Assembly (NCBI GenBank): GCA_905478925.1 | Contig: CAJQKQ010000073.1 | Coordinates: forward strand, 1-64,000 | Length of the DNA stretch: 64,000 bases | Origin: an uncultured Verrucomicrobiales bacterium | Lineage (GTDB): Bacteria; Verrucomicrobiota; Verrucomicrobiia; Verrucomicrobiales; Akkermansiaceae | Direction of reading: 5' to 3' | Shown here: positions 1 through 64,000 of the stretch, piece by piece | How positions within the stretch are numbered: position 1 is the stretch's first letter | Layout of the letters: each line of letters starts with the position of its first letter | The notes under the pieces: generated by a model | Database searches by the model: none | What the model was told of the DNA's origin: nothing | The model's input: the letters and a program-made list of their open reading frames with translations, nothing else | Made by a program: the position numbers and the translations under genes

Positions 1-127
1 GGCCATGACAAAATCAGAGTCAATAAAGTTTGAGGCACTCAGATTGCCTCGAACGATGGTTTTGAAAAACTCGATGGGTTCACGCCTTGATCCATAAATC
101 ATGGCGTCTGTGCGAGTCACTAATAGT
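1..127 (-). other. open coding fragment at left edge, unidentified
   Basis: On the minus strand a frame stays open from the edge of the insertion sequence to the window edge (about 42 codons, with the pieces TRTDAMIYGSRREPIEFF and NFIDSDFVMA). No start codon is needed if this is the 3' part of the gene broken by the insertion sequence, whose 5' part lies at 1640-1859, but I cannot show that the two parts belong together. No target-site duplication links them, and the frames do not join directly. Family unknown. Confidence 0.3.
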
Positions 128-1639
128 GGCTCTTCAGCAGAATCTGTGGGTGAACTTCGGTTCCGGGAGCTTCCCAAGTGTATGAAACAGAGAGATTTGC
201 AGCAACTCGAAGCTGCGATAACCGTAGGCTTTTCTCATGCACAGATTGATCCGCAGGTTCAGCCCCTCCACGATGCCGCTGTTGTAGAGCTTTCCCGCCT
301 TGAAATAGTTCAGCAGCAAGTCCTCGTGGTTGCGCAGGGTGCGGACGAATTTCTTCATCGGCTCCAGCCGGCTGCGCATGGCCCGGGCGCACCATTTCCG
401 CAGATACCATTTCGCCCAACGCGGGCTGTCGTATTGCCAGAACCCGTCGAAGGACTCCTTGAGCATCCAGGCCCTTACGCTCCTGAGGTCATACCTGAGC
501 AGCTCGCCAAGCTTGGCGGCCTGTTTGACGGTGAAGTTGCGCGGACGTTTCAGAAAGCAGTAGCGGGAGTTTCTGAGGATGGGTTCGTAGCCCCCCGCAG
601 CGAGTTTTTTTGCTTCCTGCCGACGGACTTCATCGACGGCCTCGCCGAGCTTTTTGGCGATGTGGAAACGGTCGAGGATGTTGAGCGCGGCGGGCAGCAT
701 GGCGGCGATGACATTGAGGTAGGGCTTCCACATGTCGGAGCAGACGACCTTGATTTTCGCACAACGCTCCGGGCCGAAAGCCTCGAAAAAGCCGGTGAGC
801 GATGCGGTGTCGCGATCCCGGATGACACCGAGCAGGCGCTTGCAGCCGCTATCGATCTGATAGACGAGGGTCATGTATTTGTGGCCTTTGCCGTAGGTGA
901 CCTCATCGACACCGATGGCGGCGATGCCATCCAGGCCCCTGTGTTTGAGGCCGTATTCGACGACCCATTTCACCGAGCGGCAGACGGTGTCCCACTTGGT
1001 GTGGAAGCAGGCGGCGGTCTCCTTCCAGCTCATGCGTCTGGCCCACGTGGCAAGGAAATGGCGGTAGGCGTCGCAACAGGTGTTCTTGCCCTGCGCCCAC
1101 GGGACTGCCTCGACAACGACGCCGCAATCGGGGCAATCGACCCGGCGCATGGTGTAGGAAAGTGTGACGGGGATGTTCCAGACGGGGATGAACTCGAACT
1201 CGCGGGGGCCGGACGCGCGGTCGTATCCGGGGCGCGGCTTTCCGCAGCCCGAGCATCTGGGCCTGCTGTTGGCCCTGGGGATGATCCGGGCGGTAATCCG
1301 GGACTTGCCGCCCTTCCCGCTCAATCTGACGGAATGGTAAACGAAGCTCTTGAACCGGTGGACTTTGTTGAGTAGGGTCTTGAATTGAATCGGCGGGATG
1401 CTGGTTGTTTGGTTGAAGCAAACGAAACCTGCCGGATTCCGCCGGTTCATCAACCCCTCATCCTACCGGCCGAATCGAACGGAAGAGAAAGTTGCCCACA
1501 ACAGACCGCTTCTCCGACGAGTTTCAGACCCATTCTCGAATCGGCCCGTTGTGGACAACTTTCAAGAGCCGCCCGCCGCTCCGCGGCGCTCAGGCACCAA
1601 TTTTAACCCGACTTAACCCACAGATTTTGCGGAAGAGGC
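128..1639. mobile_element. ISL3-family insertion sequence, complete with terminal inverted repeats
   Basis: The element runs between 24-bp imperfect inverted repeats at 128-151 (starting GGCTCTTC) and 1616-1639 (ending GAAGAGGC), which match at 21 of 24 positions. GGCTCTTC-type ends are typical of the ISL3 family, and the single ORF inside is an ISL3 transposase. About 160 bp without a gene lie between the transposase start and the right end. ISL3 elements normally leave an 8-bp target duplication, but the flanks (120-127 and 1640-1647) are not identical, so either the ends have changed or a rearrangement removed one flank. The element abuts a truncated VOC-domain gene on its right. Confidence 0.85.
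134..1453 (-). CDS. ISL3 family transposase
   Basis: The 439-residue protein matches the usual length of ISL3 transposases, which cut and paste their element through a DDE catalytic triad. A zinc-ribbon lies near the N-terminus (Cys67/Cys70 and Cys107/Cys110). Candidate catalytic residues are Asp183 in GVDEVTYGKG, Asp240 in VCSDMW and Glu396 in GIVEGLN, followed by the family's RKAYGYRS segment. The gene fills most of the element and ends 6 bp inside the left inverted repeat region. No internal stop or frameshift is visible, so it looks functional. The first codon could be a later ATG, since the N-terminal 20 residues are not conserved in a way I recognise. The long plus-strand frame opposite it is not a gene. 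Confidence 0.9.
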   Translation of the reverse strand: MMNRRNPAGFVCFNQTTSIPPIQFKTLLNKVHRFKSFVYHSVRLSGKGGKSRITARIIPRANSRPRCSGCGKPRPGYDRASGPREFEFIPVWNIPVTLSYTMRRVDCPDCGVVVEAVPWAQGKNTCCDAYRHFLATWARRMSWKETAACFHTKWDTVCRSVKWVVEYGLKHRGLDGIAAIGVDEVTYGKGHKYMTLVYQIDSGCKRLLGVIRDRDTASLTGFFEAFGPERCAKIKVVCSDMWKPYLNVIAAMLPAALNILDRFHIAKKLGEAVDEVRRQEAKKLAAGGYEPILRNSRYCFLKRPRNFTVKQAAKLGELLRYDLRSVRAWMLKESFDGFWQYDSPRWAKWYLRKWCARAMRSRLEPMKKFVRTLRNHEDLLLNYFKAGKLYNSGIVEGLNLRINLCMRKAYGYRSFELLQISLFHTLGKLPEPKFTHRFC

Positions 1640-1859
1640 TGTAATTCTTACCATCCGTACTTACCTCCATCTCTTTCCAACGCCGGACAACTTCGAAACC
1701 GAAAACGGTGGTGTAAAACTCCTCCGAAACTTCCAAGTTGGTGACATACGTTCCGATGTCATAGACCCGGCCTTGAGTCGTGGTTTCATCGGCAACTGCT
1801 TGAGAAAAGATGAGACAGGAGATGATCGCGATCACAAACCTGACGCCTCGCAATTTCAT
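1640..1859 (-). pseudogene. truncated secreted VOC (glyoxalase-like) protein, 5' fragment
   Basis: The fragment begins at MKLRGVRF with a clear signal peptide (hydrophobic IAIISCLIFSQAVA), followed by a segment typical of vicinal-oxygen-chelate folds (DIGTYVTNLEVSEEFY, then VFGFEVVRRW), and is cut at codon 73 by the right end of the insertion sequence. Reading on into the element adds only a short unrelated tail before a stop. VOC proteins are metal-dependent dioxygenases, glyoxalases or resistance proteins; a secreted one is unusual, and nothing here tells the substrate. The rest of the gene may be the frame at 1-127, but that is not proven. The upstream in-frame ATG at 1916 lacks a signal peptide, so I prefer 1859. 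Confidence 0.6.
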
Positions 1860-1968
1860 TTTTTCAGGTGTCTTGGGACGCCAATTGCTGACCGTGTTCA
1901 TTGAGTATCTATTCACGAAGTATCGGATAAGCGGATTGGTTGGGGTCGACTGGAACGTGACGCGACGC

Positions 1969-3462
1969 TTACTTGAGTTCGTTCTTCCAGACTTTGCCGC
2001 CCTTGATAACCACCTTCAGGGTGTCCTTTGGTTTGGCGGCGACCATGATGTCTTCGAGCGGATTCTTATCGTAGATCACCATGTCAGCCCATGCGCCTTC
2101 CTCGATCACGCCGAGCGGCGCTTCCTTGTAGGGATCGCGCGAGTTGCAGAGGCGGAGAAGTTCTGCATTGGTTGAAGTGGCCTGCTTGAGCTGTTCCAAT
2201 GGCGTGAAAAAAGGAGCCCGCGACTCGAACTCATACACGATCGTATCAACCATCCCGGCGGCCGCATCGGTGCCCCAGCCCATCTTCACGCCGTGCTTTT
2301 TGGCCCACTTCATGACGTTCTCGTAGCCCTCGAGCACTTCCTTACCCTTGCGACGGTTTTCATCGGTAAACCAGGGCACGTCCATCAGGCCATAGGGCTT
2401 GGAGAGGCTGCCAAGCCACACGTCGTTCTCGGCCATCATCTTGACCGTCTCCTCGCTGATCAGGTGACCGTGAACGATGTCCTTGACTCCGGCCTTAATG
2501 CAACGCTGCACGCTCTCGTCGTTGTAGGCATGGGCCATGACATAGGTGTCGTAATCTTTAGCAGCCTGGACCATGGCATTCATCTCCACCTGGGAGTATC
2601 CCACTGATTCCAGAGGATCTTTAAGCGAAGCTACGCCACCTCCGGCCATCATCTTGATCTGCTTGGCGCCCTGGGCCAGAGCAAAACGAGTCGTCTGGCG
2701 GACAGCCGGCACTCCGTCGGCAAGAGCCATAAAGTTCACCGTGGCCGACCACTCCGCCGTACTACCGGGGTATCTTTGACCCTGGCCAGGCGCGAGACCT
2801 CCAAAATCAGCATGTCCCGAGGTACAGGAGATGCCGGCACCGGACGAATAAATGCGCGGCCCGTCGACGAATCCCCTGTCGATCGCTTTGCCTAATTCAA
2901 TGGACGGGCCACCCGTATCACGAATGGTGGTCACTCCCATGTTCAGCATGATCTGCCCCTGGGGAATGGCGTTGTAGGCCGGAGTATAGGGCAGCTGATT
3001 GTTCAAGATATCCAGCGGCCCCGTATCTTTGGACAGCATGATGTGCTGGTGGGAGTCGATAAGGCCAGGAATGAGATAGCCGCCCTTGCCGTCAATGACC
3101 GTCACCTTGGCTGAGACTTTCTCAATTTTGCCGTCTTCACCTTTGACGGAGAAGTTGTATTTCCCCCCCTCAAGTCCCGGCGCATCGGCAACTCGCTTCA
3201 GGCTCTTGCGAACCGCATCAACCTCGATTGTTCCTTCGGTGGGAATATCCTTCGCTACTTTGCGAATCTTGTCGCCGACAATAAGAACGTCGTGATCCTT
3301 CTTCAGGGTATCACTGGTCCCGTCCCAGACGTGGACGTTCTGAATCACCGTCACTGTTGGGATGACGAGTTCGGTCTCGGCCGCCTTGTCCTGAGCTGAG
3401 ACCGGAGTGAGGGCGGCCAGACCGAAGCCTAACGCGCATTGAATTGTGTGTCTTGTTTTCAT
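1969..3462 (-). CDS. secreted metal-dependent amidohydrolase (imidazolonepropionase/prolidase-like)
   Basis: A 497-residue amidohydrolase-superfamily TIM-barrel enzyme with a signal peptide ending near ALTPVSAQ, so it acts in the periplasm or outside. Likely metal ligands are His138 and His140 (DSHQH), Lys270 as the carbamylated bridge (KQIKMMAGGG), His311 (MAHAYND), His331 (IVHGHL) and Asp399 (GWGTDAA). The C-terminal part returns to the small beta domain (ADMVIYDKNPLEDI). About 45 extra residues sit between the first beta domain strands and the HxH strand, an insertion shared with the next gene. Relatives hydrolyse cyclic amides, dipeptides or organophosphates; the substrate here is unknown. 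It is 32 bp downstream of its paralogue and probably co-transcribed with it. Confidence 0.85.
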   Translation of the reverse strand: MKTRHTIQCALGFGLAALTPVSAQDKAAETELVIPTVTVIQNVHVWDGTSDTLKKDHDVLIVGDKIRKVAKDIPTEGTIEVDAVRKSLKRVADAPGLEGGKYNFSVKGEDGKIEKVSAKVTVIDGKGGYLIPGLIDSHQHIMLSKDTGPLDILNNQLPYTPAYNAIPQGQIMLNMGVTTIRDTGGPSIELGKAIDRGFVDGPRIYSSGAGISCTSGHADFGGLAPGQGQRYPGSTAEWSATVNFMALADGVPAVRQTTRFALAQGAKQIKMMAGGGVASLKDPLESVGYSQVEMNAMVQAAKDYDTYVMAHAYNDESVQRCIKAGVKDIVHGHLISEETVKMMAENDVWLGSLSKPYGLMDVPWFTDENRRKGKEVLEGYENVMKWAKKHGVKMGWGTDAAAGMVDTIVYEFESRAPFFTPLEQLKQATSTNAELLRLCNSRDPYKEAPLGVIEEGAWADMVIYDKNPLEDIMVAAKPKDTLKVVIKGGKVWKNELK

Positions 3463-3494
3463 GATAAGTAGTCAGGGTAGAGTTAATCCGAAAT

Positions 3495-4991
3495 TCACTT
3501 CAGGGTATTCTTCCAGACTTTCCCGTCCCGGATGATGACCTTCATGTTGTTGGCGTAATCTTCGAGGACCTTGATGTCTTCCAGTGGATTGCCGTCGATC
3601 ACGATCAGGTCGGCATAGGCGCCCTCCTCGACCACGCCGAGGCCGATGCCTTTCATGGCTTTTTCTTTGGGTGTGAGGTCAGGATAGGCGTCCTTGTAGG
3701 GATTCATATCGCCACACCAGCCGATGACCTTCGCGGCATCAGAAGTTCCCATCTTCAGAATCTTGAGCGGCGACAGACCGAGATCGATCATTTTCGTCAT
3801 GTTGACCGCCTGGCGGGGTCCATCAGCCACCCCGAACATATCGCCGCCGGTCACCATGATGATGTCGTGCTTGACGGCCCACTCGAACATCTGGGAGGCA
3901 CCTTCGTTGACCCGCTTGCCCTTGGCCTGCTGGTCGGGGGAAAAGAAGGTGATCTGCTCCGGATTGGCAAAGGTCACCAGCGAGATGATCGACTGACAAG
4001 AGAGCGCGATCCCCTCTTTCTTCATGCGCTTGATGGTATCTTCCGAGACCAGGAAGTTGTGCTCGATGCATCGGACTCCGGCCTCGATGGCGCGATTCAC
4101 CGAGGCGTCGCTGTAGGCATGGACCAGGCAGTAGGTTCCGGAGTCTGCGGCGACCTTCACGGCAGCCTGCATTTCTTCCAAGGTGAACTGCACCTGGTGC
4201 AGTGGATCAAACTCACTGGCGACCCCGCCGCCGCCCATGATCTTGATCTGAGTGGCGCCACTACGGATATTGGTCCGGACGGCCTTCATGATTTCATCCG
4301 CACCATCGACCATGTAGGAAAAGCCATTGGCTGAGAGGTAATTAGGGGAGCCCGGTTGATCATTCCAGCGACCTACGTCGCCATGACCGCCGGTCTGGCT
4401 GATGAAGCCGCCACTGGGATAGATCCGTGGGCCTGGAACCCTGTCGAGTCGAACCGCCTTGGCAAGCCCTTGCACATTTCCACCAGCATCACGCGCCGTG
4501 GTGAATCCCTGGTCAAGATAGGAACGCATCCGCTCCTGGGAGATGGCCCCGGTCGCCATTTGGTCCCAGTCATCACGTCCGTCGAGCATTCCTTCGTGAA
4601 TGCTCAGGTGGGAATGCATGTCGATGAGTCCGGGAATCACCGTGCGGCCCCCGCCATCGATCACATTGACTTTGACTTCCTCCGTCTTGGATTTTCCATC
4701 CTCGCCGACGACCTTGAAGGAGTAGGCATTCGTTCCGACATGGATTCCCTTTTCCTTCACCGCTCCGCTGGCCTGATCCAGTTCATAGGTCCCGGAGGTG
4801 GGGATGTCCTTGGCGATCTTTTTGATCAGATTTCGTACGATGAGGATATCCTGATCCATCTTGAGTCCGTCGCTCCGACCATCCCAAACGTTAACCTTCT
4901 GAATGAGGGTGACTTCTGATGGCGGCTCGGCGGCAAACGCCGTTCCCGATGCCAGCCCGAATGCGATTGCTGTTTTAAGTAATGTTCTCAT
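3495..4991 (-). CDS. secreted metal-dependent amidohydrolase, paralogue of the preceding gene
   Basis: This 498-residue protein has the same plan as its neighbour: a signal peptide (cleavage near SGTAFAAE), a beta domain opening with VNVWDGRSD, then the barrel. Metal ligands appear as His126 and His128 (DMHSHL), Lys250 (TQIKIMGGGG), His291 (LVHAYSD), His311 (CIEHNFL) and Asp384 (VTGGDMFG). The carbamylated lysine suggests a binuclear site. It also carries the 45-residue insertion before the HxH strand. The pair looks like a tandem duplication that has since diverged, perhaps to two substrates. The AraC-type regulator starts divergently right next to it and may control both. No good Shine-Dalgarno is visible before the start at 4991. 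Confidence 0.85.
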   Translation of the reverse strand: MRTLLKTAIAFGLASGTAFAAEPPSEVTLIQKVNVWDGRSDGLKMDQDILIVRNLIKKIAKDIPTSGTYELDQASGAVKEKGIHVGTNAYSFKVVGEDGKSKTEEVKVNVIDGGGRTVIPGLIDMHSHLSIHEGMLDGRDDWDQMATGAISQERMRSYLDQGFTTARDAGGNVQGLAKAVRLDRVPGPRIYPSGGFISQTGGHGDVGRWNDQPGSPNYLSANGFSYMVDGADEIMKAVRTNIRSGATQIKIMGGGGVASEFDPLHQVQFTLEEMQAAVKVAADSGTYCLVHAYSDASVNRAIEAGVRCIEHNFLVSEDTIKRMKKEGIALSCQSIISLVTFANPEQITFFSPDQQAKGKRVNEGASQMFEWAVKHDIIMVTGGDMFGVADGPRQAVNMTKMIDLGLSPLKILKMGTSDAAKVIGWCGDMNPYKDAYPDLTPKEKAMKGIGLGVVEEGAYADLIVIDGNPLEDIKVLEDYANNMKVIIRDGKVWKNTLK

Positions 4992-5008
4992 GTGATGGGA
5001 GTGGTTTT

Positions 5009-6166
5009 ATGATTCTCGAGGTCGATCGGTGGATCGACGGAACATCGAGAACACTAGGTTCCACTCCAGATGAAGGCTATCACTTAATCGTTCTCATTTC
5101 CTGCCATTCTATTTACAAATGGCCCGAATTGAGCAGTCTAAGCTACTTGAAAGAAATTCCCCTGATCAACACTTGCTGGCTAAAACCCTTTGCGGATTAT
5201 TTCGCGCAGCGGAGCGTCAGCGTAAGACCCTACTGCGAGATCGCGCAGATCGAGCTAAGCCAGGTGACTTCAGGTGAAGGCTGGATCACCAAACACCAAC
5301 TCTATGTCTTCCTCGACGCGCTCGCGAAAGGGGAGGGGATGCCGGAAGTGGGTTTTGTGGTCGGTGAAATCCTGACTCCGGATTGCCTCGGCGACCTGGG
5401 CACGGCGATGGCGCAGGCCAATACGCTTGGCGGAGTCATTCGAACCTTTTGCGAACTAATCAACCGTCACGTCGAAGGGAATCATTGTCGCCTTGAGGAA
5501 GCCGGTGATGGGGATGTCTGGTTTTTTAACTCGAAGTCCCAGTCCCCGGATGCCGGACGCGTGATCGCGGACCATGCAGGACTGATGTCGATGATCAATC
5601 TTGCGAGGTTGGTTGGAGGGGGAGATTGGTATCCGTCCAAGGCCTGCCTCCAGACCGAGACAACCTCCGTTTATCGAAAGCTCCCGGGATTGAAGAACTG
5701 CGAATTCGAGTTCAATCAAACTGCCGCCGGATTTTCTTTTCCGGCTCATTGGTTGCTGCGCCCGACGAAGTCGCTTGTTCAGCCCGACTCGGCAAGGAGT
5801 CAATCTCCCGGGCTCTTGAAGCAGGGTGAAGCGGTCACCGCAAAGCTCACACTGCTGCTTAAAGAGATCATCGGGGTGGGAGGGATTTGCCCGACGATCA
5901 AGCTCATGGCCGACCTATGCGATACGAGTTCGAGAACCTTGCACCGCGAACTCAAGCTTGATGGAGAAACCTATCAGAAAATTTTGGATCGCATCCGCTT
6001 CGAGCAGGCCTGCATCGACTTGACGGAATCGGAGACTCCAGTGAAGGAAATCGCCTGCCGGATCGGCTTCTCAGGATCGAACAATTTCATCAGATCCTTC
6101 AAGCGCATGAGCGGTTGCACCCCAACACAGTATCGGCAATCTCATTCGAGGTCGTCCACTCGTTGA
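5009..6166 (+). CDS. AraC-family transcriptional regulator with N-terminal arabinose-binding-like domain
   Basis: The C-terminal 80 residues form the two helix-turn-helix motifs of AraC/XylS regulators (LMADLCDTSSRTLHREL, then EIACRIGFSGSNNFIRSFKR and the closing GCTPTQYR). The N-terminal 200 residues resemble the OruR-type sensor domain of this family. I chose ATG 5009 because GGGAG lies 7 bases upstream; an ATG at 4982 would overlap the divergent amidohydrolase, and a later start (about 5133) is possible since the first 40 residues do not look conserved. A 7-bp inverted repeat (TTCTCGA/TCGAGAA at 5013-5019 and 5045-5051) could be an operator. The position back-to-back with the amidohydrolase pair suggests it senses their substrate or product. 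No ligand can be named. Confidence 0.8.
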   Translation: MILEVDRWIDGTSRTLGSTPDEGYHLIVLISCHSIYKWPELSSLSYLKEIPLINTCWLKPFADYFAQRSVSVRPYCEIAQIELSQVTSGEGWITKHQLYVFLDALAKGEGMPEVGFVVGEILTPDCLGDLGTAMAQANTLGGVIRTFCELINRHVEGNHCRLEEAGDGDVWFFNSKSQSPDAGRVIADHAGLMSMINLARLVGGGDWYPSKACLQTETTSVYRKLPGLKNCEFEFNQTAAGFSFPAHWLLRPTKSLVQPDSARSQSPGLLKQGEAVTAKLTLLLKEIIGVGGICPTIKLMADLCDTSSRTLHRELKLDGETYQKILDRIRFEQACIDLTESETPVKEIACRIGFSGSNNFIRSFKRMSGCTPTQYRQSHSRSSTR

Positions 6167-6201
6167 GCACCCGGCCTGGCAATAGGGCAGGGGGGATGGC
6201 A

Positions 6202-6684
6202 CTAGTCTTTTCGCAGGCTTGTGCCCGGAATGTCCGGAAACTTCTCCTTCCCCATCGAGCGTTTGTTCGAACTCCATGCACAATTCTTTTTATCGATCAA
6301 AGTCCAGTGACTCACGGCTTTGCCTCGCACGCCATCGGCACGAGTGATTTCCCTGCTCACGAAAAGCGTTGCCCCCTTCATCTTCCAAACTGCCTCCTCA
6401 AAGCCTCCGTCGCTGTAAACTCCCCATGAGCGGACCTGCTTCTTTGCCGGATCCCAAAACACCGTCTGCCGCAGTTTCTTCAAAGGCTCCGTCCCCATGT
6501 TGATGTCGAAACTCCGCTCCAGAAATTTCCCCCCTTCGATCCAGCGACTCGTCATCCGCACCGAACTGCCCTCGGACTCGTGCACCCAGGTTCCTTCCAT
6601 CCATTTCAGAAACCCGAGTTGCTTGATCGGCTCGGCATTGAGACATCCCGCCATCGCCAAAAATAAGATACTTCGTAAGATCAT
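6202..6684 (-). CDS. DUF1579-like secreted protein of unknown function
   Basis: A protein of 160 residues starting MILRSILFLAMAGCLNAE, which is either a signal peptide or a lipoprotein signal with a slightly poor lipobox (MAGC). The rest has the pattern of a domain common in planctomycete and verrucomicrobial proteins, where it is often fused to SnoaL/SgcJ-like domains: FLKWMEGTWV, then SRWIEGGKFLERSF, VFWDPAKKQVRSW and SDGGFEEAVW. It is probably a beta-barrel ligand-binding domain. No catalytic residues can be named. I placed the start at 6684 because the 23 upstream residues do not fit before a signal peptide. It converges with the AraC gene and is divergent from the L,D-transpeptidase gene. 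Confidence 0.6.
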   Translation of the reverse strand: MILRSILFLAMAGCLNAEPIKQLGFLKWMEGTWVHESEGSSVRMTSRWIEGGKFLERSFDINMGTEPLKKLRQTVFWDPAKKQVRSWGVYSDGGFEEAVWKMKGATLFVSREITRADGVRGKAVSHWTLIDKKNCAWSSNKRSMGKEKFPDIPGTSLRKD

Positions 6685-6780
6685 GCACAGACGCTGCCCT
6701 ACCGAGCCTCGTTCGTGAACCCAAAAACCATAATCGATTTTTGATTGGCTCATTTATTATTCCGGCCCACATTTTCACCA

Positions 6781-7785
6781 ATGAATTCAAAACCCCGTCT
6801 CGCACTCGCTGGCATTGCTTCTCTTTCCCTCGTTATTTTCAGTGGCTGCGGTGTCCAAGGTCCCAGTCAGTCCAAGCTGGCACCCGGTCAGTATGAATGG
6901 AATCCCGAACGATCTCCCTCCGGCCCCACTCTCGTCGTCGTCAGTATCGATGACCAAATGGCCTACGTTTACCGCAACGGCGTTCAGGTAGCCCGTTCCA
7001 CCGTTAGCACCGGCAAGCCCGGTAAAGAGACTCCGACAGGGGTCTTCACCATTCTTCAGCGCAAAGTCGAGCATGAGTCATCGATCTACAAAGGCGCCCA
7101 GATGCCCTACATGCAGCGACTTACTTGGGACGGCATCGCGATGCACGCCGGCAATCTCCCCGGCTACCCGGCTTCCGGCGGTTGCATTCGACTACCCTAC
7201 GAGTTCTCTCGTAAGGTCTACGGAGTGATGGGCAATGGCTCGACCGTTGTGATTACCAAGAAGCGCGCCAACCCGTCCCGCTCCTCACGCCCCGCCAACA
7301 TCCTGCTCGCTAGCAGTGCAGCCGGTCAGGAGAATAAGGCGATTCCCGATCCGGAAGGCCGCACCATCTGGAATCCATCCAAGAGTCCCTCCGGTCCTTT
7401 CAGCGTTCTTCTCAGCTACGCGGACCGCCGCGCTTACGTTTGGCGGAACGGTATCCAGATCGGACAGGCACCTCTCGGTATAGCCCCAGGCAGCAATCCT
7501 CCTGAAGGCGTTTTCGTCATGCTCGAAGGGGAAGACCCACGCGACTCCCGTTTTCCCGGTCTGAAAATGCATCCTTGGACCACTCTTAGTCTCGACGGTG
7601 GCAACTCCCGCGGTAATGCCGTCAACACCCTGCGCTCCCAACTCTCACTGCCCGAAGACTTCCGCAAGAAAGTCAACAAGGCTCTCACTCCTGGCGCCAT
7701 CCTCGTTGCCACCAGTGAATCCAGCAACAAGAACACCCGCTCCAGCGGACCGATGAACATCATGACTCCTCAGGCCAAGCCCTGA
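6781..7785 (+). CDS. L,D-transpeptidase (YkuD) lipoprotein with a degenerate second YkuD domain
   Basis: Starting at ATG 6781, the 334-residue protein has a lipoprotein signal ending LVIFSGC (Cys23), so it is anchored in the envelope. Residues 38-170 form a YkuD domain, the cysteine transpeptidase that makes 3-3 crosslinks in peptidoglycan or attaches proteins to it. The active site is visible as His122 (IAMHAGNLPG) and Cys135 (ASGGCIRLP). Residues 186-315 repeat the same fold (WNPSKSPSGP mirrors WNPERSPSGP, and RRAYVWRNGIQIG mirrors MAYVYRNGVQVA), but the histidine and cysteine are missing, so this half is probably inactive and may bind glycan or regulate. The frame opened further upstream at 6745 adds residues unlikely to precede a signal peptide. 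Confidence 0.88.
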   Translation: MNSKPRLALAGIASLSLVIFSGCGVQGPSQSKLAPGQYEWNPERSPSGPTLVVVSIDDQMAYVYRNGVQVARSTVSTGKPGKETPTGVFTILQRKVEHESSIYKGAQMPYMQRLTWDGIAMHAGNLPGYPASGGCIRLPYEFSRKVYGVMGNGSTVVITKKRANPSRSSRPANILLASSAAGQENKAIPDPEGRTIWNPSKSPSGPFSVLLSYADRRAYVWRNGIQIGQAPLGIAPGSNPPEGVFVMLEGEDPRDSRFPGLKMHPWTTLSLDGGNSRGNAVNTLRSQLSLPEDFRKKVNKALTPGAILVATSESSNKNTRSSGPMNIMTPQAKP

Positions 7786-7819
7786 TCGACGCCGACTAAT
7801 TGCGGGAAAGCGCCCGTCC

Positions 7820-9649
7820 TTATTTGACCCCGGCATGAAGACGCAGGATCCGCCATACTTCCTGCACCGTCTCGTCCCGTTCGACCATGCCCCTGTGATT
7901 GGAGTTCGGCACGATGACCTCCGAGACTGCTCTGTCGAGATGGGCGCTGCGGTAGGTCACGAAGCCGTCCGTCCCTTCTTCCTTTGGGAGATCCGGATTC
8001 TTCTGCCCCATGATCGAGTGAACGGTCACGCCGTTCCGAACCGGCGAGTCCAGAATATTCTGGAGGCTAGGATTATCCGTCCTGAGACTGGTGACGCTGT
8101 TGATGGGTTGGTTAATGTGCTCCTGAGCGATATCGGTCATTGAATCGACCAACTCAATATCCCCCAACACTGAGTCGACCACGTTGAAGGGCAGCTTGAT
8201 CAACCAGGCACCGAACTGACCGATCCGATTCGATGCGAAATCGCTGCCACGAAGCGGTGCGGCGAGCAGCACCGCACGATCAATATCTCGATTTGCTTCG
8301 AAGAACGCCAATCTGCGAATCTCGGCTCGCTCCTCCTTGTTTAGTTCCAGTTCTTCCAGATTTTCCGCAAAGATCGAACTGTAGAGGCGATCACCGCTGT
8401 CGCGGATCTGCATGTTGCTGATGATGCCACCCATACTGTGCCCGAGGATCACCATCTTGCGCATCTTCGGATTACTGCGTCGCGGATCATTGACCTTCTG
8501 GTAGTTCGCCAGTGCATCCCTCAAATCCGCCGCGCTGGCTGCAATGGGGATGCCCGTCGGATAATTGAACAGCACGATCTGGTATTTCTCCCTCACCGCC
8601 TGATCCGCGAGTAGCAGATTGACAAAGGGAAGCCAGGCCTCGGCGGTCGACATCAGACCATGAACCAGAACCAAGGGAATCTTGTCCGGATCATAGGACG
8701 ATAAAGTGTACATCCCGAGCATCTCCTGGTAATCGCCTGGCCTCAACAGGGCTGCGAGCTTGTTCATGCCCCGATTTCTTTCGTAATAGCAAAAAGAGAT
8801 CGCCGCGGAAAAGTTGCCGGCGAGCGGCACCACCTGCCCGCCAATGCGGACATCCGAATCCACCATCAGATCCTGCAGCACCAAGTTCGCCGAATCCCCA
8901 TCGAAACGGAAACTGGCATTGAGAGGGAAACCACGCCCCCCCGGTGGTATCATCGGGTCCGCCGACCTTCGCTCCGGCGTATCCTTGTGGTAGCCGACCA
9001 TCGCCGATCCCAGGCCTTCCTGGCTGATACGCTTCCACTTGAGGCCCTTCACCTTCAGCCAGTTCGCGGGAACCACGAGGTCGTAGTCGCGAGGGTTGAC
9101 CATGCCCTTTCCCTTCGCGAGAGACAGTCGCCATGATCTGACGCTCCCGGAAACCTTCATCGAACCAGTTCCATCCAATCCCAGTTTGCCGACCAAACGG
9201 GTGACCCGGGACGCCGAATAGTCGTAGATCGTCTTCTCAGGTGATTGCCTATCCTTAGCTAGTGCAGCAAGCGCACCATCCTTCGTCAGCCAAGCGGCAT
9301 CAAGGTAGCGACCCAGAGCCGCCTTCGGGTTGTCGGCTGTCAGGTAGTCGGCCTGATCCGAACTCATCTCCGCAAGGGCCAGCCGGCGTTCCTTGGTCGG
9401 GTGCTGCTTGTACCGATCAGTGAGCGCGGCGATCGAGGCATGAGGATCTCTTTTGTAGAGCCTCAGAAGGCGCTCCTCACGCAAGGTATTGCGAGTGCCC
9501 TGATCCAGCGCGGTTGAACTCGTCAGCGCCCGTGACGTCTCAGTCGCCTCCACCGGGCGATCGAGAATTTTCACGCTTGGACCTGAGCAGGCAGCCAATC
9601 CCAGCAAAAGCAGATAGCCCGTCGAATGAAGGAAGAGGAAACGAACCAT
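7820..9649 (-). CDS. alpha/beta-hydrolase lipoprotein (lipase/esterase-like)
   Basis: A 609-residue lipoprotein. The signal (MVRFLFLHSTGYLLLLGLAAC) ends in a good lipobox, LAAC. The N-terminal 300 residues are not a family I recognise. From about residue 320 an alpha/beta-hydrolase fold follows, with an oxyanion-hole segment LVHGLMSTAEAW and the nucleophile elbow ILGHSMGG (Ser405). A late NSNHRGM may supply the histidine. PGAP1-like and triacylglycerol-lipase-like proteins have this plan, so an ester substrate in the envelope or outside is likely. The start could be the ATG at 9661, but 9649 gives a cleaner signal peptide. The first 49 bp of the gene and its upstream region are duplicated at 13375-13469. 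Confidence 0.75.
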   Translation of the reverse strand: MVRFLFLHSTGYLLLLGLAACSGPSVKILDRPVEATETSRALTSSTALDQGTRNTLREERLLRLYKRDPHASIAALTDRYKQHPTKERRLALAEMSSDQADYLTADNPKAALGRYLDAAWLTKDGALAALAKDRQSPEKTIYDYSASRVTRLVGKLGLDGTGSMKVSGSVRSWRLSLAKGKGMVNPRDYDLVVPANWLKVKGLKWKRISQEGLGSAMVGYHKDTPERRSADPMIPPGGRGFPLNASFRFDGDSANLVLQDLMVDSDVRIGGQVVPLAGNFSAAISFCYYERNRGMNKLAALLRPGDYQEMLGMYTLSSYDPDKIPLVLVHGLMSTAEAWLPFVNLLLADQAVREKYQIVLFNYPTGIPIAASAADLRDALANYQKVNDPRRSNPKMRKMVILGHSMGGIISNMQIRDSGDRLYSSIFAENLEELELNKEERAEIRRLAFFEANRDIDRAVLLAAPLRGSDFASNRIGQFGAWLIKLPFNVVDSVLGDIELVDSMTDIAQEHINQPINSVTSLRTDNPSLQNILDSPVRNGVTVHSIMGQKNPDLPKEEGTDGFVTYRSAHLDRAVSEVIVPNSNHRGMVERDETVQEVWRILRLHAGVK

Positions 9650-9696
9650 GGCGATGTCCATAAAGGGATGGATCCAAATAATCGATACAAAAGAAC
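9601..9696. repeat. duplicated 96-bp segment, copy 1 (5' end and upstream of lipase gene)
   Basis: This segment matches 13375-13469 at about 89 of 96 positions with one gap. It covers the signal-peptide codons of the lipase-like lipoprotein gene and 47 bp upstream, probably its promoter region. The following stretch (9697-9970) has no convincing gene. Confidence 0.8.
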
Positions 9697-9970
9697 ACTC
9701 CTCTTTTTCAGTTGCTTACGGAATAAAAGCGAAGGTAGGGAAAAGACTCGTCGAAATCGCGAAGGAGATCCGATGGAAAGGGTGTCAAATTTCATAGGTA
9801 AAGCGATCACCAGAGCTACCCAGAGGACGGTCCGTTTCATCCGTTGGCTAGGGCTACCCCCTACAGCCAAAGATCCGTCGCAGACTCCATGATCAAACTA
9901 GAACGCGTCTGGCGCCCGAAAAAATCCTGAACTTTTCCACACCGATCGATTGCAAAGCAAATTTTGGGTT

Positions 9971-11089
9971 TTAGCTTTCGATGAAGTTGAGTGTAGAAGG
10001 GTGGAACAACTCCTCGATCGTAAGTTGCTGCTTAGCCAGCCCTTGTTCGTGAGAATACTGGAACAGAGCTTCCAGTGATTTTCGATTGGGTTCGATGCCA
10101 TAGGGCCAGAAGTTTTTCCCCATGAGTTTTTCGGTGTTTTCAATTTCCTGAGCCACCCATGGCAGGGAGTTGTGGGTCCATGCCGTCTTGGCAATTTTCT
10201 GATAGGCGACTTTTTTTGATTCAGAGTAGGCCTTGAACAACGCTTCGGGGAGCCATGGGTTAGCGTCGATGCTTTTGTTTCGCATGGCGACCACGTGCAT
10301 GATCGGAAAAATGCCTGTCTCTCTGTAATAGGCTTGTTCAACAACGCGGAAGTCGCTGAAAAGACGGCTAACCTTGGGGTGACCATCCAAATAACACTGG
10401 GGCTCGGCGGCGTGAAAGAGGGCATTGACATCGCCGTCAGCGAGCATGTCGGATTCGTCTTTCCCCGCAGGCCCCTCACGGACTGTGAATCCCTTGGGGA
10501 TGACATTTTCCTGTTTCGAGGGGCCACCCGATGACGCTGTGGATGAGTCCACTTTGGAGACATACCATTCTACGTCGGCGGGTTTAATGCCGTATTCGTG
10601 CTCCAGAATGCCACGGATCCAAGTGAGTGAGGTGGAGGAATATCCGGGGGTTGCAATTTTTTTACCACGGAGATCTTCAGGTTTGGTAATGCCGCGGTCC
10701 TTCCGGATAAAAATACTTTTATGTCGGAAGACGCGTAGTGGAAAAACCGGAAGGAGCGAGTAGTCGCGGAACTGATCGTTGGCATAGGCGAGCATGAAGG
10801 GATGAAGCCCTATTTCTGTGACGTCGCGGGTGCCGGGACCGCTGAAAACATGGGTGTTCATGCCACCAATTCGGTCTTCAGAGTAAGTCAGCTCACAGCC
10901 TTCGACTTTGACTTTGACTTGGCCCTTAGCAAGTGCCTCGATGCGGTCGAAGATATAGCCCGTCATCGTAATCGGGAGCTTCTTGGACGGGTTGGGTTTG
11001 TCAGCTGCGAGTGACTGGTGGCTGAATCCCAAGGTGGATGCCGCGGTAGATGACTGGGCGAGGATGGAGAGAGCTTTGCGACGGTTCAT
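9971..11089 (-). CDS. exported 4,5-dihydroxyphthalate decarboxylase-like / solute-binding-like protein
   Basis: The 372-residue protein starts MNRRKALSIL with a twin-arginine-like signal peptide. The rest follows the 4,5-dihydroxyphthalate decarboxylase family, whose fold is that of a periplasmic solute-binding protein: LLPVFPLRVFRHKSIF, then RKDRGITKPEDLRGKKI, ADGDVNALFH and the very typical YYRETGIFPIMHVVAMR. The named family enzyme is cytosolic and acts on phthalate breakdown products. With an export signal and no cytosolic pathway genes nearby, this copy may instead bind or transform an aromatic compound outside the membrane. The gene lies about 77 bp downstream of the frameshifted sulfatase and reads the same way, so they may form one operon acting on a sulfated aromatic compound; that is inference. 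Base composition is lower in GC than the right half of the window. Confidence 0.75.
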   Translation of the reverse strand: MNRRKALSILAQSSTAASTLGFSHQSLAADKPNPSKKLPITMTGYIFDRIEALAKGQVKVKVEGCELTYSEDRIGGMNTHVFSGPGTRDVTEIGLHPFMLAYANDQFRDYSLLPVFPLRVFRHKSIFIRKDRGITKPEDLRGKKIATPGYSSTSLTWIRGILEHEYGIKPADVEWYVSKVDSSTASSGGPSKQENVIPKGFTVREGPAGKDESDMLADGDVNALFHAAEPQCYLDGHPKVSRLFSDFRVVEQAYYRETGIFPIMHVVAMRNKSIDANPWLPEALFKAYSESKKVAYQKIAKTAWTHNSLPWVAQEIENTEKLMGKNFWPYGIEPNRKSLEALFQYSHEQGLAKQQLTIEELFHPSTLNFIES

Positions 11090-11166
11090 GGCGTATGTTG
11101 GGAGAAGCCCCACCCGAGCAGGAGCCGAGTGGGGTTGATGATTTAGTGAAAATAATCTAGGAAAGA

Positions 11167-12899
11167 CTATCTACCAGATCCCCATTGCTCCATGGCAGGA
11201 TTGTATGGGAATTCAAAGTCCAAGAAATCGTTAGGATCAAACGGGAGATCCTTGGCGTTGACTCTTGGCTTTGATGCGCTTTGCACTGCAGGACGTGGGT
11301 TTTCCAGTCCGGTGAGCGGCATGCCCCGTGGGTGCTTTTTGTTGGGGTATTTTTGAAGCCACAGGTTGTGACGGGCTACCATCACATCAAACATCGTCTT
11401 GGTGGTGAATCCGGGAAGCATTTTGCCCATGACTTCGCGGGGGTCGTTGTAGAGGTCATAGAATGCAGCTCCACTGAGTCCTGGAAGTTCACCGACCCAG
11501 TGACGCTTGAAGCGACCTTTGACGGTGGCAGCAAGGATATCACCGGTGTAGATGTAGGCGTAATCGCGGCGACTAAAGGTGTCTCCATTGAGCAGGAGAG
11601 AAGTTTGGTCGATGCCGTCGATGATGCGGTCAGTTGGGATGTGCTGTTTTGCTCCTGCAAGGTTGGCGAAGGTGGTGTAGAGGTCGGTGATGTGCACAAT
11701 GTCTCCAACGACTTGACCGGGCGCGATGACACTCGGCCAGCGCACGAGGAAGGGGACACGAACGCCACCTTCTGTGAAGTCGCCTTTGCCTCCAGTGTGG
11801 AGAGTCTCGACCATGCCGTCAGGACCGTGGTGAGTCATCGGGCCGTTGTCGGCCATTAAGACAACCAGAGTGTTTTCTTCGACACCTTGGTCTTTCAGTT
11901 CCTTGAGAAGGACTGGGAGCCATTCGTCAAATCCAACAAGAAACTCATGCAGAATACTGGCAGATACGGTTTTTTTCTTGTCGCCCGGCTTGGTGCCCAG
12001 GAAGTGTGCCGCAATCGGCTGATAGCTGATGAAGAAGGGCTTCTTCGCTTTCGCGCTCTTACGAATAAACTCGATGGTGCGCTTTTGGCACTCACCTTCG
12101 AGAGCGTAGTAGTCATCTTCGTTCGGAGGGGTTCCCCACTCGCGAACTTTGCCACCCTTGGTGCCTTCCAAGGCCCAAACATAGCCGTCAGGACGCCATC
12201 CACGATCCATATCGTATGGATCTTTGGGGTAGAGTTCTGGGATGACCGATGTTGGGAACATTGGTCCGAGCTCACCACGAGGCACATACATGCTGGGAAC
12301 CTGATTGTAAGGAGTCCAAAGTGCCTCATCAAAGCCCATGTTGGTCATGTAGCTTTGTTCGATATCACCGAGGTGGCCTTTTCCGTAGAAGGCGGTCGCG
12401 TAACCAGCGGCGCTCATGACTTCACCGAGGGTGGTTTCCTCTTCGCTCATCCCGCCGTATTCGTAAGGGAAACTGACGGTGTACATGCCGTTTCGCACCG
12501 CGTGTCGACCAGTCATGAATGCGCACGACTTGGGGTGCAGGATGGCTCGGTATACATCCGGGCGTAATACTGACCCTCTGCCGCAAATTTATTGATGTTC
12601 GGAGTTCTGAATCCGCGGGGTGCCTGGATCTGAGGCACGCCAATTTTACCAACCGCGGTATCATCCCACATGATGTGGATGATGTTCGGTTTGCTGCCGT
12701 GTTTCTTCTCCAAGGCGGTGAGTTTCTCTTGGATTTCTTGATCTTGCTTGGCCCATGTCTCGCCGTGTTGGGCCTTCAGAATGTAGTATTCTGAGTCATG
12801 GATGATTGGTTTAGGCTCCGCCAAGGCACTCCCAGCGAAGGAAAGTGCTAGTAATGGAGCCGCGAGGGCTATCGTCGTTTTTTGTTTCATTCGGTTCAT
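11167..12899 (-). pseudogene. arylsulfatase (sulfatase S1 family), broken by a one-base frameshift
   Basis: Two frames together make a full sulfatase. The first (12899 to 12513) has a signal peptide, the metal-binding IMWDD and the formylglycine motif SCTPSRA, then runs into a stop. The second (12516 to 11167) continues with MTGRHAVRNGM, GYATAFYGKGHLG and MADNGPMTHHG. Comparison with the sulfatase at 27089 (SCTPTRCAFMTGRQ) shows that one base is missing between GCG and CATTCATG, directly after the motif. The Cys that would become formylglycine is intact. A real frameshift mutation, a sequencing error, or slippage are all possible; no homopolymer is present, which argues against slippage. The rest of both halves is well conserved, so the break is recent. 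Confidence 0.85.
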
Positions 12900-13374
12900 G
12901 GTATCTCTTTGTGTTAGTCATATGTTCGGGGCTTGAGCGTGGGAATGATTAGGGATCGGTCGCCGATGATCTGATGGGAGAAAGAATGGTTAGGTTATGT
13001 AATTTTTTGGAAATATTAGAATGAATATGAATCAGCCAGTTGGAGGTGGAAAGCTTTAAATAGGGATTAATAAGAGTAGTGGTCTAAAATAGAAGTATTT
13101 GATGTATATATACTGATAGTTAAATGTCCGGGTTTACGTAGTAGTTAGTTGAAATGCATGTCGGCAAGCTGAACGGCAGTTAGGACTTAACTCCTTGTAA
13201 GGTCGGCCTTACGCGGTCTTGGAGTTCATCGAATTGCTAGGAGCCTGTCGGACTTTGTGCCGGCCCGATTATTTGATAGACTCAAGACATGGCTTCGAGA
13301 TGCTAGGCAGCGCTGAACCCTCTCCCGGCCGTGCTACGTTCGTTCGTCCGCTGGGTTCCTCGTGCCTGCGAAAG

Positions 13375-13469
13375 CCAGCAAAAGCAGGTAGCCCGTCGAA
13401 TGAAGGAAGAGGAAACGAACATGGCGATGTCCGTAAGTCGGTGGATCCAAATAATCGATACAAAAGAAC
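13375..13469. repeat. duplicated segment, copy 2 (orphan 5' end of lipase gene)
   Basis: This is the partner of 9601-9696. Relative to the intact gene, one base is missing just after the ATG (GCCATGTTCG instead of GCCATGGTTCG), so the signal-peptide frame is lost. No downstream part of the lipase gene follows. It is a relic left by a partial duplication or a mobile fragment. Confidence 0.75.
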
Positions 13470-13541
13470 CAATTCCACTAACAGTGCCACAGGCAGGCAT
13501 GGCAGGCGCCCAGCGCCAAAAGGGGAGGGGAAGCCAAGCCT

Positions 13542-13561
13542 GGACACTTAATCAAGTGTCC
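13542..13561 (-). terminator. hairpin downstream of the MscS gene
   Basis: A perfect 8-bp stem (GGACACTT, loop AATC, AAGTGTCC) lies 65 bp past the MscS stop codon. There is no T-run, so it may be a weak terminator or an RNA 3'-end stabiliser. Confidence 0.3.
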
Positions 13562-13625
13562 GTGCGATCTTGACCTTGCTGTTCTGCGGAAGACCCATGG
13601 TGACCGCGACACCTGACCGACTTGC

Positions 13626-14912
13626 TCAATCCTGGATCATGTGAACGTCACGTTGTGGAAACGGAATTGAGATTCCATCTTCGTCGAAGCGCATTTTGAT
13701 CTGCTTCGTCAGCTCCCACATGACCGTCCAATAGTCCTCGCTCTTTACCCAGGGACGGCACCCGAGATTCACTGATGAGTCACCGAGTTCCAAGACCTCC
13801 ACGGAGACAGTCGGCTCGTCCAAGGTCAAGGGATGTGTCTTGGCCATTTCTTCGAGCACCTTCATCGCTTTTGGAATATCGTCGCCGTAACCAATTCCGA
13901 ACACCATATCGACACGCCGAAGATCCTCGCCGGTGAAGTTGATGATCGTGTTTCCCCAGACACTCTTGTTGGGAATGATGAGCAGCTTGTTGTCGAATGA
14001 AAGCAGAGTCGTCGACACCAAGCTCATTTCCTTTACCACGCCTTCATCACCTGCAATGGACACATAGTCCTTCACGTCAAAGGGGCGGTAAACCATGATC
14101 ATGAGACCGCTTGCAAAATTCGCGAGTGTTTCCTGGAGAGCAAAACCAATGATGAAACCACCGGCCCCCATCGCCGCCATCAACGGCCCCACACTCACTC
14201 CCAAAGTGGATAAGGCCATTAGTAGTCCGACCACAATCACCAGTCCTCCAGCCATTTTCTTGGCAAAGTTGGTCAGGAGTCCGGAGACGCTGCTGCGTTT
14301 CTCCAAGCTTTTGCCCACCGCCTTCCCGGCGTATCGGGAGATGACCCAGAAGATAATGAAGATCGTGATCGCCAGACCCACTCGCTTGAGCATCGTAATG
14401 CCTCCCTCCGGGCTGCGTAGCCAGCTATTGACCGCCGCAAGCATCGCTGCAGATCTGGTATCCTTATCACCACTCATCGACAGATCGGAGACCGCCGCAA
14501 TAAAGGAATCCGTCTCGGAAACATCGCCTCCCTTCGCCACTAACGCTTCCATCACCACCTTTGTTCTCGCAATGATGTCCGCTTCTTCAGTTCGTAGATC
14601 GATTAGCTTTTTGCTCAAATCCTCTGAGTCTTCTTTTTCCTCCCGATTGGTCTCAGAAAGAAGTATTTCAACCTCTCCCACCTCGATGATCTTCGCCTTA
14701 AGCGTGCCCACCCAGGTCTCAAGTTCCAGCTCCAGTTGATCGACTCCAAGCGGTCTCAGTTTTACACGAAGCGTCTCAATCGGCACTTCCGGCTCCGCCG
14801 ATGAAGAATCATCACTCGCTTCAGCCAGAAGGCCTCCTGCCAAGTAAACAAAAAATGTCAGGATGATTGCCATCACCGCATTGCTCTGCCATCGCATCCG
14901 TTCACTTATCAT
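13626..14912 (-). CDS. MscS-family mechanosensitive ion channel
   Basis: The 428-residue inner-membrane protein has an N-terminal hydrophobic segment (AVMAIILTFFVYLAGGLLAEA), a charged periplasmic region of about 130 residues with coiled-coil character, and then the MscS core. The pore-lining helix is rich in Gly and Ala (MAAMGAGGFIIGFALQETLAN), followed by the beta domain (FDVKDYVSIAGDEGVVKEMSL) and the C-terminal alpha-beta domain (VFGIGYGDDIPKAMKVLEE). Such channels open under membrane tension and release solutes in hypo-osmotic shock. The periplasmic extension makes it longer than E. coli MscS (286 residues). It lies 105 bp downstream of the DUF389 gene and reads the same way, as the last member of a membrane-stress cluster. 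Confidence 0.92.
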   Translation of the reverse strand: MISERMRWQSNAVMAIILTFFVYLAGGLLAEASDDSSSAEPEVPIETLRVKLRPLGVDQLELELETWVGTLKAKIIEVGEVEILLSETNREEKEDSEDLSKKLIDLRTEEADIIARTKVVMEALVAKGGDVSETDSFIAAVSDLSMSGDKDTRSAAMLAAVNSWLRSPEGGITMLKRVGLAITIFIIFWVISRYAGKAVGKSLEKRSSVSGLLTNFAKKMAGGLVIVVGLLMALSTLGVSVGPLMAAMGAGGFIIGFALQETLANFASGLMIMVYRPFDVKDYVSIAGDEGVVKEMSLVSTTLLSFDNKLLIIPNKSVWGNTIINFTGEDLRRVDMVFGIGYGDDIPKAMKVLEEMAKTHPLTLDEPTVSVEVLELGDSSVNLGCRPWVKSEDYWTVMWELTKQIKMRFDEDGISIPFPQRDVHMIQD

Positions 14913-15017
14913 AAGTGGAAACTAGATAGGCATCATTGCTCTGACAAGAGCCTACCCTGCTGCGAATGCGTTACAGCGTACTCATTTGATGCCATCCAGC
15001 CGCCGGGCACTCCCGGC

Positions 15018-16118
15018 TTACTCGTTGATGACCGGCTCGCTTTTCTCTCCGTCGTTACCAATCGCGTCCTCAAGATCATCGACACTCCCTTGCTGCACGA
15101 TATTGAATTTCACCGTCAGGTCGTTCGAAATTCCACGATCAATCATCTCATCGAGCTCAGCTATCAGCTTTCCGGGAACAGGACGCGATGCGCTGAGGAC
15201 AATGACCACATCTTCCGGTCGCTTGGAACTGGCTCTCACTCCCGTCAGGAAGTCGATTCCTTCCTCACGATCGAGCCGATTGTGGAGCTTGAACCACATC
15301 TCTTCCGAGAGGGTGAAATTCTCCGGCTTTGCCTGCCCCTGCCTCAATTGGTCACTCAGGCGGTATGCCAAGGGTGCAGTCATCAGAATCAGGGCGGCAC
15401 CCATTCCGAGCATGATCCGCTTCATCGTTAGCTTGGCGCCGAGCCGACTCTCCGGCGTTGCGATCCCATGGAGGCGGAAGACCATTGCGCTTCCAAGAGT
15501 GATCGCGACCATGTTGGTGGAGAAAAGCAGCATCGCTCCCATCGAGACCAGCCAGTCTCCGCTACCGAGGGCGATTCCAGACGCTGCCAGAGGAGGAACC
15601 AGTGCCACCGAAATCGCCACTCCGGGCAAAGCGCCGGAAAGTTTCGGCCGCGCAACCGCATAGCCAGCGGCAACGCCTGCGAAGAAAGCAATCGCCAGAT
15701 CCAAGAGATTTGGAGAGCCCCGTAAACTGACCTGCATCGTGAGTTCCTGGTCAGGCGTCAACCAACGTAGCAGTACCCCGAGAATCAAGCTCATCGCGGT
15801 ACCCATCAGGATGGCTCGCAGGGCTTGTCCGAGCAGCTTGTGGTTGCCATGAACCAAGGCCAGCCCGCCACCAATCAAAGGGGTCATCATCGGCGCCACC
15901 AGCATCGCTCCGATAATCACCGCCACTGAATCTTGAAGAAGTCCCAGACCGGCGATAATCACGGAGCAGCCAAGCATCACCCCGAAGTTCATGCTCCAGC
16001 GCGAGTTCTCCGTAAGATTCTCGACAAGGATCAAGCGATCCTCCCGTTCCAAAGATGGGAACAATGTCAATCGATGTTCCTTGGCCTTTGCCCACTGCCT
16101 CTTGAATCTCGAATGCAT
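15018..16118 (-). CDS. DUF389 (TIGR00341-type) membrane protein
   Basis: A 366-residue membrane protein with the DUF389 signature: [19 protein letters not shown], then [20 protein letters not shown] and [20 protein letters not shown]. Six to eight membrane helices are visible up to about residue 265, followed by a soluble C-terminal domain of about 90 residues ([19 protein letters not shown]). The biochemical role of DUF389 proteins is not established. Here it sits between a phospholipase D-like gene (60 bp upstream) and MscS, which suggests a part in membrane or osmotic stress. The start at 16118 fits the soluble N-terminal region before the first helix. Confidence 0.88.
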
Positions 16119-16177
16119 GAAGTTTCAAACTCCCATTTTTTCGATCCGATGAAAACGCTAAAACAAAGTTCGGGAGC

Positions 16178-17710
16178 TCATATCTGGCTGCCGATCGGAA
16201 GCAGGCCAGCGAACCAGCCAAGAATCCGTTGAGACCAAGCCGCCGGGGGTGGCCGACGACGAATTTGCTCTCGAGATTTCCATTCGATTTTCCCTTTGGT
16301 GTCGCGACTCACTCGCCATGAGTTTTGTTCGTTGCCAAGGAGGTCTAGAAACTTCCCGAGCTCGCCTGCCAGCTGGGGTGAGGTGATCATCAGTCCGCTC
16401 TCGGTATTGATGTCCATTGCTCTGGGATCGAGATTGAGCGAACCGATGAAGCACTTGTTGCGGTCTCCCACCACAGCCTTGAGGTGAAGTGTGACGCGTT
16501 TGCTCCTCACCGCCCCGACATCCGCCAACGCTCGGACTTCTTCCGACGGGTCAGCGCGGAACTCGCTCAACACACTTCCCCCATCCACAATTGCCTTTCG
16601 GTGCTTGCGGTAATGTCCATCGACAACCGCTTGGTTGTTGGCTGCCAGCGAAGGAACCAGTACCTGGATTCGCATTCCTTGCTTCGTTAATTTGGCTAGA
16701 TTCTCCAATCCCTTCTTGGTTGGAATCAAATAAGGGGAAGATATCTGGATCTCACCACTCCGATCCGCCGTCATTTGCCGCAAGTTGGTCATGACTTCAC
16801 GATCGTCGGATTCCGGATCTGGATCGTCCTGCACGAAGCGAGCACGACCTCGTACCATTTCCTGCTTCAGCCCGGCCAGCTCCAGGCTCCAGTCATAATG
16901 CTCAATCGGATAGCCTTTGAGTTTTCCATTCCGCTCTCTCTCCAATGTTTGCCTGAAACCGTTGCGGGCTTCCGCGACCTTTTCCGGGACGTTCTTTCTC
17001 GATAAATACTCACCGGGATATGCAGCAGGGTCATTCCAGAATTCGTCGAATCCATCCGATACCTCGGCCACCACGGGGCCGGACGTAAGAACATCGAGGT
17101 CGATGAAATTGTATTCTTCATCCATTCCGTAGTAGTGATCCCCGATATTCCGCCCGCCCACAATTGTCATACATCGATCAGCGGTGAAGGTCTTGTTGTG
17201 CATCCGCCGATTCAGAGTCGAGAAATTCGCCAACATCTCTGTCATTGACCCCAAGCCGCGAATTCTACCTGGGTTGAAAATCCGAATTTCGAAATTTGGA
17301 TGATTCCGACAAAGTGTCGCTAGTCGGGCACTATCTGAATTGAGGAGAAAATCATCGACCAGAATCCTCACCCTTACCCCCCGATCGGCTGCCTGAATTG
17401 TACGCTCGAAAAGAAGCTCGCTGGATGCGCCGCCATGCCACAGGTAAAGCTGGATATCGAGCGATGATTGGGCGGAGTCGATCAATGCCAGGCGCCATTT
17501 CAATGCCTCCCCAGCATCCTCTAGCAGAAGGAAGGAGGAATCACCCTTCGCCCTGCCCTGGGCAAGACTGCGGCTGGCTTTCTGTAAGGATCCTGTCTCG
17601 GGAGCCGGCAACGCCATGGATACTGGTTTGTCAGTAATTTTTGGCAGGATGTTACAGCTGCATAGGAATATGCAGGAAAGTGCGGCGAATCCTTTGAGAA
17701 CTCCAATCAT
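16178..17710 (-). CDS. phospholipase D / cardiolipin synthase-like lipoprotein
   Basis: A 510-residue lipoprotein (signal ending IFLCSCN) of the PLD superfamily. Both HKD motifs are present: His171-Lys173-Asp178 in MHNKTFTADR and His409-Lys411-Asp416 in LHLKAVVGDR, each followed by the usual GGRNIGD and GSLNLDPR segments. The two-motif plan with LDIQLYLWHGG near the first domain is that of ClsC/YmdC-type phosphatidyltransferases that make cardiolipin, though an extracytoplasmic phospholipase or nuclease is also possible. The lipid anchor places it on the outer leaflet side. It is the first of three closely spaced genes (with DUF389 and MscS), about 114 bp after the pentameric channel gene. 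Confidence 0.88.
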   Translation of the reverse strand: MIGVLKGFAALSCIFLCSCNILPKITDKPVSMALPAPETGSLQKASRSLAQGRAKGDSSFLLLEDAGEALKWRLALIDSAQSSLDIQLYLWHGGASSELLFERTIQAADRGVRVRILVDDFLLNSDSARLATLCRNHPNFEIRIFNPGRIRGLGSMTEMLANFSTLNRRMHNKTFTADRCMTIVGGRNIGDHYYGMDEEYNFIDLDVLTSGPVVAEVSDGFDEFWNDPAAYPGEYLSRKNVPEKVAEARNGFRQTLERERNGKLKGYPIEHYDWSLELAGLKQEMVRGRARFVQDDPDPESDDREVMTNLRQMTADRSGEIQISSPYLIPTKKGLENLAKLTKQGMRIQVLVPSLAANNQAVVDGHYRKHRKAIVDGGSVLSEFRADPSEEVRALADVGAVRSKRVTLHLKAVVGDRNKCFIGSLNLDPRAMDINTESGLMITSPQLAGELGKFLDLLGNEQNSWRVSRDTKGKIEWKSREQIRRRPPPAAWSQRILGWFAGLLPIGSQI

Positions 17711-17823
17711 GGTTTTGACTCTTTCCGTATGGGGCTAGCATGACAAGCACGCAAAGCGCTACGAATCATTTCCGTGATTGAGAACGTTTTCAACCTGGTT
17801 GAGGATGTCCTGAGCGATTGCTT

Positions 17824-18855
17824 TCAATGCCATAGGTAGGCATAGAATCCGCCAACAGTCAGTAATGCGGGAAACAGTAGCCGGCATACCCGATCCAGCC
17901 AGCGAGCGGTCTCGACCTTGCCCTGCTGTGCGAGACCGGTGGTGATCACAACTTCGATCATCGCCAGAAATACGAGAATCGTTCCGCAGAAAACGAACAC
18001 GTCGAGCCGGGTGAGGTAGGATATTTCGGGGAGTCTCGAACTTAGCGCTACATGGTAGGCGATCATCGTCAGAAACGAGGTCACCGCCACGCCGAGTTGA
18101 CTGCCTCCCTCGGAAGGATTCAGCCAGAAAACTACCCACGACAGCAGAACGATCATCAGCAGGGGGGCGACGACTTTCATCATGTAGTGGTTCGACAAGC
18201 GCTCGGCTGTGAAGCTCAGCGTGAACGAAGGAATACTCCCTACTGTGGGAATGATCATTGGCTCCGAACTCGTATCGTGCCCCACGATCTTCCAGTCGGC
18301 TACGGAGTAGTTCTCGGTAATGAAACTATCGAATTCAGGGTCTTGAATCAGGCTGATCTCATTCACCTCATCTGAACCTGTATACACCACCTGGATACCA
18401 AAAGTTTGGGTGTCGAAGGGGAAATCATGAAGATTCATTGGCTGGGAAAAATCTCCCCACGATTGCTGGCGGTAGGTGGTTTCCCCTTCAGGGGAAATCG
18501 TCACGAACTCTCCTAGGGAGGACCAGAGTCTTTGCCGGTTAACGAAAAGAAGGTTGGGATGCCAGACCTCGCTCAAGAGCTTCTTGATTTCCCCGTCTCC
18601 TCCATGCGCAAGACGCGGGTCCGACCACCGAAACCGCGTGAAAACATTGATTGTGAAATTCTGACTCTCATCACTGATTTCATCGACATCGAGCACGCCG
18701 ATTATACAATGAATCTCGGTGGCGCCTCCACCTTGCGGAATCGGCCTCTTAAATTCACTGGCTCCAACTGTGGCAATGGAAAGCAGAAAGCCAACGAGCA
18801 GCTTCACCATCAGCCTAACGATTTGAGACCCCGACACCTCCATGGCTCCCATCAT
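17824..18855 (-). CDS. prokaryotic pentameric ligand-gated ion channel (Cys-loop receptor homologue, GLIC/ELIC-like)
   Basis: The 343-residue protein has the full plan of a bacterial pLGIC. A signal peptide ends near VGASE (residue 34). The extracellular beta-sandwich (35-222) contains FTINVFTRFRWSDPRL and the Pro-loop LHDFPFDTQTFGI, without the two cysteines of animal receptors, as expected for bacteria. Four membrane helices follow: M1 about 225-245, M2 252-271 (AVTSFLTMIAYHVALSSRLP), M3 282-303 and M4 323-342. Aligned by eye to GLIC, the Glu that forms the cation-selectivity ring just before M2 appears to be Gly, so ion selectivity is open. The ligand is unknown. The first three ATGs (18855, 18852, 18843) and a fourth at residue 16 are possible starts. 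It is 43 bp downstream of a K+-channel-like gene. Confidence 0.9.
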   Translation of the reverse strand: MMGAMEVSGSQIVRLMVKLLVGFLLSIATVGASEFKRPIPQGGGATEIHCIIGVLDVDEISDESQNFTINVFTRFRWSDPRLAHGGDGEIKKLLSEVWHPNLLFVNRQRLWSSLGEFVTISPEGETTYRQQSWGDFSQPMNLHDFPFDTQTFGIQVVYTGSDEVNEISLIQDPEFDSFITENYSVADWKIVGHDTSSEPMIIPTVGSIPSFTLSFTAERLSNHYMMKVVAPLLMIVLLSWVVFWLNPSEGGSQLGVAVTSFLTMIAYHVALSSRLPEISYLTRLDVFVFCGTILVFLAMIEVVITTGLAQQGKVETARWLDRVCRLLFPALLTVGGFYAYLWH

Positions 18856-18898
18856 AACGGGAACAGGAGGTCAGGCAAGTACTTCAAAACCGCAGCCA

Positions 18899-19390
18899 TC
18901 ATTCGTCGCGGTCTGAGTCCATGGACTCACGCAGATGGATATGAGTCAACTTTCCTAACACGGAGAACAGCAAAGCGGCCGAGACCCCAAACATCATCAC
19001 TCCGACCGCAGCCTCGAGCCCGCCCAAGAGGCGCCATTTTTCACTCATCACGATGTCTCCGTAGCCTAGCGCGGCATAGTTCACCGACGAGTGATAGAAT
19101 GCCGTGTGCATGTCACTGAACTCGCCGCACCTGATAAAGCCCACGGCCCATACCGCCATTTGCAACAGATGCCCAACCAGCAAGAGGATGAGAATCACCC
19201 CCATCGCCCACAGGTCGTGATAAAATCCTCTGGCGCTCGAGCGTCGGCGGATCTCCCACGCGAAGAATCGGACACTCAAGCCGACCATCGTGAGTTCAAT
19301 CAGTAGATTGAAGATAATCAGAGCGGTAATCAGGAACAAAAGAATCAAAGCAAGCGAATCATCGCAGAATCCGCTGGGTTTGAAAAGCAA
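18899..19390 (-). CDS. two-TM-pore potassium channel-like protein
   Basis: A 163-residue membrane protein with an ion-channel (Ion_trans_2) pore. TM segments lie about 12-38, 61-86 and 122-146. The pore loop between the last two reads HSSVNYAALGYGDI, with a K+-filter-like LGYGD at 108-112, although the usual Thr before it is Ala. A cytosolic regulatory domain such as RCK is absent; only a short acidic tail remains (RESMDSDRDE). It precedes the pentameric channel gene by 43 bp on the same strand, so the two channels are probably co-expressed. Whether it conducts K+ is inferred from the filter only. Confidence 0.75.
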   Translation of the reverse strand: MLFKPSGFCDDSLALILLFLITALIIFNLLIELTMVGLSVRFFAWEIRRRSSARGFYHDLWAMGVILILLLVGHLLQMAVWAVGFIRCGEFSDMHTAFYHSSVNYAALGYGDIVMSEKWRLLGGLEAAVGVMMFGVSAALLFSVLGKLTHIHLRESMDSDRDE

Positions 19391-19423
19391 GGATCATTGA
19401 ATTCAATCCTCACATCCAGTTGC

Positions 19424-20116
19424 CTACGGATTCTTCTCGTATTTCCGGACCTCTGCACCCGAAATCGTGTAGCTGGTATTGATGTTCGAAGTGCCATCCA
19501 CCAGATAGAGGCTTTTGGTTACCTCCTTGAGCTTCATCACACCTGTCACCGTTACAGCCTCGAACATTCCCTTCGTCGAAAAGGGCGATTTTGCAGTGAT
19601 ATGCACGATCTGATTCGGCGGCGGGGGAGGTGTGTGGATGCAGGCGCCCACCCAGGGCACCAGTAGGAATTCCGTTACCTTTTTCCCTTCATACTCAAGC
19701 GGTAGCACAAAACCAGGAATGGAAATTAGCTGATTGTCCAATTCCTTAACCGTCGCATTCGCCTTCTTCTTGCGCAGCTCGGTAATCTCATGTCGTTTGG
19801 CAAACAGGCCATCCACATCAACTCCCTGCTTCCGGAGTTTGGCATCCGCGTCGCCGGCTTCCTTCCGCATGCCATCTGTAACCCGGCTTCCTCCATCCCG
19901 TTTCTCAAGTGACTGCACCCTTGCGATGATCCCCAGATCCATCAGTTGCTCCTCACTCAGCTCCGCGAACGGATCCTCAAATTCAAACTCCTCCTTGAGA
20001 TCATCCCAGCCCACTTGCTGCGGCTTGGCATCTTCCGCCAAGCATACGATCACCATCGTCGCTCCCGCCAGCACTCCATAGAGAAGGCCGTTCGTTCGAT
20101 TCATAAATTCATTCAT
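19424..20116 (-). CDS. DUF3299 protein, partner of the ABC transporter
   Basis: The protein (230 residues from ATG 20116) starts with a membrane or signal segment (GLLYGVLAGATMVIVCLAE), then a charged linker, and ends in a DUF3299 domain with its clear signature: ISIPGFVLPLE, VTEFLLVPWVGACIHTPPPP and NQIVHI. The start was chosen because ATG 20116 overlaps the permease stop codon as ATGA, which implies translational coupling. In Pseudomonas aeruginosa the DUF3299 protein PA4066 is encoded with an ABC ATPase and permease (PA4064-PA4065) in a zinc-responsive operon, and the gene order here is the same. A periplasmic accessory function in metal transport is therefore likely but unproven. Confidence 0.85.
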   Translation of the reverse strand: MNEFMNRTNGLLYGVLAGATMVIVCLAEDAKPQQVGWDDLKEEFEFEDPFAELSEEQLMDLGIIARVQSLEKRDGGSRVTDGMRKEAGDADAKLRKQGVDVDGLFAKRHEITELRKKKANATVKELDNQLISIPGFVLPLEYEGKKVTEFLLVPWVGACIHTPPPPPNQIVHITAKSPFSTKGMFEAVTVTGVMKLKEVTKSLYLVDGTSNINTSYTISGAEVRKYEKNP

Positions 20117-21447
20117 ACTCTTACTGTTAAACCATCGGATAATGAACGTCGGTAACAAAGCCAGGCTGGAACCAATCCCACCAACAGTCCGACGAGCATC
20201 ACCAGCCCTATCAATATCAGTTCCCAGGAGGAAAGCATTCCAAAACCGAGCTGCAGACCGGTTTTCTCTAGGACAACTGGCCGGGCAACGAGGAGCATGC
20301 CGTAGAGCAGCGCGATTCCCGCTGCAATGGAAGCGGTCGTTAGCAAGATAGACTCAACGACAATCAACGAAAGAATGTGAACCGGTCGCGCACCAACCGA
20401 GCGCAGGATCGCCATTTCCCGGCGCCGTTCGTTCAGACTGGCAAGCAGGGAGCTCAGCATCCCAGCTAGCGATACACCCAATACAAACAACGAAATCACC
20501 AACAAGGTGGTCTCAACAACCCCAACCACTTGCCACAATTCCTGCAACGCAACTCCCGGCATGACGGCACTGAGAGCCTCGCCTTTGTAAGTATTGATCG
20601 AGCGTTGAAGAAAAACCGCGTCCACTCGTGAGTGCATACCGACGAGAAACGCCGTGATCGTCTCGGGCTCCAGAGAGTTCGGATCCTCTCCGGCGAGAGT
20701 CGACTCGATCGCCGCCAGTCGATCCATACCGGTTTCATGATCGCCGTGATCATGAGCCGGGTGATTGCAATTCGAATGATCATGGCCGTCGTGATCACCG
20801 GAACCATCCCAGCCAACATGAACCGCTTCAATACCTTCCAAGGACACATGCACTGCGCGATCTACCGGAGTTCCAGTCGCTTTGAGAACACCAACCACAC
20901 GAAACGGCTTGTCCGTATGCTCTACAAAACTCACATCGCCTGATCCGTGTGCCAATACGATCTCATCACTGATCTGGTAACCCAGCTTGCGTGCGACCTC
21001 TGCCCCAAGCACCGCATCGTAGGTATCCGCGAAGCGAACACCCTCAGCCATCTCGAGCGCTTGTTTCCTCCCATACCTGTAATGATCGAAATATTCAGCA
21101 CTCGTCCCCAGCACCCGGTAGCCCTTGTGCGAATCCCCAAGGCTCAACGGAATCGTCCAGGCAACTTGAGGATTCTTCGAAATCTTTTCATACGTCTCCC
21201 ACGAAATGTTCTGCGTCGCATTCCCGATCCGGAACACACTTGAAAGCAGCAGGGAGACATCACCGGTGCGCGCGCCGACGATCAGATCCGTTCCCGAGAT
21301 CGTATTCGTAAAGCCTTCTCGCGCCTCACTCCGCATCCGTTCCACGCCCAGCAGAAGCGCCACCCCGAGCGAAAGTGATATCACCGTCAGGGCCACGGTG
21401 AACCCACGGTGCCTGATCGATTTCCAGCTCAAGCCCAGTGTCATCAT
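20113..21447 (-). CDS. FtsX/MacB-type ABC transporter permease with His-rich loop
   Basis: The 444-residue permease has one N-terminal helix (FTVALTVISLSLGVALLLGV), a large periplasmic domain and three C-terminal helices carrying the FtsX-type signature ASLNERRREMAILRSVGA. Within the periplasmic domain, residues 213-240 hold seven histidines plus aspartates and a cysteine (GDHDGHDHSNCNHP and AHDHGDHETG), a likely Zn or other transition-metal binding loop. The gene overlaps the ATPase gene upstream (ATGA) and the DUF3299 gene downstream (ATGA). Such mechanotransmission-type permeases usually do not move the substrate through the membrane themselves but drive periplasmic processes. The His loop supports a metal-related role. 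Confidence 0.88.
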   Translation of the reverse strand: MMTLGLSWKSIRHRGFTVALTVISLSLGVALLLGVERMRSEAREGFTNTISGTDLIVGARTGDVSLLLSSVFRIGNATQNISWETYEKISKNPQVAWTIPLSLGDSHKGYRVLGTSAEYFDHYRYGRKQALEMAEGVRFADTYDAVLGAEVARKLGYQISDEIVLAHGSGDVSFVEHTDKPFRVVGVLKATGTPVDRAVHVSLEGIEAVHVGWDGSGDHDGHDHSNCNHPAHDHGDHETGMDRLAAIESTLAGEDPNSLEPETITAFLVGMHSRVDAVFLQRSINTYKGEALSAVMPGVALQELWQVVGVVETTLLVISLFVLGVSLAGMLSSLLASLNERRREMAILRSVGARPVHILSLIVVESILLTTASIAAGIALLYGMLLVARPVVLEKTGLQLGFGMLSSWELILIGLVMLVGLLVGLVPAWLCYRRSLSDGLTVRV

Positions 21448-22142
21448 GGATGTCCTCCTTCCAAGCGAAAGCTTTGATCAAACAACCCCGCCAGGCGCGA
21501 ATCATGACTCACGAAGACCAGGGTCGATCCTGCCGTCTTGCATTCATCAAAGAGCAGTTTTACGAATCCCTCGCTGTGACCCTCGTCCAGGGCGGATGTC
21601 GGTTCATCGGCCAGGATTAGTTCCGGACTGCCGATCAGCGCCCGCGCCGCCGCAACCCGCTGTTGCTGACCGACACTGAGCTTGGTGACCTTTCTCTCCG
21701 CCAGTTTCCCCATCCCGAGATGTTCCAGCAAGCGCCTCGCCTCCTTGTCGGGATCAGAAACTCGCTTTCTGCGACGTTTCGAAAACCTCAGAGGGAGTGT
21801 CACGTTCTCGATCACCGACAAGTAGGGGATCAGATTGAACATCTGAAAGATGTAGCCGATGTGATCCGCGCGAAACCGATCCCGCTCCGCTCCGCCCATG
21901 TCGTCAAACCGTTTCCCGAGAACCGTCACCCCGCCTTTTTGCGGAGCCAGTACTCCTGACAACAAACCTAATAGGGTGCTCTTGCCACTCCCACTGGCTC
22001 CTTCGATGAACCACCGATCTCCCGACCTTACCTGCAGATCATTGATCACCAAATCAGGCGACATCACGTCACTCCATGCGTAGCGTAGCGAATCGAGAAC
22101 GATTGCTGGCACTGCGTCGACGTTGGATGATGGTTCGTTCAT
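21444..22142 (-). CDS. ABC transporter ATP-binding protein (LolD/MacB-type)
   Basis: The protein of 232 residues (start MNEPSSN at 22142) is an ABC ATPase of the LolD/FtsE/MacB branch. The Walker A is GASGSGKST, the Q-loop lies in YIFQMFNLIPYLS, the signature is LSVGQQQRVA, and Walker B with its glutamate is LILADEP. It powers the permease whose start codon overlaps its stop as ATGA. An in-frame ATG at 22211 exists, but its 23 extra residues are not expected for the family. No Zur-box-like palindrome was visible by eye in the upstream gap. Confidence 0.88.
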   Translation of the reverse strand: MNEPSSNVDAVPAIVLDSLRYAWSDVMSPDLVINDLQVRSGDRWFIEGASGSGKSTLLGLLSGVLAPQKGGVTVLGKRFDDMGGAERDRFRADHIGYIFQMFNLIPYLSVIENVTLPLRFSKRRRKRVSDPDKEARRLLEHLGMGKLAERKVTKLSVGQQQRVAAARALIGSPELILADEPTSALDEGHSEGFVKLLFDECKTAGSTLVFVSHDSRLAGLFDQSFRLEGGHP

Positions 22143-22329
22143 CGTTAAGAGTTGATTATGGAGTAGGGGATCCGTTGCTGCAAGAGCCGGTAACGACCCG
22201 GGAATGCTCATTTGATGCCATTGCCCGGCTCAATTGTTCCCCCTGTCCGCTCGACCGAGAAACCGCCGCCCCCAACCAACAAGGCATGCCTGTGCAACTC
22301 CATTCCAAACAAGTAAGAAGCTCGCCAAC

Positions 22330-22440
22330 TGCTAGGAATTTGCTTTTTGAGCGGCGACCCTAAGTGCGCCGTTGAGAGGGGAGAAAGGGGGGCGAATGGT
22401 CTTCGTAATCCGCCCTGAGGCGTCGCGAACGGTCTTGCTG
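22330..22440. repeat. dispersed repeat, copy A
   Basis: This copy begins TGCTAGGAATTTGCTTTTTG and continues with a GCGCCGTTGAGAGGGGAGAAA-like G-rich stretch. Related copies lie at 25274, 25408 and 35980. Similarity with the copy at 35980 extends about 100 bp. The whole gap 22143-22554 holds this repeat, a hairpin near its right end and no gene. Confidence 0.6.
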
Positions 22441-22511
22441 TAGACTGAGCCAGGATACGGCGGTTAGGATCAAGGGCGGGGCAGCAGTGGAAGGAGAGCC
22501 ATAATGGCGCG

Positions 22512-22539
22512 AGTCCTCAGCTCGGATTCTCTGAGGACT
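22512..22539 (-). terminator. hairpin downstream of the repeat-rich DUF6515-like gene
   Basis: A perfect 9-bp stem (AGTCCTCAG/CTGAGGACT) with a 10-base loop lies 16 bp past the stop codon. It has no T-run, so it is only a possible terminator. Confidence 0.35.
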
Positions 22540-22554
22540 TCGCGGGCAGGGGAA

Positions 22555-23865
22555 TCAACCTTTCGGGGCGGCGCTTACCATGTAGACCACGTCATCGCCA
22601 CTGTAAAAAGGCTTGTACCAAGTGTCGGAATAGACGAAGTAGGTGTCGGTTCCGACTTTCTTTTCCTCGGCATCCTCGGGAAGCATCGTCACGGTGGCTC
22701 CTATGGGTGGCTCGACGACCCGGAAGTTTTCCTCGGGATACTCATCCGGGAGCTCTCCGGGTTCGACGTCCGCGTAGGCTTCGTCCTCTGGGTATTCAAG
22801 GGCGTCCTTTCGGTCTGCGTCAGAGATGTTCTTGGCGGCCTCGGCAGCTGCCTGTTGTTCCGCCAAACGCTGTTCCTCGGTCGGTGCCGAGGCGGGATCC
22901 TCAGTTTCTTCGTAGAAGGATCCGTTCGCGTAGTAATAGTTATTGGTGACGTTGTTGCTATCGGTGGTGGTGTTGGAAGCCGGTTGCTGCACGGTGACCA
23001 TTTCATAAGTTGGTGGAGGTGAGGAAACCACCACTCCGGCGGGAGCAGCAACAACAACATAGGTGGATCCATTGCGCTGATAGTAGGCGCCATCCGCGTA
23101 GTAATAGGTGACTCCACCATAGTAGACTGTCGTGTAGACGCGCGGTTGGGAGACGTAATGGACGCCAAGAGCCAGGGCACCACCAATGGCACGCCACTTC
23201 CAATAGTCATTCCAGTGATCATACCGGTTGTGGTAGTAGTTGTGATGGCTGTGGTGGACATGTCTGCCCTTCCACGCGGTGTGTCGGCTGCCGGTTCGAT
23301 AGCCAGCACGGTAGGCATTGCGGTTGCTTGGGGTGCCGGGTCTGGTCGTAGGATTACCGGGGCGCCTCGCAGGATTACCGGGACGTGTGGTAGGATTACC
23401 GGGGCGTGTCGTTGGATTACCAGGGCGTGTCGTTGGATTGCCGGGGCGCGACGTAGGATTGCCGGGGCGTGTCGTTGGATTGCCGGGACGCGTCGTTGGA
23501 TTGCCGGGGCGTGTTGTTGGATTGCTGGGGCGCGTCGTGGGGCGTTTCGCAGGAGTGCTGGGGCGCGTCGTGGGGCGTTTCGCAGGAGTACTGGGGCGCG
23601 TTGTGGGACGTTTCGCAGGAGTGCTGGGGCGCGTCGTAGGTCTACTGCTCGGACGCGAAGTCGTTCTTTTGGGAGCCGAGCGACTGGATTGCCGGACGCT
23701 TCCACCGCCACGACTGCTGGCTCCCGAAGAGCGGCCGCCGCCGCCTCCGCCGCCCCTTCGCGCCATGACATCCTCTGCGGTGAGGGCGAAGATGACACAT
23801 ATGGCGGTCAAACTGACACCGCCACGAAGGCGGAACGAAGTGAAAAAATGAATCAGTAATTTCAT
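22555..23865 (-). CDS. secreted repeat-rich protein with DUF6515-like domain
   Basis: A 436-residue exported protein of extreme composition. After a signal-like N-terminus come a Gly/Arg/Ser stretch (RRGGGGGGGRSSG), a basic proline-rich tandem-repeat region (residues 76-180; 11-residue units of PTTRPSTPAKR, then 7-residue units of PTTRPGN), a His/Tyr-rich segment (HVHHSHHNYYHNRYDHW), a short membrane or buried segment, and a domain with GVTYYYADGAYYQRNGSTY and VVVAAPAGVVVSSPP, which I associate with DUF6515. The C-terminus is acidic and ends in TYFVYSDTWYKPFYSGDDV, likely a second copy of the small beta motif. The basic repeats may span or bind the cell envelope or polyanions. Function is not known. 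Confidence 0.75.
   Translation of the reverse strand: MKLLIHFFTSFRLRGGVSLTAICVIFALTAEDVMARRGGGGGGGRSSGASSRGGGSVRQSSRSAPKRTTSRPSSRPTTRPSTPAKRPTTRPSTPAKRPTTRPSTPAKRPTTRPSNPTTRPGNPTTRPGNPTTRPGNPTSRPGNPTTRPGNPTTRPGNPTTRPGNPARRPGNPTTRPGTPSNRNAYRAGYRTGSRHTAWKGRHVHHSHHNYYHNRYDHWNDYWKWRAIGGALALGVHYVSQPRVYTTVYYGGVTYYYADGAYYQRNGSTYVVVAAPAGVVVSSPPPTYEMVTVQQPASNTTTDSNNVTNNYYYANGSFYEETEDPASAPTEEQRLAEQQAAAEAAKNISDADRKDALEYPEDEAYADVEPGELPDEYPEENFRVVEPPIGATVTMLPEDAEEKKVGTDTYFVYSDTWYKPFYSGDDVVYMVSAAPKG
23326..23640 (-). repeat. coding tandem repeats (33-bp and 21-bp units)
   Basis: Three 33-bp units (PTTRPSTPAKR) are followed by about ten 21-bp units (PTTRPGN and variants). The units are nearly identical in DNA, so unit number is likely to vary between strains by slippage or recombination. 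Confidence 0.9.
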
Positions 23866-23883
23866 GGTTTTAGGTAGGTTGAA

Positions 23884-24678
23884 TTATTTGGGAGCGACCA
23901 CGGGTGCGAGGTCGAGGAGGTCGATAGTGACAACGCCTTTGGGGGTGGTGGCCGGCTTGAAGACATCCGCCGGAAGCGGCTCCTTCAGCTTTACGCCTGT
24001 GAGGGTGGCGGTATAATGAGGTGCCCCCACGTCGTTCTTGTATACAATGACGAGTTTGCGCGGAACCGGTCGCGCTCCGTCCTCGATCCAGAGCTGCCAA
24101 TCGATAGCCTCCTGACTAAAAGCGAGATGATGACAAGGCACGTCATTGACGTTGGACATTCCCACATAGCTGGCTCTCTCCACTCCATCAGTAAGTGCTT
24201 CGTAAGGGTTTTCGAAAAGAAAATCGGAGAGAGGGATCGAAATCTCATAGTGATCCATGAGGTGATCAAGAGCAGGGCCGATCTTGTCGGGAACCGGCAC
24301 TTGAACTCGGATCATATCGTCGAGGTCTAGAACGGTCACTGTCTTTCCGTCGTACCACATCGTCCGCTCTTCCGTATCGCTCTTAAAGTATGACCGCAGA
24401 CCATTGGGGCGTTGGCCGAGAAGTTTCAGGTTTGCGGCACGCTGGACTAGCATGCCGGAGTCGAGCACTTCATCAAAAAGAATGTCCGCCTCCAAGGCGA
24501 AGGTCTCGGCTTTTGCCAAATGATCACTCATTTTCTTGAGCAGCTTGTCCACCTTCTCGGGCAAAGGATTGGCTTTTTCCTGTGCATGGGCGGAAAAAGC
24601 CGTGGCTCCAAAAGCTAGGGCAAGCAGAAGAGTGGGAATCCGGCTCGGGCCGGAACGGGTTGCAGGTCGATTTTTCAT
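23884..24678 (-). CDS. DUF2092 family exported protein
   Basis: The 264-residue protein starts MKNRPATRSG with a signal peptide (LLLALAFGATAFSAHAQ). The mature part follows the DUF2092 pattern: LLKKMSDHLAKAETFALEAD, then RRSYF-like LRSYFKSD, MWYDGKTVTVLD, and CHHLAFSQEAIDWQLWIEDG with PVPRKLVIVYK. The fold is likely the LolA/LolB-like half-barrel, which suggests binding of a lipid or a lipoprotein in the periplasm, but no role is established. It lies 18 bp upstream of the DUF6515-like gene on the same strand, so the two are probably one operon; the pairing of these two families may be meaningful. Confidence 0.8.
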   Translation of the reverse strand: MKNRPATRSGPSRIPTLLLALAFGATAFSAHAQEKANPLPEKVDKLLKKMSDHLAKAETFALEADILFDEVLDSGMLVQRAANLKLLGQRPNGLRSYFKSDTEERTMWYDGKTVTVLDLDDMIRVQVPVPDKIGPALDHLMDHYEISIPLSDFLFENPYEALTDGVERASYVGMSNVNDVPCHHLAFSQEAIDWQLWIEDGARPVPRKLVIVYKNDVGAPHYTATLTGVKLKEPLPADVFKPATTPKGVVTIDLLDLAPVVAPK

Positions 24679-24809
24679 AGGAGGGGTCAATCAGTAGAAT
24701 TAGTCAATTTTCAATCGGAGAGTTGGTATGAGAGTCTGTTGGGCTAGATCAAACCGTTGCGGGGAGCCTCTGCCCGAACGTGGGCAAGGGCACACCGCGG
24801 ACGAGGACC

Positions 24810-25256
24810 TTAATTCAGAGAGATCATCAATTTGGCGGCTCCCGTGGAACTTGCGAGACCATAGGTTTTTGCGTCGATGTAAATGACGACACCTTTGCTA
24901 TTGGTTAGCTTGGATCGTTGGCTCCCCCTGATGATCGTGAAGCCACTACTCACCTGCGTGTAGGTGCCAGGAAAGTCCGAAAGGGCATTGAGGTGGTAGA
25001 CCTCACCGGTCGCGGAAACCTTTTGTGCTCCCGTGCCTCCGGCACCGACGGCTGAGGCAGAGAAAGAATGCTCCCTACCCATGTAGTTGAGTGTGCCTTT
25101 GCCACCTTTGGCGGAGGCCCAGTAGGCGGCTGAGCCACCTTCAAATCTCAGGGTGGCGGAGGGAGGTCCTGTCGGAGCGTTCTTATCTTTCTTTTTGGAG
25201 GTGGCACAGGAGGTGAAGGCGAGAGCGACGATGGAGACAAGGATAATAGATTTCAT
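24810..25256 (-). CDS. small lipoprotein of unknown function
   Basis: A 148-residue lipoprotein: the signal MKSIILVSIVALAFTSC ends in a good lipobox (FTSC). The mature domain is Gly-rich and probably all beta (GGKGTLNYMGREHSFSASAV, VSATGEVYHLNALSDFPGTY, SKGVVIYIDAKTYGLASS). The pattern resembles the EipA/DUF1134-like envelope proteins, but I am not sure of that. One copy of the dispersed repeat starts about 18 bp upstream of its start codon. It may be co-transcribed with the DUF2092 gene, 130 bp downstream. Confidence 0.65.
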   Translation of the reverse strand: MKSIILVSIVALAFTSCATSKKKDKNAPTGPPSATLRFEGGSAAYWASAKGGKGTLNYMGREHSFSASAVGAGGTGAQKVSATGEVYHLNALSDFPGTYTQVSSGFTIIRGSQRSKLTNSKGVVIYIDAKTYGLASSTGAAKLMISLN

Positions 25257-25273
25257 GGAAGTATATTGCTAAT

Positions 25274-25330
25274 TGCTTGGGATTTGCTTTTTGGATGGCG
25301 TCTTTGATGGCACCGTTGTGAGGGGGGGGC
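25274..25330. repeat. dispersed repeat, copy B
   Basis: Begins TGCTTGGGATTTGCTTTTTG and continues GGCACCGTTG and a run of G. It lies in the 5' leader of the lipoprotein gene at 24810-25256 and so could act in its expression. Confidence 0.55.
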
Positions 25331-25407
25331 ATAGATTGGGGGGATATGGACTACATTAGTACTACAGTGACGAGTGAGCAGTGGTCAGGCAAGGGAAAAA
25401 CATAAAA

Positions 25408-25456
25408 CGCTAGAATTTTCCTTTTTGGGTGGCGTCCTTGAGAGGGAGAAAATGGG
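25408..25456. repeat. dispersed repeat, copy C
   Basis: Begins CGCTAGAATTTTCCTTTTTG, then GGTGGCGTCC and GAGAGGGAGAAAATGGG. It lies 78 bp past copy B in the same orientation. The gap 25257-25546 holds copies B and C and no gene. Confidence 0.5.
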
Positions 25457-25546
25457 TATTCTTGAGGATCCGGGCTTTAGCGATAGGTTGCGGGGAAGGT
25501 GGTGGCGATGGGTTTGACTGATGGTATTCCAAATGCATCGTTAGAT

Positions 25547-26476
25547 TTACTCGAGAAACTGGTGGCGAAGTTGAGTGAGTTCTTCGTCACCCAGGCCAAG
25601 GCCTTTTCGAAGATATTTGTCTAACGATCCATATTGCTTTTCAATTTCGTCGAGTGTGGCGTCGATGTAGCTGGGTTGCAGGATGTAGAAGGCTTCCATG
25701 TTGGTGGTGTCGACTTCCTCGACGGAGATGCCCTGGTTCTTGGCTGCGGCCGCGCGCAGTTGGGTGAGGCGTTTTTTGTTCTCCGTTGCCCTTAACGTGT
25801 TCGATAGAAGGTAGTCTTTACGGATACTTTCCCACGGCACGCCGAGGGCGCCGAGGATGATCGCGCTGGCGGTGCCGGTGCGGTGCACGCCGTGTGAACA
25901 GTGGAAGGCGAGCGGGAGGTTTTCCGGATCAAGCGAAGCTCGGATGAGACCTGCGTATTGCTGTTTCGCTTCTTCGGTGAGAAGGCGGTGGACCTCCGGA
26001 TTGAAGTCCGCGGGGACCTTTGAAAAATCGCCGGTTTTGCGGGCGGCAATCAGCTCGTCGATCAGGCTGCCGTCGCCGGGGTTGTGATCGATGGGCAGCG
26101 AGATTTGCTTGGTGCCGTTCGGTAGTTTGTCGGGGCCGCGACGAGCAATTTCGTTCTCGGTGAGAAAATTCACCACGGTCTTTAGCTGAATCTCGGCGAG
26201 GATCTCCACGTCGGATTCGGTGAGTTCCGGGAGCTCGCCGGTGCGGAAGATCAGGCCCTTCTTTACGGTTTTTCCGTCGGTGGTTTTATAACCGCCGAGG
26301 TCGCGAAAATTCGACTGCCCTTCGAGTTCGACATGGCGCTGCCAGGTCGTGGTTGAGGCGGCCGTCTCGTCGAAGGTGCTGGACTTCTCGGATTGGCAGG
26401 AGGTGAGAACGAGAATCGACCCTGATACCAGTAGCGTCATCGGGATTCGGAGGTTTTTAGTAGTCAAGATTGTCAT
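25547..26476 (-). CDS. tyrosine-protein phosphatase lipoprotein (Y_phosphatase3 type)
   Basis: The 309-residue protein (from ATG 26476) is a lipoprotein: SGSILVLTSC ends in a lipobox at Cys27. The mature part is a dual-specificity/tyrosine phosphatase of the bacterial Y_phosphatase3 family. It has the opening NFRDLGGYKTTDGKTVKKG, RTGELPELTESD, and the active-site loop FHCSHGVHRTG, which matches HCx5R with Cys as nucleophile. Family members dephosphorylate phosphotyrosine or phosphoinositides. An envelope-anchored copy would act outside the cytoplasm. The ATG at 26542 adds residues that do not fit ahead of the signal. No kinase is next to it. Confidence 0.85.
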   Translation of the reverse strand: MTILTTKNLRIPMTLLVSGSILVLTSCQSEKSSTFDETAASTTTWQRHVELEGQSNFRDLGGYKTTDGKTVKKGLIFRTGELPELTESDVEILAEIQLKTVVNFLTENEIARRGPDKLPNGTKQISLPIDHNPGDGSLIDELIAARKTGDFSKVPADFNPEVHRLLTEEAKQQYAGLIRASLDPENLPLAFHCSHGVHRTGTASAIILGALGVPWESIRKDYLLSNTLRATENKKRLTQLRAAAAKNQGISVEEVDTTNMEAFYILQPSYIDATLDEIEKQYGSLDKYLRKGLGLGDEELTQLRHQFLE

Positions 26477-26620
26477 GATCGGTGGGGAATGGTTGGTGCT
26501 GAAACAGGGGCGTATCATTTTCTTACGAAAGCTGTAAGGCATGATGTATTTGTTGTGTTAGCTCATTTGCACTCACGAAGGAGATCAATACCGGCGAACG
26601 GCTTGCCAGAGCGCTTCTCA

Positions 26621-26802
26621 TTAGAAGGTGAAGAGGAGGCCGAGTTGAGGTCCAAGGGCGCGTATAGGCTCAATCCAAATTTCCAACTGTCTGAACTTTC
26701 CTCGACAGGAACCAAAGGTTCCTTAAAAGTATCGGCTTCTCCGGCCAAGCCGGTCTGCGCGAAAGCGAAGGTAGCACAAAGTAATGCAAGCGATTTGGTC
26801 AT
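26621..26802 (-). pseudogene. relic of an outer-membrane beta-barrel protein gene (internal deletion)
   Basis: The gene starts with a clear signal peptide (MTKSLALLCATFAFA, cleavage near GLAGEA) and the first barrel strand WKFGLSLYAPL. Directly after, but in another frame, the bases encode GPQLGLLFTF followed by TAA at 26623-26621, a typical barrel C-terminus ending in Phe for BAM recognition. The middle of the barrel is gone. In the original frame the ORF runs on to 26563 without meaning. A plausible history is a large internal deletion joining the two ends out of frame. Confidence 0.6.
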
Positions 26803-27088
26803 CGTGTATTCATGGACATTGGAAGCGATGAGGCCGAGAAAAAACTGCCGAAGATCAAAAAACGGCAATGGCGCGAGCCTCTCGACTTGAGGAACCAGAG
26901 TCCTGCTAGCCAGATTTTCGGGTGGTTTCGGACGGGAGCTCACCGAAGTGGTTGTCGGATGGGGTATTCTTCAAGAAGCAATTCGCGTTGCCGACATTTG
27001 ATATAGATCTTTTCTTGTTCTGGTGGGATTGATGTATAACGTGATGATTACCTATCGAAAATTATCAAACTTCATACCCACCACCATC

Positions 27089-28759
27089 ATGATTAAACAA
27101 TGCCTGCTACCATGTCTCTTAACTCTTGCCGTGCTACCTGCGGTGGCGGAGCTCACCCACGATGCCGATCACTACGTTCTGAAGGCTCAGCATGCGGAGC
27201 AGTGGGCGAAAGATGACGCGACCGTGGATGCCAAACTGGCCGCGTTTAAAGCGAAGAACGGCGGTAAATCACCCAATATTCTCTACATCCTCATCGATGA
27301 CTTGGGTTACGGCGATATGGGGATCCCGGAACTCAACGCATTGCGCGGCTACGAGACCCCTGCCATCAACAAGTTCTCAGATCAGGCCATGCGACTCAAC
27401 CGCATGTATACGGAACCTTCCTGCACGCCGACCCGCTGTGCCTTTATGACTGGCCGTCAGCCCCACCGCTACGGCATGGGTGATACTGCCGTTGATATCG
27501 CCGGTTTCGGACTTCCCGGAAAGGAAGTGACGCTTGCTGAAATTCTTTCCGAGTCCGGTTATAACACCGTTCACATCGGCAAATGGCACATGGGCGACAT
27601 CAAGGAGTCCTGGCCGAATCACCAAGGCTTCGATTTCGCAGCCTTCCCCATTCACCAACAGGGTCAGCTCACCGTCTTCAATGACGATGCTGCCAAAGAA
27701 GGTGTGGCCGTCTCCATCGGACCGGGTCAGTACAATGACAAGTTCACCAAGGACAAGTGGTTCCGTCCCGATCCCGCCGCTATGGCTGTCGGCTGCGAAG
27801 GCAAAAAGGGTGAGAACATCCGCGAGGTGCACATGAAGGCCGGCGAACGCTGGACCGAGAAAAAATACGAGGAGATGAACCAGCGCTATCAGGATCAGAC
27901 CATGGAGCACCTGCGCAAGTTGGCCAAGGAGGACAAACCCTTCTTTCTCCAATACTGGCCGCTCATCCCGCTATCCAATCCGCGTGCGACCAACGACAAC
28001 TACACCACGCCCAACGGCGGCACCTACGTCGAGAAGATGAAACAGCTCGACGGCTGGATCGGGGACATCCTCAAGGAAGTCGATACCCTCGGCCTCGCCG
28101 AAAACACCATCGTGTGCATCATGGGTGACAACGGTCACTTCACCAAATACTCCCCGCAGAGCGGCTTTACTGCCATGATCTTCAGAGGCGGCAAGGCCGA
28201 CTCCACCGAAGGCGGTGTCCGCGTCGATGCCTTCGTGCGCTGGCCCGGTATGATCGAAGAGGACGCTATTGTGAGCGACATCGTCCATGTGGCTGACCTC
28301 TACACCACCTTCTCCCGCCTCGCAGGAGCGGAGGACAAGATCCCAACCGACCGCCTCATCGACGGTGTCGACCAATCCGCGCTTCTACTCGAAGGTGAAA
28401 CCAAAGGCCGTCGCGACACGGTCTTCATCTATTCCGGCAAGAAGATGGAATCCGTAGTGAAAGAGCATCTCAAGATCAAGGTTCCCGGTCCGGGTGAAAA
28501 CCCTATCGGAGCAAAGTTCTACGACCTCCAGCGTGACACTCGCGAAGAGTATCCTGTCTCCACCGAGATCGGAGCATGGGGCGGTGCTGAGTTTGTGCGC
28601 GTGATCCAACGCCACTTGGCTACCAAGAAGAAATACCCCGACACGCCTGCCGCATTCGGCATGCCCTATGACGGCATCGAGAACCAACGCCCCGAGACTC
28701 AGGCAGCAGTCAAAGCGTTCCTTATCAAGAATCGGGTGCTTCTTCAGAAGCCGAAATAA
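27089..28759 (+). CDS. arylsulfatase (sulfatase family S1), secreted
   Basis: The 556-residue protein starts at ATG 27089 (MIKQCLLPCL) with a signal peptide cut near PAVAE. Metal binding starts at Asp70/Asp71 (YILIDDLGYGDMG), and Cys112 in SCTPTRCAF is the residue converted to formylglycine by a maturation enzyme. Further family motifs are GYNTVHIGKWHMGD, IMGDNGHF and FRGGKADSTEGGVRV. The enzyme hydrolyses sulfate esters, and PVC bacteria use such enzymes on sulfated polysaccharides. It shares an N-terminal extension (HYVLKAQHAEQWAK) with the broken sulfatase at 11167-12899, so they are paralogues. No formylglycine-generating enzyme is encoded in this window. The in-frame ATG at 27023 lies ahead of the signal peptide and is unlikely. 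Confidence 0.9.
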   Translation: MIKQCLLPCLLTLAVLPAVAELTHDADHYVLKAQHAEQWAKDDATVDAKLAAFKAKNGGKSPNILYILIDDLGYGDMGIPELNALRGYETPAINKFSDQAMRLNRMYTEPSCTPTRCAFMTGRQPHRYGMGDTAVDIAGFGLPGKEVTLAEILSESGYNTVHIGKWHMGDIKESWPNHQGFDFAAFPIHQQGQLTVFNDDAAKEGVAVSIGPGQYNDKFTKDKWFRPDPAAMAVGCEGKKGENIREVHMKAGERWTEKKYEEMNQRYQDQTMEHLRKLAKEDKPFFLQYWPLIPLSNPRATNDNYTTPNGGTYVEKMKQLDGWIGDILKEVDTLGLAENTIVCIMGDNGHFTKYSPQSGFTAMIFRGGKADSTEGGVRVDAFVRWPGMIEEDAIVSDIVHVADLYTTFSRLAGAEDKIPTDRLIDGVDQSALLLEGETKGRRDTVFIYSGKKMESVVKEHLKIKVPGPGENPIGAKFYDLQRDTREEYPVSTEIGAWGGAEFVRVIQRHLATKKKYPDTPAAFGMPYDGIENQRPETQAAVKAFLIKNRVLLQKPK

Positions 28760-28955
28760 TCATTCGGAATTATGAGGTTTCCATTCGCTTCCGCAGCTCT
28801 TCCCCTGGGAATTCCCGGACTGGCATGGTGTTCGTCCGATGTTCGAGCCAGTTGGGTCGCCAAGCCTATGATCGACATCGGGAGACACAAAAAAATCAGC
28901 GATCGACGCAGAGGACGCGATCCGTCCCCCGCAGTGTCACATTTTCTCTGGAACT

Positions 28956-29384
28956 TTACCCTTTGCTATCCAGGTATTTCCAGTCGCCCTTGAAGCGTTT
29001 GAAGCGAGAGCGTTCGTGAAGTTCGCGGGCTTCAGCTCCTTCAAAGTATTCGGCGAGGAACTCGACCTTGCCGGTTTTATCACCTTTACCGCCCTTGGAA
29101 CTGCCGATGATCGTCAGGAAGCGCCAGTTGGCGTTGTGGATGGTGGCTTTGAGATGGGATACCAAGTCCGGTTCGCGGGTGTCGGGATGGGTGGTTTTGA
29201 CGAGGTAGTCGGAGAGGCGGAAAAAGTAGGCGCTAAAACGGGAGCGCATGAGTTGCTCCGCGGTCTCCGGCTTGGCCCGACCGAGATGGAATGGTTCGCA
29301 GCAGGAGCCATAGGGCTCCCGGCTCTTGCAGGGGCATAATGACTGGCTCCTCTCCCTCTCAAACTTCTCCGGTGTCTCGCTCAT
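28956..29384 (-). CDS. YchJ family protein (UPF0225, SEC-C-like zinc motif)
   Basis: A 142-residue cytosolic protein with the YchJ plan. The N-terminal cysteine cluster CPCKSREPYGSCC is a SEC-C-like zinc site, followed by the family's AEQLMRSRFSAYFFRLSDYL and DYLVKTTHP. The C-terminal half (VEFLAEYFEGAEARELHERS) resembles a small NTF2-like fold. Its function is unknown. It converges with the sulfatase gene and is unrelated to the TPR operon upstream by spacing. Confidence 0.85.
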   Translation of the reverse strand: MSETPEKFERERSQSLCPCKSREPYGSCCEPFHLGRAKPETAEQLMRSRFSAYFFRLSDYLVKTTHPDTREPDLVSHLKATIHNANWRFLTIIGSSKGGKGDKTGKVEFLAEYFEGAEARELHERSRFKRFKGDWKYLDSKG

Positions 29385-29454
29385 GCGCGGGAGTGTGAAG
29401 GGATGCGAAGAAGTTGGCGAGTCATCTCATGTCCTCAGCCCCGGCGCAGCGGAT

Positions 29455-29545
29455 GCTCTCGATTTGCCGGACGGAACAGCGGCACTGGCGTTTCGAGTCG
29501 CCGTAGAATCCGCTCGGGCAGGGGTTGGCTTTCAGGGGATCACGA
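29455..29545 (-). pseudogene. relic of a ComM/YifB Mg-chelatase-like gene
   Basis: About 30 codons read FRDPLKANPCPSGFYGDSKR and QCRCSVRQIE. This matches the region of ComM/YifB proteins that normally reads like [20 protein letters not shown] and QQI, with one zinc-site Cys changed to Ser. Neither the ATPase core upstream nor the following RISGPLLDRID is present. ComM is a DNA helicase used in natural transformation; this fragment cannot function. Confidence 0.55.
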
Positions 29546-29586
29546 AAAAGAAGCTGTACCGTGTCGCCCAGCTGTTGCTGGCTCTT

Positions 29587-29616
29587 ATGAAACTGGAGTC
29601 CTGATCCCAGTTTCAT
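29587..29616. terminator. perfect 10-bp inverted repeat
   Basis: ATGAAACTGG and CCAGTTTCAT are separated by 10 bases. It lies about 280 bp past the end of the TPR-ExbB operon on the minus strand. It has no T-run, so a terminator role is only possible. Confidence 0.3.
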
Positions 29617-29891
29617 CGATGTCTTTCCCCGGACGCGCCCGGGAGGCTGGTGAGTTTTGGAATGAGGCAATTTGGGATTCCTTTTTCGATCTCTTGGGGG
29701 ACGTGTCGATGACGGGGCGGTGGGGTTGTTGCCGAGTGCTTCCGTTGTATCGGGGTCAACCGCAAGAGCTGCGGATCACCGCAGCAGTCCAGAGCCTCCG
29801 GCGGATGGGAAGGCGCTTTCTGGAGGCACAGCGCCTCACGGATCCCAATCGTCCGTGCGACCAAATCGATTTTCGATTGCGGGATATCGGG

Positions 29892-31379
29892 TCACTCCTC
29901 TTCCGTTCCGCCGAGGGTGACGTTGATGTTGTATTTGTTCTGGAGGTGGGCGTGGGCTTTGCCGGCTTGGCCGGCCTTGGGGAAGCGCTTGCAGGTGAGC
30001 TGGAAGGTGCGGATCGCCTTTACCTTCTCCTTGGCCTCCTCGTAGGTGAAGCCTGTCTGGAGGCTGGCCTCAGGCGCCGCGGAATCGACGACCATGCACT
30101 GGGCGTAGAGCAGGATCGCCTCCTTGTGTTCGCCGAGCCTGCGGTGGCAGGAAGCCATGCGGAAGTTGTTCGCCGGGAAGCGGTCGACCTGGCGGTAAAC
30201 GCCGATGGCTTTTTTCCAATCGGAGAGCTTCTCGTAGCAGCCTGCGATGGACCAGAGATATTCGTCGGCGTGGTCGCCATCGATCTCGATGAGCTTGCGG
30301 TAGACTTCGATCGCTTCCTTGACCTTGCCTTCCTGCAGATCCATTGCGGCGATGTTTTTCAGGCCGGCGACGGGGTCCTTGAACTCCGCGTAGATGAGGC
30401 GGGCTTCCTTGCGTTTTTCGCGTTGCTTGTACCACTCGGCCATTTTCCCGAGAATCCCATCGTCGCGGCCGTAGCGCTTGGCAATCTCCTCGTAAGTTTT
30501 CCAGATTTCGGAGGGCCGGCCGAGTGTCGCGTTCAGGCCGACGGTGCGATAGAGGATCGCCTTTCCTTCCTCCGGGCGCTCCTTGATGTCCTGTTCGAGG
30601 CTGGCGAGCAACTGGTCGGCGAGGTTGATCGCGGCGCGTTTCGTTTTCTCATTTTTGAGGAGGTGTCCGACGGTTTTCGCCGAGAGGTTGAAGACGTTAT
30701 CGAAAAGCTCCTTGCCGGAATGGTTGGTGGCCAGTGCCTTTTTTCCCTCATCGAAACGCTGGGCGAAGAAATGGAATTCCGCGAGTTCCCTCGCGGCGGA
30801 GGCGCAGGCAGCCTTGGAGGCTTCGGTGCGCTTGAGCTTGAATGCGAGGTCTTCGAGCAAGCTCATGCGTTCCTCATCGTCCTTGTGGAGGCGGGCGTAG
30901 TGGAGGAGATCGAGGCGCGAGCGTATCGCGATCTCATGCTCCGGATACTCGCGGATGAGAAAACGGAAGGCTTCCTGGGCGCTCTTGACCTCGCCCATGG
31001 TGCGGTAGGCATCGGCCATGCAGTAGGCGGCGATGGTGGCCTCCTGGGATTCCGGCCAGTAATCGATGACGGATTGGAAACCATCGCGGAGCGCGGTCTT
31101 GGGTTTCTTGAGGTGCATCATCGAGTGGCTCCACATCAGCTGCGCGTAGGGCGCTCCCGGGCTTTTTTCGTAGAGCGTGAGGAATTTCTCATACTCCGCC
31201 AGGGCGGTCTTAAATTTGCCGTCGGTGTAATGCTTTTCCGCGATCCGCATCTGGTAGCGCTCGACCTCCCGCATCGCCTCGAAGGTTTTTACCGGGATCT
31301 GCTCCATCGATGAGAGCGCGGCTGCGGTGAGCGGCAGCAGAACCAAGGCGAAAGCGAGGATGGGTGGGAGAAAGGTCAT
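29892..31379 (-). CDS. TPR protein, last gene of the TolQ/ExbD operon
   Basis: The 495-residue protein starts at ATG 31379, which overlaps the DUF4159 stop as ATGA. It has a signal peptide (PPILAFALVLLPLTAAALS) and is made of tetratricopeptide-like helical pairs, for example YTDGKFKTALAEYEKFLTLY, AYCMADAYRTMGEVKSAQEA and SIAGCYEKLSDWKKAIGVYR. It is probably a periplasmic scaffold that binds partner proteins. The upstream in-frame ATG at 31499 would place 40 odd residues before the signal and lies within the DUF4159 gene. It shares its type of repeats with the two large TPR proteins upstream, which suggests all three build one assembly. Confidence 0.85.
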   Translation of the reverse strand: MTFLPPILAFALVLLPLTAAALSSMEQIPVKTFEAMREVERYQMRIAEKHYTDGKFKTALAEYEKFLTLYEKSPGAPYAQLMWSHSMMHLKKPKTALRDGFQSVIDYWPESQEATIAAYCMADAYRTMGEVKSAQEAFRFLIREYPEHEIAIRSRLDLLHYARLHKDDEERMSLLEDLAFKLKRTEASKAACASAARELAEFHFFAQRFDEGKKALATNHSGKELFDNVFNLSAKTVGHLLKNEKTKRAAINLADQLLASLEQDIKERPEEGKAILYRTVGLNATLGRPSEIWKTYEEIAKRYGRDDGILGKMAEWYKQREKRKEARLIYAEFKDPVAGLKNIAAMDLQEGKVKEAIEVYRKLIEIDGDHADEYLWSIAGCYEKLSDWKKAIGVYRQVDRFPANNFRMASCHRRLGEHKEAILLYAQCMVVDSAAPEASLQTGFTYEEAKEKVKAIRTFQLTCKRFPKAGQAGKAHAHLQNKYNINVTLGGTEEE

Positions 31380-32884
31380 TTCTTTGTGTTCTCGAGCCAT
31401 CGGTTGTATTCCGCATGGGCGTAGTGGATGATGTTGACGCCGAGTTGGTAGGAGTTTTCCCAGATCTCGTGCGGGACACCGGAGTGGCCGTCGGCCCATG
31501 CATCGCCGATGTCGCCGGGATGGTAATAGACGGCGAGCCTGCCGTCCACCACCCAGCCGAGAGCGTTGGAACGGCCGTGGGGAGCGACGATGGGAAGCTT
31601 CGGGAGCGGGTAGGGGATGCGGTGTATCGTGTGATCGAGGTAGACGGAGATCGGCTCCACCTTGGGCAGCACCCGGCGCATCATCGAAACGAACTGCCCC
31701 TCCCAGCCGGAGCTTCCGCCGTTGTCGGCGAAGAGCATGCCGTGCTTCTCCAGCAGGTATTCGCGGAGGATGCGGATTTCGGAATCGCTGACACGGATGC
31801 CTTGCTGACCCGTCATGTAAACCATGGGCGGGCTTTTGCGGGCGGGGAACGCTTTTAGGCGTGCGATCTTCATCGGCTCCGGGCGGTCGCTGACAGGCTG
31901 GCCGGTGCGGACGCCGTATTCGGTGAGGAGGTTCAGGTCGGAGCCGCGATCCATGTCCTGCTGCCAGTCGCCGCCGTCATAGATCAGGCGGATGAAACGT
32001 ACCTTGCCGCGGGTGGTGCCTGCGGAAAATCCTGCGCCGTCGGCCTTGCCCTGGCCGATCTTGTAAAGGTGCTCTGTGACCTCAAGCAACTGCAGCTCCA
32101 CGTCGTCGATGGGCGGTGGGTTGAAAAGGACGCTGCTGTAGGGGTTGATGACGTATTTCTTCTTGATGACCTTCTGGACCTTCACGATCTGGCGGAGCTG
32201 CTTTTCCTCGCCGCCGCCGAGCGGCGCCTCGTAGATCGAGCAGCCGGTGAGTCGGGTGAGGAAAAGAAATAAGAGGCCGTAGATGCAAGTGTAGGTAAGC
32301 AGGGTGAAAATCGATTGCCGGAGCTTCGGGTTTTTCTTTCCGAAATACCATGCTGCCAGCCTGCGCGGATCCCAGATTGGTTTCTCTGCAGCGGTAGGAT
32401 TTCCCCGTTTTGTCTCCCGGTCGATCCACCAAACAGCCCATGTAAGACCGATGAAAAAAGCTCCGAATGCCCCGGCGGAAGCGATGGATGAGGAGAGGGA
32501 GTATGCGGAAAAAAGCAGGGGGAAATGCGCGGCAAGCTGCCATGCGGGGAGATAGGAAATGGTGAGCGCGGCGTGGTAGGGGATGGGGGACTCGCCGACT
32601 GAAGTCGGCGCTCCCTTGCGGCGTTTGCGGTGGAGGAAGGCGAGCTTGTCTAGCCATTCGGGAGGGATGCGGACGAAAGTCTGCGTTCCATACTTGCTGA
32701 TCCAGTAGTAGCAGACTGGCAGGGCGGCTAGGAAGACGGTGAAGTGGATACCGGTGGAAAATCGGAACCAAATCTGGGCATCGAGCCATGTGAAACACCA
32801 CAGAATGGCGAAGGCAATCGTGCGCACGCCCGGCCTGCGGGAGTGTTGTCTCAGGAAGGCGATGACTTTCCGCCAATCCATCAC
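31376..32884 (-). CDS. DUF4159 membrane protein
   Basis: The 502-residue protein has about four to five membrane helices in the first 220 residues (FAILWCFTWLDAQIWF, FTVFLAALPVCYYWI, and FTLLTYTCIYGLLFLFLTR among them) and then a periplasmic or cytosolic DUF4159 domain: VRFIRLIYDGGDWQQD, PPMVYMTGQQGIRVSDSEI and GMLFADNGGSSGWEGQF. DUF4159 has a flavodoxin/GATase-like fold and is often encoded next to MoxR, VWA-domain or ExbB/ExbD genes. Its activity is unknown. Residues 91-98 are encoded by a copy of the window's REP-like repeat, probably inserted in frame. It overlaps both neighbours by ATGA. Confidence 0.85.
   Translation of the reverse strand: MMDWRKVIAFLRQHSRRPGVRTIAFAILWCFTWLDAQIWFRFSTGIHFTVFLAALPVCYYWISKYGTQTFVRIPPEWLDKLAFLHRKRRKGAPTSVGESPIPYHAALTISYLPAWQLAAHFPLLFSAYSLSSSIASAGAFGAFFIGLTWAVWWIDRETKRGNPTAAEKPIWDPRRLAAWYFGKKNPKLRQSIFTLLTYTCIYGLLFLFLTRLTGCSIYEAPLGGGEEKQLRQIVKVQKVIKKKYVINPYSSVLFNPPPIDDVELQLLEVTEHLYKIGQGKADGAGFSAGTTRGKVRFIRLIYDGGDWQQDMDRGSDLNLLTEYGVRTGQPVSDRPEPMKIARLKAFPARKSPPMVYMTGQQGIRVSDSEIRILREYLLEKHGMLFADNGGSSGWEGQFVSMMRRVLPKVEPISVYLDHTIHRIPYPLPKLPIVAPHGRSNALGWVVDGRLAVYYHPGDIGDAWADGHSGVPHEIWENSYQLGVNIIHYAHAEYNRWLENTKK
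32591..32614. repeat. REP-like palindrome inside the DUF4159 gene
   Basis: The 24 bp from CTCGCCGACTGAAG to CGGCGCTCC are identical to 54132-54155. The arms GCCGACT/AGTCGGC form a hairpin. Here it is translated in frame (GAPTSVGE) in a cytosolic loop of the protein. Confidence 0.85.
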
Positions 32885-33339
32885 TCCAGGTCTTTGAGGA
32901 AGTCGTCGCCCTTGTCTTCAAGCGGGTTGGTGCCGGGCGGTGCTGCGATCTCTCCGCCGACTCCGAGGGAGGAAAGCGGATCCGGCGCGGCGGGTGTTTC
33001 AGGTGATGTTTCCGGGGCTTTTTCCTCGGCGGTTTTTTCCTTTGCAGGGACGGATTCCGCGACGGGAACCGGTTCGTCATCGGCGTTGAAATAGGGGATC
33101 GCGGTGAAAAAGACGAGCGCTCCCGCGACGAGGCCGGTGGAGATGCAAAGCGAGCGGACAAGGCTGTTGGAGGCCACGGCTCCGAGCATTTCCTGTGGAC
33201 TCTTGCCTTTCAGTTCGCGCAGAAATGCCTGGATCTCCTGCACCGTCGCTTGGGAGTTGCCGCGCAGTTCGCGGAGGTCGGCCTTGGTGCTGGCCATCGC
33301 GCTGCGCTTCGGTTTTTGGTCTTCCTGTTTGATGTTCAT
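32881..33339 (-). CDS. single-TM protein of the TolQ/ExbD operon, unknown
   Basis: A 152-residue protein that I do not recognise. The N-terminal 60 residues are charged and helical (TKADLRELRGNSQATVQEIQ), followed by one membrane helix (ISTGLVAGALVFFTAIPYF) and a Pro/Glu/Ala-rich tail (EEKAPETSPETPAAPDPL) that would lie in the periplasm and looks disordered, somewhat like a TonB-type linker. It ends acidic (DDFLKDLE). Its place between the ExbD genes and DUF4159, overlapping each by ATGA, marks it as part of the complex. It could play the part of a TonB/TolA-like energy transducer, but there is no C-terminal TonB domain. Confidence 0.75.
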   Translation of the reverse strand: MNIKQEDQKPKRSAMASTKADLRELRGNSQATVQEIQAFLRELKGKSPQEMLGAVASNSLVRSLCISTGLVAGALVFFTAIPYFNADDEPVPVAESVPAKEKTAEEKAPETSPETPAAPDPLSSLGVGGEIAAPPGTNPLEDKGDDFLKDLE

Positions 33340-33752
33340 TTTGAATTGGTTTCGCCCTCCGGCTCAAGGATGTGTATCAGGTCGCCGCCGGCCTCGCTGA
33401 TCGCGGCGATCACCGGCTCGAAATGGGTGGCCTTCGACTGCTTGTGGACTTTTAGGAAAACGTTGCGCTGACCAGCGGGGGAGTCTCCGAGTATCTCCGT
33501 GAGCCTGCCCGCAATTTCCTGCGGTGCGATCTCCTTGCCGTCGAGGTAGGTTTTGAATCCGGCGTCGATCGTGACGGTGGCAAGCGGTGACGCGGCCATT
33601 TTCACGTCATCCATCCGTGCAGGCTCCCACTGGATGTGGCTGTCGTCCTGGGCGCGGGCGAGGATCACGAAGAAAATGAGCAGCAGGAAACCGATGTCGC
33701 CCATCGCGAACGCGGGGACGGATGCTGTGAGTTTCTTGCGCGGGAGTTTCAT
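33336..33752 (-). CDS. ExbD/TolR-type protein
   Basis: A 138-residue inner-membrane protein starting at ATG 33752 (overlapping the previous gene's stop as ATGA). The N-terminus is basic, followed by one helix (FAMGDIGFLLLIFFVILARA) with an aspartate near its start, the proton-carrying residue of this family. The periplasmic domain continues with LATVTIDAGFKTYLDGKEIA and VFLKVHKQSKATHFEPVIAA. With TolQ/ExbB it forms a motor that couples proton flow to work in the envelope. The TM segment is intact. Confidence 0.88.
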   Translation of the reverse strand: MKLPRKKLTASVPAFAMGDIGFLLLIFFVILARAQDDSHIQWEPARMDDVKMAASPLATVTIDAGFKTYLDGKEIAPQEIAGRLTEILGDSPAGQRNVFLKVHKQSKATHFEPVIAAISEAGGDLIHILEPEGETNSK

Positions 33753-34171
33753 CGGACCTGGATCGTTTTTTCGGACTCGAGCTCCAGGGTGAGTATACCA
33801 CCCGCATCGTCGATGGCCTGCGAGACGGCAAGCCACAGCGGGTAGGGGGTTTGCGGGGCGCTCTTCACCACCACGATCTTGTCGGTGTCGCGCGACTTGG
33901 CCTTGAGGGCGGCGGCGATGCGTGTGGCGAATTCATCGGGTTTCAGCGGGCTGCCGTTGAGTATGATGCTGGTCGGGGTGATCGATACTTCTAGGTTCTG
34001 GCTCTGCTCGCGCTTCTCGGATTTCTCCTCGGTTTTCGGCAAGGCCTGCGACATACCGGTCTCCGGATGCACTGCGGCGCAGACGAGGAAGAAAATAATG
34101 AGCGTGAAGGCGATGTCCGAGCTCGCGCAGGCGGGCGGATCGATCAGCATTTTTCCCCGCTTGAATTTCAT
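33749..34171 (-). CDS. ExbD/TolR-type protein (second copy)
   Basis: The 140-residue protein is a second, diverged ExbD/TolR. The TM segment SSDIAFTLIIFFLVCAAV carries the conserved aspartate (SDIAF), and the periplasmic part reads LEVSITPTSIILNGSPLKPD, then VVVKSAPQTPYPLWLAVSQA. Two different ExbD-type genes beside one TolQ/ExbB gene are common in PVC bacteria, and the two may form a heterodimer in the motor. It overlaps the TolQ/ExbB gene and the other ExbD gene by four bases each (ATGA). Confidence 0.9.
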   Translation of the reverse strand: MKFKRGKMLIDPPACASSDIAFTLIIFFLVCAAVHPETGMSQALPKTEEKSEKREQSQNLEVSITPTSIILNGSPLKPDEFATRIAAALKAKSRDTDKIVVVKSAPQTPYPLWLAVSQAIDDAGGILTLELESEKTIQVR

Positions 34172-34878
34172 TTTAATCCTTTGTCGAGAGTCAGGCGCAG
34201 GGTGACGACCTCGATCAGTTCCGCCGCCGAGGACTCCACCTGCAAGACGAAGTCGTTGATGATGCCGGTGAAATAGTTGAACGCCATGTAGGCAGGGATG
34301 CCGACGACCAGTCCGAAGGCAGTGGTGAGCAGAGCGACGCGGATTCCGGAGGCGGCCGCCTCGACGATGTTCTGGGTGCCGATGTTCGCCTCGATGTCCC
34401 CGAAGGCGACGATCATGCCCTGCACCGTGCCGAGGAATCCGAGCATGGGCGCGACCGAGGCGATGGTGGCGAGTATGGGTAAATGTTTTTCGAGGGCGGC
34501 GACGATGTTCACTCCGTAGGTCTCCATGCTTTTGATTACCTGCTGTTCCATCTGCGCGGGATCGTAGCCGAGGCGGCGGAGGACGAGGTATTTCCGCAAC
34601 CCGTTGGAAAGGATGGCTGGAACCGGGCCGGTGGAGGAATCGCAGAGTTCCAGCGACTCCTCGACCTTGTCTTCGGAAAGCAGCGCGATCACCTCCGAGC
34701 GCAGCGCTCCGGCATCGGTCTCAAGCAGCTTGAGGCTGCGGTAGCGTTCGATGATCACCGCAAGCGCAAGGATCAGCAGTGCAAGGATGGGCCACATGAA
34801 GACGCCGCCTTCGAGCAGGATTTTCAGGGCGCCGGTTTCGAAAAATCCGGCGGCTAGGGGAAGTTGGGTGGGGTTCAT
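34168..34878 (-). CDS. MotA/TolQ/ExbB proton channel family protein
   Basis: The 236-residue protein has the TolQ/ExbB plan: a first helix (GGVFMWPILALLILALAVII), a cytosolic region, then two more helices with the conserved LATIASVAPMLGFLGTVQGM and GIRVALLTTAFGLVVGIPAY. In this family the complex (5 TolQ/ExbB with 2 ExbD) uses the proton gradient to move a partner protein across the periplasm. This is the first intact gene after the island at 34.9-36.7 kb; the giant TPR gene lies on the far side. Its promoter, if it has its own, would lie in the gap 34879-35270. Confidence 0.92.
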   Translation of the reverse strand: MNPTQLPLAAGFFETGALKILLEGGVFMWPILALLILALAVIIERYRSLKLLETDAGALRSEVIALLSEDKVEESLELCDSSTGPVPAILSNGLRKYLVLRRLGYDPAQMEQQVIKSMETYGVNIVAALEKHLPILATIASVAPMLGFLGTVQGMIVAFGDIEANIGTQNIVEAAASGIRVALLTTAFGLVVGIPAYMAFNYFTGIINDFVLQVESSAAELIEVVTLRLTLDKGLK

Positions 34879-35271
34879 GGGGTTACGTTGAATCAGGGTG
34901 TAAGGGATACGGCGGGAGGTGAAGCTGGAATTTCATTCATCTTGGGGAAAGGGCCACCTCACGTTGAAGATTTAACCGCGAATAACCGCGAATGGCCGCG
35001 AATCAAGAATTGAAATGAATGGGTTTCGTCCGCGCTCCCCAATCATTTCGTTAAATGACGTAAATTTACGCAGATCCGGAACGATGAAACTCGACGGCCC
35101 AAGGAATTTCCAAATTACCGCAAGAACCGATGATGAATTTTAACCATCATCTTCTTCAACCTGCGTTAATTCTGTCCATTTGACGAAATAATTTAGTTTC
35201 CAGTTCGTCTATGTCCGTTGCGGTTGAACTTCTTCGAATGTGGATACTCTGAATCTTAAGGAAAGGAGATC
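34879..35271. other. gene-free region with fragments of a dispersed repeat
   Basis: From about 34972 the sequence holds CCGCGAATAACCGCGAATGG-type motifs, which also occur in the palindromic element at 45976-46097 (ACCGCGAATG). Near 35160, CCTGCGTTAATTCTGTCC looks like a decayed other end of the same element type. No gene. Confidence 0.5.
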
Positions 35272-35300
35272 TTGACGATTGCGCGGTGTAGAAATATGGT
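35272..35300 (+). promoter_or_regulatory. sigma-70-like promoter with overlapping operator for the antitoxin-toxin pair
   Basis: TTGACG (35272-35277) and TATGGT (35295-35300) are 17 bp apart. The start codon at 35308 lies about 8 bases after the -10 box, so the transcript may be leaderless. An inverted repeat ATATGG-TTAC-CCATAT (35294-35309) covers the -10 box and the start and is a candidate autoregulatory operator. Confidence 0.5.
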
Positions 35301-35307
35301 TACCCAT

Positions 35308-35532
35308 ATGAAGACGACCATAGAGATTGCGGATAATCTTCTGATCCGGGCAAAGAACCGGGCGAGGGAGAAAAAAATCACGCTGCGTTCATTGATTGAG
35401 GAGTCTTTGGCGACGACACTCGACCAGCCTCTTGCTAGCACGAGGGTGGTTCCGGTGACATTCAAAGGCAAAGGGATCACCCGGGAATTTGAAGGCGCAT
35501 CGTGGGACAAAATCAGGGACGCGATCTACTGA
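35308..35532 (+). CDS. type II antitoxin, VapB/DUF2191-like
   Basis: A 74-residue protein starting MKTTIEIADNLLIRAKNRAR, the ribbon-helix-helix pattern of VapB-type antitoxins with the typical LRSLIEESL second helix. The C-terminal half (FKGKGITREFEGASWDKIRD) would bind and block the toxin. I chose ATG 35308 because upstream ATGs (35272, 35296) fall inside the promoter. The stop TGA overlaps the toxin's ATG by one base (TGATG), so the two are coupled. Confidence 0.85.
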   Translation: MKTTIEIADNLLIRAKNRAREKKITLRSLIEESLATTLDQPLASTRVVPVTFKGKGITREFEGASWDKIRDAIY

Positions 35533-35963
35533 TGATTGCGATCGATACGAATATCCTGGTCTATGCCCATCGCGAGGACTCGCCGTGGCATGGAGAAGCC
35601 TTGGAGTGGGTGACTCACTTGGCGAACTCTGGAAATCCGTGGGCAATCACTTGGGCTAGCGTCCATGAGTTTCTCGCCATCGTTACCCATCCGAAGATTT
35701 ACAATCCACCGACACCTCTGGCAACCGCACTGGATTCAATGCGCGCATGGATGGAAAGTCCCGGCCTGAGACTTCTTGGCGAAGGCTCGGGTTACTATGA
35801 GATACTTTCCAAACAGGCGACCAAAGGAAAAATCAAGGGGTCGAGAATTCATGACGCCCGGATTGCCTCGGTCTGCATTCACCACGGAGTCAAAAAGCTC
35901 TGGACGGCTGATCGAGATTTTTCGGCTTTTCCGGATCTTTCCTGCGAGAATCCGCTGGTATGA
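35532..35963 (+). CDS. PIN-domain type II toxin (VapC-like)
   Basis: A 143-residue PIN-domain protein. PIN toxins are Mg-dependent RNases that cut tRNA or rRNA. The acidic active site can be seen in MIAIDTNILVYA (Asp5), in SVHEFLAIV (Glu) and in the pair IHDARIASVC and TADRDFSAF (two Asp). The start ATG overlaps the antitoxin stop. It is complete in length for the family. It ends 17 bp before the dispersed repeat copy D. This pair sits inside the block that separates the two halves of the TPR/ExbB operon. Confidence 0.88.
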   Translation: MIAIDTNILVYAHREDSPWHGEALEWVTHLANSGNPWAITWASVHEFLAIVTHPKIYNPPTPLATALDSMRAWMESPGLRLLGEGSGYYEILSKQATKGKIKGSRIHDARIASVCIHHGVKKLWTADRDFSAFPDLSCENPLV

Positions 35964-35979
35964 ACTTTGACTGACTGAC

Positions 35980-36154
35980 TGCTAGGAATTTACTTTTTGT
36001 GGGAGGCTTCTGAAGCAGTCGTTGCGCCGGGTTGGAGGGAGAAAAGGGGGAGGACGCCGACAGGCGAACAACCGGGGAATCCCTCCATTCGCCCCGAAAT
36101 CAGAGGCGAGCCGGAAAGTGGAGCCACTCGGCGGAGAAAGAAAACCGTCCTCCC
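35980..36154. repeat. dispersed repeat, copy D, abutting a broken toxin gene
   Basis: It starts TGCTAGGAATTTACTTTTTG and contains GAGGGAGAAAAGGGG like copy A. GGGAGGACG (36048-36056) and CGTCCTCCC (36146-36154) form a hairpin across its right half. Its right end falls exactly where the homology of the YafQ-like toxin stops, so this copy may have inserted into that gene. Confidence 0.55.
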
Positions 36155-36177
36155 AGTTTTCCTTTCAATGCGTGATT

Positions 36178-36300
36178 TCATAGCGCTGGGGTTGTCCGAT
36201 CTTCTATGAAAAGAATAAGTGCCTTGTCCACACGGAGGCGATCTTTTGCAGAAAGTTTGAAGTAAGTCTTCTTGAACGGCTTCGTGAAATTGACTTCCAT
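36178..36300 (-). pseudogene. truncated YafQ/RelE-type toxin
   Basis: The first 40 codons encode a YafQ-family N-terminus (MEVNFTKPFKKTYFKLSAKD, then LFIEDRTTPAL). A TGA follows where the family has Arg, and the next codons still read NHALKGKL, which completes the family motif RNHALKGKL. A CGA to TGA change therefore explains the stop. Beyond GKL the sequence changes into repeat copy D, and the catalytic C-terminal part is missing. It was an mRNA-cleaving toxin and is now dead. Confidence 0.7.
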
Positions 36301-36342
36301 TGACGAGTGCCCTGAAAACCTTAATCTGACGGATGGGGATTT

Positions 36343-36696
36343 TTAAGGTCTTGAGAAAAAGGCTTGCGATGGTCGCGGAGGGTCAGAAAGCTCGACGCTC
36401 TTTCCCAATCGCTGCGTTGCGCGTCGAGTCGTGAATCTCGATTGCCTGTGCTCCTCTCCGGCCAAGCGGCGTGTGCCCTCCTCCTCCGTAGCCCTGAGGA
36501 TTTCTTCCTCCTGCTCAGGAGTGAATTCCGGCTCGACTCTGAGTGGAAACGGAATGCTCTGCGTATTCGCTACCCTCGAATAAAACATTCGGACGGCGGT
36601 GGTTGCATCCAAACCGATGTACGCGAAAACTTTTTCAGCGGACTCCTTCAGTTTGCGGTACATACGGACTTGTAGTTAGGCGGGAGCTTCATTCAT
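36343..36696 (-). pseudogene. decayed RelB/DinJ-type antitoxin
   Basis: The frame reads LQVRM, then KLKESAEKVFAYIGLDATTA, VRMFYSRV and IPFPLRVEPEFTPEQEEEIL, a clear DinJ/RelB ribbon-helix-helix antitoxin. The original start is probably ATG 36696, but a TAA follows six codons later, just before LQVRM. Translation could restart at ATG 36663. The C-terminal 40 residues are not like the family, which suggests a frameshift. It lies 42 bp upstream of the broken YafQ-like toxin, so together they are a dead toxin-antitoxin pair. Confidence 0.65.
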
Positions 36697-36718
36697 GGTG
36701 CGAATGCAACACAATTGA

Positions 36719-39700
36719 CTATTCGTTGAGATTCGCTTCACGCTCGAATTGCGCAAGCAGCTCTGGGAGGGCGAGGCGTCCGCGGGAGTATTTTGCGGCG
36801 TCGGATTCGGGGAAGTCCCAGCGGCAGCGGTTGTAGCGGCGGAAGGCTTCGGGGATTTGCTTGCCCATGCGGTAGCTCTCGCCGGCCCAGAACAGCGCCT
36901 GGGCGGTGAGCTCTTGCTCGGGGAAGCGTTTCACGAAGGCATCGTAGGCGGAGCCGGCTTTGCCGTATTCCTCGAGCTTGTATTGGCACTGGCCGATTCG
37001 GAATGCCATCTTCGGCGTCCACTCGTGGTTGGGGAAACGCTCGACGAATTTCGACCCGACCGAGGCGGCGATGCCGAACTCCTCCTTTACGTAGAAATGC
37101 TCGCTGATGCGGAGCATGACATTTCCGATGAGCGGGTTTTTCGGGTAGGTCGCGGCGAGGGTGACGTATGCCTCCAGCGCCTCGTCGAGTTCGCCCGCTT
37201 CCTCGTAGCACTGGCCGAGCTTGTATTGGGCGTCGGGCGCGAGGCTGTGTTCAGGGTGGTTGCGGACGATTTCTCCGTAGGCGGCGATGGCCTCGTCCCA
37301 TGACTCCATTTCCTGCGCGAACTGGCCGAGCAGGTAGGAGACGCGGGGCGCGTATTTCGGATCCGGGTAGTCCTCGCGCAACTCGCGCAGCACGCGGCGT
37401 CCGGCATCGAGATCGGTGGCGGCCTCCTCCTTCTGCTCCAGTTTGCGGTGCCCCTTGAAGAGTTCGAAATGGCTTTCGGCGATGTGGAACTGAGTTTGCA
37501 CCGCGAGCTCCTCGTTTTTGTAGACCTTGCTGAAGGCGGCGAGCTCGCCATCGGTGCCGACCGCGACCGGGATCATTCGCTCGATGATTTTCAGTCCGTC
37601 GGGAGTCTGCGGGACGTTGTCGAGGTAACCGGCGGTGATCTCATCGCCGAAGAAACATTCGATGCCTCCGTCGAAATTTCCGGAGACCGGCTTGGCCTTG
37701 ATGACGAGTGGGAAGGAAGCGCTGAACACTCCGCTGTGGGAGAGCGTTTCCTCAAGCGCGATGGTTTCGTCCTCGCCGGAAGCGGTGAGGACGCGGACCA
37801 GCGCCTTGTCGCGTGCGCCGGAAAGATCCAGATCGGGATCCTCCAGCAGGAGATAGAGCTTGGTGCCGACATGGGCGATCTCCGCGTTCTCGAGATACTC
37901 CTCATCGGTGATGCGGAGCTTTGCGGCCGAGGCGAGGGAGGCATTTGATTCGAGTGTCTGGCCGCTCGATTCGTCGACGTATGCGGCGGTGAAAATGCTG
38001 TCCCCGGTCATGTTCAGGATGCGGATGCCGGTCGGTTTCCCCGTTTCCGGGTCAGGTGATTCGTCCAGGACTTCGCCGAGTTCCGCATCGGGCAGTGAGC
38101 CATCTTTCGGAACCTGCATCACGGCCACCGCATCGCCCAGAAGCAGCGGGATCTGTCCGACGAAACGGCCTTCGAAGAGCGCCGGGTTGCGGACTGCCTC
38201 CATCGCCTCGTCCGCAGGTGCGAAGGCACGAGAGAGCTGGCATTTGATCATTGCCTTCGCACCCTGGCTGGTGGTGACCTCCACCGTGACCGAGCTTTTC
38301 GAATCCTTCGCCTGATCTGGATCGATGACCTCGACGGTGAGCGGTACGCGGTATTCGAGTTTCGCGATGTGATCCGGCTGCCAGTCGGGCGGCGCGGAAA
38401 GGATGCGTGGCGAAGCTCCGGCAGGGGTTTCGCTTTCTAGAATTCGGGCGAGACCGTCGGTGGGGCTGTTGAGGTAGACCACGGTCTCGCGATCCGATGC
38501 GTGGCCCGGGAAGGTGTTCTGCGTGTCCTTGTAGCGGAGGTAGACCTTGTCGCCTTGTTTGACGACGAGCTTGGTGCCGTCCGGTTCGGCGGCGGTATCG
38601 ATTTCCGCGAGGAAAACACCCGTGGATGCACCGGTTTCGGTGGCTAGGTATTTCAGGGGCGGATCGGCGTTGACCTGCACCTCGATCTCAATTTCGTCGC
38701 GACCCAAGCCGGTATCGAGATCGAAATCGGTGACTTCCGCGACGATGCGCTCGCCGGGATCGATGCGGAGAAGCTCCTTGCGAGAACCCGAGACGGATCC
38801 GCTGCCGCTGCGCTTGAAGTCGTAGGTGATAGGAATGATCTCGCCGTTGTAATAAGTGGCGGTGAGCGTTTTCGTGAGCAGGCGGTTCGGCTGGATGCCA
38901 CCCGCCGTCAGCTCGTCGAGGTAGGAGACCTGCACGCTGTCGCCGGGGGCGAGCTCGAGTATGTCGTTGTCGGCGAGTTCAAGGACGTCCTCTGCGGGCG
39001 GGATGTGGCGGTTGCCGCCGCCGGTGATCTCAACATTGCTCACGGCGACCGCTTCGCCCCGGTATTCGAGGAATTCGAATTCGATGTGGCGGAGCTTGCG
39101 GGAGGGCATTTCGAGTATCCATGTGTTGTCCTCCTTGGTGATCTCATGGGTCGTCGCATCGCCTGCTTTGGTAAGCCCTTCGATGGCGGCGGTATCGAAA
39201 TCGGTGGCATGAAAACCGCGCATTGAGACAGCGGAGGAGTTGCGGTTTTCGCGGGCACGGCTGACGGTCGCGGTTTTCTCCTTTGGATCGGCGATGGAGA
39301 AGACCGTCAGCTTGTGGATTCCCCGTGTCACGAGGAGATCGACGCTGCGTCCGCCCGGGCCGGGTGGCAGCTCCAGCTTGCCGTCGAGCATTACGGCGGT
39401 CGTCTTGCCAGAAACAGAGAAGCGCATTGCTCCGTCGCGCTCCTGCACGAGTGGTCCCGACCAGATCAGGAAATGAGCGTTCTCGTCCTCTTCGGGAGCC
39501 GTCCACGACATCGATTCGACCTCCTCCTTCGAAGTCGGCTCGAGTTTCTTCGCGATGTCCGCGATCTGATCCCAGGTGTAGCTTTCCCGGAGATCCTTGG
39601 CGGGCAGTTTGTATGTCCGCAGCAACATACCTTTGTCGGGAAATGAGATTTTCGCTGCCGGCGGGGGAGTTGGCAGATCCGCGAGGCGGAACCAGAAGCG

Positions 39701-42700
39701 CCCGTCGTGGCTACCGCGCACGCCCATGCGGACGGGAGCCTCGTTCTCCGTGTCGGGGGATTTGAGGACGATTTTCTCCACATCGCGGAGCTCCTTCATA
39801 TCGACCGAGAGTGACTTGGGGGCCGCGCCGTCCGGCTCGCTGCGCCACGAGCTGTCAGGGTCGTGGTCGATGGCCATCAGCGGGCTGTGATCGAGCGCCG
39901 AGTCCGATGCAGCCGCGCCTGCGGGGAGTTCCCCGGTGCGGACCGTGTCTCGGAAAATCCCGCCGTGGGCGCTTTCCTCGGAAATGTTTATCTGCACCTC
40001 GTCGCCTCCCGAGGCGGTGAGGAGTATCCCGACCGTGTCCGGCTCCGTCGTCACATCGCGGTCGCCGTCCTTTACCTGGATGAAAATGAGGTTACCGGGT
40101 TTGATCTGGTTGGACGGGCGGATCGCGGCACGCGGTTTCTCCTCCTCCACTTCGTCGACTTCCTTCTTGAGATCTGCGGTGAATGAATCCTCCTCCTGAT
40201 TCGCGATCTCGTTGCTGGCGACCTCAAGGCTGCCGTTAGATGCGATGCGCAGCCGGGTGTTGCCGGGAAAGCGGAACTGGAACTGCTTTTTGAAATTATC
40301 TGGGTAATCGACGGTGATCGTATCCGCGCCGGTGACCTGAAGGACGCCGTCGCCGGGTTTCGCCACGCCAAGTATGGTGGGGATTTCTGAGAGGAAAATT
40401 CCCTTGCCCGCTCCGCCGCTGCTAAGGAAGGAGTGTTCCTCATCGTTGCCCGGCTCAGTGCGGACGACGACAGGGATGCGGGTGTCACCGCGGCTGATGC
40501 CGAGGTCGGGATCCTGGACGACGATGGGAAGCGCGTTGCCCGGGGTCTGCCATTGCTTCGATTCCTGACCGAGGCGTCCGACCGTGCGCAGGGTCTCGAG
40601 TTGGGTCAGGAAGCGCTGCTCGATGCCGTAGACCTCGGCGAGGTTGTAGAGTGTCTCGTTGGCTAGATCCGCGTCGGGTGAGTTTTCCAGGACGGAGAGG
40701 AAAATGCGGCGGGCGTTCTCATTGTCCTCCTGCCGGAGCGCGAGCACGCCGAGGAGGAAATTTGCGCGGATCGAGATCGCCGGAGCGGAGCTTTCGGCGA
40801 GTTCCGTGAATAGCTCCGATGCCTGGTCGTAGACTTTCTGCGCCATGTAGGTCTCGCCAATTCCGAAGCGCGCCTCAATTGCCTCCGGTTGATCTTTGTA
40901 GGTGTTGAGGACGGTGGTGAACTCGGCGCGCGCGATGTCGAACTGCAGCGCCCGCTGGTAATTCCGAGCGAGCAATAATTGGACGCGAGCCTTGTCGCGG
41001 ACGTCGACGTTCTCTGCTTCGCCGAATTTCATCATCCAGCCACGCAGGATGTCCTCGGTGCGCTCGTGATCCGCGGGGGTGCCCTGTGCGATGTGGATTT
41101 CGGCTCCAAAGAGCAGAAGCTCGACGGGTAGTTCGTTGCGGTGGGCGTCGAAGAGCCCCTTGTTCTTGTAGTAAGCTTCCTCGGCGAGTTCCGTTTCTCC
41201 GAGGCGCAAGTGGAGGACGATCTGGAGCAGCGGCGCGATTGGGCTGTCTGCGGGGATGTCCGCGCTGAGGCCACCCATTTCCGCGTAGGCCTTGCGAAGC
41301 AGCGTCCGTGCATCCGTCATCTGGGCACCTCCGACAGAGCGGATCGTGTTCACCAGACCGTTAAGAATTGCGGCGGCTAGGGGTGGATCCTCCTTCGCGA
41401 GTGCGGCCTGCGCGAAGGGGTAGAGCCGTTTCCATGATTCGTAGTGCGGTTCGCACATCAGGATGAGTTCCTGGGTGTGGAGCAGGCGTGCGAGGTCGTG
41501 GGGCGCATCGTCGATGAGAAGCATCCCGGCTTCCGCGCTCAGTCGGCCGAGCCGGAGATCGAGTATCATTCGGTAAACTTTTTTCCTGTCCGCGTCGGGC
41601 AACTCCTTGGAGTTTCGTGCCGCCTCAAGCCAGTTTCTCGCCGGCCACTCGGCTATGCCCCAGTCGAGGAACGGATTCACATCGGCGGCTGTGCGGGATT
41701 TCGAAAGGGTCTTCGCCATCGATGTGTAGTCCCCGGCCTTGAACTCGATGTCGGCGATCGCGGCGGCGTACAGGCCTTGGTTGGCGGTGATGGTGTTAAG
41801 GCGTTTTGCGAGAAAGCTTTTGGCTTGAGCTGGCTGCATGGCGTTCGCGACCCGCAGTGCGCATGAAATGGCATCCCGTTTCGCGGAGTCGATATCCATG
41901 CGCGAGCGCCACCATGCGATGGCTTCCTTTTTCATGCCGATCTCGGACATGATGTCGCCGATGCGTGTGGCGTGATAGATGGGGTTTGTGGTTGCGGCTG
42001 CGGAAGCTCTGATCCACGGGATCGCTTTCCGGATGATGCTCTCATCCTTCGTTTCACACAGGCGGATCCAGTTGTCGGGATGCACGGCGATGGGTGGCAG
42101 GCTCAGCATATGTCTTGCTGCCGTGAGCTGCATTTCCTGGGTTGAGTGGATGGCCGCCTCCAGCCAGCGGGCTGCGGCATCCGCGTCCTTGGGGAACTCT
42201 TTGCAGAGCGTTGCGTAGTGCCCTGCGGAAACCTCCCGGGATTTTCCGCCAAGGTGATGGCGGTAAACGTATGCGAGGCGGGAGAGAAGATGATGGCGGA
42301 TCTCCGAAGGCCATTTCTTGGCTAGGAGTTGCTTGCAAGCCTGCCCGGATTTCCCGCCCTTTTCACGGGTCTGCCGCCAGAGCTTGGTGACGGAGTCTGA
42401 CTGGTAGGCGCGCTTCGCCTTCTGCCATTCGCGGTTGCGCTCCTTGTCCGCGGGTGCGGGGTTCCACACGCGATCCTGGAAGCCGGCCAGATGCGGGAAA
42501 GCCCTAGCGCTTTCGGAAACCTTTTGTAGGTCGTCTCGGAACGAATCGGAAGTGGTGGAGGAATCGTAGAGGAATTTTACGACCTCCTCTGTCGATGCGT
42601 CCTCAGCGGGGGAGGCTTTCAGGAAGCGCAGGGCGGCTTTGCGCGCCTTGGCGGTGTCCTTGATCTGGTCGCGATAGGCATCGAGGGCGAGAACCGCGCG

Positions 42701-43807
42701 CAACCGTGCCGCACCGTTTTTGTTCGCCCCGATGGCGGCGCTGAGTCCGCGCACGACCCTGTTGTGATCATCTCCACACCATCCGACGTAGTCGCTGGCG
42801 ATGTCGCGGGACATCGCATCGTATTTCATCACATCCTCAGCGATACGCAGGGCTGCTCCGGTGTTACCTGCCTCTGCGGCGGCGTACGCGGCGCGGGCAA
42901 GGGGATCGTAGCGGTTTTCGCGTTGCGGAAATGCCTTGGCGTAGCGGCGAGCTTCGGCCTCGGTATCGGCAGGCGGGCTTTTTGCGGCGACCATTGCGGC
43001 GATGAGATTGCGGTGGCGCTCGTCGTTTCCGGTGACGAGTGATTTCCGGAAAGAGGCGACTGCGTTGCCATGCTGTCCGAGTCGGGTTTCACAGACGCCT
43101 TTGAGAAAGGTGAGCCGCTTCCCCGTATCCGCATCCATCGGCGCTTTGCGGCGGGTCAGGGCGTTCGTGATACGTAAGCCTTCGGCAAATTTCTCTGCAA
43201 GCAGGGCGGATTCGATTCCGCGCAAGCCGACACCGGTCAGTCTGCCGTCGGCGGGAATCTTGTCCGCCATCAACGCGGCGAGGCCTGTGGCATCGGCATA
43301 CGAATCGGCCTTGTCCCTAGAGACCCATAGGCGAATCGCCGAGATGCCCTGTTCGACCGAGCCGCCGTTCTGCCAGATGAGGCTGCGCTGGTCCGCCGCC
43401 TGGGTGACGCGGCCGGTGCGCTCGAAGGCGGCGGCGACGTAATCTCTGACTTCGTTGGTCAGGGCGTTTTTTGGGAAAATATCCAGGAACTGGCGGGCGG
43501 TGGTGATGACATCCTCATGACGCGCGGCGGCGGCGTAGCCCTTGATGAGATCCAGCGTGACCTCCGCCCTGCGCGGATGCTCCGCCTGGGAGCGGGAAAA
43601 CTTCGATGCCGTCCGGATCAGTCCGAAGACTTGCCCGTCGCTCTTGTAGAGGTCGATGAGTTTCAGCATCAGCTCTGCTGCGGGTGGCGCTGCCTCGGCG
43701 GTTTCTTTCAGGCGGGCTTCAAGCTTCGCCGTTCCCTCCGCAGGAGCGCCGGAAAGTGGCAGTGCGAGCAATAAAGCCAATACGATGTATGCGGGTGGTT
43801 TTTTCAA
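36719..43807 (-). CDS. giant secreted TPR protein with discoidin-like and PA14-like domains (2362 residues)
   Basis: The start at 43807 overlaps the previous gene's stop by ATGA and gives a signal peptide (YIVLALLLALPLSGAPAEG). Residues 30-1090 are TPR-like helical pairs (DEAIAAYGEI-type repeats return at 2110-2362). Between them lie mixed beta domains. About 1300-1370 is discoidin-like (MAIDHDPDSSWRSEPDG and VRGSHDGRFWFRL). About 1443-1506 is PA14-like (LIWSGPLVQERDGAMRFSVS, then GIHKLTVFSI). Several related beta modules repeat a pattern of DPDLDLSGARD, EETLSHSGVFSASFPL and similar (STGVFLAEI). The discoidin and PA14 parts suggest glycan binding, the TPRs scaffolding. It probably spans the periplasm or sits on the surface. 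I know no close characterised homologue. The neighbouring 770-residue protein shares the beta modules. Confidence 0.85.
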   Translation of the reverse strand: MKKPPAYIVLALLLALPLSGAPAEGTAKLEARLKETAEAAPPAAELMLKLIDLYKSDGQVFGLIRTASKFSRSQAEHPRRAEVTLDLIKGYAAAARHEDVITTARQFLDIFPKNALTNEVRDYVAAAFERTGRVTQAADQRSLIWQNGGSVEQGISAIRLWVSRDKADSYADATGLAALMADKIPADGRLTGVGLRGIESALLAEKFAEGLRITNALTRRKAPMDADTGKRLTFLKGVCETRLGQHGNAVASFRKSLVTGNDERHRNLIAAMVAAKSPPADTEAEARRYAKAFPQRENRYDPLARAAYAAAEAGNTGAALRIAEDVMKYDAMSRDIASDYVGWCGDDHNRVVRGLSAAIGANKNGAARLRAVLALDAYRDQIKDTAKARKAALRFLKASPAEDASTEEVVKFLYDSSTTSDSFRDDLQKVSESARAFPHLAGFQDRVWNPAPADKERNREWQKAKRAYQSDSVTKLWRQTREKGGKSGQACKQLLAKKWPSEIRHHLLSRLAYVYRHHLGGKSREVSAGHYATLCKEFPKDADAAARWLEAAIHSTQEMQLTAARHMLSLPPIAVHPDNWIRLCETKDESIIRKAIPWIRASAAATTNPIYHATRIGDIMSEIGMKKEAIAWWRSRMDIDSAKRDAISCALRVANAMQPAQAKSFLAKRLNTITANQGLYAAAIADIEFKAGDYTSMAKTLSKSRTAADVNPFLDWGIAEWPARNWLEAARNSKELPDADRKKVYRMILDLRLGRLSAEAGMLLIDDAPHDLARLLHTQELILMCEPHYESWKRLYPFAQAALAKEDPPLAAAILNGLVNTIRSVGGAQMTDARTLLRKAYAEMGGLSADIPADSPIAPLLQIVLHLRLGETELAEEAYYKNKGLFDAHRNELPVELLLFGAEIHIAQGTPADHERTEDILRGWMMKFGEAENVDVRDKARVQLLLARNYQRALQFDIARAEFTTVLNTYKDQPEAIEARFGIGETYMAQKVYDQASELFTELAESSAPAISIRANFLLGVLALRQEDNENARRIFLSVLENSPDADLANETLYNLAEVYGIEQRFLTQLETLRTVGRLGQESKQWQTPGNALPIVVQDPDLGISRGDTRIPVVVRTEPGNDEEHSFLSSGGAGKGIFLSEIPTILGVAKPGDGVLQVTGADTITVDYPDNFKKQFQFRFPGNTRLRIASNGSLEVASNEIANQEEDSFTADLKKEVDEVEEEKPRAAIRPSNQIKPGNLIFIQVKDGDRDVTTEPDTVGILLTASGGDEVQINISEESAHGGIFRDTVRTGELPAGAAASDSALDHSPLMAIDHDPDSSWRSEPDGAAPKSLSVDMKELRDVEKIVLKSPDTENEAPVRMGVRGSHDGRFWFRLADLPTPPPAAKISFPDKGMLLRTYKLPAKDLRESYTWDQIADIAKKLEPTSKEEVESMSWTAPEEDENAHFLIWSGPLVQERDGAMRFSVSGKTTAVMLDGKLELPPGPGGRSVDLLVTRGIHKLTVFSIADPKEKTATVSRARENRNSSAVSMRGFHATDFDTAAIEGLTKAGDATTHEITKEDNTWILEMPSRKLRHIEFEFLEYRGEAVAVSNVEITGGGNRHIPPAEDVLELADNDILELAPGDSVQVSYLDELTAGGIQPNRLLTKTLTATYYNGEIIPITYDFKRSGSGSVSGSRKELLRIDPGERIVAEVTDFDLDTGLGRDEIEIEVQVNADPPLKYLATETGASTGVFLAEIDTAAEPDGTKLVVKQGDKVYLRYKDTQNTFPGHASDRETVVYLNSPTDGLARILESETPAGASPRILSAPPDWQPDHIAKLEYRVPLTVEVIDPDQAKDSKSSVTVEVTTSQGAKAMIKCQLSRAFAPADEAMEAVRNPALFEGRFVGQIPLLLGDAVAVMQVPKDGSLPDAELGEVLDESPDPETGKPTGIRILNMTGDSIFTAAYVDESSGQTLESNASLASAAKLRITDEEYLENAEIAHVGTKLYLLLEDPDLDLSGARDKALVRVLTASGEDETIALEETLSHSGVFSASFPLVIKAKPVSGNFDGGIECFFGDEITAGYLDNVPQTPDGLKIIERMIPVAVGTDGELAAFSKVYKNEELAVQTQFHIAESHFELFKGHRKLEQKEEAATDLDAGRRVLRELREDYPDPKYAPRVSYLLGQFAQEMESWDEAIAAYGEIVRNHPEHSLAPDAQYKLGQCYEEAGELDEALEAYVTLAATYPKNPLIGNVMLRISEHFYVKEEFGIAASVGSKFVERFPNHEWTPKMAFRIGQCQYKLEEYGKAGSAYDAFVKRFPEQELTAQALFWAGESYRMGKQIPEAFRRYNRCRWDFPESDAAKYSRGRLALPELLAQFEREANLNE

Positions 43808-46116
43808 AATCCTGCTTTGGTGAGTGCTTGGACGATCTTGTGGGCTTCCGGGGAGATTTCGCTTTCCGGATAATCGTCGATGAGTTGTTCGAACCTTTTC
43901 CGCGCCTCGGGCTTGCGGTCGAGCTTGTAGAGGCAGCGGCCGTAGTTGAAGAGGATGACATCGAGGAAATTCGCGTCAGGATAGTCAGCTAGGACGTTTT
44001 CGAAGACATCGACGGCGCGGGCGTAGTCCTCTTTCTGGTAGTAGAAGGCTGCCATTTTTGCGACCGCATCGCCGACTCGTCCGGAGTTCGGGTATTGGTC
44101 GAAGACTTTCTGGTAGGCGAGGAATGCGTTTTCGAACAGCCGGCTGGAATCGCGCTGACCCACCTGGAGTGCCATCTGCTCGTAGCACTCGCCGACAAAA
44201 TACTGGCCCTCGCCGCGGAGCGGGCTGTTGGGCAGCTTGGCAACGCTGGAATAGAGGCTGATTGCGCGGGCGAAGTTCTCCCGCTTCCTCTCGACGTGCG
44301 CCTGTTGGAGCATCGCCTCGTCGACGAAGGTGCTGGTCGGGAACTCCGCGAGCAGGCGCTTGCTCATACCGAGCGCGAGATCGAGTTCGTCCATCGCAAA
44401 GTAGATCCGCCAGAGCTGGACGTAGGTTTCCTCGAGGAGCTTCCCGCCGATGCGTTTCGAATCGGTGAGTATGGTTTCGCAGGCGTCGAGCGCTTCGGTG
44501 TATTTCAGGTCAGCCTTGTCGTTGAGTCCGAACTCCTTGTAGTGATTGCCGACTTCGGTGAGAGCGGTTGCGGTGCGCAGGCTGGTTTTCAGGCTGAGTT
44601 CCTCGTCGGAGATCTCGGTGCGGGTGACGCGCATCTCGCCGAGGTTCCCCTCGATCACGCGTGCCTCCGCGCTGCGGACGAGCGTGCCTTCGCCGAGGTG
44701 GCGCTCGTCGCGGTAAACGAGGCGGATGATCTGTCCTGGCTCACCCGTTAGGGCGTCGCCGGTGCTGCCGGAAAGGAGCGGGATCGCACTCCGGAATACA
44801 CCCGGTTCTTCGGATTCGGTAAGTTTGACCGTGAGGCTGCGCAGCAGCAGCAACGGATCGATCTTCGTTTTCATGTCCTCGCCGTCGGGTCCTTCGGTGA
44901 GTTCGCCGCTGGCAACGCCGCGCGCGACCTCATCATCGATTTCATCGGGGGTTTTCTTGCGGAAAATTTGGATTTCTGAGCTGAGTTCGTCGGCCTTCGC
45001 GCTGACGTCGAGGTCGGCGTCGGTCACTTGGAGGTGCAGGGGTTTGCCTATCACCGCCGCTTGCAAATCCTGGGCGTATGATCCGTCGGTGATTCTCGCA
45101 ATGCCGTTGCCGACGACCATGATTTCCTTGGTGCGTAATTCGTCGAACGCTTTGGATGCGGTGTGTGCGTCGGTGTAGCTGACGCTGACCACGTCGCCGC
45201 CGCGGACCTCGAGTATGCCGTTGTCGGGGATGGGGGAGCCGGATGCGGTCGCGATGCTACCGAGCGTGAGCCGCGGGTGGCGGCCGACGGGATCGCAGAG
45301 GACGGTTTCCTTGTCGCCGCTTTTCGTGGTGCAGACGGCGGTGATTTTTGCGCCGGGCGGGAGGATTGCAAAATCCTGGTCGTCGATCTTGATGTAGAGC
45401 CGCTTGCCGGCCTCCACTTTGCTGTTGTGTGAATCGTCCGGCGAAACGGCGGTGCCGACCTTTTCAAGCGCCTCGATGGCGCGGCTGTAGTGGCCCAGCT
45501 TGAAATGGCCGAGGCCGATGTAGTGGTAGGCTTCGTTGACCTCCGGGGAGGTGGGGAAACGCTCGATGACATCGCGCATGATGGTGAAGCATTTTCCGTA
45601 ATTCCCCGCCTCATAGAAACAGGCGCCGATGTTCAGAGATGCGTGGGCGCGCTGGGTGTCGTCCTCGTTGGCCTCGCTTGCGGCGGCCTCGAAGTGGACG
45701 CGAGCCTTGTCGTAGTTCTTTGTCTCTTTAAGTAAATGGTCGGCGAGGCGGAGATGTGCCTCGAAACGAATTTTGCTGCGTGGGTATCGCTGCGCGACGG
45801 ATTCCCAGATCTCCAGGGCTTTCTCGTTTTCGCCGAGTTCGAGACGGGTGTCGCCGGCTTGCAGGAGCTTGCGGGCGGCTCTATCCTCGATGATCGAACC
45901 GCGCTCGGCCTTTTTCTCCTGGGCTTGGGAGAAGGTGGTGAAGACGGCTGCAAATATGAAGATTTTTAACCACAGATGCACCCAGAGGGCATAGCAAACG
46001 CAGATGGACGCAGATGAAGAGAAGAGGATATTTGGAATGGATTTCTGTCTGAAAAAGATTCGCGTGCATTCGTGTTTGCTATGCCCTCTGGGTGCATTCG
46101 CGGTTCGGATCTTCAT
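43804..46116 (-). CDS. TPR protein with DPDLD-type beta modules
   Basis: The frame has 770 codons. Residues from about 70 on are TPRs (ALEIWESVAQRYPRSKIRFE, HYIGLGHFKLGHYSRAIEAL), then beta modules like those in the giant protein (TDADLDVSAKADELSSEI, LTESEEPGVFRSAIPL), then TPRs again (AVDVFENVLADYPDANF). The signal peptide (KIFIFAAVFTTFSQAQ) begins only near residue 50. The first codons overlap the DUF1501 stop as ATGA, but a palindromic repeat (45976-46097) sits between codons 2-3 and the signal sequence, in frame. The original start was probably ATGAAAATCTTC. Either a 47-residue extension now precedes the signal, or a GTG inside the element serves as start. Confidence 0.8.
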   Translation of the reverse strand: MKIRTANAPRGHSKHECTRIFFRQKSIPNILFSSSASICVCYALWVHLWLKIFIFAAVFTTFSQAQEKKAERGSIIEDRAARKLLQAGDTRLELGENEKALEIWESVAQRYPRSKIRFEAHLRLADHLLKETKNYDKARVHFEAAASEANEDDTQRAHASLNIGACFYEAGNYGKCFTIMRDVIERFPTSPEVNEAYHYIGLGHFKLGHYSRAIEALEKVGTAVSPDDSHNSKVEAGKRLYIKIDDQDFAILPPGAKITAVCTTKSGDKETVLCDPVGRHPRLTLGSIATASGSPIPDNGILEVRGGDVVSVSYTDAHTASKAFDELRTKEIMVVGNGIARITDGSYAQDLQAAVIGKPLHLQVTDADLDVSAKADELSSEIQIFRKKTPDEIDDEVARGVASGELTEGPDGEDMKTKIDPLLLLRSLTVKLTESEEPGVFRSAIPLLSGSTGDALTGEPGQIIRLVYRDERHLGEGTLVRSAEARVIEGNLGEMRVTRTEISDEELSLKTSLRTATALTEVGNHYKEFGLNDKADLKYTEALDACETILTDSKRIGGKLLEETYVQLWRIYFAMDELDLALGMSKRLLAEFPTSTFVDEAMLQQAHVERKRENFARAISLYSSVAKLPNSPLRGEGQYFVGECYEQMALQVGQRDSSRLFENAFLAYQKVFDQYPNSGRVGDAVAKMAAFYYQKEDYARAVDVFENVLADYPDANFLDVILFNYGRCLYKLDRKPEARKRFEQLIDDYPESEISPEAHKIVQALTKAGF
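45976..46097. repeat. palindromic repeat element inserted at the start of the TPR gene
   Basis: Perfect 24-bp arms (ATGCACCCAGAGGGCATAGC plus AAAC at 45976-45999, inverted at 46074-46097) enclose 74 bp of further imperfect palindrome. The outer motif CCGCGAATGCACCC matches the dispersed CCGCGAAT repeats at about 34972. Flanks read AAGATC and AAAATC, suggesting where it joined. Confidence 0.85.
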
Positions 46117-47369
46117 GCGAATAGTTCGGCGATTGGTTTGGCCTCCTTTTGGAGCAGCCGCATGGGGCGACCCTGCGGGGTGATGACCTCTTTTTGGAGA
46201 TCGATGCCGAGGGCGTGGCAGAGGGTTGCGTGAAGGTCGTGGACTTTCACCGGACGCTCGGCGGGATCCATCCCGTCTTCATCCGAGGAGCCGACGATGG
46301 TTCCGCCGCGGAGTCCGCCGCCGGCCATCATGGCGCTGAAGCAGCGCGCCCAGTGGTCGCGTCCGCCGCCATCGTTGATGCGGGGTGTGCGGCCGAATTC
46401 GCTGAGTACGACGACCAGTGTCTTGGAAAGCAGGCCGTTGGCTTTTAGGTCGGAGATGAGTGAGGCAATCGCCGGATCCATCACCGCGCCGTGGCCGCGC
46501 ATGGCCTCGAAGATATTGCCGTGGTTGTCGAAGCCACCGCGGTTCACCTGGACGAAGCGGACGCCCTTTTCCACCAGCCTGCGGGCGAGCAACGCACCGC
46601 GCCCGAATTCTGAGTCGCCGTAGCGGGCTATCGTCTGCGGCTTTTCCTCACCGAGTTCGAACGCTTTCAGCGCCGGGCTCTCCATCAGGTTTACGGCATC
46701 CTTGAGTGCCGTTTCCGATGCCTTGAGTTCGGATGCGCCGAGGGCTCCGGAAGTGCGACGGTTCATCTTTTCCAGCACCTGCAGTCGCTGCATTCCGCGG
46801 GCGTGAGTGATTCCTTCGGGAAATGCGAGATACGGATCCTTGTCGCCGGGGCGGCCGACGTAATATGCCTCGCACTGCTGGCCAAGATATCCGGCGCGTG
46901 CGGGCTGGCCGCTGATGCTGATGAAAGACGGCAGGTCGCCCAGCGGTTCTCGTTCGTTGACGACGATCGAGCCCAAGCCCGGATGGAGAATGTTCGGTGA
47001 TTGGTTGAAGCCGGTCTGCAGCTCGTACTGCGCGCGGCCGTGGTCGCCGTTGGTCCCGGCGATGGATCGGATCAGCGCGCCGTGGTGCATCTGCTTGGCG
47101 AGCTGTGGGAAAATTTCCGAGATCTCCATGCCGTCGACCGAGGTCTTGATAGCCCCAAACTCGCCCTGCACTTTGCGGCCGGGTTTCGGATCCCAGGTAT
47201 CGAGATGGCTCATGCCGCCGCTGTTCCAGAAAAGGATGACGTGTTCGGCGTGTCCTTTGCCGGGGATGGTGTCGGCCATCAGGCGGCTGATTGGCATTCC
47301 GAGCATCGACGCACTGAACATTTTCAGCATTCGGCGGCGGGTGATTTGGTAATCGGTGCAGGCGTTCAT
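46113..47369 (-). CDS. DUF1501 family protein with Tat-type signal
   Basis: A 418-residue protein typical of PVC bacteria. The N-terminus has arginines before a hydrophobic stretch (ITRRRMLKMFSASMLGMPIS), as in twin-arginine signals. The sulfatase-like alkaline phosphatase fold of DUF1501 is shown by HVILFWNSGGMSHLDTWDPK, FDNHGNIFEAMRGHG and VVVLSEFGRTPRINDGGGRDHW. DUF1501 genes almost always lie next to PSCyt1/DUF1549/DUF1553 genes, as here, where that gene is about 100 bp upstream. The activity is unknown. It overlaps the TPR gene downstream by ATGA. Confidence 0.9.
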   Translation of the reverse strand: MNACTDYQITRRRMLKMFSASMLGMPISRLMADTIPGKGHAEHVILFWNSGGMSHLDTWDPKPGRKVQGEFGAIKTSVDGMEISEIFPQLAKQMHHGALIRSIAGTNGDHGRAQYELQTGFNQSPNILHPGLGSIVVNEREPLGDLPSFISISGQPARAGYLGQQCEAYYVGRPGDKDPYLAFPEGITHARGMQRLQVLEKMNRRTSGALGASELKASETALKDAVNLMESPALKAFELGEEKPQTIARYGDSEFGRGALLARRLVEKGVRFVQVNRGGFDNHGNIFEAMRGHGAVMDPAIASLISDLKANGLLSKTLVVVLSEFGRTPRINDGGGRDHWARCFSAMMAGGGLRGGTIVGSSDEDGMDPAERPVKVHDLHATLCHALGIDLQKEVITPQGRPMRLLQKEAKPIAELFA

Positions 47370-47372
47370 GGT

Positions 47373-47462
47373 ATGGAGCGCGGCTTTTTAAGCCGCTATC
47401 TGGTGGACGTTTTTGGGTTTGGGTCGGAGTGCAAGGAAGCGGGTTGGAAACCCGCGCTCCAT
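47373..47462. repeat. REP-like inverted repeat pair between DUF1501 and DUF1553 genes
   Basis: ATGGAGCGCGGC and GCGCGCTCCAT-type arms (47373 and 47452-47462) enclose two small hairpins (GCGGCTTTTTAAGCCGC and GCGGGTTGGAAACCCGC). The outer ends resemble the repeat at 54095-54155. It fills the gap between the two genes. Confidence 0.7.
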
Positions 47463-47467
47463 ATTCC

Positions 47468-49906
47468 CTATGGCAAGAAGCGGAATTCGTTGCTGTTGAG
47501 GAGTGCCCAGCGGAGGTCGGCCATGCCTTCGTGTGGGTCTTTGGAAAGGAGTGAAAGGGCGTCGGATTTCTCCTCGTCGCTGGGCGGGCGGGTGAGGATT
47601 TCCTGGTAGGCGAAAACGACGGCCTGCGGCTTGTCCTTTTCGAGGACGCGGTGGAGCGGTTCGAGCGAGCCGACGCGGGATGCCTCATGGGTCATGCGGC
47701 CGTTGAGCATCATCAACTGCTGGCGGAGTGAAGAGGACGGGTCGCGGAATTCGCCGAGCCCTGTGCGGGCGGGCTGCCCGAAGACGCGAAGGAAATGGGC
47801 CGGCGGTGCGGGCGTGGCCATTCGCATCGCGCTGTTGAAGCGTGGGTTGTCGTCGAAGGTTTCGGTGATGGTTTCCGTCCGGTATTTCATCACCTTCTTG
47901 TCCGTTTCTTTCTGCATCGCGGCCATCTCACGCGCCTTGATCTGTTCGTCGGATTCCTTGCGCATCGTTTCGATCTCATTGCGCTCTTCGGAGGAGAGGA
48001 TGGAGTTGAAATCGAGTTTCAGGGAGGATTCGAGGTCGTAGCCGTCATTACGCATCTTGGGTGCGGCGGATTTCATCTCGGGTGCCGGTTCCGCGCCGTT
48101 TTCCACCATGGTGAATTCGCCGGTGGGGACTTGGATCTGGCGGCTGACCTCTTTGTTGTTCGCCCCGGCGGGCCATTTGAAGTCCTTGAGGTGGCCTGCC
48201 ACCACGATGCTGTCATACAGCACCTCACCGAGCATGCGGCGGGCGGGGGCTGCGGTGAAATTTCTCTCGCTCTGTTCGCGGATCGTCAACGGAACTTGGG
48301 CGGTGAGCTGGGAGCGGCGGTAGGCGTCGGAGAGTGTGATCATGCGGATCAGGTGGCGTATGTCGAAGCCGCTGGCGATGAACTCATGGGAAAGAAAATC
48401 CAAGGTCGAGGCGTGGTTGAGATCGACGTAGGGCGAGAAATTGTCGAGCGGCTCGACGAAGCCGTGGCCGATGAGCTCCGCCCACACGCGGTTGACGAAC
48501 GCCTGGGCGAAGAAGTCATTGCGGGAATCGGTGATAAGTCCGGCGAGCTTGTTGCGCAGTTCGCTGGCGCGGTAGATATCGCCATGGACGTTGAGCAGTC
48601 GGCTGTCCTTTTTTGCCTCGGCGAGAACCTCGTTCTGCTTGCGGCCGACCAGCGGGCCGGGTGCATCGAGAAGGGCGTCGAGCGCCGCCTCATCAGTGGT
48701 TCCGGATTTCTTCTCCTCAAGCGCGGTGCGCGTCTTTTCAAAGCGGCCGATGTGAGTGGGTGTTTTCTTTTCGACCTTGGCCTTGAAGGGGTAACGTGGG
48801 CGAACGGCCTCGCGCTTTTCTTCCTTGGCCTTGTCCTCCGGCGGCCACATCACCGCCATCTTGTCGCCCTCCGTGGCGTAGACCATGCCACGCCTCTGAT
48901 TGCCGACTTTCTTGGTTTTTCCGAAAAATGCGGCGAGGTCGTAAAAGTCGCGCTGCTCCCAGTCGTCGAATGGATGGTCGTGGCACATTGCGCAACCCAT
49001 GCGGACGCCGAGGAAGATCTGTGCGGTGGCGGCGGCGAGTTCCATCGGGTTCGCGTCGTCTCCGAGGATGAAGCCGACGGCGGGGTTCGAGTTCGCGCGG
49101 CCCGATGCGCTGATGAGTTCACGGGCGAGGATGTCGTAGGGTTTTCCTGTCGCGAGGGAGCCGTTGACGTAGGCGAGGAGCTGGTTTCCACCCTCGATAT
49201 CGGAGCGGATCCGCAGCATATCCGACATGAAGATCGTCCAGCGGTCGGCGAAGCGTTTGTGGGACAGCAGGCGGTCGATGAGCTTTTCCCTGCGACCTTC
49301 GCCCGAGGTATCGAACTCGCGGATTTCTTGCATCGTCGGGATGCGGCCGATGATGTCGATGGTGGCGCGGCGGAGGAAGGCTGTATCGCTGACGGGTGGT
49401 GTGGTGATGGACTCCGAACCGGCGTTTTCACGGGCCAGGATGTCGTCGATAATGGTTGCGGCATCGGCAGCGGAAACGGGGATGCGATCCGGGATTGGGA
49501 CGCGCTTGATCGGCTCGGGTTTCTGCGCGGTGAGAGTCACGCCTTTCGGCCACGGCGCACCGGCTTTCATCCAGGCATCGAGCAGGGCGACCTCGGCAGG
49601 CTCCAGGGCGCGGCCTTCGTCGGGCATCACGCCCTCGTCGATAGGACGCAGGTGGATACGGACGAGAATTTCGCTGGCAGCAGGGTCACCGGGGACGATG
49701 GCATCGGCGGTGTCGCCGCCTTCCATGATCAGTTCGTGGGTGTCCATCCGGAGGCCGCCCTTGGTCTTGTCGGCGTCGTGGCAGCGCACGCAGTTCCGTT
49801 CCAGGATGGGCTGGATGTCCTTGACGAAATCCGGCGCTGCGACCGCCGCATGGGTGGCCAAGGCCATAAGGGCTGCAGAACAGGAAAAGGAAGCTGATTT
49901 AAGCAC
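47468..49906 (-). CDS. PSCyt1-DUF1549-DUF1553 (PSD1) cytochrome-domain protein
   Basis: An 812-residue PVC-type protein with a signal peptide. The N-terminal planctomycete cytochrome domain (PSCyt1) has a haem c site CVRCH (Cys39, Cys42, His43), preceded by DFVKDIQPILER and followed by MPDEGRALEPAEVALLDAWM. DUF1549 (about 130-340) follows with FLRRATIDIIGRIPTMQEIR and GCAMCHDHPFDDW, which holds a second CxxCH. DUF1553 (about 470-800) has AFVNRVWAELIGHGFVEPLDNFSP, FIASGFDIRHLIRMI and AILTRPPSDEEKSDAL-like YQEILTRPPSDEEK. Such proteins are probably redox enzymes of the periplasm, but no reaction is proven. It is the first gene of the 20-kb minus-strand block. Confidence 0.92.
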   Translation of the reverse strand: MLKSASFSCSAALMALATHAAVAAPDFVKDIQPILERNCVRCHDADKTKGGLRMDTHELIMEGGDTADAIVPGDPAASEILVRIHLRPIDEGVMPDEGRALEPAEVALLDAWMKAGAPWPKGVTLTAQKPEPIKRVPIPDRIPVSAADAATIIDDILARENAGSESITTPPVSDTAFLRRATIDIIGRIPTMQEIREFDTSGEGRREKLIDRLLSHKRFADRWTIFMSDMLRIRSDIEGGNQLLAYVNGSLATGKPYDILARELISASGRANSNPAVGFILGDDANPMELAAATAQIFLGVRMGCAMCHDHPFDDWEQRDFYDLAAFFGKTKKVGNQRRGMVYATEGDKMAVMWPPEDKAKEEKREAVRPRYPFKAKVEKKTPTHIGRFEKTRTALEEKKSGTTDEAALDALLDAPGPLVGRKQNEVLAEAKKDSRLLNVHGDIYRASELRNKLAGLITDSRNDFFAQAFVNRVWAELIGHGFVEPLDNFSPYVDLNHASTLDFLSHEFIASGFDIRHLIRMITLSDAYRRSQLTAQVPLTIREQSERNFTAAPARRMLGEVLYDSIVVAGHLKDFKWPAGANNKEVSRQIQVPTGEFTMVENGAEPAPEMKSAAPKMRNDGYDLESSLKLDFNSILSSEERNEIETMRKESDEQIKAREMAAMQKETDKKVMKYRTETITETFDDNPRFNSAMRMATPAPPAHFLRVFGQPARTGLGEFRDPSSSLRQQLMMLNGRMTHEASRVGSLEPLHRVLEKDKPQAVVFAYQEILTRPPSDEEKSDALSLLSKDPHEGMADLRWALLNSNEFRFLP

Positions 49907-49975
49907 GTCAGGGATGGGAAATGGGGTTTTGCTACATCGTAACGTCGGACAACTGTAAGGGAAGGGGATTCCCCC

Positions 49976-50016
49976 AAAAAAAAGCCCGATAAGAGCCTAC
50001 GGCGAGCGCATCGGGT
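49976..50016 (-). terminator. terminator-like hairpin with U-run in the leader of the 20-kb operon
   Basis: On the minus strand CCCGAT and ATCGGG pair (outer arms of 49985-50015, with GCC/GGC inside) and are followed by C and eight T. It lies 70 bp upstream of the DUF1553 gene's start, and the only gene on the far side is divergent. It may be a 5'-leader attenuator or end a small RNA. A GGGGAATCCCC palindrome follows next to the U-run and could compete. Confidence 0.5.
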
Positions 50017-50140
50017 ATTTTACAAAGGAAAAGCATTTTTGTGCAATTGGGTGAGCTCGTGGCGCTTGCGGACTCCAAGGTGCGGTGCGAACCGTTGGTT
50101 TTTCCCTTTCCCACATTCCCGGCTTCGGTTATCCTGAACT

Positions 50141-51043
50141 ATGAAAAGAAGGAATTTCCTCAAGGTCACCCTGCCCCTTGTGATTGCAGGTAGGGCGGGA
50201 GCCGCCCCGACGGACACGCCTGAGCTCACCTTCGGAGTTACTGCCGATCCGCAGTACGCTGACGCCAATCCGGCGGGCAGCCGGTTCTATCGAAACTCCC
50301 TCGAAAAGCTCGAACACGCCGTCGCGGATCTCAACACGAAACCGTTGGAGTTTACCGTCACACTCGGAGATCTCATCGACAGGGATTTCAAGAGCTTCTC
50401 CTCCGTGATGCCGATTTACGCGAAGCTCAAGGCTCCCCATTTCCCGATTTGCGGAAACCACGATTTCTCCGTCGCAGATGAGGACAAGGGCAAGGTTCTC
50501 GGCGCCATGGGCTTGGAAAAGGCGTATTATTCACAGGTCATCAAGGGTTGGCGCTTCGTCTTCCTCGACGGCACCGAAATCGGCACCTGGAGGTATCCGA
50601 CCGCTGATCCCAGAACGGCGGAGGCAAGAGCGATGAAAGAGGAATTGGCCGAAAAGTATGACCGCGAGATGGCGCCCTGGAACGCCGCTATCGGCGCGAA
50701 GCAGATGGAATGGCTGGAGAAGGAACTCGCCGCCGCAAAGACCGCAGGCCAGAGCGTTATCCTTTTTAATCATTATCCCGTCATGCCCGTAGGGGACGGC
50801 CATAACCTTTGGAACGCAGAGGAGCTCGTCGCCCTGATCGGGAAATATGACAACGTCGCAGCCTATATGAACGGCCACAAGCACTCCGGCAATTACACCA
50901 AGTCCGGAAACTGTCACTACGTCAATCTGAAGGGTATGGTCGAGACTGAGGCGAAGACCGCCTACGCCACCGTCAAATGCTTCTCGGATCGCATTGAAAT
51001 CGATGGTATGGGCCTGGAGCCCGCTCGGAATCTGGACACCTGA
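50141..51043 (+). CDS. Tat-exported calcineurin-like metallophosphoesterase
   Basis: A 300-residue protein starting MKRRNFLKVTLPLVIAG, a twin-arginine signal. The metallophosphoesterase motifs follow in order: Asp36 in TADPQY (where many members have DxH), TLGDLID (Asp77), CGNHDF (105-108), ILFNHYPV and YMNGHKHSGNY. These ligate two metal ions. The closest overall plan is that of ADP-ribose/CDP-alcohol diphosphatase-like and CpdA-like phosphatases, so a nucleotide or phosphodiester substrate outside the cytoplasm is plausible. It is divergent from the 20-kb minus-strand operon with a 234-bp gap. Confidence 0.88.
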   Translation: MKRRNFLKVTLPLVIAGRAGAAPTDTPELTFGVTADPQYADANPAGSRFYRNSLEKLEHAVADLNTKPLEFTVTLGDLIDRDFKSFSSVMPIYAKLKAPHFPICGNHDFSVADEDKGKVLGAMGLEKAYYSQVIKGWRFVFLDGTEIGTWRYPTADPRTAEARAMKEELAEKYDREMAPWNAAIGAKQMEWLEKELAAAKTAGQSVILFNHYPVMPVGDGHNLWNAEELVALIGKYDNVAAYMNGHKHSGNYTKSGNCHYVNLKGMVETEAKTAYATVKCFSDRIEIDGMGLEPARNLDT

Positions 51044-51093
51044 CCCCGGCGTGGCCATGTCCGGCTACGGCCGCCATCCCGTCCCGCCCGCAC

Positions 51094-52023
51094 TCAGCGG
51101 AATGCCGAGGGCGGCTTGCCGAAGCGGGTGCTGAACGCTCCCGAGAAACTGTGGATGCCACTGAAGCCGACTTTCCGCGCGATGGTCTCGATCTTGTCGC
51201 CGGTGGAGGTGAGCATTCGCATCGCGAGCTGGAGCCGGACGAAGGTGAGGTGCCGCATCGGGCTGCGACCGAGCTCACGGAGGCAGAGCCTGCGGAGGTG
51301 CTCCGTGCTGACGCAGGCGATGGCTGCGAGGGCTTCGAGCGTCCAGTCATGGGAGGGTTTGCGAGCGACTTCGTTCCAGAGCCGCCAGAGTCGGGCATCG
51401 AGATCGGATGGTTCGGCAAAGCGCATCACGTAGTGGTTCACGAGGCTACACCATTGATGGAGCGCGGCGGGGGTGTTGCCGCCGGTGCATTCGCCGCGGA
51501 GGCCGCGGATGGCTTGGGCTAGGCAGTCACCATCGTAAGATCCGGTGACCGGGGAGACGGAGGATACGATAGGTTTGGCGTCGCGGGGCTCCTCGTAGCG
51601 GACCCACGCAAAGCTCCATGCCTTCCCAGGAACACATTTCAGGGAGTTCATCACGAAGGGAGGGAGCAGGCATGCCTGGCCGCCGCGTATCGCCTTCCAT
51701 GATCCGTCGACCATGATGACGCCTTCGCCTCCGAGGCAGGCAAGCATGAAGGTGCCTGATTGGTCGGTGCGGACGATCTCGTAAGGAGACTTTGCTTCCA
51801 TGATGCCCGTGTGGCTGATGTTGCACCCGCCCAGCAAGGGGCACTCGGGCTCCTCGCTCAGCCAGCTGCGCTCACCACCTCCCGGGCCACACACGGCACG
51901 GAATTTCGTCCCTTTGCCGATGATCTCATGATCGGAGGTAGGCGCTTTGCTTTTCGTTTTCAATGGGCGGATGTGGATTTGACTTAAATGCTGGTGCAGG
52001 ATTGCCCCTTGGCTCAAGGGCAA
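51094..52023 (-). CDS. AraC-family transcriptional regulator with cupin-like domain
   Basis: The 309-residue protein ends in an AraC helix-turn-helix pair (EALAAIACVSTEHLRRLCLR, IETIARKVGFSGIHSFSGAF, and FGKPPSAFR). The N-terminal half has an AraC-type cupin sensor pattern (GTFMLACLGGEGVIMVDGSW, CLLPPFVMNSLKCVPGKAW). It is divergent from the PEP-hydrolase/Tm-1 pair with only 20 bp between the predicted starts, so its real start may be later. In Tm-1-like loci a neighbouring AraC gene is plausible as local regulator, but the inducer is unknown. Confidence 0.8.
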   Translation of the reverse strand: MPLSQGAILHQHLSQIHIRPLKTKSKAPTSDHEIIGKGTKFRAVCGPGGGERSWLSEEPECPLLGGCNISHTGIMEAKSPYEIVRTDQSGTFMLACLGGEGVIMVDGSWKAIRGGQACLLPPFVMNSLKCVPGKAWSFAWVRYEEPRDAKPIVSSVSPVTGSYDGDCLAQAIRGLRGECTGGNTPAALHQWCSLVNHYVMRFAEPSDLDARLWRLWNEVARKPSHDWTLEALAAIACVSTEHLRRLCLRELGRSPMRHLTFVRLQLAMRMLTSTGDKIETIARKVGFSGIHSFSGAFSTRFGKPPSAFR

Positions 52024-52043
52024 TCCGCAGTCACTTTCAATCC

Positions 52044-52907
52044 ATGCCCAATCAATGGACCGGAAAAGGAAACCCGTATACCCGCACGGAAGTCATCGAG
52101 CGCCTTCAAGACACGCTCTCGAAAGGGACGGCGATCATCGCTGCCGGAGCAGGTGCCGGGATCAGCGCGAAATTCATCGAGAAGGGCGGAGCCGATCTCA
52201 TCATCATTTATAACAGTGGCCGCTTCCGCATGATGGGTCACGGCTCGACTGCCGGGCTGATGGCCTATGGCGATGCAAATGCGATCGCGATGGAGATCGG
52301 CGAGTATGAAGTGCTCCCGGTGGTTGAGGAAATTCCCGTGATCTGCGGGGTGCACGCTACCGACCCGCGCCGCCGCATGTGGCACTGGCTCGAAAAGGTG
52401 AAGGATATGGGATTCTCCGGGGTGAACAATTTCCCGACACACACCATCGTGGACGGCCATTTCCGGGGGGTGCTGGAAGAGACCGGGATGAGTGTGGAGA
52501 AGGAATACGAAATGGTCGGTATCGGCCGGAAGATGGACATGTTTTCCATCGTTTATGTCGCTTCGCCCGAGGAGGCAGTGAGAATGGCGGAGTCCGGTGC
52601 GGATGCGATCATCGCGCATGTGGGGACTACGGTCGGTGGCTCGATCGGGGTGAAGGATGCGGTGGTGAGCTGGGAGCACACGATCAAGCGGACCCAGGAC
52701 ATCATCGATGCGGCGAAGACCGTGCGTGACGATATTTTCTACCTCTGCCATGGCGGCCCGATCAACACCCCCGAGGATGCGGATCGTGTGATCCAAGCGA
52801 CCGATTGCGTAGGCTTCGTCGGAGCTTCATCGCTGGAACGGATGGGCGTCGAGAAATCGCTGACTGATCTCACCCGGCAGTTCAAATCGATTCAGCTGAA
52901 GAAATGA
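52044..52907 (+). CDS. phosphoenolpyruvate hydrolase-like TIM-barrel protein
   Basis: The 287-residue protein (start MPNQWTG at 52044) is a TIM-barrel enzyme of the PEP hydrolase-like family, related to the C-terminal half of the tomato Tm-1 protein. Typical parts are TRTEVIERLQDTLSKGTAII, GAGAGISAKFIEKGGADLII, GHGSTAGLMAYGDAN and EIPVICGVHATDPRRRMWHW, then IIAHVGTTVGGSIGV. The partner domain, Tm-1-like, is encoded next with an ATGA overlap, so the two probably form a complex or a shared enzyme. The reaction is not established. ATG 51963 is upstream in frame but lies inside the divergent AraC gene. Confidence 0.88.
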   Translation: MPNQWTGKGNPYTRTEVIERLQDTLSKGTAIIAAGAGAGISAKFIEKGGADLIIIYNSGRFRMMGHGSTAGLMAYGDANAIAMEIGEYEVLPVVEEIPVICGVHATDPRRRMWHWLEKVKDMGFSGVNNFPTHTIVDGHFRGVLEETGMSVEKEYEMVGIGRKMDMFSIVYVASPEEAVRMAESGADAIIAHVGTTVGGSIGVKDAVVSWEHTIKRTQDIIDAAKTVRDDIFYLCHGGPINTPEDADRVIQATDCVGFVGASSLERMGVEKSLTDLTRQFKSIQLKK

Positions 52908-54106
52908 GCGCGACAATCGCCGTCCTCGGAACCCTAGATTCGAAAGGTGCGGAACACGCCTTTGTCGCGGAACTGATCCGCGGCCACGGCTGCAAGGCGC
53001 TGCTCATCGATGTCGGGACCGGCGGAGAACCGACCGTTGAGCCCCATTTCAGCAGATACGATGTCGCGGCGGCCACGGGCGTGAACCTGGAGGAAATGAT
53101 GGAGCGGAAGGACCGCGGCGAATGCGTCACGGCGATGTCGGAGGCCGCTCCGGTGTTCCTTTCAAATCTGCTGTCCGATGGGAAAATTGACGGAGTGATC
53201 TCTCTCGGTGGGGGAGGCGGAACGGCGATCGCAACCGCCGGGATGAGGCCGTTGCCGATCGGTTTCCCCAAGCTAATGGTGTCGACTCTCGCCGCCGGGA
53301 ACACGGCGCCCTACCTCGGAACCAGCGATATTACCATGATGCCGAGCGTTGCGGATGTGGCCGGGCTGAACCGGCTCACCCGCACCATACTGACGCGTGC
53401 CGCCGGTGCGATTTGCGGGATGGCGAGGACGCAAGTGCAGACGGAAGGGGACAGCCCTCTGATCGTGGCATCGATGTTCGGCAATACCACCGAATGCCTC
53501 ACCGAGGCGAAGCGAATCCTTGAGGAGAACGGCTACGAAGTCCTGATTTTTGCAGCGACCGGTGCCGGCGGGAAAGCGATGGAAGCGGTCATCGCCAGCG
53601 GCATGGCGGCGGGTGTGCTCGATCTCACGACAACGGAATGGGCGGACGAGCTTTGCGGAGGAGTTCTCGCGGCGGGTTCGGAGCGGATGGATGCTGCGGC
53701 CAAGGCGGGGATTCCCGTAGTCATCGCGCCAGGCTGCCTGGATATGGTGAACTTCGGCGAGCGCTCTTCGGTTCCAGCGAAGTACGAGGGACGTAGTTTC
53801 TATATCCACAATCTGCAGGTGACGCTGATGCGCACCACGCCCGATGAGTGCACAGAGCTAGGCCGCATCATCGCGGAAAAGGCGAACGCCTGCGCCGGAA
53901 GCTGCGCGATCATGATCCCTGTGAAGGCGATCAGCGTGATCAGCGCGCAAGGCCAGCCCTTCCACGATTCCTCCGCCGACGAAGCTCTTTTCTCCTCCAT
54001 CCGTGCGCACGCGGAGGTTCCTGTCCTTGAATACACCGAGGAAATCAACAGCCCTGTCTTCGCACGTGCCTGCGCGGAAAAATTGCTAGCCCTAATGGAG
54101 CGCTGA
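52904..54106 (+). CDS. Tm-1-like ATP-binding protein (UPF0261)
   Basis: The 400-residue protein matches the N-terminal Tm-1-like family: AVLGTLDSKGAEHAFVAELI, then ISLGGGGGTAIATAGMRPLP and KLMVSTLAAGNTAPYLGTSD. The closing part has IVIAPGCLDMVNFGERSSV-like VVIAPGCLDMVNFGE and MRTTPDECTELGRIIAEK. UPF0261 proteins bind ATP in the tomato antiviral protein; in bacteria they probably form a metabolic enzyme with the PEP-hydrolase-like partner. It overlaps that gene by ATGA. The last codons (LMER and stop) are supplied by a REP-like repeat at 54095-54155. Confidence 0.88.
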   Translation: MSATIAVLGTLDSKGAEHAFVAELIRGHGCKALLIDVGTGGEPTVEPHFSRYDVAAATGVNLEEMMERKDRGECVTAMSEAAPVFLSNLLSDGKIDGVISLGGGGGTAIATAGMRPLPIGFPKLMVSTLAAGNTAPYLGTSDITMMPSVADVAGLNRLTRTILTRAAGAICGMARTQVQTEGDSPLIVASMFGNTTECLTEAKRILEENGYEVLIFAATGAGGKAMEAVIASGMAAGVLDLTTTEWADELCGGVLAAGSERMDAAAKAGIPVVIAPGCLDMVNFGERSSVPAKYEGRSFYIHNLQVTLMRTTPDECTELGRIIAEKANACAGSCAIMIPVKAISVISAQGQPFHDSSADEALFSSIRAHAEVPVLEYTEEINSPVFARACAEKLLALMER

Positions 54107-54155
54107 CTTTAGTCGGCGTGTCCACATATCACTCGCCGACTGAAGTCGGCGCTCC
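54095..54155. repeat. inverted pair of REP-like repeats
   Basis: Two copies of about 25 bp face each other (ATGGAGCGCTGACTTTAGTC and its imperfect inverse ending at 54155), separated by TGTCCACATATCA, and could form a long hairpin. The right copy is identical for 24 bp to 32591-32614. It may stop transcription after the Tm-1-like gene. Confidence 0.85.
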
Positions 54156-54168
54156 ATTCACCCCACTC

Positions 54169-57100
54169 ATGAAAACTCTATTTATCCTTCTCCTTGCCTG
54201 CTTGCAACTTACGCAGGCCGCCGAGCCGCTCCGCATCTTCATTCGCTCCGGCGCCAAGACCCATGGTCCCGGCTGCCATGACTACCCGGCTTTCCTCCGT
54301 GACTGGACCAAGCTCCTCAACGAACGCGGTGCGAAAGCCACCGGGGGCAACGATTTTCCCACGGCGGAGCAACTTGCAGAAACTGACGTGGTCATCCTCC
54401 ATGCATCGGAAGCCGGGAACATCAAAGGCAAGGAGCGCGAGAATTTTGAAGCATATCTCAAGCGGGGCGGCGGGGTTGTCGCGATCCACGGCGCCACGGT
54501 TTCCCGCGATGCGGATTGGTACAAGGCGGTGATCGGCGGTTCCTGGGAATTTGGGAAAACGAAATACCGGGAAGGTCACATGTCGCTCTACTTCACCGAC
54601 CGAGAGAACCCCATCACCCGAGGTGCCTCGAACTTCGATCTCGAGGACGAGATTTATTACGACATGCAGATGATGCCGGAGGCGAAGATCCTCGCCGCCG
54701 CTTATACGCCGAAGCCGAAGGACGGGTCTTCCGGCAGGCGCAAGCCGGTCAACATCTACGACATCCAGCCGCAGATCTGGACTTATGAGACAGGCAAGCA
54801 CCGCGCCTTCGCCTTTGTCCCGGGTCACGTGTATGAAAATTTCTCCCACATCTCGGTGCAGACGATACTCCTTCGCGGGATCGCATGGGCGGGAAAATCC
54901 GAGGATGTGGATGCATTGCTGGCCGATAGTGAAAAGGCCGAAAGCGATCTTCGCTACCCGGTTGGCGGCCCGACCCGCCCCGAGGAGGCCGCTGCGAAAA
55001 TCGAGATGCACCCGGACTTCGAACTCTCGCTGGTTGCCGCCGAGCCACTCATCAACAAGGCGATGAACATCGACTGGGACGAGAAGGGCAGGATGTGGGT
55101 CGTCGAGACGCCCGAGTACCCGAACGGCCTGCGCAAGGCGAACACCGATGTTTGGAAGGACAGTGGATCGGTGAAGCCGGGTGATTACGACCGTGCTCCG
55201 CTCGACCAAATCAGCATTCTTTCCGATACCGACGGCGACGGTCGCATGGACAAGAAGCATGTTTTTGCTGACAAGTTGGAGCTCGCCACCGGTTTCGTTT
55301 TTCACCGCAACGGGGTCATCGTTTCGGCCGCCCCCGATATCTGGTTCCTTGAGGACACGGACGGCGATGATGTGGCAGACAAGCGCACCAAGCTCTACAC
55401 CGGTCTTGGCACTTTCGATACCCACGCGGTCATCAATAACCTCCGCTGGGGTCTGGACGGATGGATCTACGCAACCCACGGATACTCAAGTGGAAAGGTC
55501 AAATGCCTGGGAGATGCGGCGAAACCTGAGGTGAAAATCGGCTCCGGCGTGATCCGTTTCAAATCCGACGGGACGGATATCGAGATGTATTCCAGCAAGG
55601 GTGGGAACACCTGGGGCCTCTGCATGACGTCCGATGGCCAGTGTTTCTGGACCCAGCCAACGAGCGGCACGATCCTCTTCCATACAGTGCTGCCCGAGCA
55701 TGTCTTGGCGAAGGGAAAAATGCCCGGAACCAATGGCTTTCATGGGATGATCACGAGGCAGAAAACCTTTCCACTGATGGATTGGAAACAGGTCGCCTAC
55801 AAGCAGATCGACTACGTCGGTTCCTACACGGCGGCCGCCGGATGTGCGATCTACGAGGGCGGTGGATGGCCGGAACGGTGGAACGGCAGCTACTTCGTCA
55901 CGGAGCCAACGATCAACATAGTCAGCCACTATTTCATGAAGCCGGAGGGGATCACCTACTCCGCCGCGAAGCAAGAGGGCAGGGAGGAAACCGAGTTCAT
56001 GCGAAGCGGAGACCTGTGGTTCCGCCCCATCGAGACAAGGATTGGCCCCGACGGGGCGTTGTATGTGATCGATTTCTACAATCAGGCGGCCATCCACAAC
56101 GATACCCGCGGCCCGCTCCACGGCCCTGCCAACGCTGCGGTCCGCCCGGACCGTGACCATTACTTCGGACGCATCTGGAAGGTTCAGCACAAGCAGGCGA
56201 AGACCGTTGCTGTGCCTGTGATCGACACCTCCAATGCGGAGTCTTTGGATGCCGCGCTACGAAGCCCCAACGCCCACACTCGAATGACGGCGATGCGGAT
56301 GATGAGGGAGGCCGGCCAACTTCAGATAGCGAAGAACGGTTCTGCCGCCCTGAAAACCTACGCAAAGTTCAGCGGTGAGGAGGGCGTCGGATCGCTCGTA
56401 TCGGAATTCGCGAAGGCGGAGGATAAATGGACACGCTCCGCCCTTATCGCGGCCTCCAACGGCAGGGAAATGGAAGTTGTTTCCGCCGCGCTGGCCTCCC
56501 CGCAGGCGAAGAAACTCAAGCCACTTGTCGTGAGTATCCTCCCCGCTGTGCTGAGACCGGATCCTTCCGCCGCCGCCGGAACGCTCCTCGTCGCAGTCGC
56601 CAAGGCACCCGGGTCTGCGGACGAGATCAAGACGGCGATTCTTTCCTCGATCATCGCAAACAACCAGGCGCAGCCCGCGCTTGGCAAGGATGTCAGCGAC
56701 TCCCTCCGTAGCATGCTTGCCGATCCCTCGACCGCTTCGTTCGCGCTTCCGCTCATTGCCCGTTGGGATACCGAAGGGAAAATGGAAGCTGTCGTGCAAA
56801 AGCAGATTGATGCCCTCGCCGTGAAGGTCGAGGACTCCGCTGTGTCAATCCCGGTGAGAGAGGCCGCCGCTCGCGCTCTCATCGCCGTCGGTAAGCAGAA
56901 TTCGGTGGCTCCCGCGCTCTCGATTTTGCGGAACTCAAACGAGCCCCGAGAACTCCAGCTCTCCATCGTTGAAATCATCGGCAGCAGCGGCTTCGCGAAT
57001 CATTTGGTGATGCTCTTCAGCGAAGTCAGCCCCGGCATCCGCCCCGCTGCCTTCGATGAGATTGTGAAACGCCCCGCCGCAGCACTCGCTTTCCTCAAGG

Positions 57101-58401
57101 CGGTGGAGGAAGGCGATATCAAGGCTGCGAAAATCAGCCCCGGCGATGCGGCTCGCCTGCGAAGCCATCCCGACAAGGCGGTTGCCGCCCGCGCTAACTC
57201 ACTTCTCGACAAGCTCATGCCCGGCGAGAAGGAGAAGGCAGCGGTTATTGCAAAATTCCTTCCCGAGGTCGCCAAGCCGGGTGATGTCGCGAACGGCAAG
57301 ATGATGTATGCCGCCGCCTGTGCGGTTTGCCACCGCTTCGGCGATGTCGGGAAAGCGGATGTCGGTCCTGCATTGACGGGGATGGGCAGCCACGGCGCGG
57401 AGCAACTCCTTGTTCACATCATCGATCCGAACCGGGAGGTTGACCCCAGTTTCTGGCAGTGGAATATCACCACCAAGAAGGGCGACACGCTCGCCGGTAT
57501 CATCACCAGCGAGAATAGGGCCGGCCTGACACTACGCAATCAGGGGGGCGATACGGAGATCCGCAGGGCGGACATCGCATCGCGAGTGAACACCCGCCGC
57601 AGCCTGATGCCGGAGGGATTCGACGGGCTCGGCCCGGAGGTCATCCGCGATATTCTCGCCTACATGTCCGCCACCGATGCGGAAGCCGGCGAACGGCTGA
57701 AGAAGCTGCCGCCCGGAAGCACTTCTGCAACCGGCCAGCGCTTCGCAGAGCCCCGCAAGCGAGGCGGTCTTCGGGTGCTCATTGTCGGTGCTGGAAGCTC
57801 CCACAATTTCCCAAGGGACTTCATTTTTACGGATAGGGAAACGCTCTCCGCCATTGATCGCGCGGATGTCATCGGCACGATGAACCTAGCCGAGGCGCTC
57901 GCCGCCATGCCGAAGGCTGACGTGCTGGTTTTCTCCGGCAACCACGGCCAATGGGGCAGCGCAGAGTTCCAGAAAGCGCTCCATGATTTCGCCGATGCGG
58001 GCAAGGGGATACTCCTGCTCCACGCCGCGACATGGCAGCATCCATGGAAGGGATACAACAAGCGTTTCGTCACCGGAGGCACGCGGGGTCACGGCAGAGG
58101 TGCCGTGGTGGCGGAGTCCATCCGACCGGGCAAGCATGCCATCCTCAAGGGCGTTGCTAAGTCATTCACCATCGCGGACGAGAGCTATCACTTTAAGTTC
58201 ACCGAAGGCGCGAAAAGCACCGTGCTCGTCGAGAACAAGCCGGATGGGAATAGTCCCGATTCACATCCGGCACTTTGGATCGTGAAAGATCCGAAGGCAC
58301 GCATCGTCGCCTACACCCACGGTCACGATGATAAATCCCATGCGAATCCCGCTTACAAAGCCATCATCACCAATGCGGTGAAATGGCTGGCCAGAAAATA
58401 G
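54169..58401 (+). CDS. ThuA - PVC-type dehydrogenase - cytochrome c - ThuA protein (1410 residues)
   Basis: The start at ATG 54169 gives a signal peptide (LFILLLACLQLTQAAE). Residues 20-245 are a ThuA-like glutamine-amidotransferase-fold domain (RSGAKTHGPGCHDYPAFL, then AIHGATVSRDADWYKAVIGG). About 270-700 is the PVC membrane-bound-type beta-propeller dehydrogenase domain (WDEKGRMWVVETPEYPNG, FVFHRNGVIVSAAPDIWF). About 700-1035 is HEAT-like. A haem c site CAVCH (Cys1051, Cys1054, His1055) follows with VGPALTGMGSHGAEQLL. About 1190-1410 is a second ThuA domain (LRVLIVGAGSSHNFPRDF, LLHAATWQHPWKG). The beta-propeller relates to glucose/sorbosone dehydrogenases, ThuA to disaccharide oxidation, so a sugar-oxidising periplasmic redox enzyme is likely. 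The two ThuA domains differ. Confidence 0.9.
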   Translation: MKTLFILLLACLQLTQAAEPLRIFIRSGAKTHGPGCHDYPAFLRDWTKLLNERGAKATGGNDFPTAEQLAETDVVILHASEAGNIKGKERENFEAYLKRGGGVVAIHGATVSRDADWYKAVIGGSWEFGKTKYREGHMSLYFTDRENPITRGASNFDLEDEIYYDMQMMPEAKILAAAYTPKPKDGSSGRRKPVNIYDIQPQIWTYETGKHRAFAFVPGHVYENFSHISVQTILLRGIAWAGKSEDVDALLADSEKAESDLRYPVGGPTRPEEAAAKIEMHPDFELSLVAAEPLINKAMNIDWDEKGRMWVVETPEYPNGLRKANTDVWKDSGSVKPGDYDRAPLDQISILSDTDGDGRMDKKHVFADKLELATGFVFHRNGVIVSAAPDIWFLEDTDGDDVADKRTKLYTGLGTFDTHAVINNLRWGLDGWIYATHGYSSGKVKCLGDAAKPEVKIGSGVIRFKSDGTDIEMYSSKGGNTWGLCMTSDGQCFWTQPTSGTILFHTVLPEHVLAKGKMPGTNGFHGMITRQKTFPLMDWKQVAYKQIDYVGSYTAAAGCAIYEGGGWPERWNGSYFVTEPTINIVSHYFMKPEGITYSAAKQEGREETEFMRSGDLWFRPIETRIGPDGALYVIDFYNQAAIHNDTRGPLHGPANAAVRPDRDHYFGRIWKVQHKQAKTVAVPVIDTSNAESLDAALRSPNAHTRMTAMRMMREAGQLQIAKNGSAALKTYAKFSGEEGVGSLVSEFAKAEDKWTRSALIAASNGREMEVVSAALASPQAKKLKPLVVSILPAVLRPDPSAAAGTLLVAVAKAPGSADEIKTAILSSIIANNQAQPALGKDVSDSLRSMLADPSTASFALPLIARWDTEGKMEAVVQKQIDALAVKVEDSAVSIPVREAAARALIAVGKQNSVAPALSILRNSNEPRELQLSIVEIIGSSGFANHLVMLFSEVSPGIRPAAFDEIVKRPAAALAFLKAVEEGDIKAAKISPGDAARLRSHPDKAVAARANSLLDKLMPGEKEKAAVIAKFLPEVAKPGDVANGKMMYAAACAVCHRFGDVGKADVGPALTGMGSHGAEQLLVHIIDPNREVDPSFWQWNITTKKGDTLAGIITSENRAGLTLRNQGGDTEIRRADIASRVNTRRSLMPEGFDGLGPEVIRDILAYMSATDAEAGERLKKLPPGSTSATGQRFAEPRKRGGLRVLIVGAGSSHNFPRDFIFTDRETLSAIDRADVIGTMNLAEALAAMPKADVLVFSGNHGQWGSAEFQKALHDFADAGKGILLLHAATWQHPWKGYNKRFVTGGTRGHGRGAVVAESIRPGKHAILKGVAKSFTIADESYHFKFTEGAKSTVLVENKPDGNSPDSHPALWIVKDPKARIVAYTHGHDDKSHANPAYKAIITNAVKWLARK

Positions 58402-58616
58402 TCGGCCCTGAACACTGTAAACTAAACTCCAACCGGAGCTCAGCGGAACCGGAACGAAGTGGAGATAGCCGAAGGCAAATAGAGGGGCATAAGAATAATA
58501 ATCCATCCCTCAAATCAGGATAGGGAAACGGCCGGGCGTGTGTGCTGGGGTTGCTGGGCAGCAGAATGCAGCCTCTCCTTGAGGTAAGAAACGGCGATCG
58601 AAGATCGACGCCAGGC

Positions 58617-60755
58617 TCAGTTGTGGGCGAGTTGCTGGCAGGCCTTGATGTCGAGCTTGCCGGAGGCGAGGAGGGGGATTTCCTCGATCGGGATGATGAG
58701 CTTGGGGCACCAGAAGGAGGTCAGGCCGTGATCGAGGAGCTTGTAGCGTAGGTCGATGCATTCCTGTTCCAGCGCCTGGCCGGCGATGGTTGAGAGCAGG
58801 ACGATGGCCTCGCCCTTCTTCTCGTCCGGCATGCCGACGATGGCGACCTTGCGTTCGGTTTCGCTGTCGAGGCCGAGCACCTGGTTGATCGCCGCTTCGA
58901 TGGTTTCGTGAGGAACCATTTCGCCGGCGATTTTTGAGAAACGCGAGATCCGCCCCTGGATGTGGAGGAAACCGTCGGCATCGAGAAAGCCGACATCACC
59001 GGTGCGGAACCAACCGTCATCGGAAAGGACTTCCTTGGTGCGCTTTTCGTTGCGGAGGTAGCCGGGGAAGATGTTGGCACCCTTGAGTATGATGATGCCG
59101 GGCTTGTCGAGAGGGACGGATTTTTCCGTGGTTGCATCGATGAGCCGGATCGCGATTCCGGGGAGCAGTTGTCCGACCGTTCCGTTGCTGCGGGCCGGCA
59201 GCAGGTGCGTGTCGGTTTCCTCGGCCGGGTCGGGCATGTTGACGTTTGTGGCCGGCGATGTCTCGGTGAGGCCGTAGCCCTCCATCGGGCGAACCCCGAA
59301 TTTTTCCTCGAACGCATCCGCAAGGTTCAGCGGGAGTTTTTCCGCGCCGGTGACCACGAGGTTGAGCGACTCCAGTTGGGCTGGGTCGATGCGTTTCATG
59401 TAGCCACGGAGGAAGGTCGGTGTGGAGAGCAGGACGTTGACTTGGTGGAGTGAAATCAGCTCGGCGAGACGTTTGGTTTCCAACGGCGAGGGGTATGTGA
59501 TGAGGTTGATGCCCTCGATCACGGGATACCAGAGAGTCGCGGTGCAGCCGAAGGAATGGAAAAGCGGAAGGCAGCCGAGGATAGACGATTCGCTGCCGAT
59601 GTTCAGGCGGGAGGCAAACTGGGTGACGTTTGCGAGGACGTTTCGGTGCGACAGCGGGACGCCTTTCGGCTCGCCGGAGGAGCCGGAGGTGAAAAGCAGT
59701 ACCGCTTCATCGCTGTCGCGGCGTTTGTTGAGGCCGAGTATCGCTGCGATGACGGACGCAGGCAGCAGTTTGGTGAGGAAGGCCCATTTCACGATCGACT
59801 TCTTGAGCTCGGGCATCGTGCGCTCAATGAAGATCAGGTCGCGGTTCGGCGGCCAGGGGAAGCTCGATACCTTGCGGACGAAGGGGTCTGCGGTGATGAA
59901 GCGGTCGACATCGGCCTGGCGTATGGAAGAGCGGATGGCGTTGTGGGAGGCGGTAAAATTGAGGTTCACCGGAACTTTTCCGGCGAAGAGAACCGCGAGG
60001 TTTGCGATCAGCCCGCCCTTGCCGGGTGGCAGCACGATGGCGACTCTCTGCTTGTCGGTTTCCTCCCGGATGTGTTTCGAAAGTGCGATTGCGACGGGGA
60101 GGATTTTCGAGAAGGGCAGGACCATATCGTCCGAGCCGTCCACAAGCCTGTCGTTTGGATTATCCTTGAGGCCAAGCAAGAGAGCGGTCGCGAGCGAGCC
60201 CTTGAGAATGGTGCGGCTCGAGTAGGCTTTCTCGAATGCATCTAGCATATGGGCCTGCAGCGACGCGACGGAGGTGTCCGCGGCAGCGACTTGCTGTCCG
60301 TATGCGATCACCGCGACCGGCAGACTGTTGATCTTCTCAATGCCAAGGCAGGACTCGCGTGGGCAGTCGATGGCGATGGGAAGCAGCGGCAGGTCGAATG
60401 CGGTGAGGATACTCAGATGGGAGGATGGGATGCGGATCGGGGTGGCTGGCAGGGCGGCGGCGCGTCCCGGGACGAAAAGCAGTATGCCTCCGTCATTGAG
60501 GAAATTGGAAAACTCCTTGCCGGCACCAGCGGGGTTCTTGTCGGAGAGGGAAAACATCGCCCCGGAGCCGGATTTCTCCATGTGGTTGCGCAAGGCCGGA
60601 TCGTGGTGATCATTTTCCTCGATGAGGTAGGTGATTTTCCTGTCCTGAAACTGCTTTTCGAGATGCAGGAGTTGGTTGAAATCGAGACGGCCCGGGACGG
60701 CAAGGAATCCGGTATCCGGGATACGTTCTTGGTGAAGGACTTGGATGGCTGACAT
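58617..60755 (-). CDS. AMP-binding acyl-activating enzyme, Aas-like, with degenerate N-terminal acyltransferase-like region
   Basis: A 712-residue protein. Residues 210-710 form an AMP-binding adenylation domain: the P-loop-like LLFTSGSSGEPKGVPLSHRN, then EGYGLTETSPATNV, GWFRTGDVGFLDADGFLHIQ and GRISRFSKIAGEMVPHE, and the C-terminal lysine region (PLLASGKLDIKACQQL). It activates a fatty acid as acyl-AMP for CoA or ACP. The first 200 residues resemble the PlsC-type acyltransferase domain of Aas proteins (NDGGILLFVPGRAA, IRIPSSHLSILTAFDLPLLP), but I find no HX4D motif, so this half looks inactive or shortened. Aas recycles lysophospholipids. The MFS-type half found in some fusions is absent. 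It converges with the ThuA-dehydrogenase gene over a 215-bp gap with no gene. Confidence 0.82.
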   Translation of the reverse strand: MSAIQVLHQERIPDTGFLAVPGRLDFNQLLHLEKQFQDRKITYLIEENDHHDPALRNHMEKSGSGAMFSLSDKNPAGAGKEFSNFLNDGGILLFVPGRAAALPATPIRIPSSHLSILTAFDLPLLPIAIDCPRESCLGIEKINSLPVAVIAYGQQVAAADTSVASLQAHMLDAFEKAYSSRTILKGSLATALLLGLKDNPNDRLVDGSDDMVLPFSKILPVAIALSKHIREETDKQRVAIVLPPGKGGLIANLAVLFAGKVPVNLNFTASHNAIRSSIRQADVDRFITADPFVRKVSSFPWPPNRDLIFIERTMPELKKSIVKWAFLTKLLPASVIAAILGLNKRRDSDEAVLLFTSGSSGEPKGVPLSHRNVLANVTQFASRLNIGSESSILGCLPLFHSFGCTATLWYPVIEGINLITYPSPLETKRLAELISLHQVNVLLSTPTFLRGYMKRIDPAQLESLNLVVTGAEKLPLNLADAFEEKFGVRPMEGYGLTETSPATNVNMPDPAEETDTHLLPARSNGTVGQLLPGIAIRLIDATTEKSVPLDKPGIIILKGANIFPGYLRNEKRTKEVLSDDGWFRTGDVGFLDADGFLHIQGRISRFSKIAGEMVPHETIEAAINQVLGLDSETERKVAIVGMPDEKKGEAIVLLSTIAGQALEQECIDLRYKLLDHGLTSFWCPKLIIPIEEIPLLASGKLDIKACQQLAHN

Positions 60756-60817
60756 TATCTAAAAAGCTATACGGCGGATTGATGAGGATTTTTTCGGGAG
60801 TTACACGGATATAATCG

Positions 60818-61219
60818 TCATTCGAACCAATTTTCGATTGTGAGGCCCTGCACACGGGAAAACTCGCGGACGTTCCCGGTGACGAGAATGAGTTCGTGTT
60901 CGAGCGCATGGCCGGCGATCAGGGTGTCAAGTGGGCCGATGGGTGTGCCAAGGGTCGCTAGTTTTTCCCTGACCGCAGCGGAGTGTCTGGAGGATTTCGC
61001 GGTGAAGGGAAAGATTTCTAGTTCAGAGCAGAAGTCGTCGAGGCTATGCAGGTGGCGGCTCCGGTTCATACCGGAATGGAGGGCACTATATCTAAGCTCA
61101 TGGTAAGTGATGGAGGAAATGAATACTGAACCGGGAGATAGCGCGGCGAAAAAATCGATAATGGGCGCGCTGCCTCTCAGGATATGGATACAGGTGTCGG
61201 AATCCAGCAGCCTCATCAC
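60818..61219 (-). CDS. vapC: PIN-domain type II toxin VapC
   Basis: A 133-residue VapC-type RNase. Asp7 in MRLLDSDTCIHILRG, Glu in SSITYHELRYSAL, and the Asp in GPLDTLIAGHA with Asn/Asp-like VTGNVREFSRVQGL make the acidic active site typical of the FitB/VapC branch. It overlaps the antitoxin gene by ATGA, and they are co-transcribed from the palindrome-bearing promoter region upstream of vapB. It lies next to, but on the opposite strand from, the methionine synthase genes. Confidence 0.9.
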   Translation of the reverse strand: MMRLLDSDTCIHILRGSAPIIDFFAALSPGSVFISSITYHELRYSALHSGMNRSRHLHSLDDFCSELEIFPFTAKSSRHSAAVREKLATLGTPIGPLDTLIAGHALEHELILVTGNVREFSRVQGLTIENWFE

Positions 61220-61449
61220 CAGTTGATCTCACGGTGTTCCCCCTGTGGGTGGCGGATGAAGTCGTCGCCGACCGCGTTTTCCCTGATTCTGTCGATGTAT
61301 CCTTCGGGCCAATTTTTCTCTTCTGGAATGGGGGTTAGGACGAGTGACTGACCCCGTCGTTCGATTTCGACGTGTTTGCCATCGAGACGGAACTTTTTCG
61401 GGATGCGGACAGCTTGGGAGCCTCCGGAGGTGAATACCGTGCTTTTCAT
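61216..61449 (-). CDS. vapB: VapB-type antitoxin (AbrB/MazE fold)
   Basis: The 77-residue protein begins MKSTVFTSGGSQAVRIPKKF, the swapped-hairpin AbrB-type DNA-binding domain of VapB antitoxins (compare SQAVRIP). The C-terminal part (GYIDRIRENAVGDDFIRHPQ) would bind the VapC toxin. I chose the ATG at 61449 because it is the first that starts the AbrB domain. The stop overlaps the toxin start as ATGA. A perfect palindrome lies 5 bp upstream of the start codon. A longer frame upstream to 61788 is on the methionine synthase gene and is not real. Confidence 0.9.
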   Translation of the reverse strand: MKSTVFTSGGSQAVRIPKKFRLDGKHVEIERRGQSLVLTPIPEEKNWPEGYIDRIRENAVGDDFIRHPQGEHREINW

Positions 61450-61453
61450 GGTT

Positions 61454-61469
61454 GGATATACGTATATCC
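61454..61469. promoter_or_regulatory. perfect 16-bp palindrome, candidate VapB operator
   Basis: GGATATACGTATATCC lies 5 bp before the vapB start codon. VapBC complexes usually repress their own promoter through such palindromes. Confidence 0.65.
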
Positions 61470-61578
61470 TTTGTGAGTTATCAACGCAAGAGTGGGTTTC
61501 CTGGATATTCCCTATCAACATATCGTGATTTGATGATTTGAAACTTGAATGGGATTCGTGTGGGGATAGGTTTACCGC

Positions 61579-62667
61579 ATGGCGCAAGAGGATTTGACGG
61601 TGGAACTGGAAAAGAGTCTCGAAGAGCGGATTCTGGTTCTCGACGGCGCAATGGGAACGACGATACGGACATACGATCTGGACGAGGCCGCGGCGCGCGG
61701 GGAACGGTTCAAGGATACCGACAAGGACCTGTTGAACAACGGTGACATTCTTTCGCTGACGAACCCCGATGTGATCGCAGACATCCACAAGTGCTTCTAC
61801 GAGGCGGGCTCGGATATTTGCGAAACCAACACCTTTTCGGCGACCGGAATCGCACAGAGTGAGTTTTTCGTCGAAGACCCCCGCGAGAAGGGCGGTCGCA
61901 AAGATCCGGAGTTTTTCCAGAAGATCCTGGAGAACGATTTTCTCAACGATCTTGCGTGGGAGATGAACGTCGAGGGCTCGAAACTCGCCCGCAAAATGGC
62001 GGATGATGTGGCCACCGACACGGGAGTGAAACGGTATGTTGCCGGTGCGATCGGCCCCCTGACGGTTTCCCTGAGCAATTCGCCCGATGCGGAGGATGCG
62101 GCATTCCGTGTCGTGACTTTCGACCAGGTTCTGGAGGCATATCGCAAGCAGGTGAGGGGACTGATCGAAGGCGGCTGTGATATCCTGATGATCGAAACAA
62201 TTTTCGACTCACTCAACGCGAAGGCGGCTGCGGTTGCCGTCCGCGAAATTTTTGACGAAGACAAGGTGAGTCTTCCCGTGATCATTTCGGCTGCGGTCGG
62301 GCTGGGTGGGGAGACGATGATTTCCGCACAGAAAGTGGAAGCGCTGTGGAATGCGTTCGCGCATATGAATCCTCTGGCGGTTGGACTCAACTGCTCTCTG
62401 GGACCCGATCTGATGCAACCGTTTCTTGAGGAGTTGTCCGACATTGCGGGGACATACGTGTCCGCATATCCGAACGCGGGTCTGCCGAATCCGCTGGCTC
62501 CCACGGGCTTCGATCTCGAACCCTCGCACATGAAAGACTTCATGAAAGGCTTCGCCGAAAGCGGGCTGATCAACTTCGCCGGAGGTTGCTGCGGCAACAC
62601 CCCGGAACACATTCGAGCGATCGCCGAAGGTGTGAGAGGGGTGACCCCAAGACGGCTTCCGAAGTGA
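61579..62667 (+). CDS. metH: methionine synthase, homocysteine-binding module (split MetH, part 1)
   Basis: The 362-residue protein is the homocysteine S-methyltransferase module of cobalamin-dependent methionine synthase. Zinc ligands are Cys272 (GLNCSLG) and Cys337-Cys338 (FAGGCCGNT); other typical parts are LDGAMGTTIRTYDL, DICETNTFSATG and AGAIGPLTVSLS. It transfers a methyl group from methylcobalamin to homocysteine. In most bacteria it is one polypeptide with the pterin, B12 and reactivation modules; here it stops after the first module (VTPRRLPK), and the pterin module starts as a new ORF at 63181. A GGGGA-type Shine-Dalgarno lies upstream of ATG 61579. No SAM or cobalamin riboswitch was visible in the 130 bp between it and vapB. 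Confidence 0.9.
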   Translation: MAQEDLTVELEKSLEERILVLDGAMGTTIRTYDLDEAAARGERFKDTDKDLLNNGDILSLTNPDVIADIHKCFYEAGSDICETNTFSATGIAQSEFFVEDPREKGGRKDPEFFQKILENDFLNDLAWEMNVEGSKLARKMADDVATDTGVKRYVAGAIGPLTVSLSNSPDAEDAAFRVVTFDQVLEAYRKQVRGLIEGGCDILMIETIFDSLNAKAAAVAVREIFDEDKVSLPVIISAAVGLGGETMISAQKVEALWNAFAHMNPLAVGLNCSLGPDLMQPFLEELSDIAGTYVSAYPNAGLPNPLAPTGFDLEPSHMKDFMKGFAESGLINFAGGCCGNTPEHIRAIAEGVRGVTPRRLPK

Positions 62668-62670
62668 AAA

Positions 62671-63151
62671 AGATTTACCGCAAAGGCGCAAAAGTCGCTA
62701 AGGATCGCAAAGAAAGAATATGAAGGAGCATTTGAATAAGCTTTCCAATCAGGTCATTGGGGATGCGATCGAAGTGCATCGGGAACTTGGGGCAGGTTTG
62801 CTGGAAAAAACTTACGAGGTTTCATTGTTGCATGAACTAGGGTTGCAGGGAATCTCATCCGAGAGCCAAGTGAGTCTCCCGATAAATTACAAAGGACTAG
62901 TGGTTCCGGAGGCTTATCGAATCGATTTACTCGTGGATAATTGTCTGGTTGTTGAGATCAAGACTGTCGCTAATCTGGAACCAATTCATTCGGCACAGTT
63001 GCTCACCTACCTACGCATGTCCGGCAATCATCTCGGTCTTCTGATCAATTTTCACAATCTCAAGCTGGCCGATGGATTGAAAAGACTCGTCCACAATTTT
63101 CCATCTTAACTTTGCGCCCCTTAGCGACTTTTGCGGCTTTGCGGTAAATCT
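62671..63151. mobile_element. 481-bp cassette with 42-bp inverted repeats carrying a GxxExxY gene
   Basis: The ends at 62671-62712 (AGATTTACCGCAAAGG...) and 63110-63151 are inverted repeats that match at 39 of 42 positions. One gene fills the inside. The cassette sits exactly between the two methionine synthase ORFs, 3 bp after the first stop codon and 29 bp before the second start. No transposase is present, so it would be moved in trans or be a relic. Confidence 0.75.
62720..63109 (+). CDS. GxxExxY protein (PD-(D/E)XK nuclease-like)
   Basis: A 129-residue protein named for its signature, seen as GAGLLEKTYEVSL. The rest follows the family: IEVHRELG, INYKGLVVPEAYRIDLLVDN and VVEIKTVANLEPIHSAQLL, where the D...E-x-K residues (Asp in RIDLLV, EIK) form a nuclease core, then LRMSGNHLGLLINF. 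Such genes are frequent, small and often found as isolated inserts in PVC, Bacteroidetes and Leptospira genomes. The biological role is unknown. Its start is preceded by AAAGAAAG. The flanking 42-bp inverted repeats make it a gene cassette. Confidence 0.88.
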   Translation: MKEHLNKLSNQVIGDAIEVHRELGAGLLEKTYEVSLLHELGLQGISSESQVSLPINYKGLVVPEAYRIDLLVDNCLVVEIKTVANLEPIHSAQLLTYLRMSGNHLGLLINFHNLKLADGLKRLVHNFPS

Positions 63152-63180
63152 CTTCCTCTTCCTCTACCTCTTCCTATTTT

Positions 63181-64000
63181 ATGAAATCGATCAAACCAGC
63201 TCTCAGGCTCTCCGGTACGGAGGCATACAACCACGACGAGGGCAAAGGTTTCCTTATGATAGGTGAGCGCACCAACGTGGCCGGCTCCCCGAGGTTCGCG
63301 AAACTAGTTCGCGCAGATGATCTTGAGGCGGCGGTCGAGGTGGCACGCCAACAAGTGGCCAACGGTGCGAACGTGATCGATATCTGTTTTGATGACGGCC
63401 TGATCGATGGCAAGGCGATGATGTGCCGCTATCTGGATCTTCTCCAGGGTGAGCCTGACGTAGCGAAAGTGCCAATCATGGTGGACTCCTCGAAGTGGGA
63501 GATCCTCGAGGAAGGTCTCAAGCACCTTCAGGGAAAGGGGATCGTGAACTCGATCTCGCTCAAGGAGGGTGAGGAAATTTTCAAGAAATCGGCGAAGCAC
63601 GTCATGAAATACGGTGCTGCCGTGGTGGTGATGGCCTTCGATGAGAACGGCCAGGCGGCGACCTACGACGAGAAGATCCGGATCTGTGAAAGGGCGTATC
63701 GCATGCTTGTCGATGAGGTTGGCTTCAATCCGAACGACATCATTTTCGATCCGAATATCCTGACGGTCGCGACCGGCATCGAAGAGCACAACAATTACGC
63801 GCTCGATTTCATCAATGCGACGCGTTGGATCAAAGAAAACCTGCCGGGTGCGAAGGTTTCAGGGGGTGTTTCGAATATTTCCTTCTCTTTCCGTGGCAAC
63901 AACAAGGTGCGCGAAGCAATGCACTCGGCCTTCCTCTATCATGCGACGAAGGCAGGGATGGACATGGGAATCGTGAACGCCGGGATGCTCGAGGTGTATG
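63181..64000 (+). CDS. metH: methionine synthase, pterin-binding module onward (split MetH, part 2, incomplete at window edge)
   Basis: The frame from ATG 63181 stays open to the window end (273 codons). It begins with [11 protein letters not shown], then the pterin-binding module: [56 protein letters not shown] and [19 protein letters not shown]. This is the methyltetrahydrofolate-binding TIM barrel; cobalamin and reactivation modules should follow beyond the window. The start region is pyrimidine-rich (CTCTTCCTATTTT) and shows no Shine-Dalgarno, so translation may be weak or begin from another codon. In an unbroken MetH the preceding residues would directly continue the module encoded at 61579-62667. 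Confidence 0.88.

Follow-up and report, generated by a model that had tools for sequence, protein, structure and literature searches.

The window analyzed here, a stretch of 64,000 nucleotides from contig C73 of a 3.8-Mb Verrucomicrobiales genome (145 contigs, 94% complete), encodes a protein that is, with near certainty, a genuine member of the superfamily of pentameric ligand-gated ion channels (pLGICs, or Pro-loop receptors), to which the neurotransmitter-gated channels of animals also belong. This protein belongs to a clade from Verrucomicrobiota and Acidobacteriota that lacks the acidic residues found at the pore entrance of GLIC and ELIC, and the members of the clade most likely conduct anions or are poorly selective rather than being GLIC/ELIC-like cation channels. 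Acidic rings at the cytoplasmic mouth are reported for all known cation-selective pLGICs (PMC9897478); the motif alone, as has been cautioned, is not a general predictor of selectivity in prokaryotes (PMC4795631). The gene and its surroundings are listed in Table 1.

Table 1. Predicted genes and features around the pLGIC gene of the window
Feature	Coordinates	Strand	Basis or comment
ABC ATPase, LolD/YbbA-type, ZrgC-like	21444..22211	-	4-bp overlap with the permease gene
FtsX/MacB-type ABC permease, ZrgB-like	20113..21447	-	His-rich loop
DUF3299 protein, ZrgE-like	19424..20158	-	ends 33 bp before the K+-channel-like ORF
Ion_trans_2 K+-channel-like protein, 163 aa	18899..19390	-	PF07885, 35 bits; 43 bp upstream of the pLGIC gene
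pLGIC (Pro-loop receptor) subunit	17824..18855	-	343 aa; Pfam, PDB phmmer, Foldseek, alignment, tree
M1-M2 linker and M2 of the pLGIC, residues 243-272, FWLNPSEGGSQLGVAVTSFLTMIAYHVALS	18040..18129	-	alignment
PLD-superfamily lipoprotein, cardiolipin-synthase-like	16178..17710	-	two PLDc_2 stretches; Pfam/NCBIfam
DUF389 membrane protein	15018..16118	-	Pfam; syntenic in the nearest relative locus, 84% identity
MscS-type mechanosensitive channel, long N-terminal extension	13626..14912	-	Pfam; absent from the nearest relative locus

The predicted protein consists of a signal peptide, an ectodomain and the membrane helices M1-M4, with a short M3-M4 linker. Both pLGIC domains of Pfam are detected above their cut-offs (PF02931, 53 bits against 26; PF02932, 56 bits against 28.1), and a phmmer search of the PDB sequences retrieves a GLIC-GlyR chimera (E=1.8e-30), GlyR (about 1e-29), GABA-A receptors (about 1e-28) and GLIC (about 1e-24). 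A single-chain AlphaFold2 model of low confidence (pLDDT 51, pTM 0.31) has the strands in the expected order and four helices, and Foldseek searches with this low-confidence model lead to GlyR, GABA-A and GLIC (E about 1e-15, TM about 0.6); the model is poor because the underlying alignment held just seven sequences, namely the window protein and those of loci from one collection scan, and its use is limited to the fold class. In the sequence alignment, the Pro-loop LHDFPFDTQTF (P146, D148) and the pre-M1 arginine R219 match the F/YPxD motif and the pre-M1 Arg of GlyR, and the gating-core positions, these residues included, align with those of GlyR; no cysteines that could form a Cys-loop disulphide are present around the Pro-loop. 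The preliminary description, which had recognized a GLIC-like channel, is borne out by these searches and by the beta-rich ectodomain and four helices of the model, and its boundaries for the two adjacent ORFs are exact. The NCBIfam models of ligand-gated channels score far under their cut-offs, and therefore the pLGIC identity may escape automatic annotation. The genome contains a single pLGIC match; in a collection of plasmids, the sole match is a distant one (23.5% identity) from Legionella adelaidensis.

At the pore entrance, gapless alignment with GlyR places Gly at -2', Ser at -1' and Gln at 0', and Glu249 upstream at -4'. The acidic ring of the GLIC/ELIC type at -2' or -1' is absent from the window protein, and so is the basic residue at 0' (P-A-R or A-R), with Gln found instead. 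The glutamate of the cation ring had earlier been read as Gly, which was right in substance, and the alignment of M2 identifies a subunit of the GLIC/GlyR type without the cation-ring acid. The reference sequences were checked, the GlyR sequence having been taken from the PDB sequence matches; the GLIC sequence agrees with the GLIC chains among the PDB matches. The spacing between the M1 proline and position 0' is 23 residues in the window protein and in all sampled verrucomicrobial and acidobacterial relatives, the same as in GlyR, GABA-A beta3 and GluCl, compared to 22 in nAChR alpha7 and 5-HT3A and 21 in GLIC and ELIC. The window protein has Ser, not an acid, at -1' and a linker one residue longer than that of nAChR, both of which are anion-type characters. 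The value of linker length as an anion marker is weakened, however, because the linker is equally long in a second verrucomicrobial clade with Asp at -1', so that length alone is not diagnostic.

In the PMSF phylogenetic tree, the window protein is placed within a 24-member clade of Verrucomicrobiota and Acidobacteriota (support 99/96), the breadth of which is under-sampled beyond Verrucomicrobiota (in Acidobacteriota and Pseudomonadota). Positions -2' and -1' are free of acidic residues in all 24 members, the motifs from -2' to 0' being GSQ, GTQ, GPQ, STQ, ATQ, GPR, NPR and PPR. The second clade, with Asp at -1' in 12 of 12 sequences, is found on the side of the tree with GLIC and ELIC, which themselves have long branches and are not placed exactly. 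The subclades with Arg at 0' (GPR, NPR and PPR) mostly carry a net charge of +2 to +4 over the linker plus M2 and, judging by these residues, are candidate anion channels, better ones than the window protein. The latter has a net charge of -1 over the same segment and an ectodomain with a net charge of -17, more acidic than that of every reference; this very acidic ectodomain and the Glu at -4' argue against strict anion selectivity, so that, for the window protein, weak selectivity is as likely as anion selectivity. The proposition that all 24 members, the window protein included, are anion-selective bacterial pLGICs is rather doubtful; if it is true, bacteria would have their own parallel to the division of animal channels into anion and cation types, with the acid-less clade on one side and the Asp(-1') clade on the other.

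The highest score of the window protein is against GlyR (103.5 bits, with 61 for the TMD) and the score against nAChR is low (45.9 bits). The metazoan anion-selective receptors GlyR, GABA-A and GluCl resemble it in fold, linker length and the lack of an acid at -1'; the similarity to GlyR extends to 2' Gly, 6' Thr, 9' Leu, 10' Thr and 11' Met of M2, and that to GlyR and GluCl includes an Arg in loop D. Unlike these receptors, the window protein lacks the Cys-loop cysteines and the aromatic box of loops B and C, contains G-S-Q in place of P-A-R, and combines Glu at -4' with a highly acidic ectodomain. GLIC of Gloeobacter (about 90 bits) is likewise a Cys-less Pro-loop receptor with a short M3-M4 linker but has Glu at -2' and an M1-M2 linker that is two residues shorter. 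ELIC of Dickeya/Erwinia shares the general layout and differs in Glu at -1' (the selectivity filter E-1'), a linker of 21 and aromatic residues in loops B and C. DeCLIC of Desulfofustis belongs to the same bacterial family but possesses two acidic rings and an additional domain at its N-terminus (PMC9897478).

The ligand site also appears to differ from the amine-binding type. Comparison with GlyR reveals Phe72 and Arg74 in loop D and Arg129 in loop E, but loops B and C lack an aromatic box, the corresponding residues being T159 in loop B and P203, V205 and I208 in loop C (the alignment of loop C being uncertain). Arg129 is conserved in all seven sequences compared (the window protein and L002-L007), and Arg or Lys occupies position 74 in six of the seven. 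From these residues, an aromatic box of the amine type is unlikely and an anionic ligand is plausible; such a ligand could be, for example, a carboxylate, to judge by Phe72, Arg74 and Arg129, which lie on the complementary face.

The overall explanation that we favor, and to which we assign roughly an even chance, is that the window protein forms a ligand-gated pentamer of the acid-less clade that is anion-conducting or poorly selective. The subunit, with the secreted ectodomain and four helices evident from its family, fold class and gating-core residues, would assemble into a homopentamer in the inner membrane; a small solute binding to the periplasmic domain would open the channel. The clade either gave up the acidic ring for selectivity at -2'/-1' or was without one from the start. 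Opening might partially dissipate the membrane potential or release anions, speculatively in concert with MscS during osmotic change. Cation selectivity is the rule for characterized bacterial pLGICs, and the window protein could be another ordinary cation channel in which Glu249 stands in for the acidic ring of GLIC and ELIC as a result of two extra residues in the linker (a GG insertion). The acidic ectodomain would concentrate cations, and the sequence SEGGSQ is common to the window protein, L002, L003 and L026, with EGG found also in L005-L007. However, position -4' is not conserved over the 24-member clade, where Q, K, A, T and N occur besides Glu, whereas Asp at -1' is kept throughout the other clade, and we consider a cation channel of this kind possible but unlikely. 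The missing orthosteric aromatic residues would fit a sensor or pseudo-channel that signals through the pLGIC fold without ion flow, but the strong conservation in the clade of the M2 pattern (6' Thr, 9' Leu) and of the coupling residues makes this highly improbable.

Two further possibilities derive from the genomic context, in which the genes between 22211 and 13626 all share one orientation and are separated by short gaps; scans for promoters and terminators in this region gave counts comparable to those in shuffled sequences and no operon boundary. In the locus of the nearest relative (L002, 76% identity of the pLGIC), the order is FtsX-DUF3299-pLGIC-PLD-DUF389, with a gap of 12 bp between the DUF3299 and pLGIC genes, a PLD-like lipoprotein 78% identical to that of the window (itself closest to cardiolipin synthases), and no MscS gene. 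In that genome, another contig (L003) carries a C-terminal fragment of FtsX followed by a joined DUF3299-pLGIC reading frame and resembles a copy of the L002 locus that has partly degenerated. Because of these two layouts, FtsX-DUF3299-pLGIC-PLD represents the conserved context. The joined frame (L003, 6078-7175) is a natural in-frame fusion of the DUF3299 N-terminus, including the signal peptide, with the pLGIC ectodomain. By their sequences, the ATPase, the His-rich permease and the DUF3299 protein resemble components of a zinc ABC transporter of the Zrg type; in Vibrio parahaemolyticus, the zinc operon under Zur control includes DUF3299 as zrgE (PMC9817125). Together with the gene order kept in L002 and the L003 fusion, this could suggest that the pLGIC works with the upstream metal transporter, for instance, as a metal-sensing channel. 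Against such a link, the arrangement is absent from the other pLGIC neighborhoods examined, and a search of the genome for ZrgA (DUF2796) gave no match, a weak negative given that the control gave none either; on balance, we view it as improbable. The preliminary description had combined the pLGIC, K+-channel-like, PLD, DUF389 and MscS genes into a membrane-stress module. In a dedicated operon of this kind, a ligand-gated depolarization would be answered by efflux of K+ and through mechanosensitive channels. The co-directional genes and the recurrence of MscS described below agree with such an operon, but L002 lacks both the K+ channel and MscS, no K+ channel gene lies near the pLGIC in 19 other genomes, the MscS cases are partly from one genus or on opposite strands, and the promoter and terminator scans are at the level of chance, so that we regard this operon, too, as quite improbable.

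The K+-channel-like gene itself was correctly recognized, together with its LGYGD filter in which Thr is replaced by Ala: PF07885 exceeds its cut-off of 22.5 bits in a protein with one pore domain, and the selectivity filter reads NYAALGYGD. Relatives from this bacterial family contain VNFASLGYGD, VNYTTLGYGD, VNYSSLGYGD or TSYSTLGYGD, and because they have Ser or Thr at this position, the Ala is unusual even among them. Short bacterial Ion_trans_2 proteins with the TLGYGD filter likewise possess a single pore loop with LGYGD; the K+-channel-like protein differs in the Ala for Thr and is without a regulatory domain. Solved relatives are weak matches (KirBac3.1, E=0.0025). The ORF has a TTG start immediately after an in-frame TGA and is present in a single copy in the genome. 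The proposed functional link to the pLGIC fails on both synteny and co-occurrence and is rejected: the gene is absent from L002, no PF07885 gene is found within 10 kb of the pLGIC in any of 19 other pLGIC genomes (in G102, one lies just over 10 kb away), and only 2 of the 11 genomes with homologs, among 97 genomes of the family, carry a pLGIC, no more than expected by chance (p=0.36). This lack of co-occurrence in relatives is the observation that the preliminary description itself had named as contrary to the link. Hence the K+-channel-like gene appears to be an accidental neighbor, not a conserved partner of the pLGIC.

MscS is a somewhat better partner of the pLGIC than the K+-channel gene, although the association is suggestive only. 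In 20 genomes, 4 of 78 MscS genes (in G000, G032, G073 and G123) are located within 3 kb of a pLGIC gene compared to 0.15 expected (p=1.7e-5; three cases, p=4.8e-4, with the window dropped); these tests ignore shared ancestry. In addition, G032 and G073 belong to a single genus, and the MscS and pLGIC genes of G123 lie on opposite strands, separated by another gene. The long type of MscS and pLGIC are found together in 5 of 9 genomes (p=0.0007, or p=0.004 when the genome of the window is left out), and 46-51% relatives of the window MscS lie near the pLGIC genes of G032 and G073. In the acidobacterial locus L007, a 1134-residue gene of the MscK/MscM type is directly downstream of the pLGIC. 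Of the downstream partners suggested earlier, MscS thus receives weak support by its recurrence, whereas synteny is limited to the nearest relative for PLD together with DUF389 and to two others for PLD. In G032 (L020, 8047-11567), LpxR (a lipid A deacylase), pLGIC and MscS genes follow one another in the same direction.

A biological role is known for no pLGIC of unicellular organisms (PMC4795631). The existence of both selectivities in bacteria has been predicted from sequence by Tasneem et al. (PMC549065), and the acid-less clade provides concrete candidates for this prediction, the best of which are the GPR, NPR and PPR members and not the window protein. The characterized bacterial pLGICs covered by our reading of the literature (GLIC, ELIC and DeCLIC) are treated as cation-selective, and our literature search gave no case of a prokaryotic member of the superfamily for which anion conduction was demonstrated by experiment. 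A clade with a GlyR-like entrance beside the Asp(-1') group offers natural pairs for testing the evolution of charge selectivity, as well as a compact bacterial scaffold for structural work on anion channels.

Several additional features of these neighborhoods were observed. In loci of the Asp(-1') clade (L025, 7497-10093; L027, 1-2310; L079, 1671-5561), the pLGIC is coupled to an alpha/beta hydrolase of the PGAP1/lipase-like type (the two genes overlap by 4 bp in L025 and L027), and a beta-barrel-like gene is also nearby; in the acidobacterial L006, and probably L005, an alpha/beta hydrolase follows the pLGIC. In L074 (8190-11514), the gene immediately preceding that of the pLGIC encodes a Na+/H+ exchanger with TrkA-N and PTS EIIA domains, an arrangement that recalls the Na+/H+ symporter operon of Microbulbifer noted by Tasneem et al. 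(PMC549065). Sulfatase-type ORFs occur near the pLGIC in 14 of 38 neighborhoods, a raw count to which we give no weight. In the window (11167-12899, minus strand), a sulfatase-like gene seems to be divided between two ORFs that overlap by ATGA exactly within the active-site motif (CTPSRAHS / MTGRH); joining them by a -1 shift restores the normal length of the motif, and the arrangement could reflect a sequencing error, a frameshift or a split gene. The window also encodes a DUF6515 protein (22555-23865, minus strand) that contains an extended series of repeats of the TTRPGNP type.
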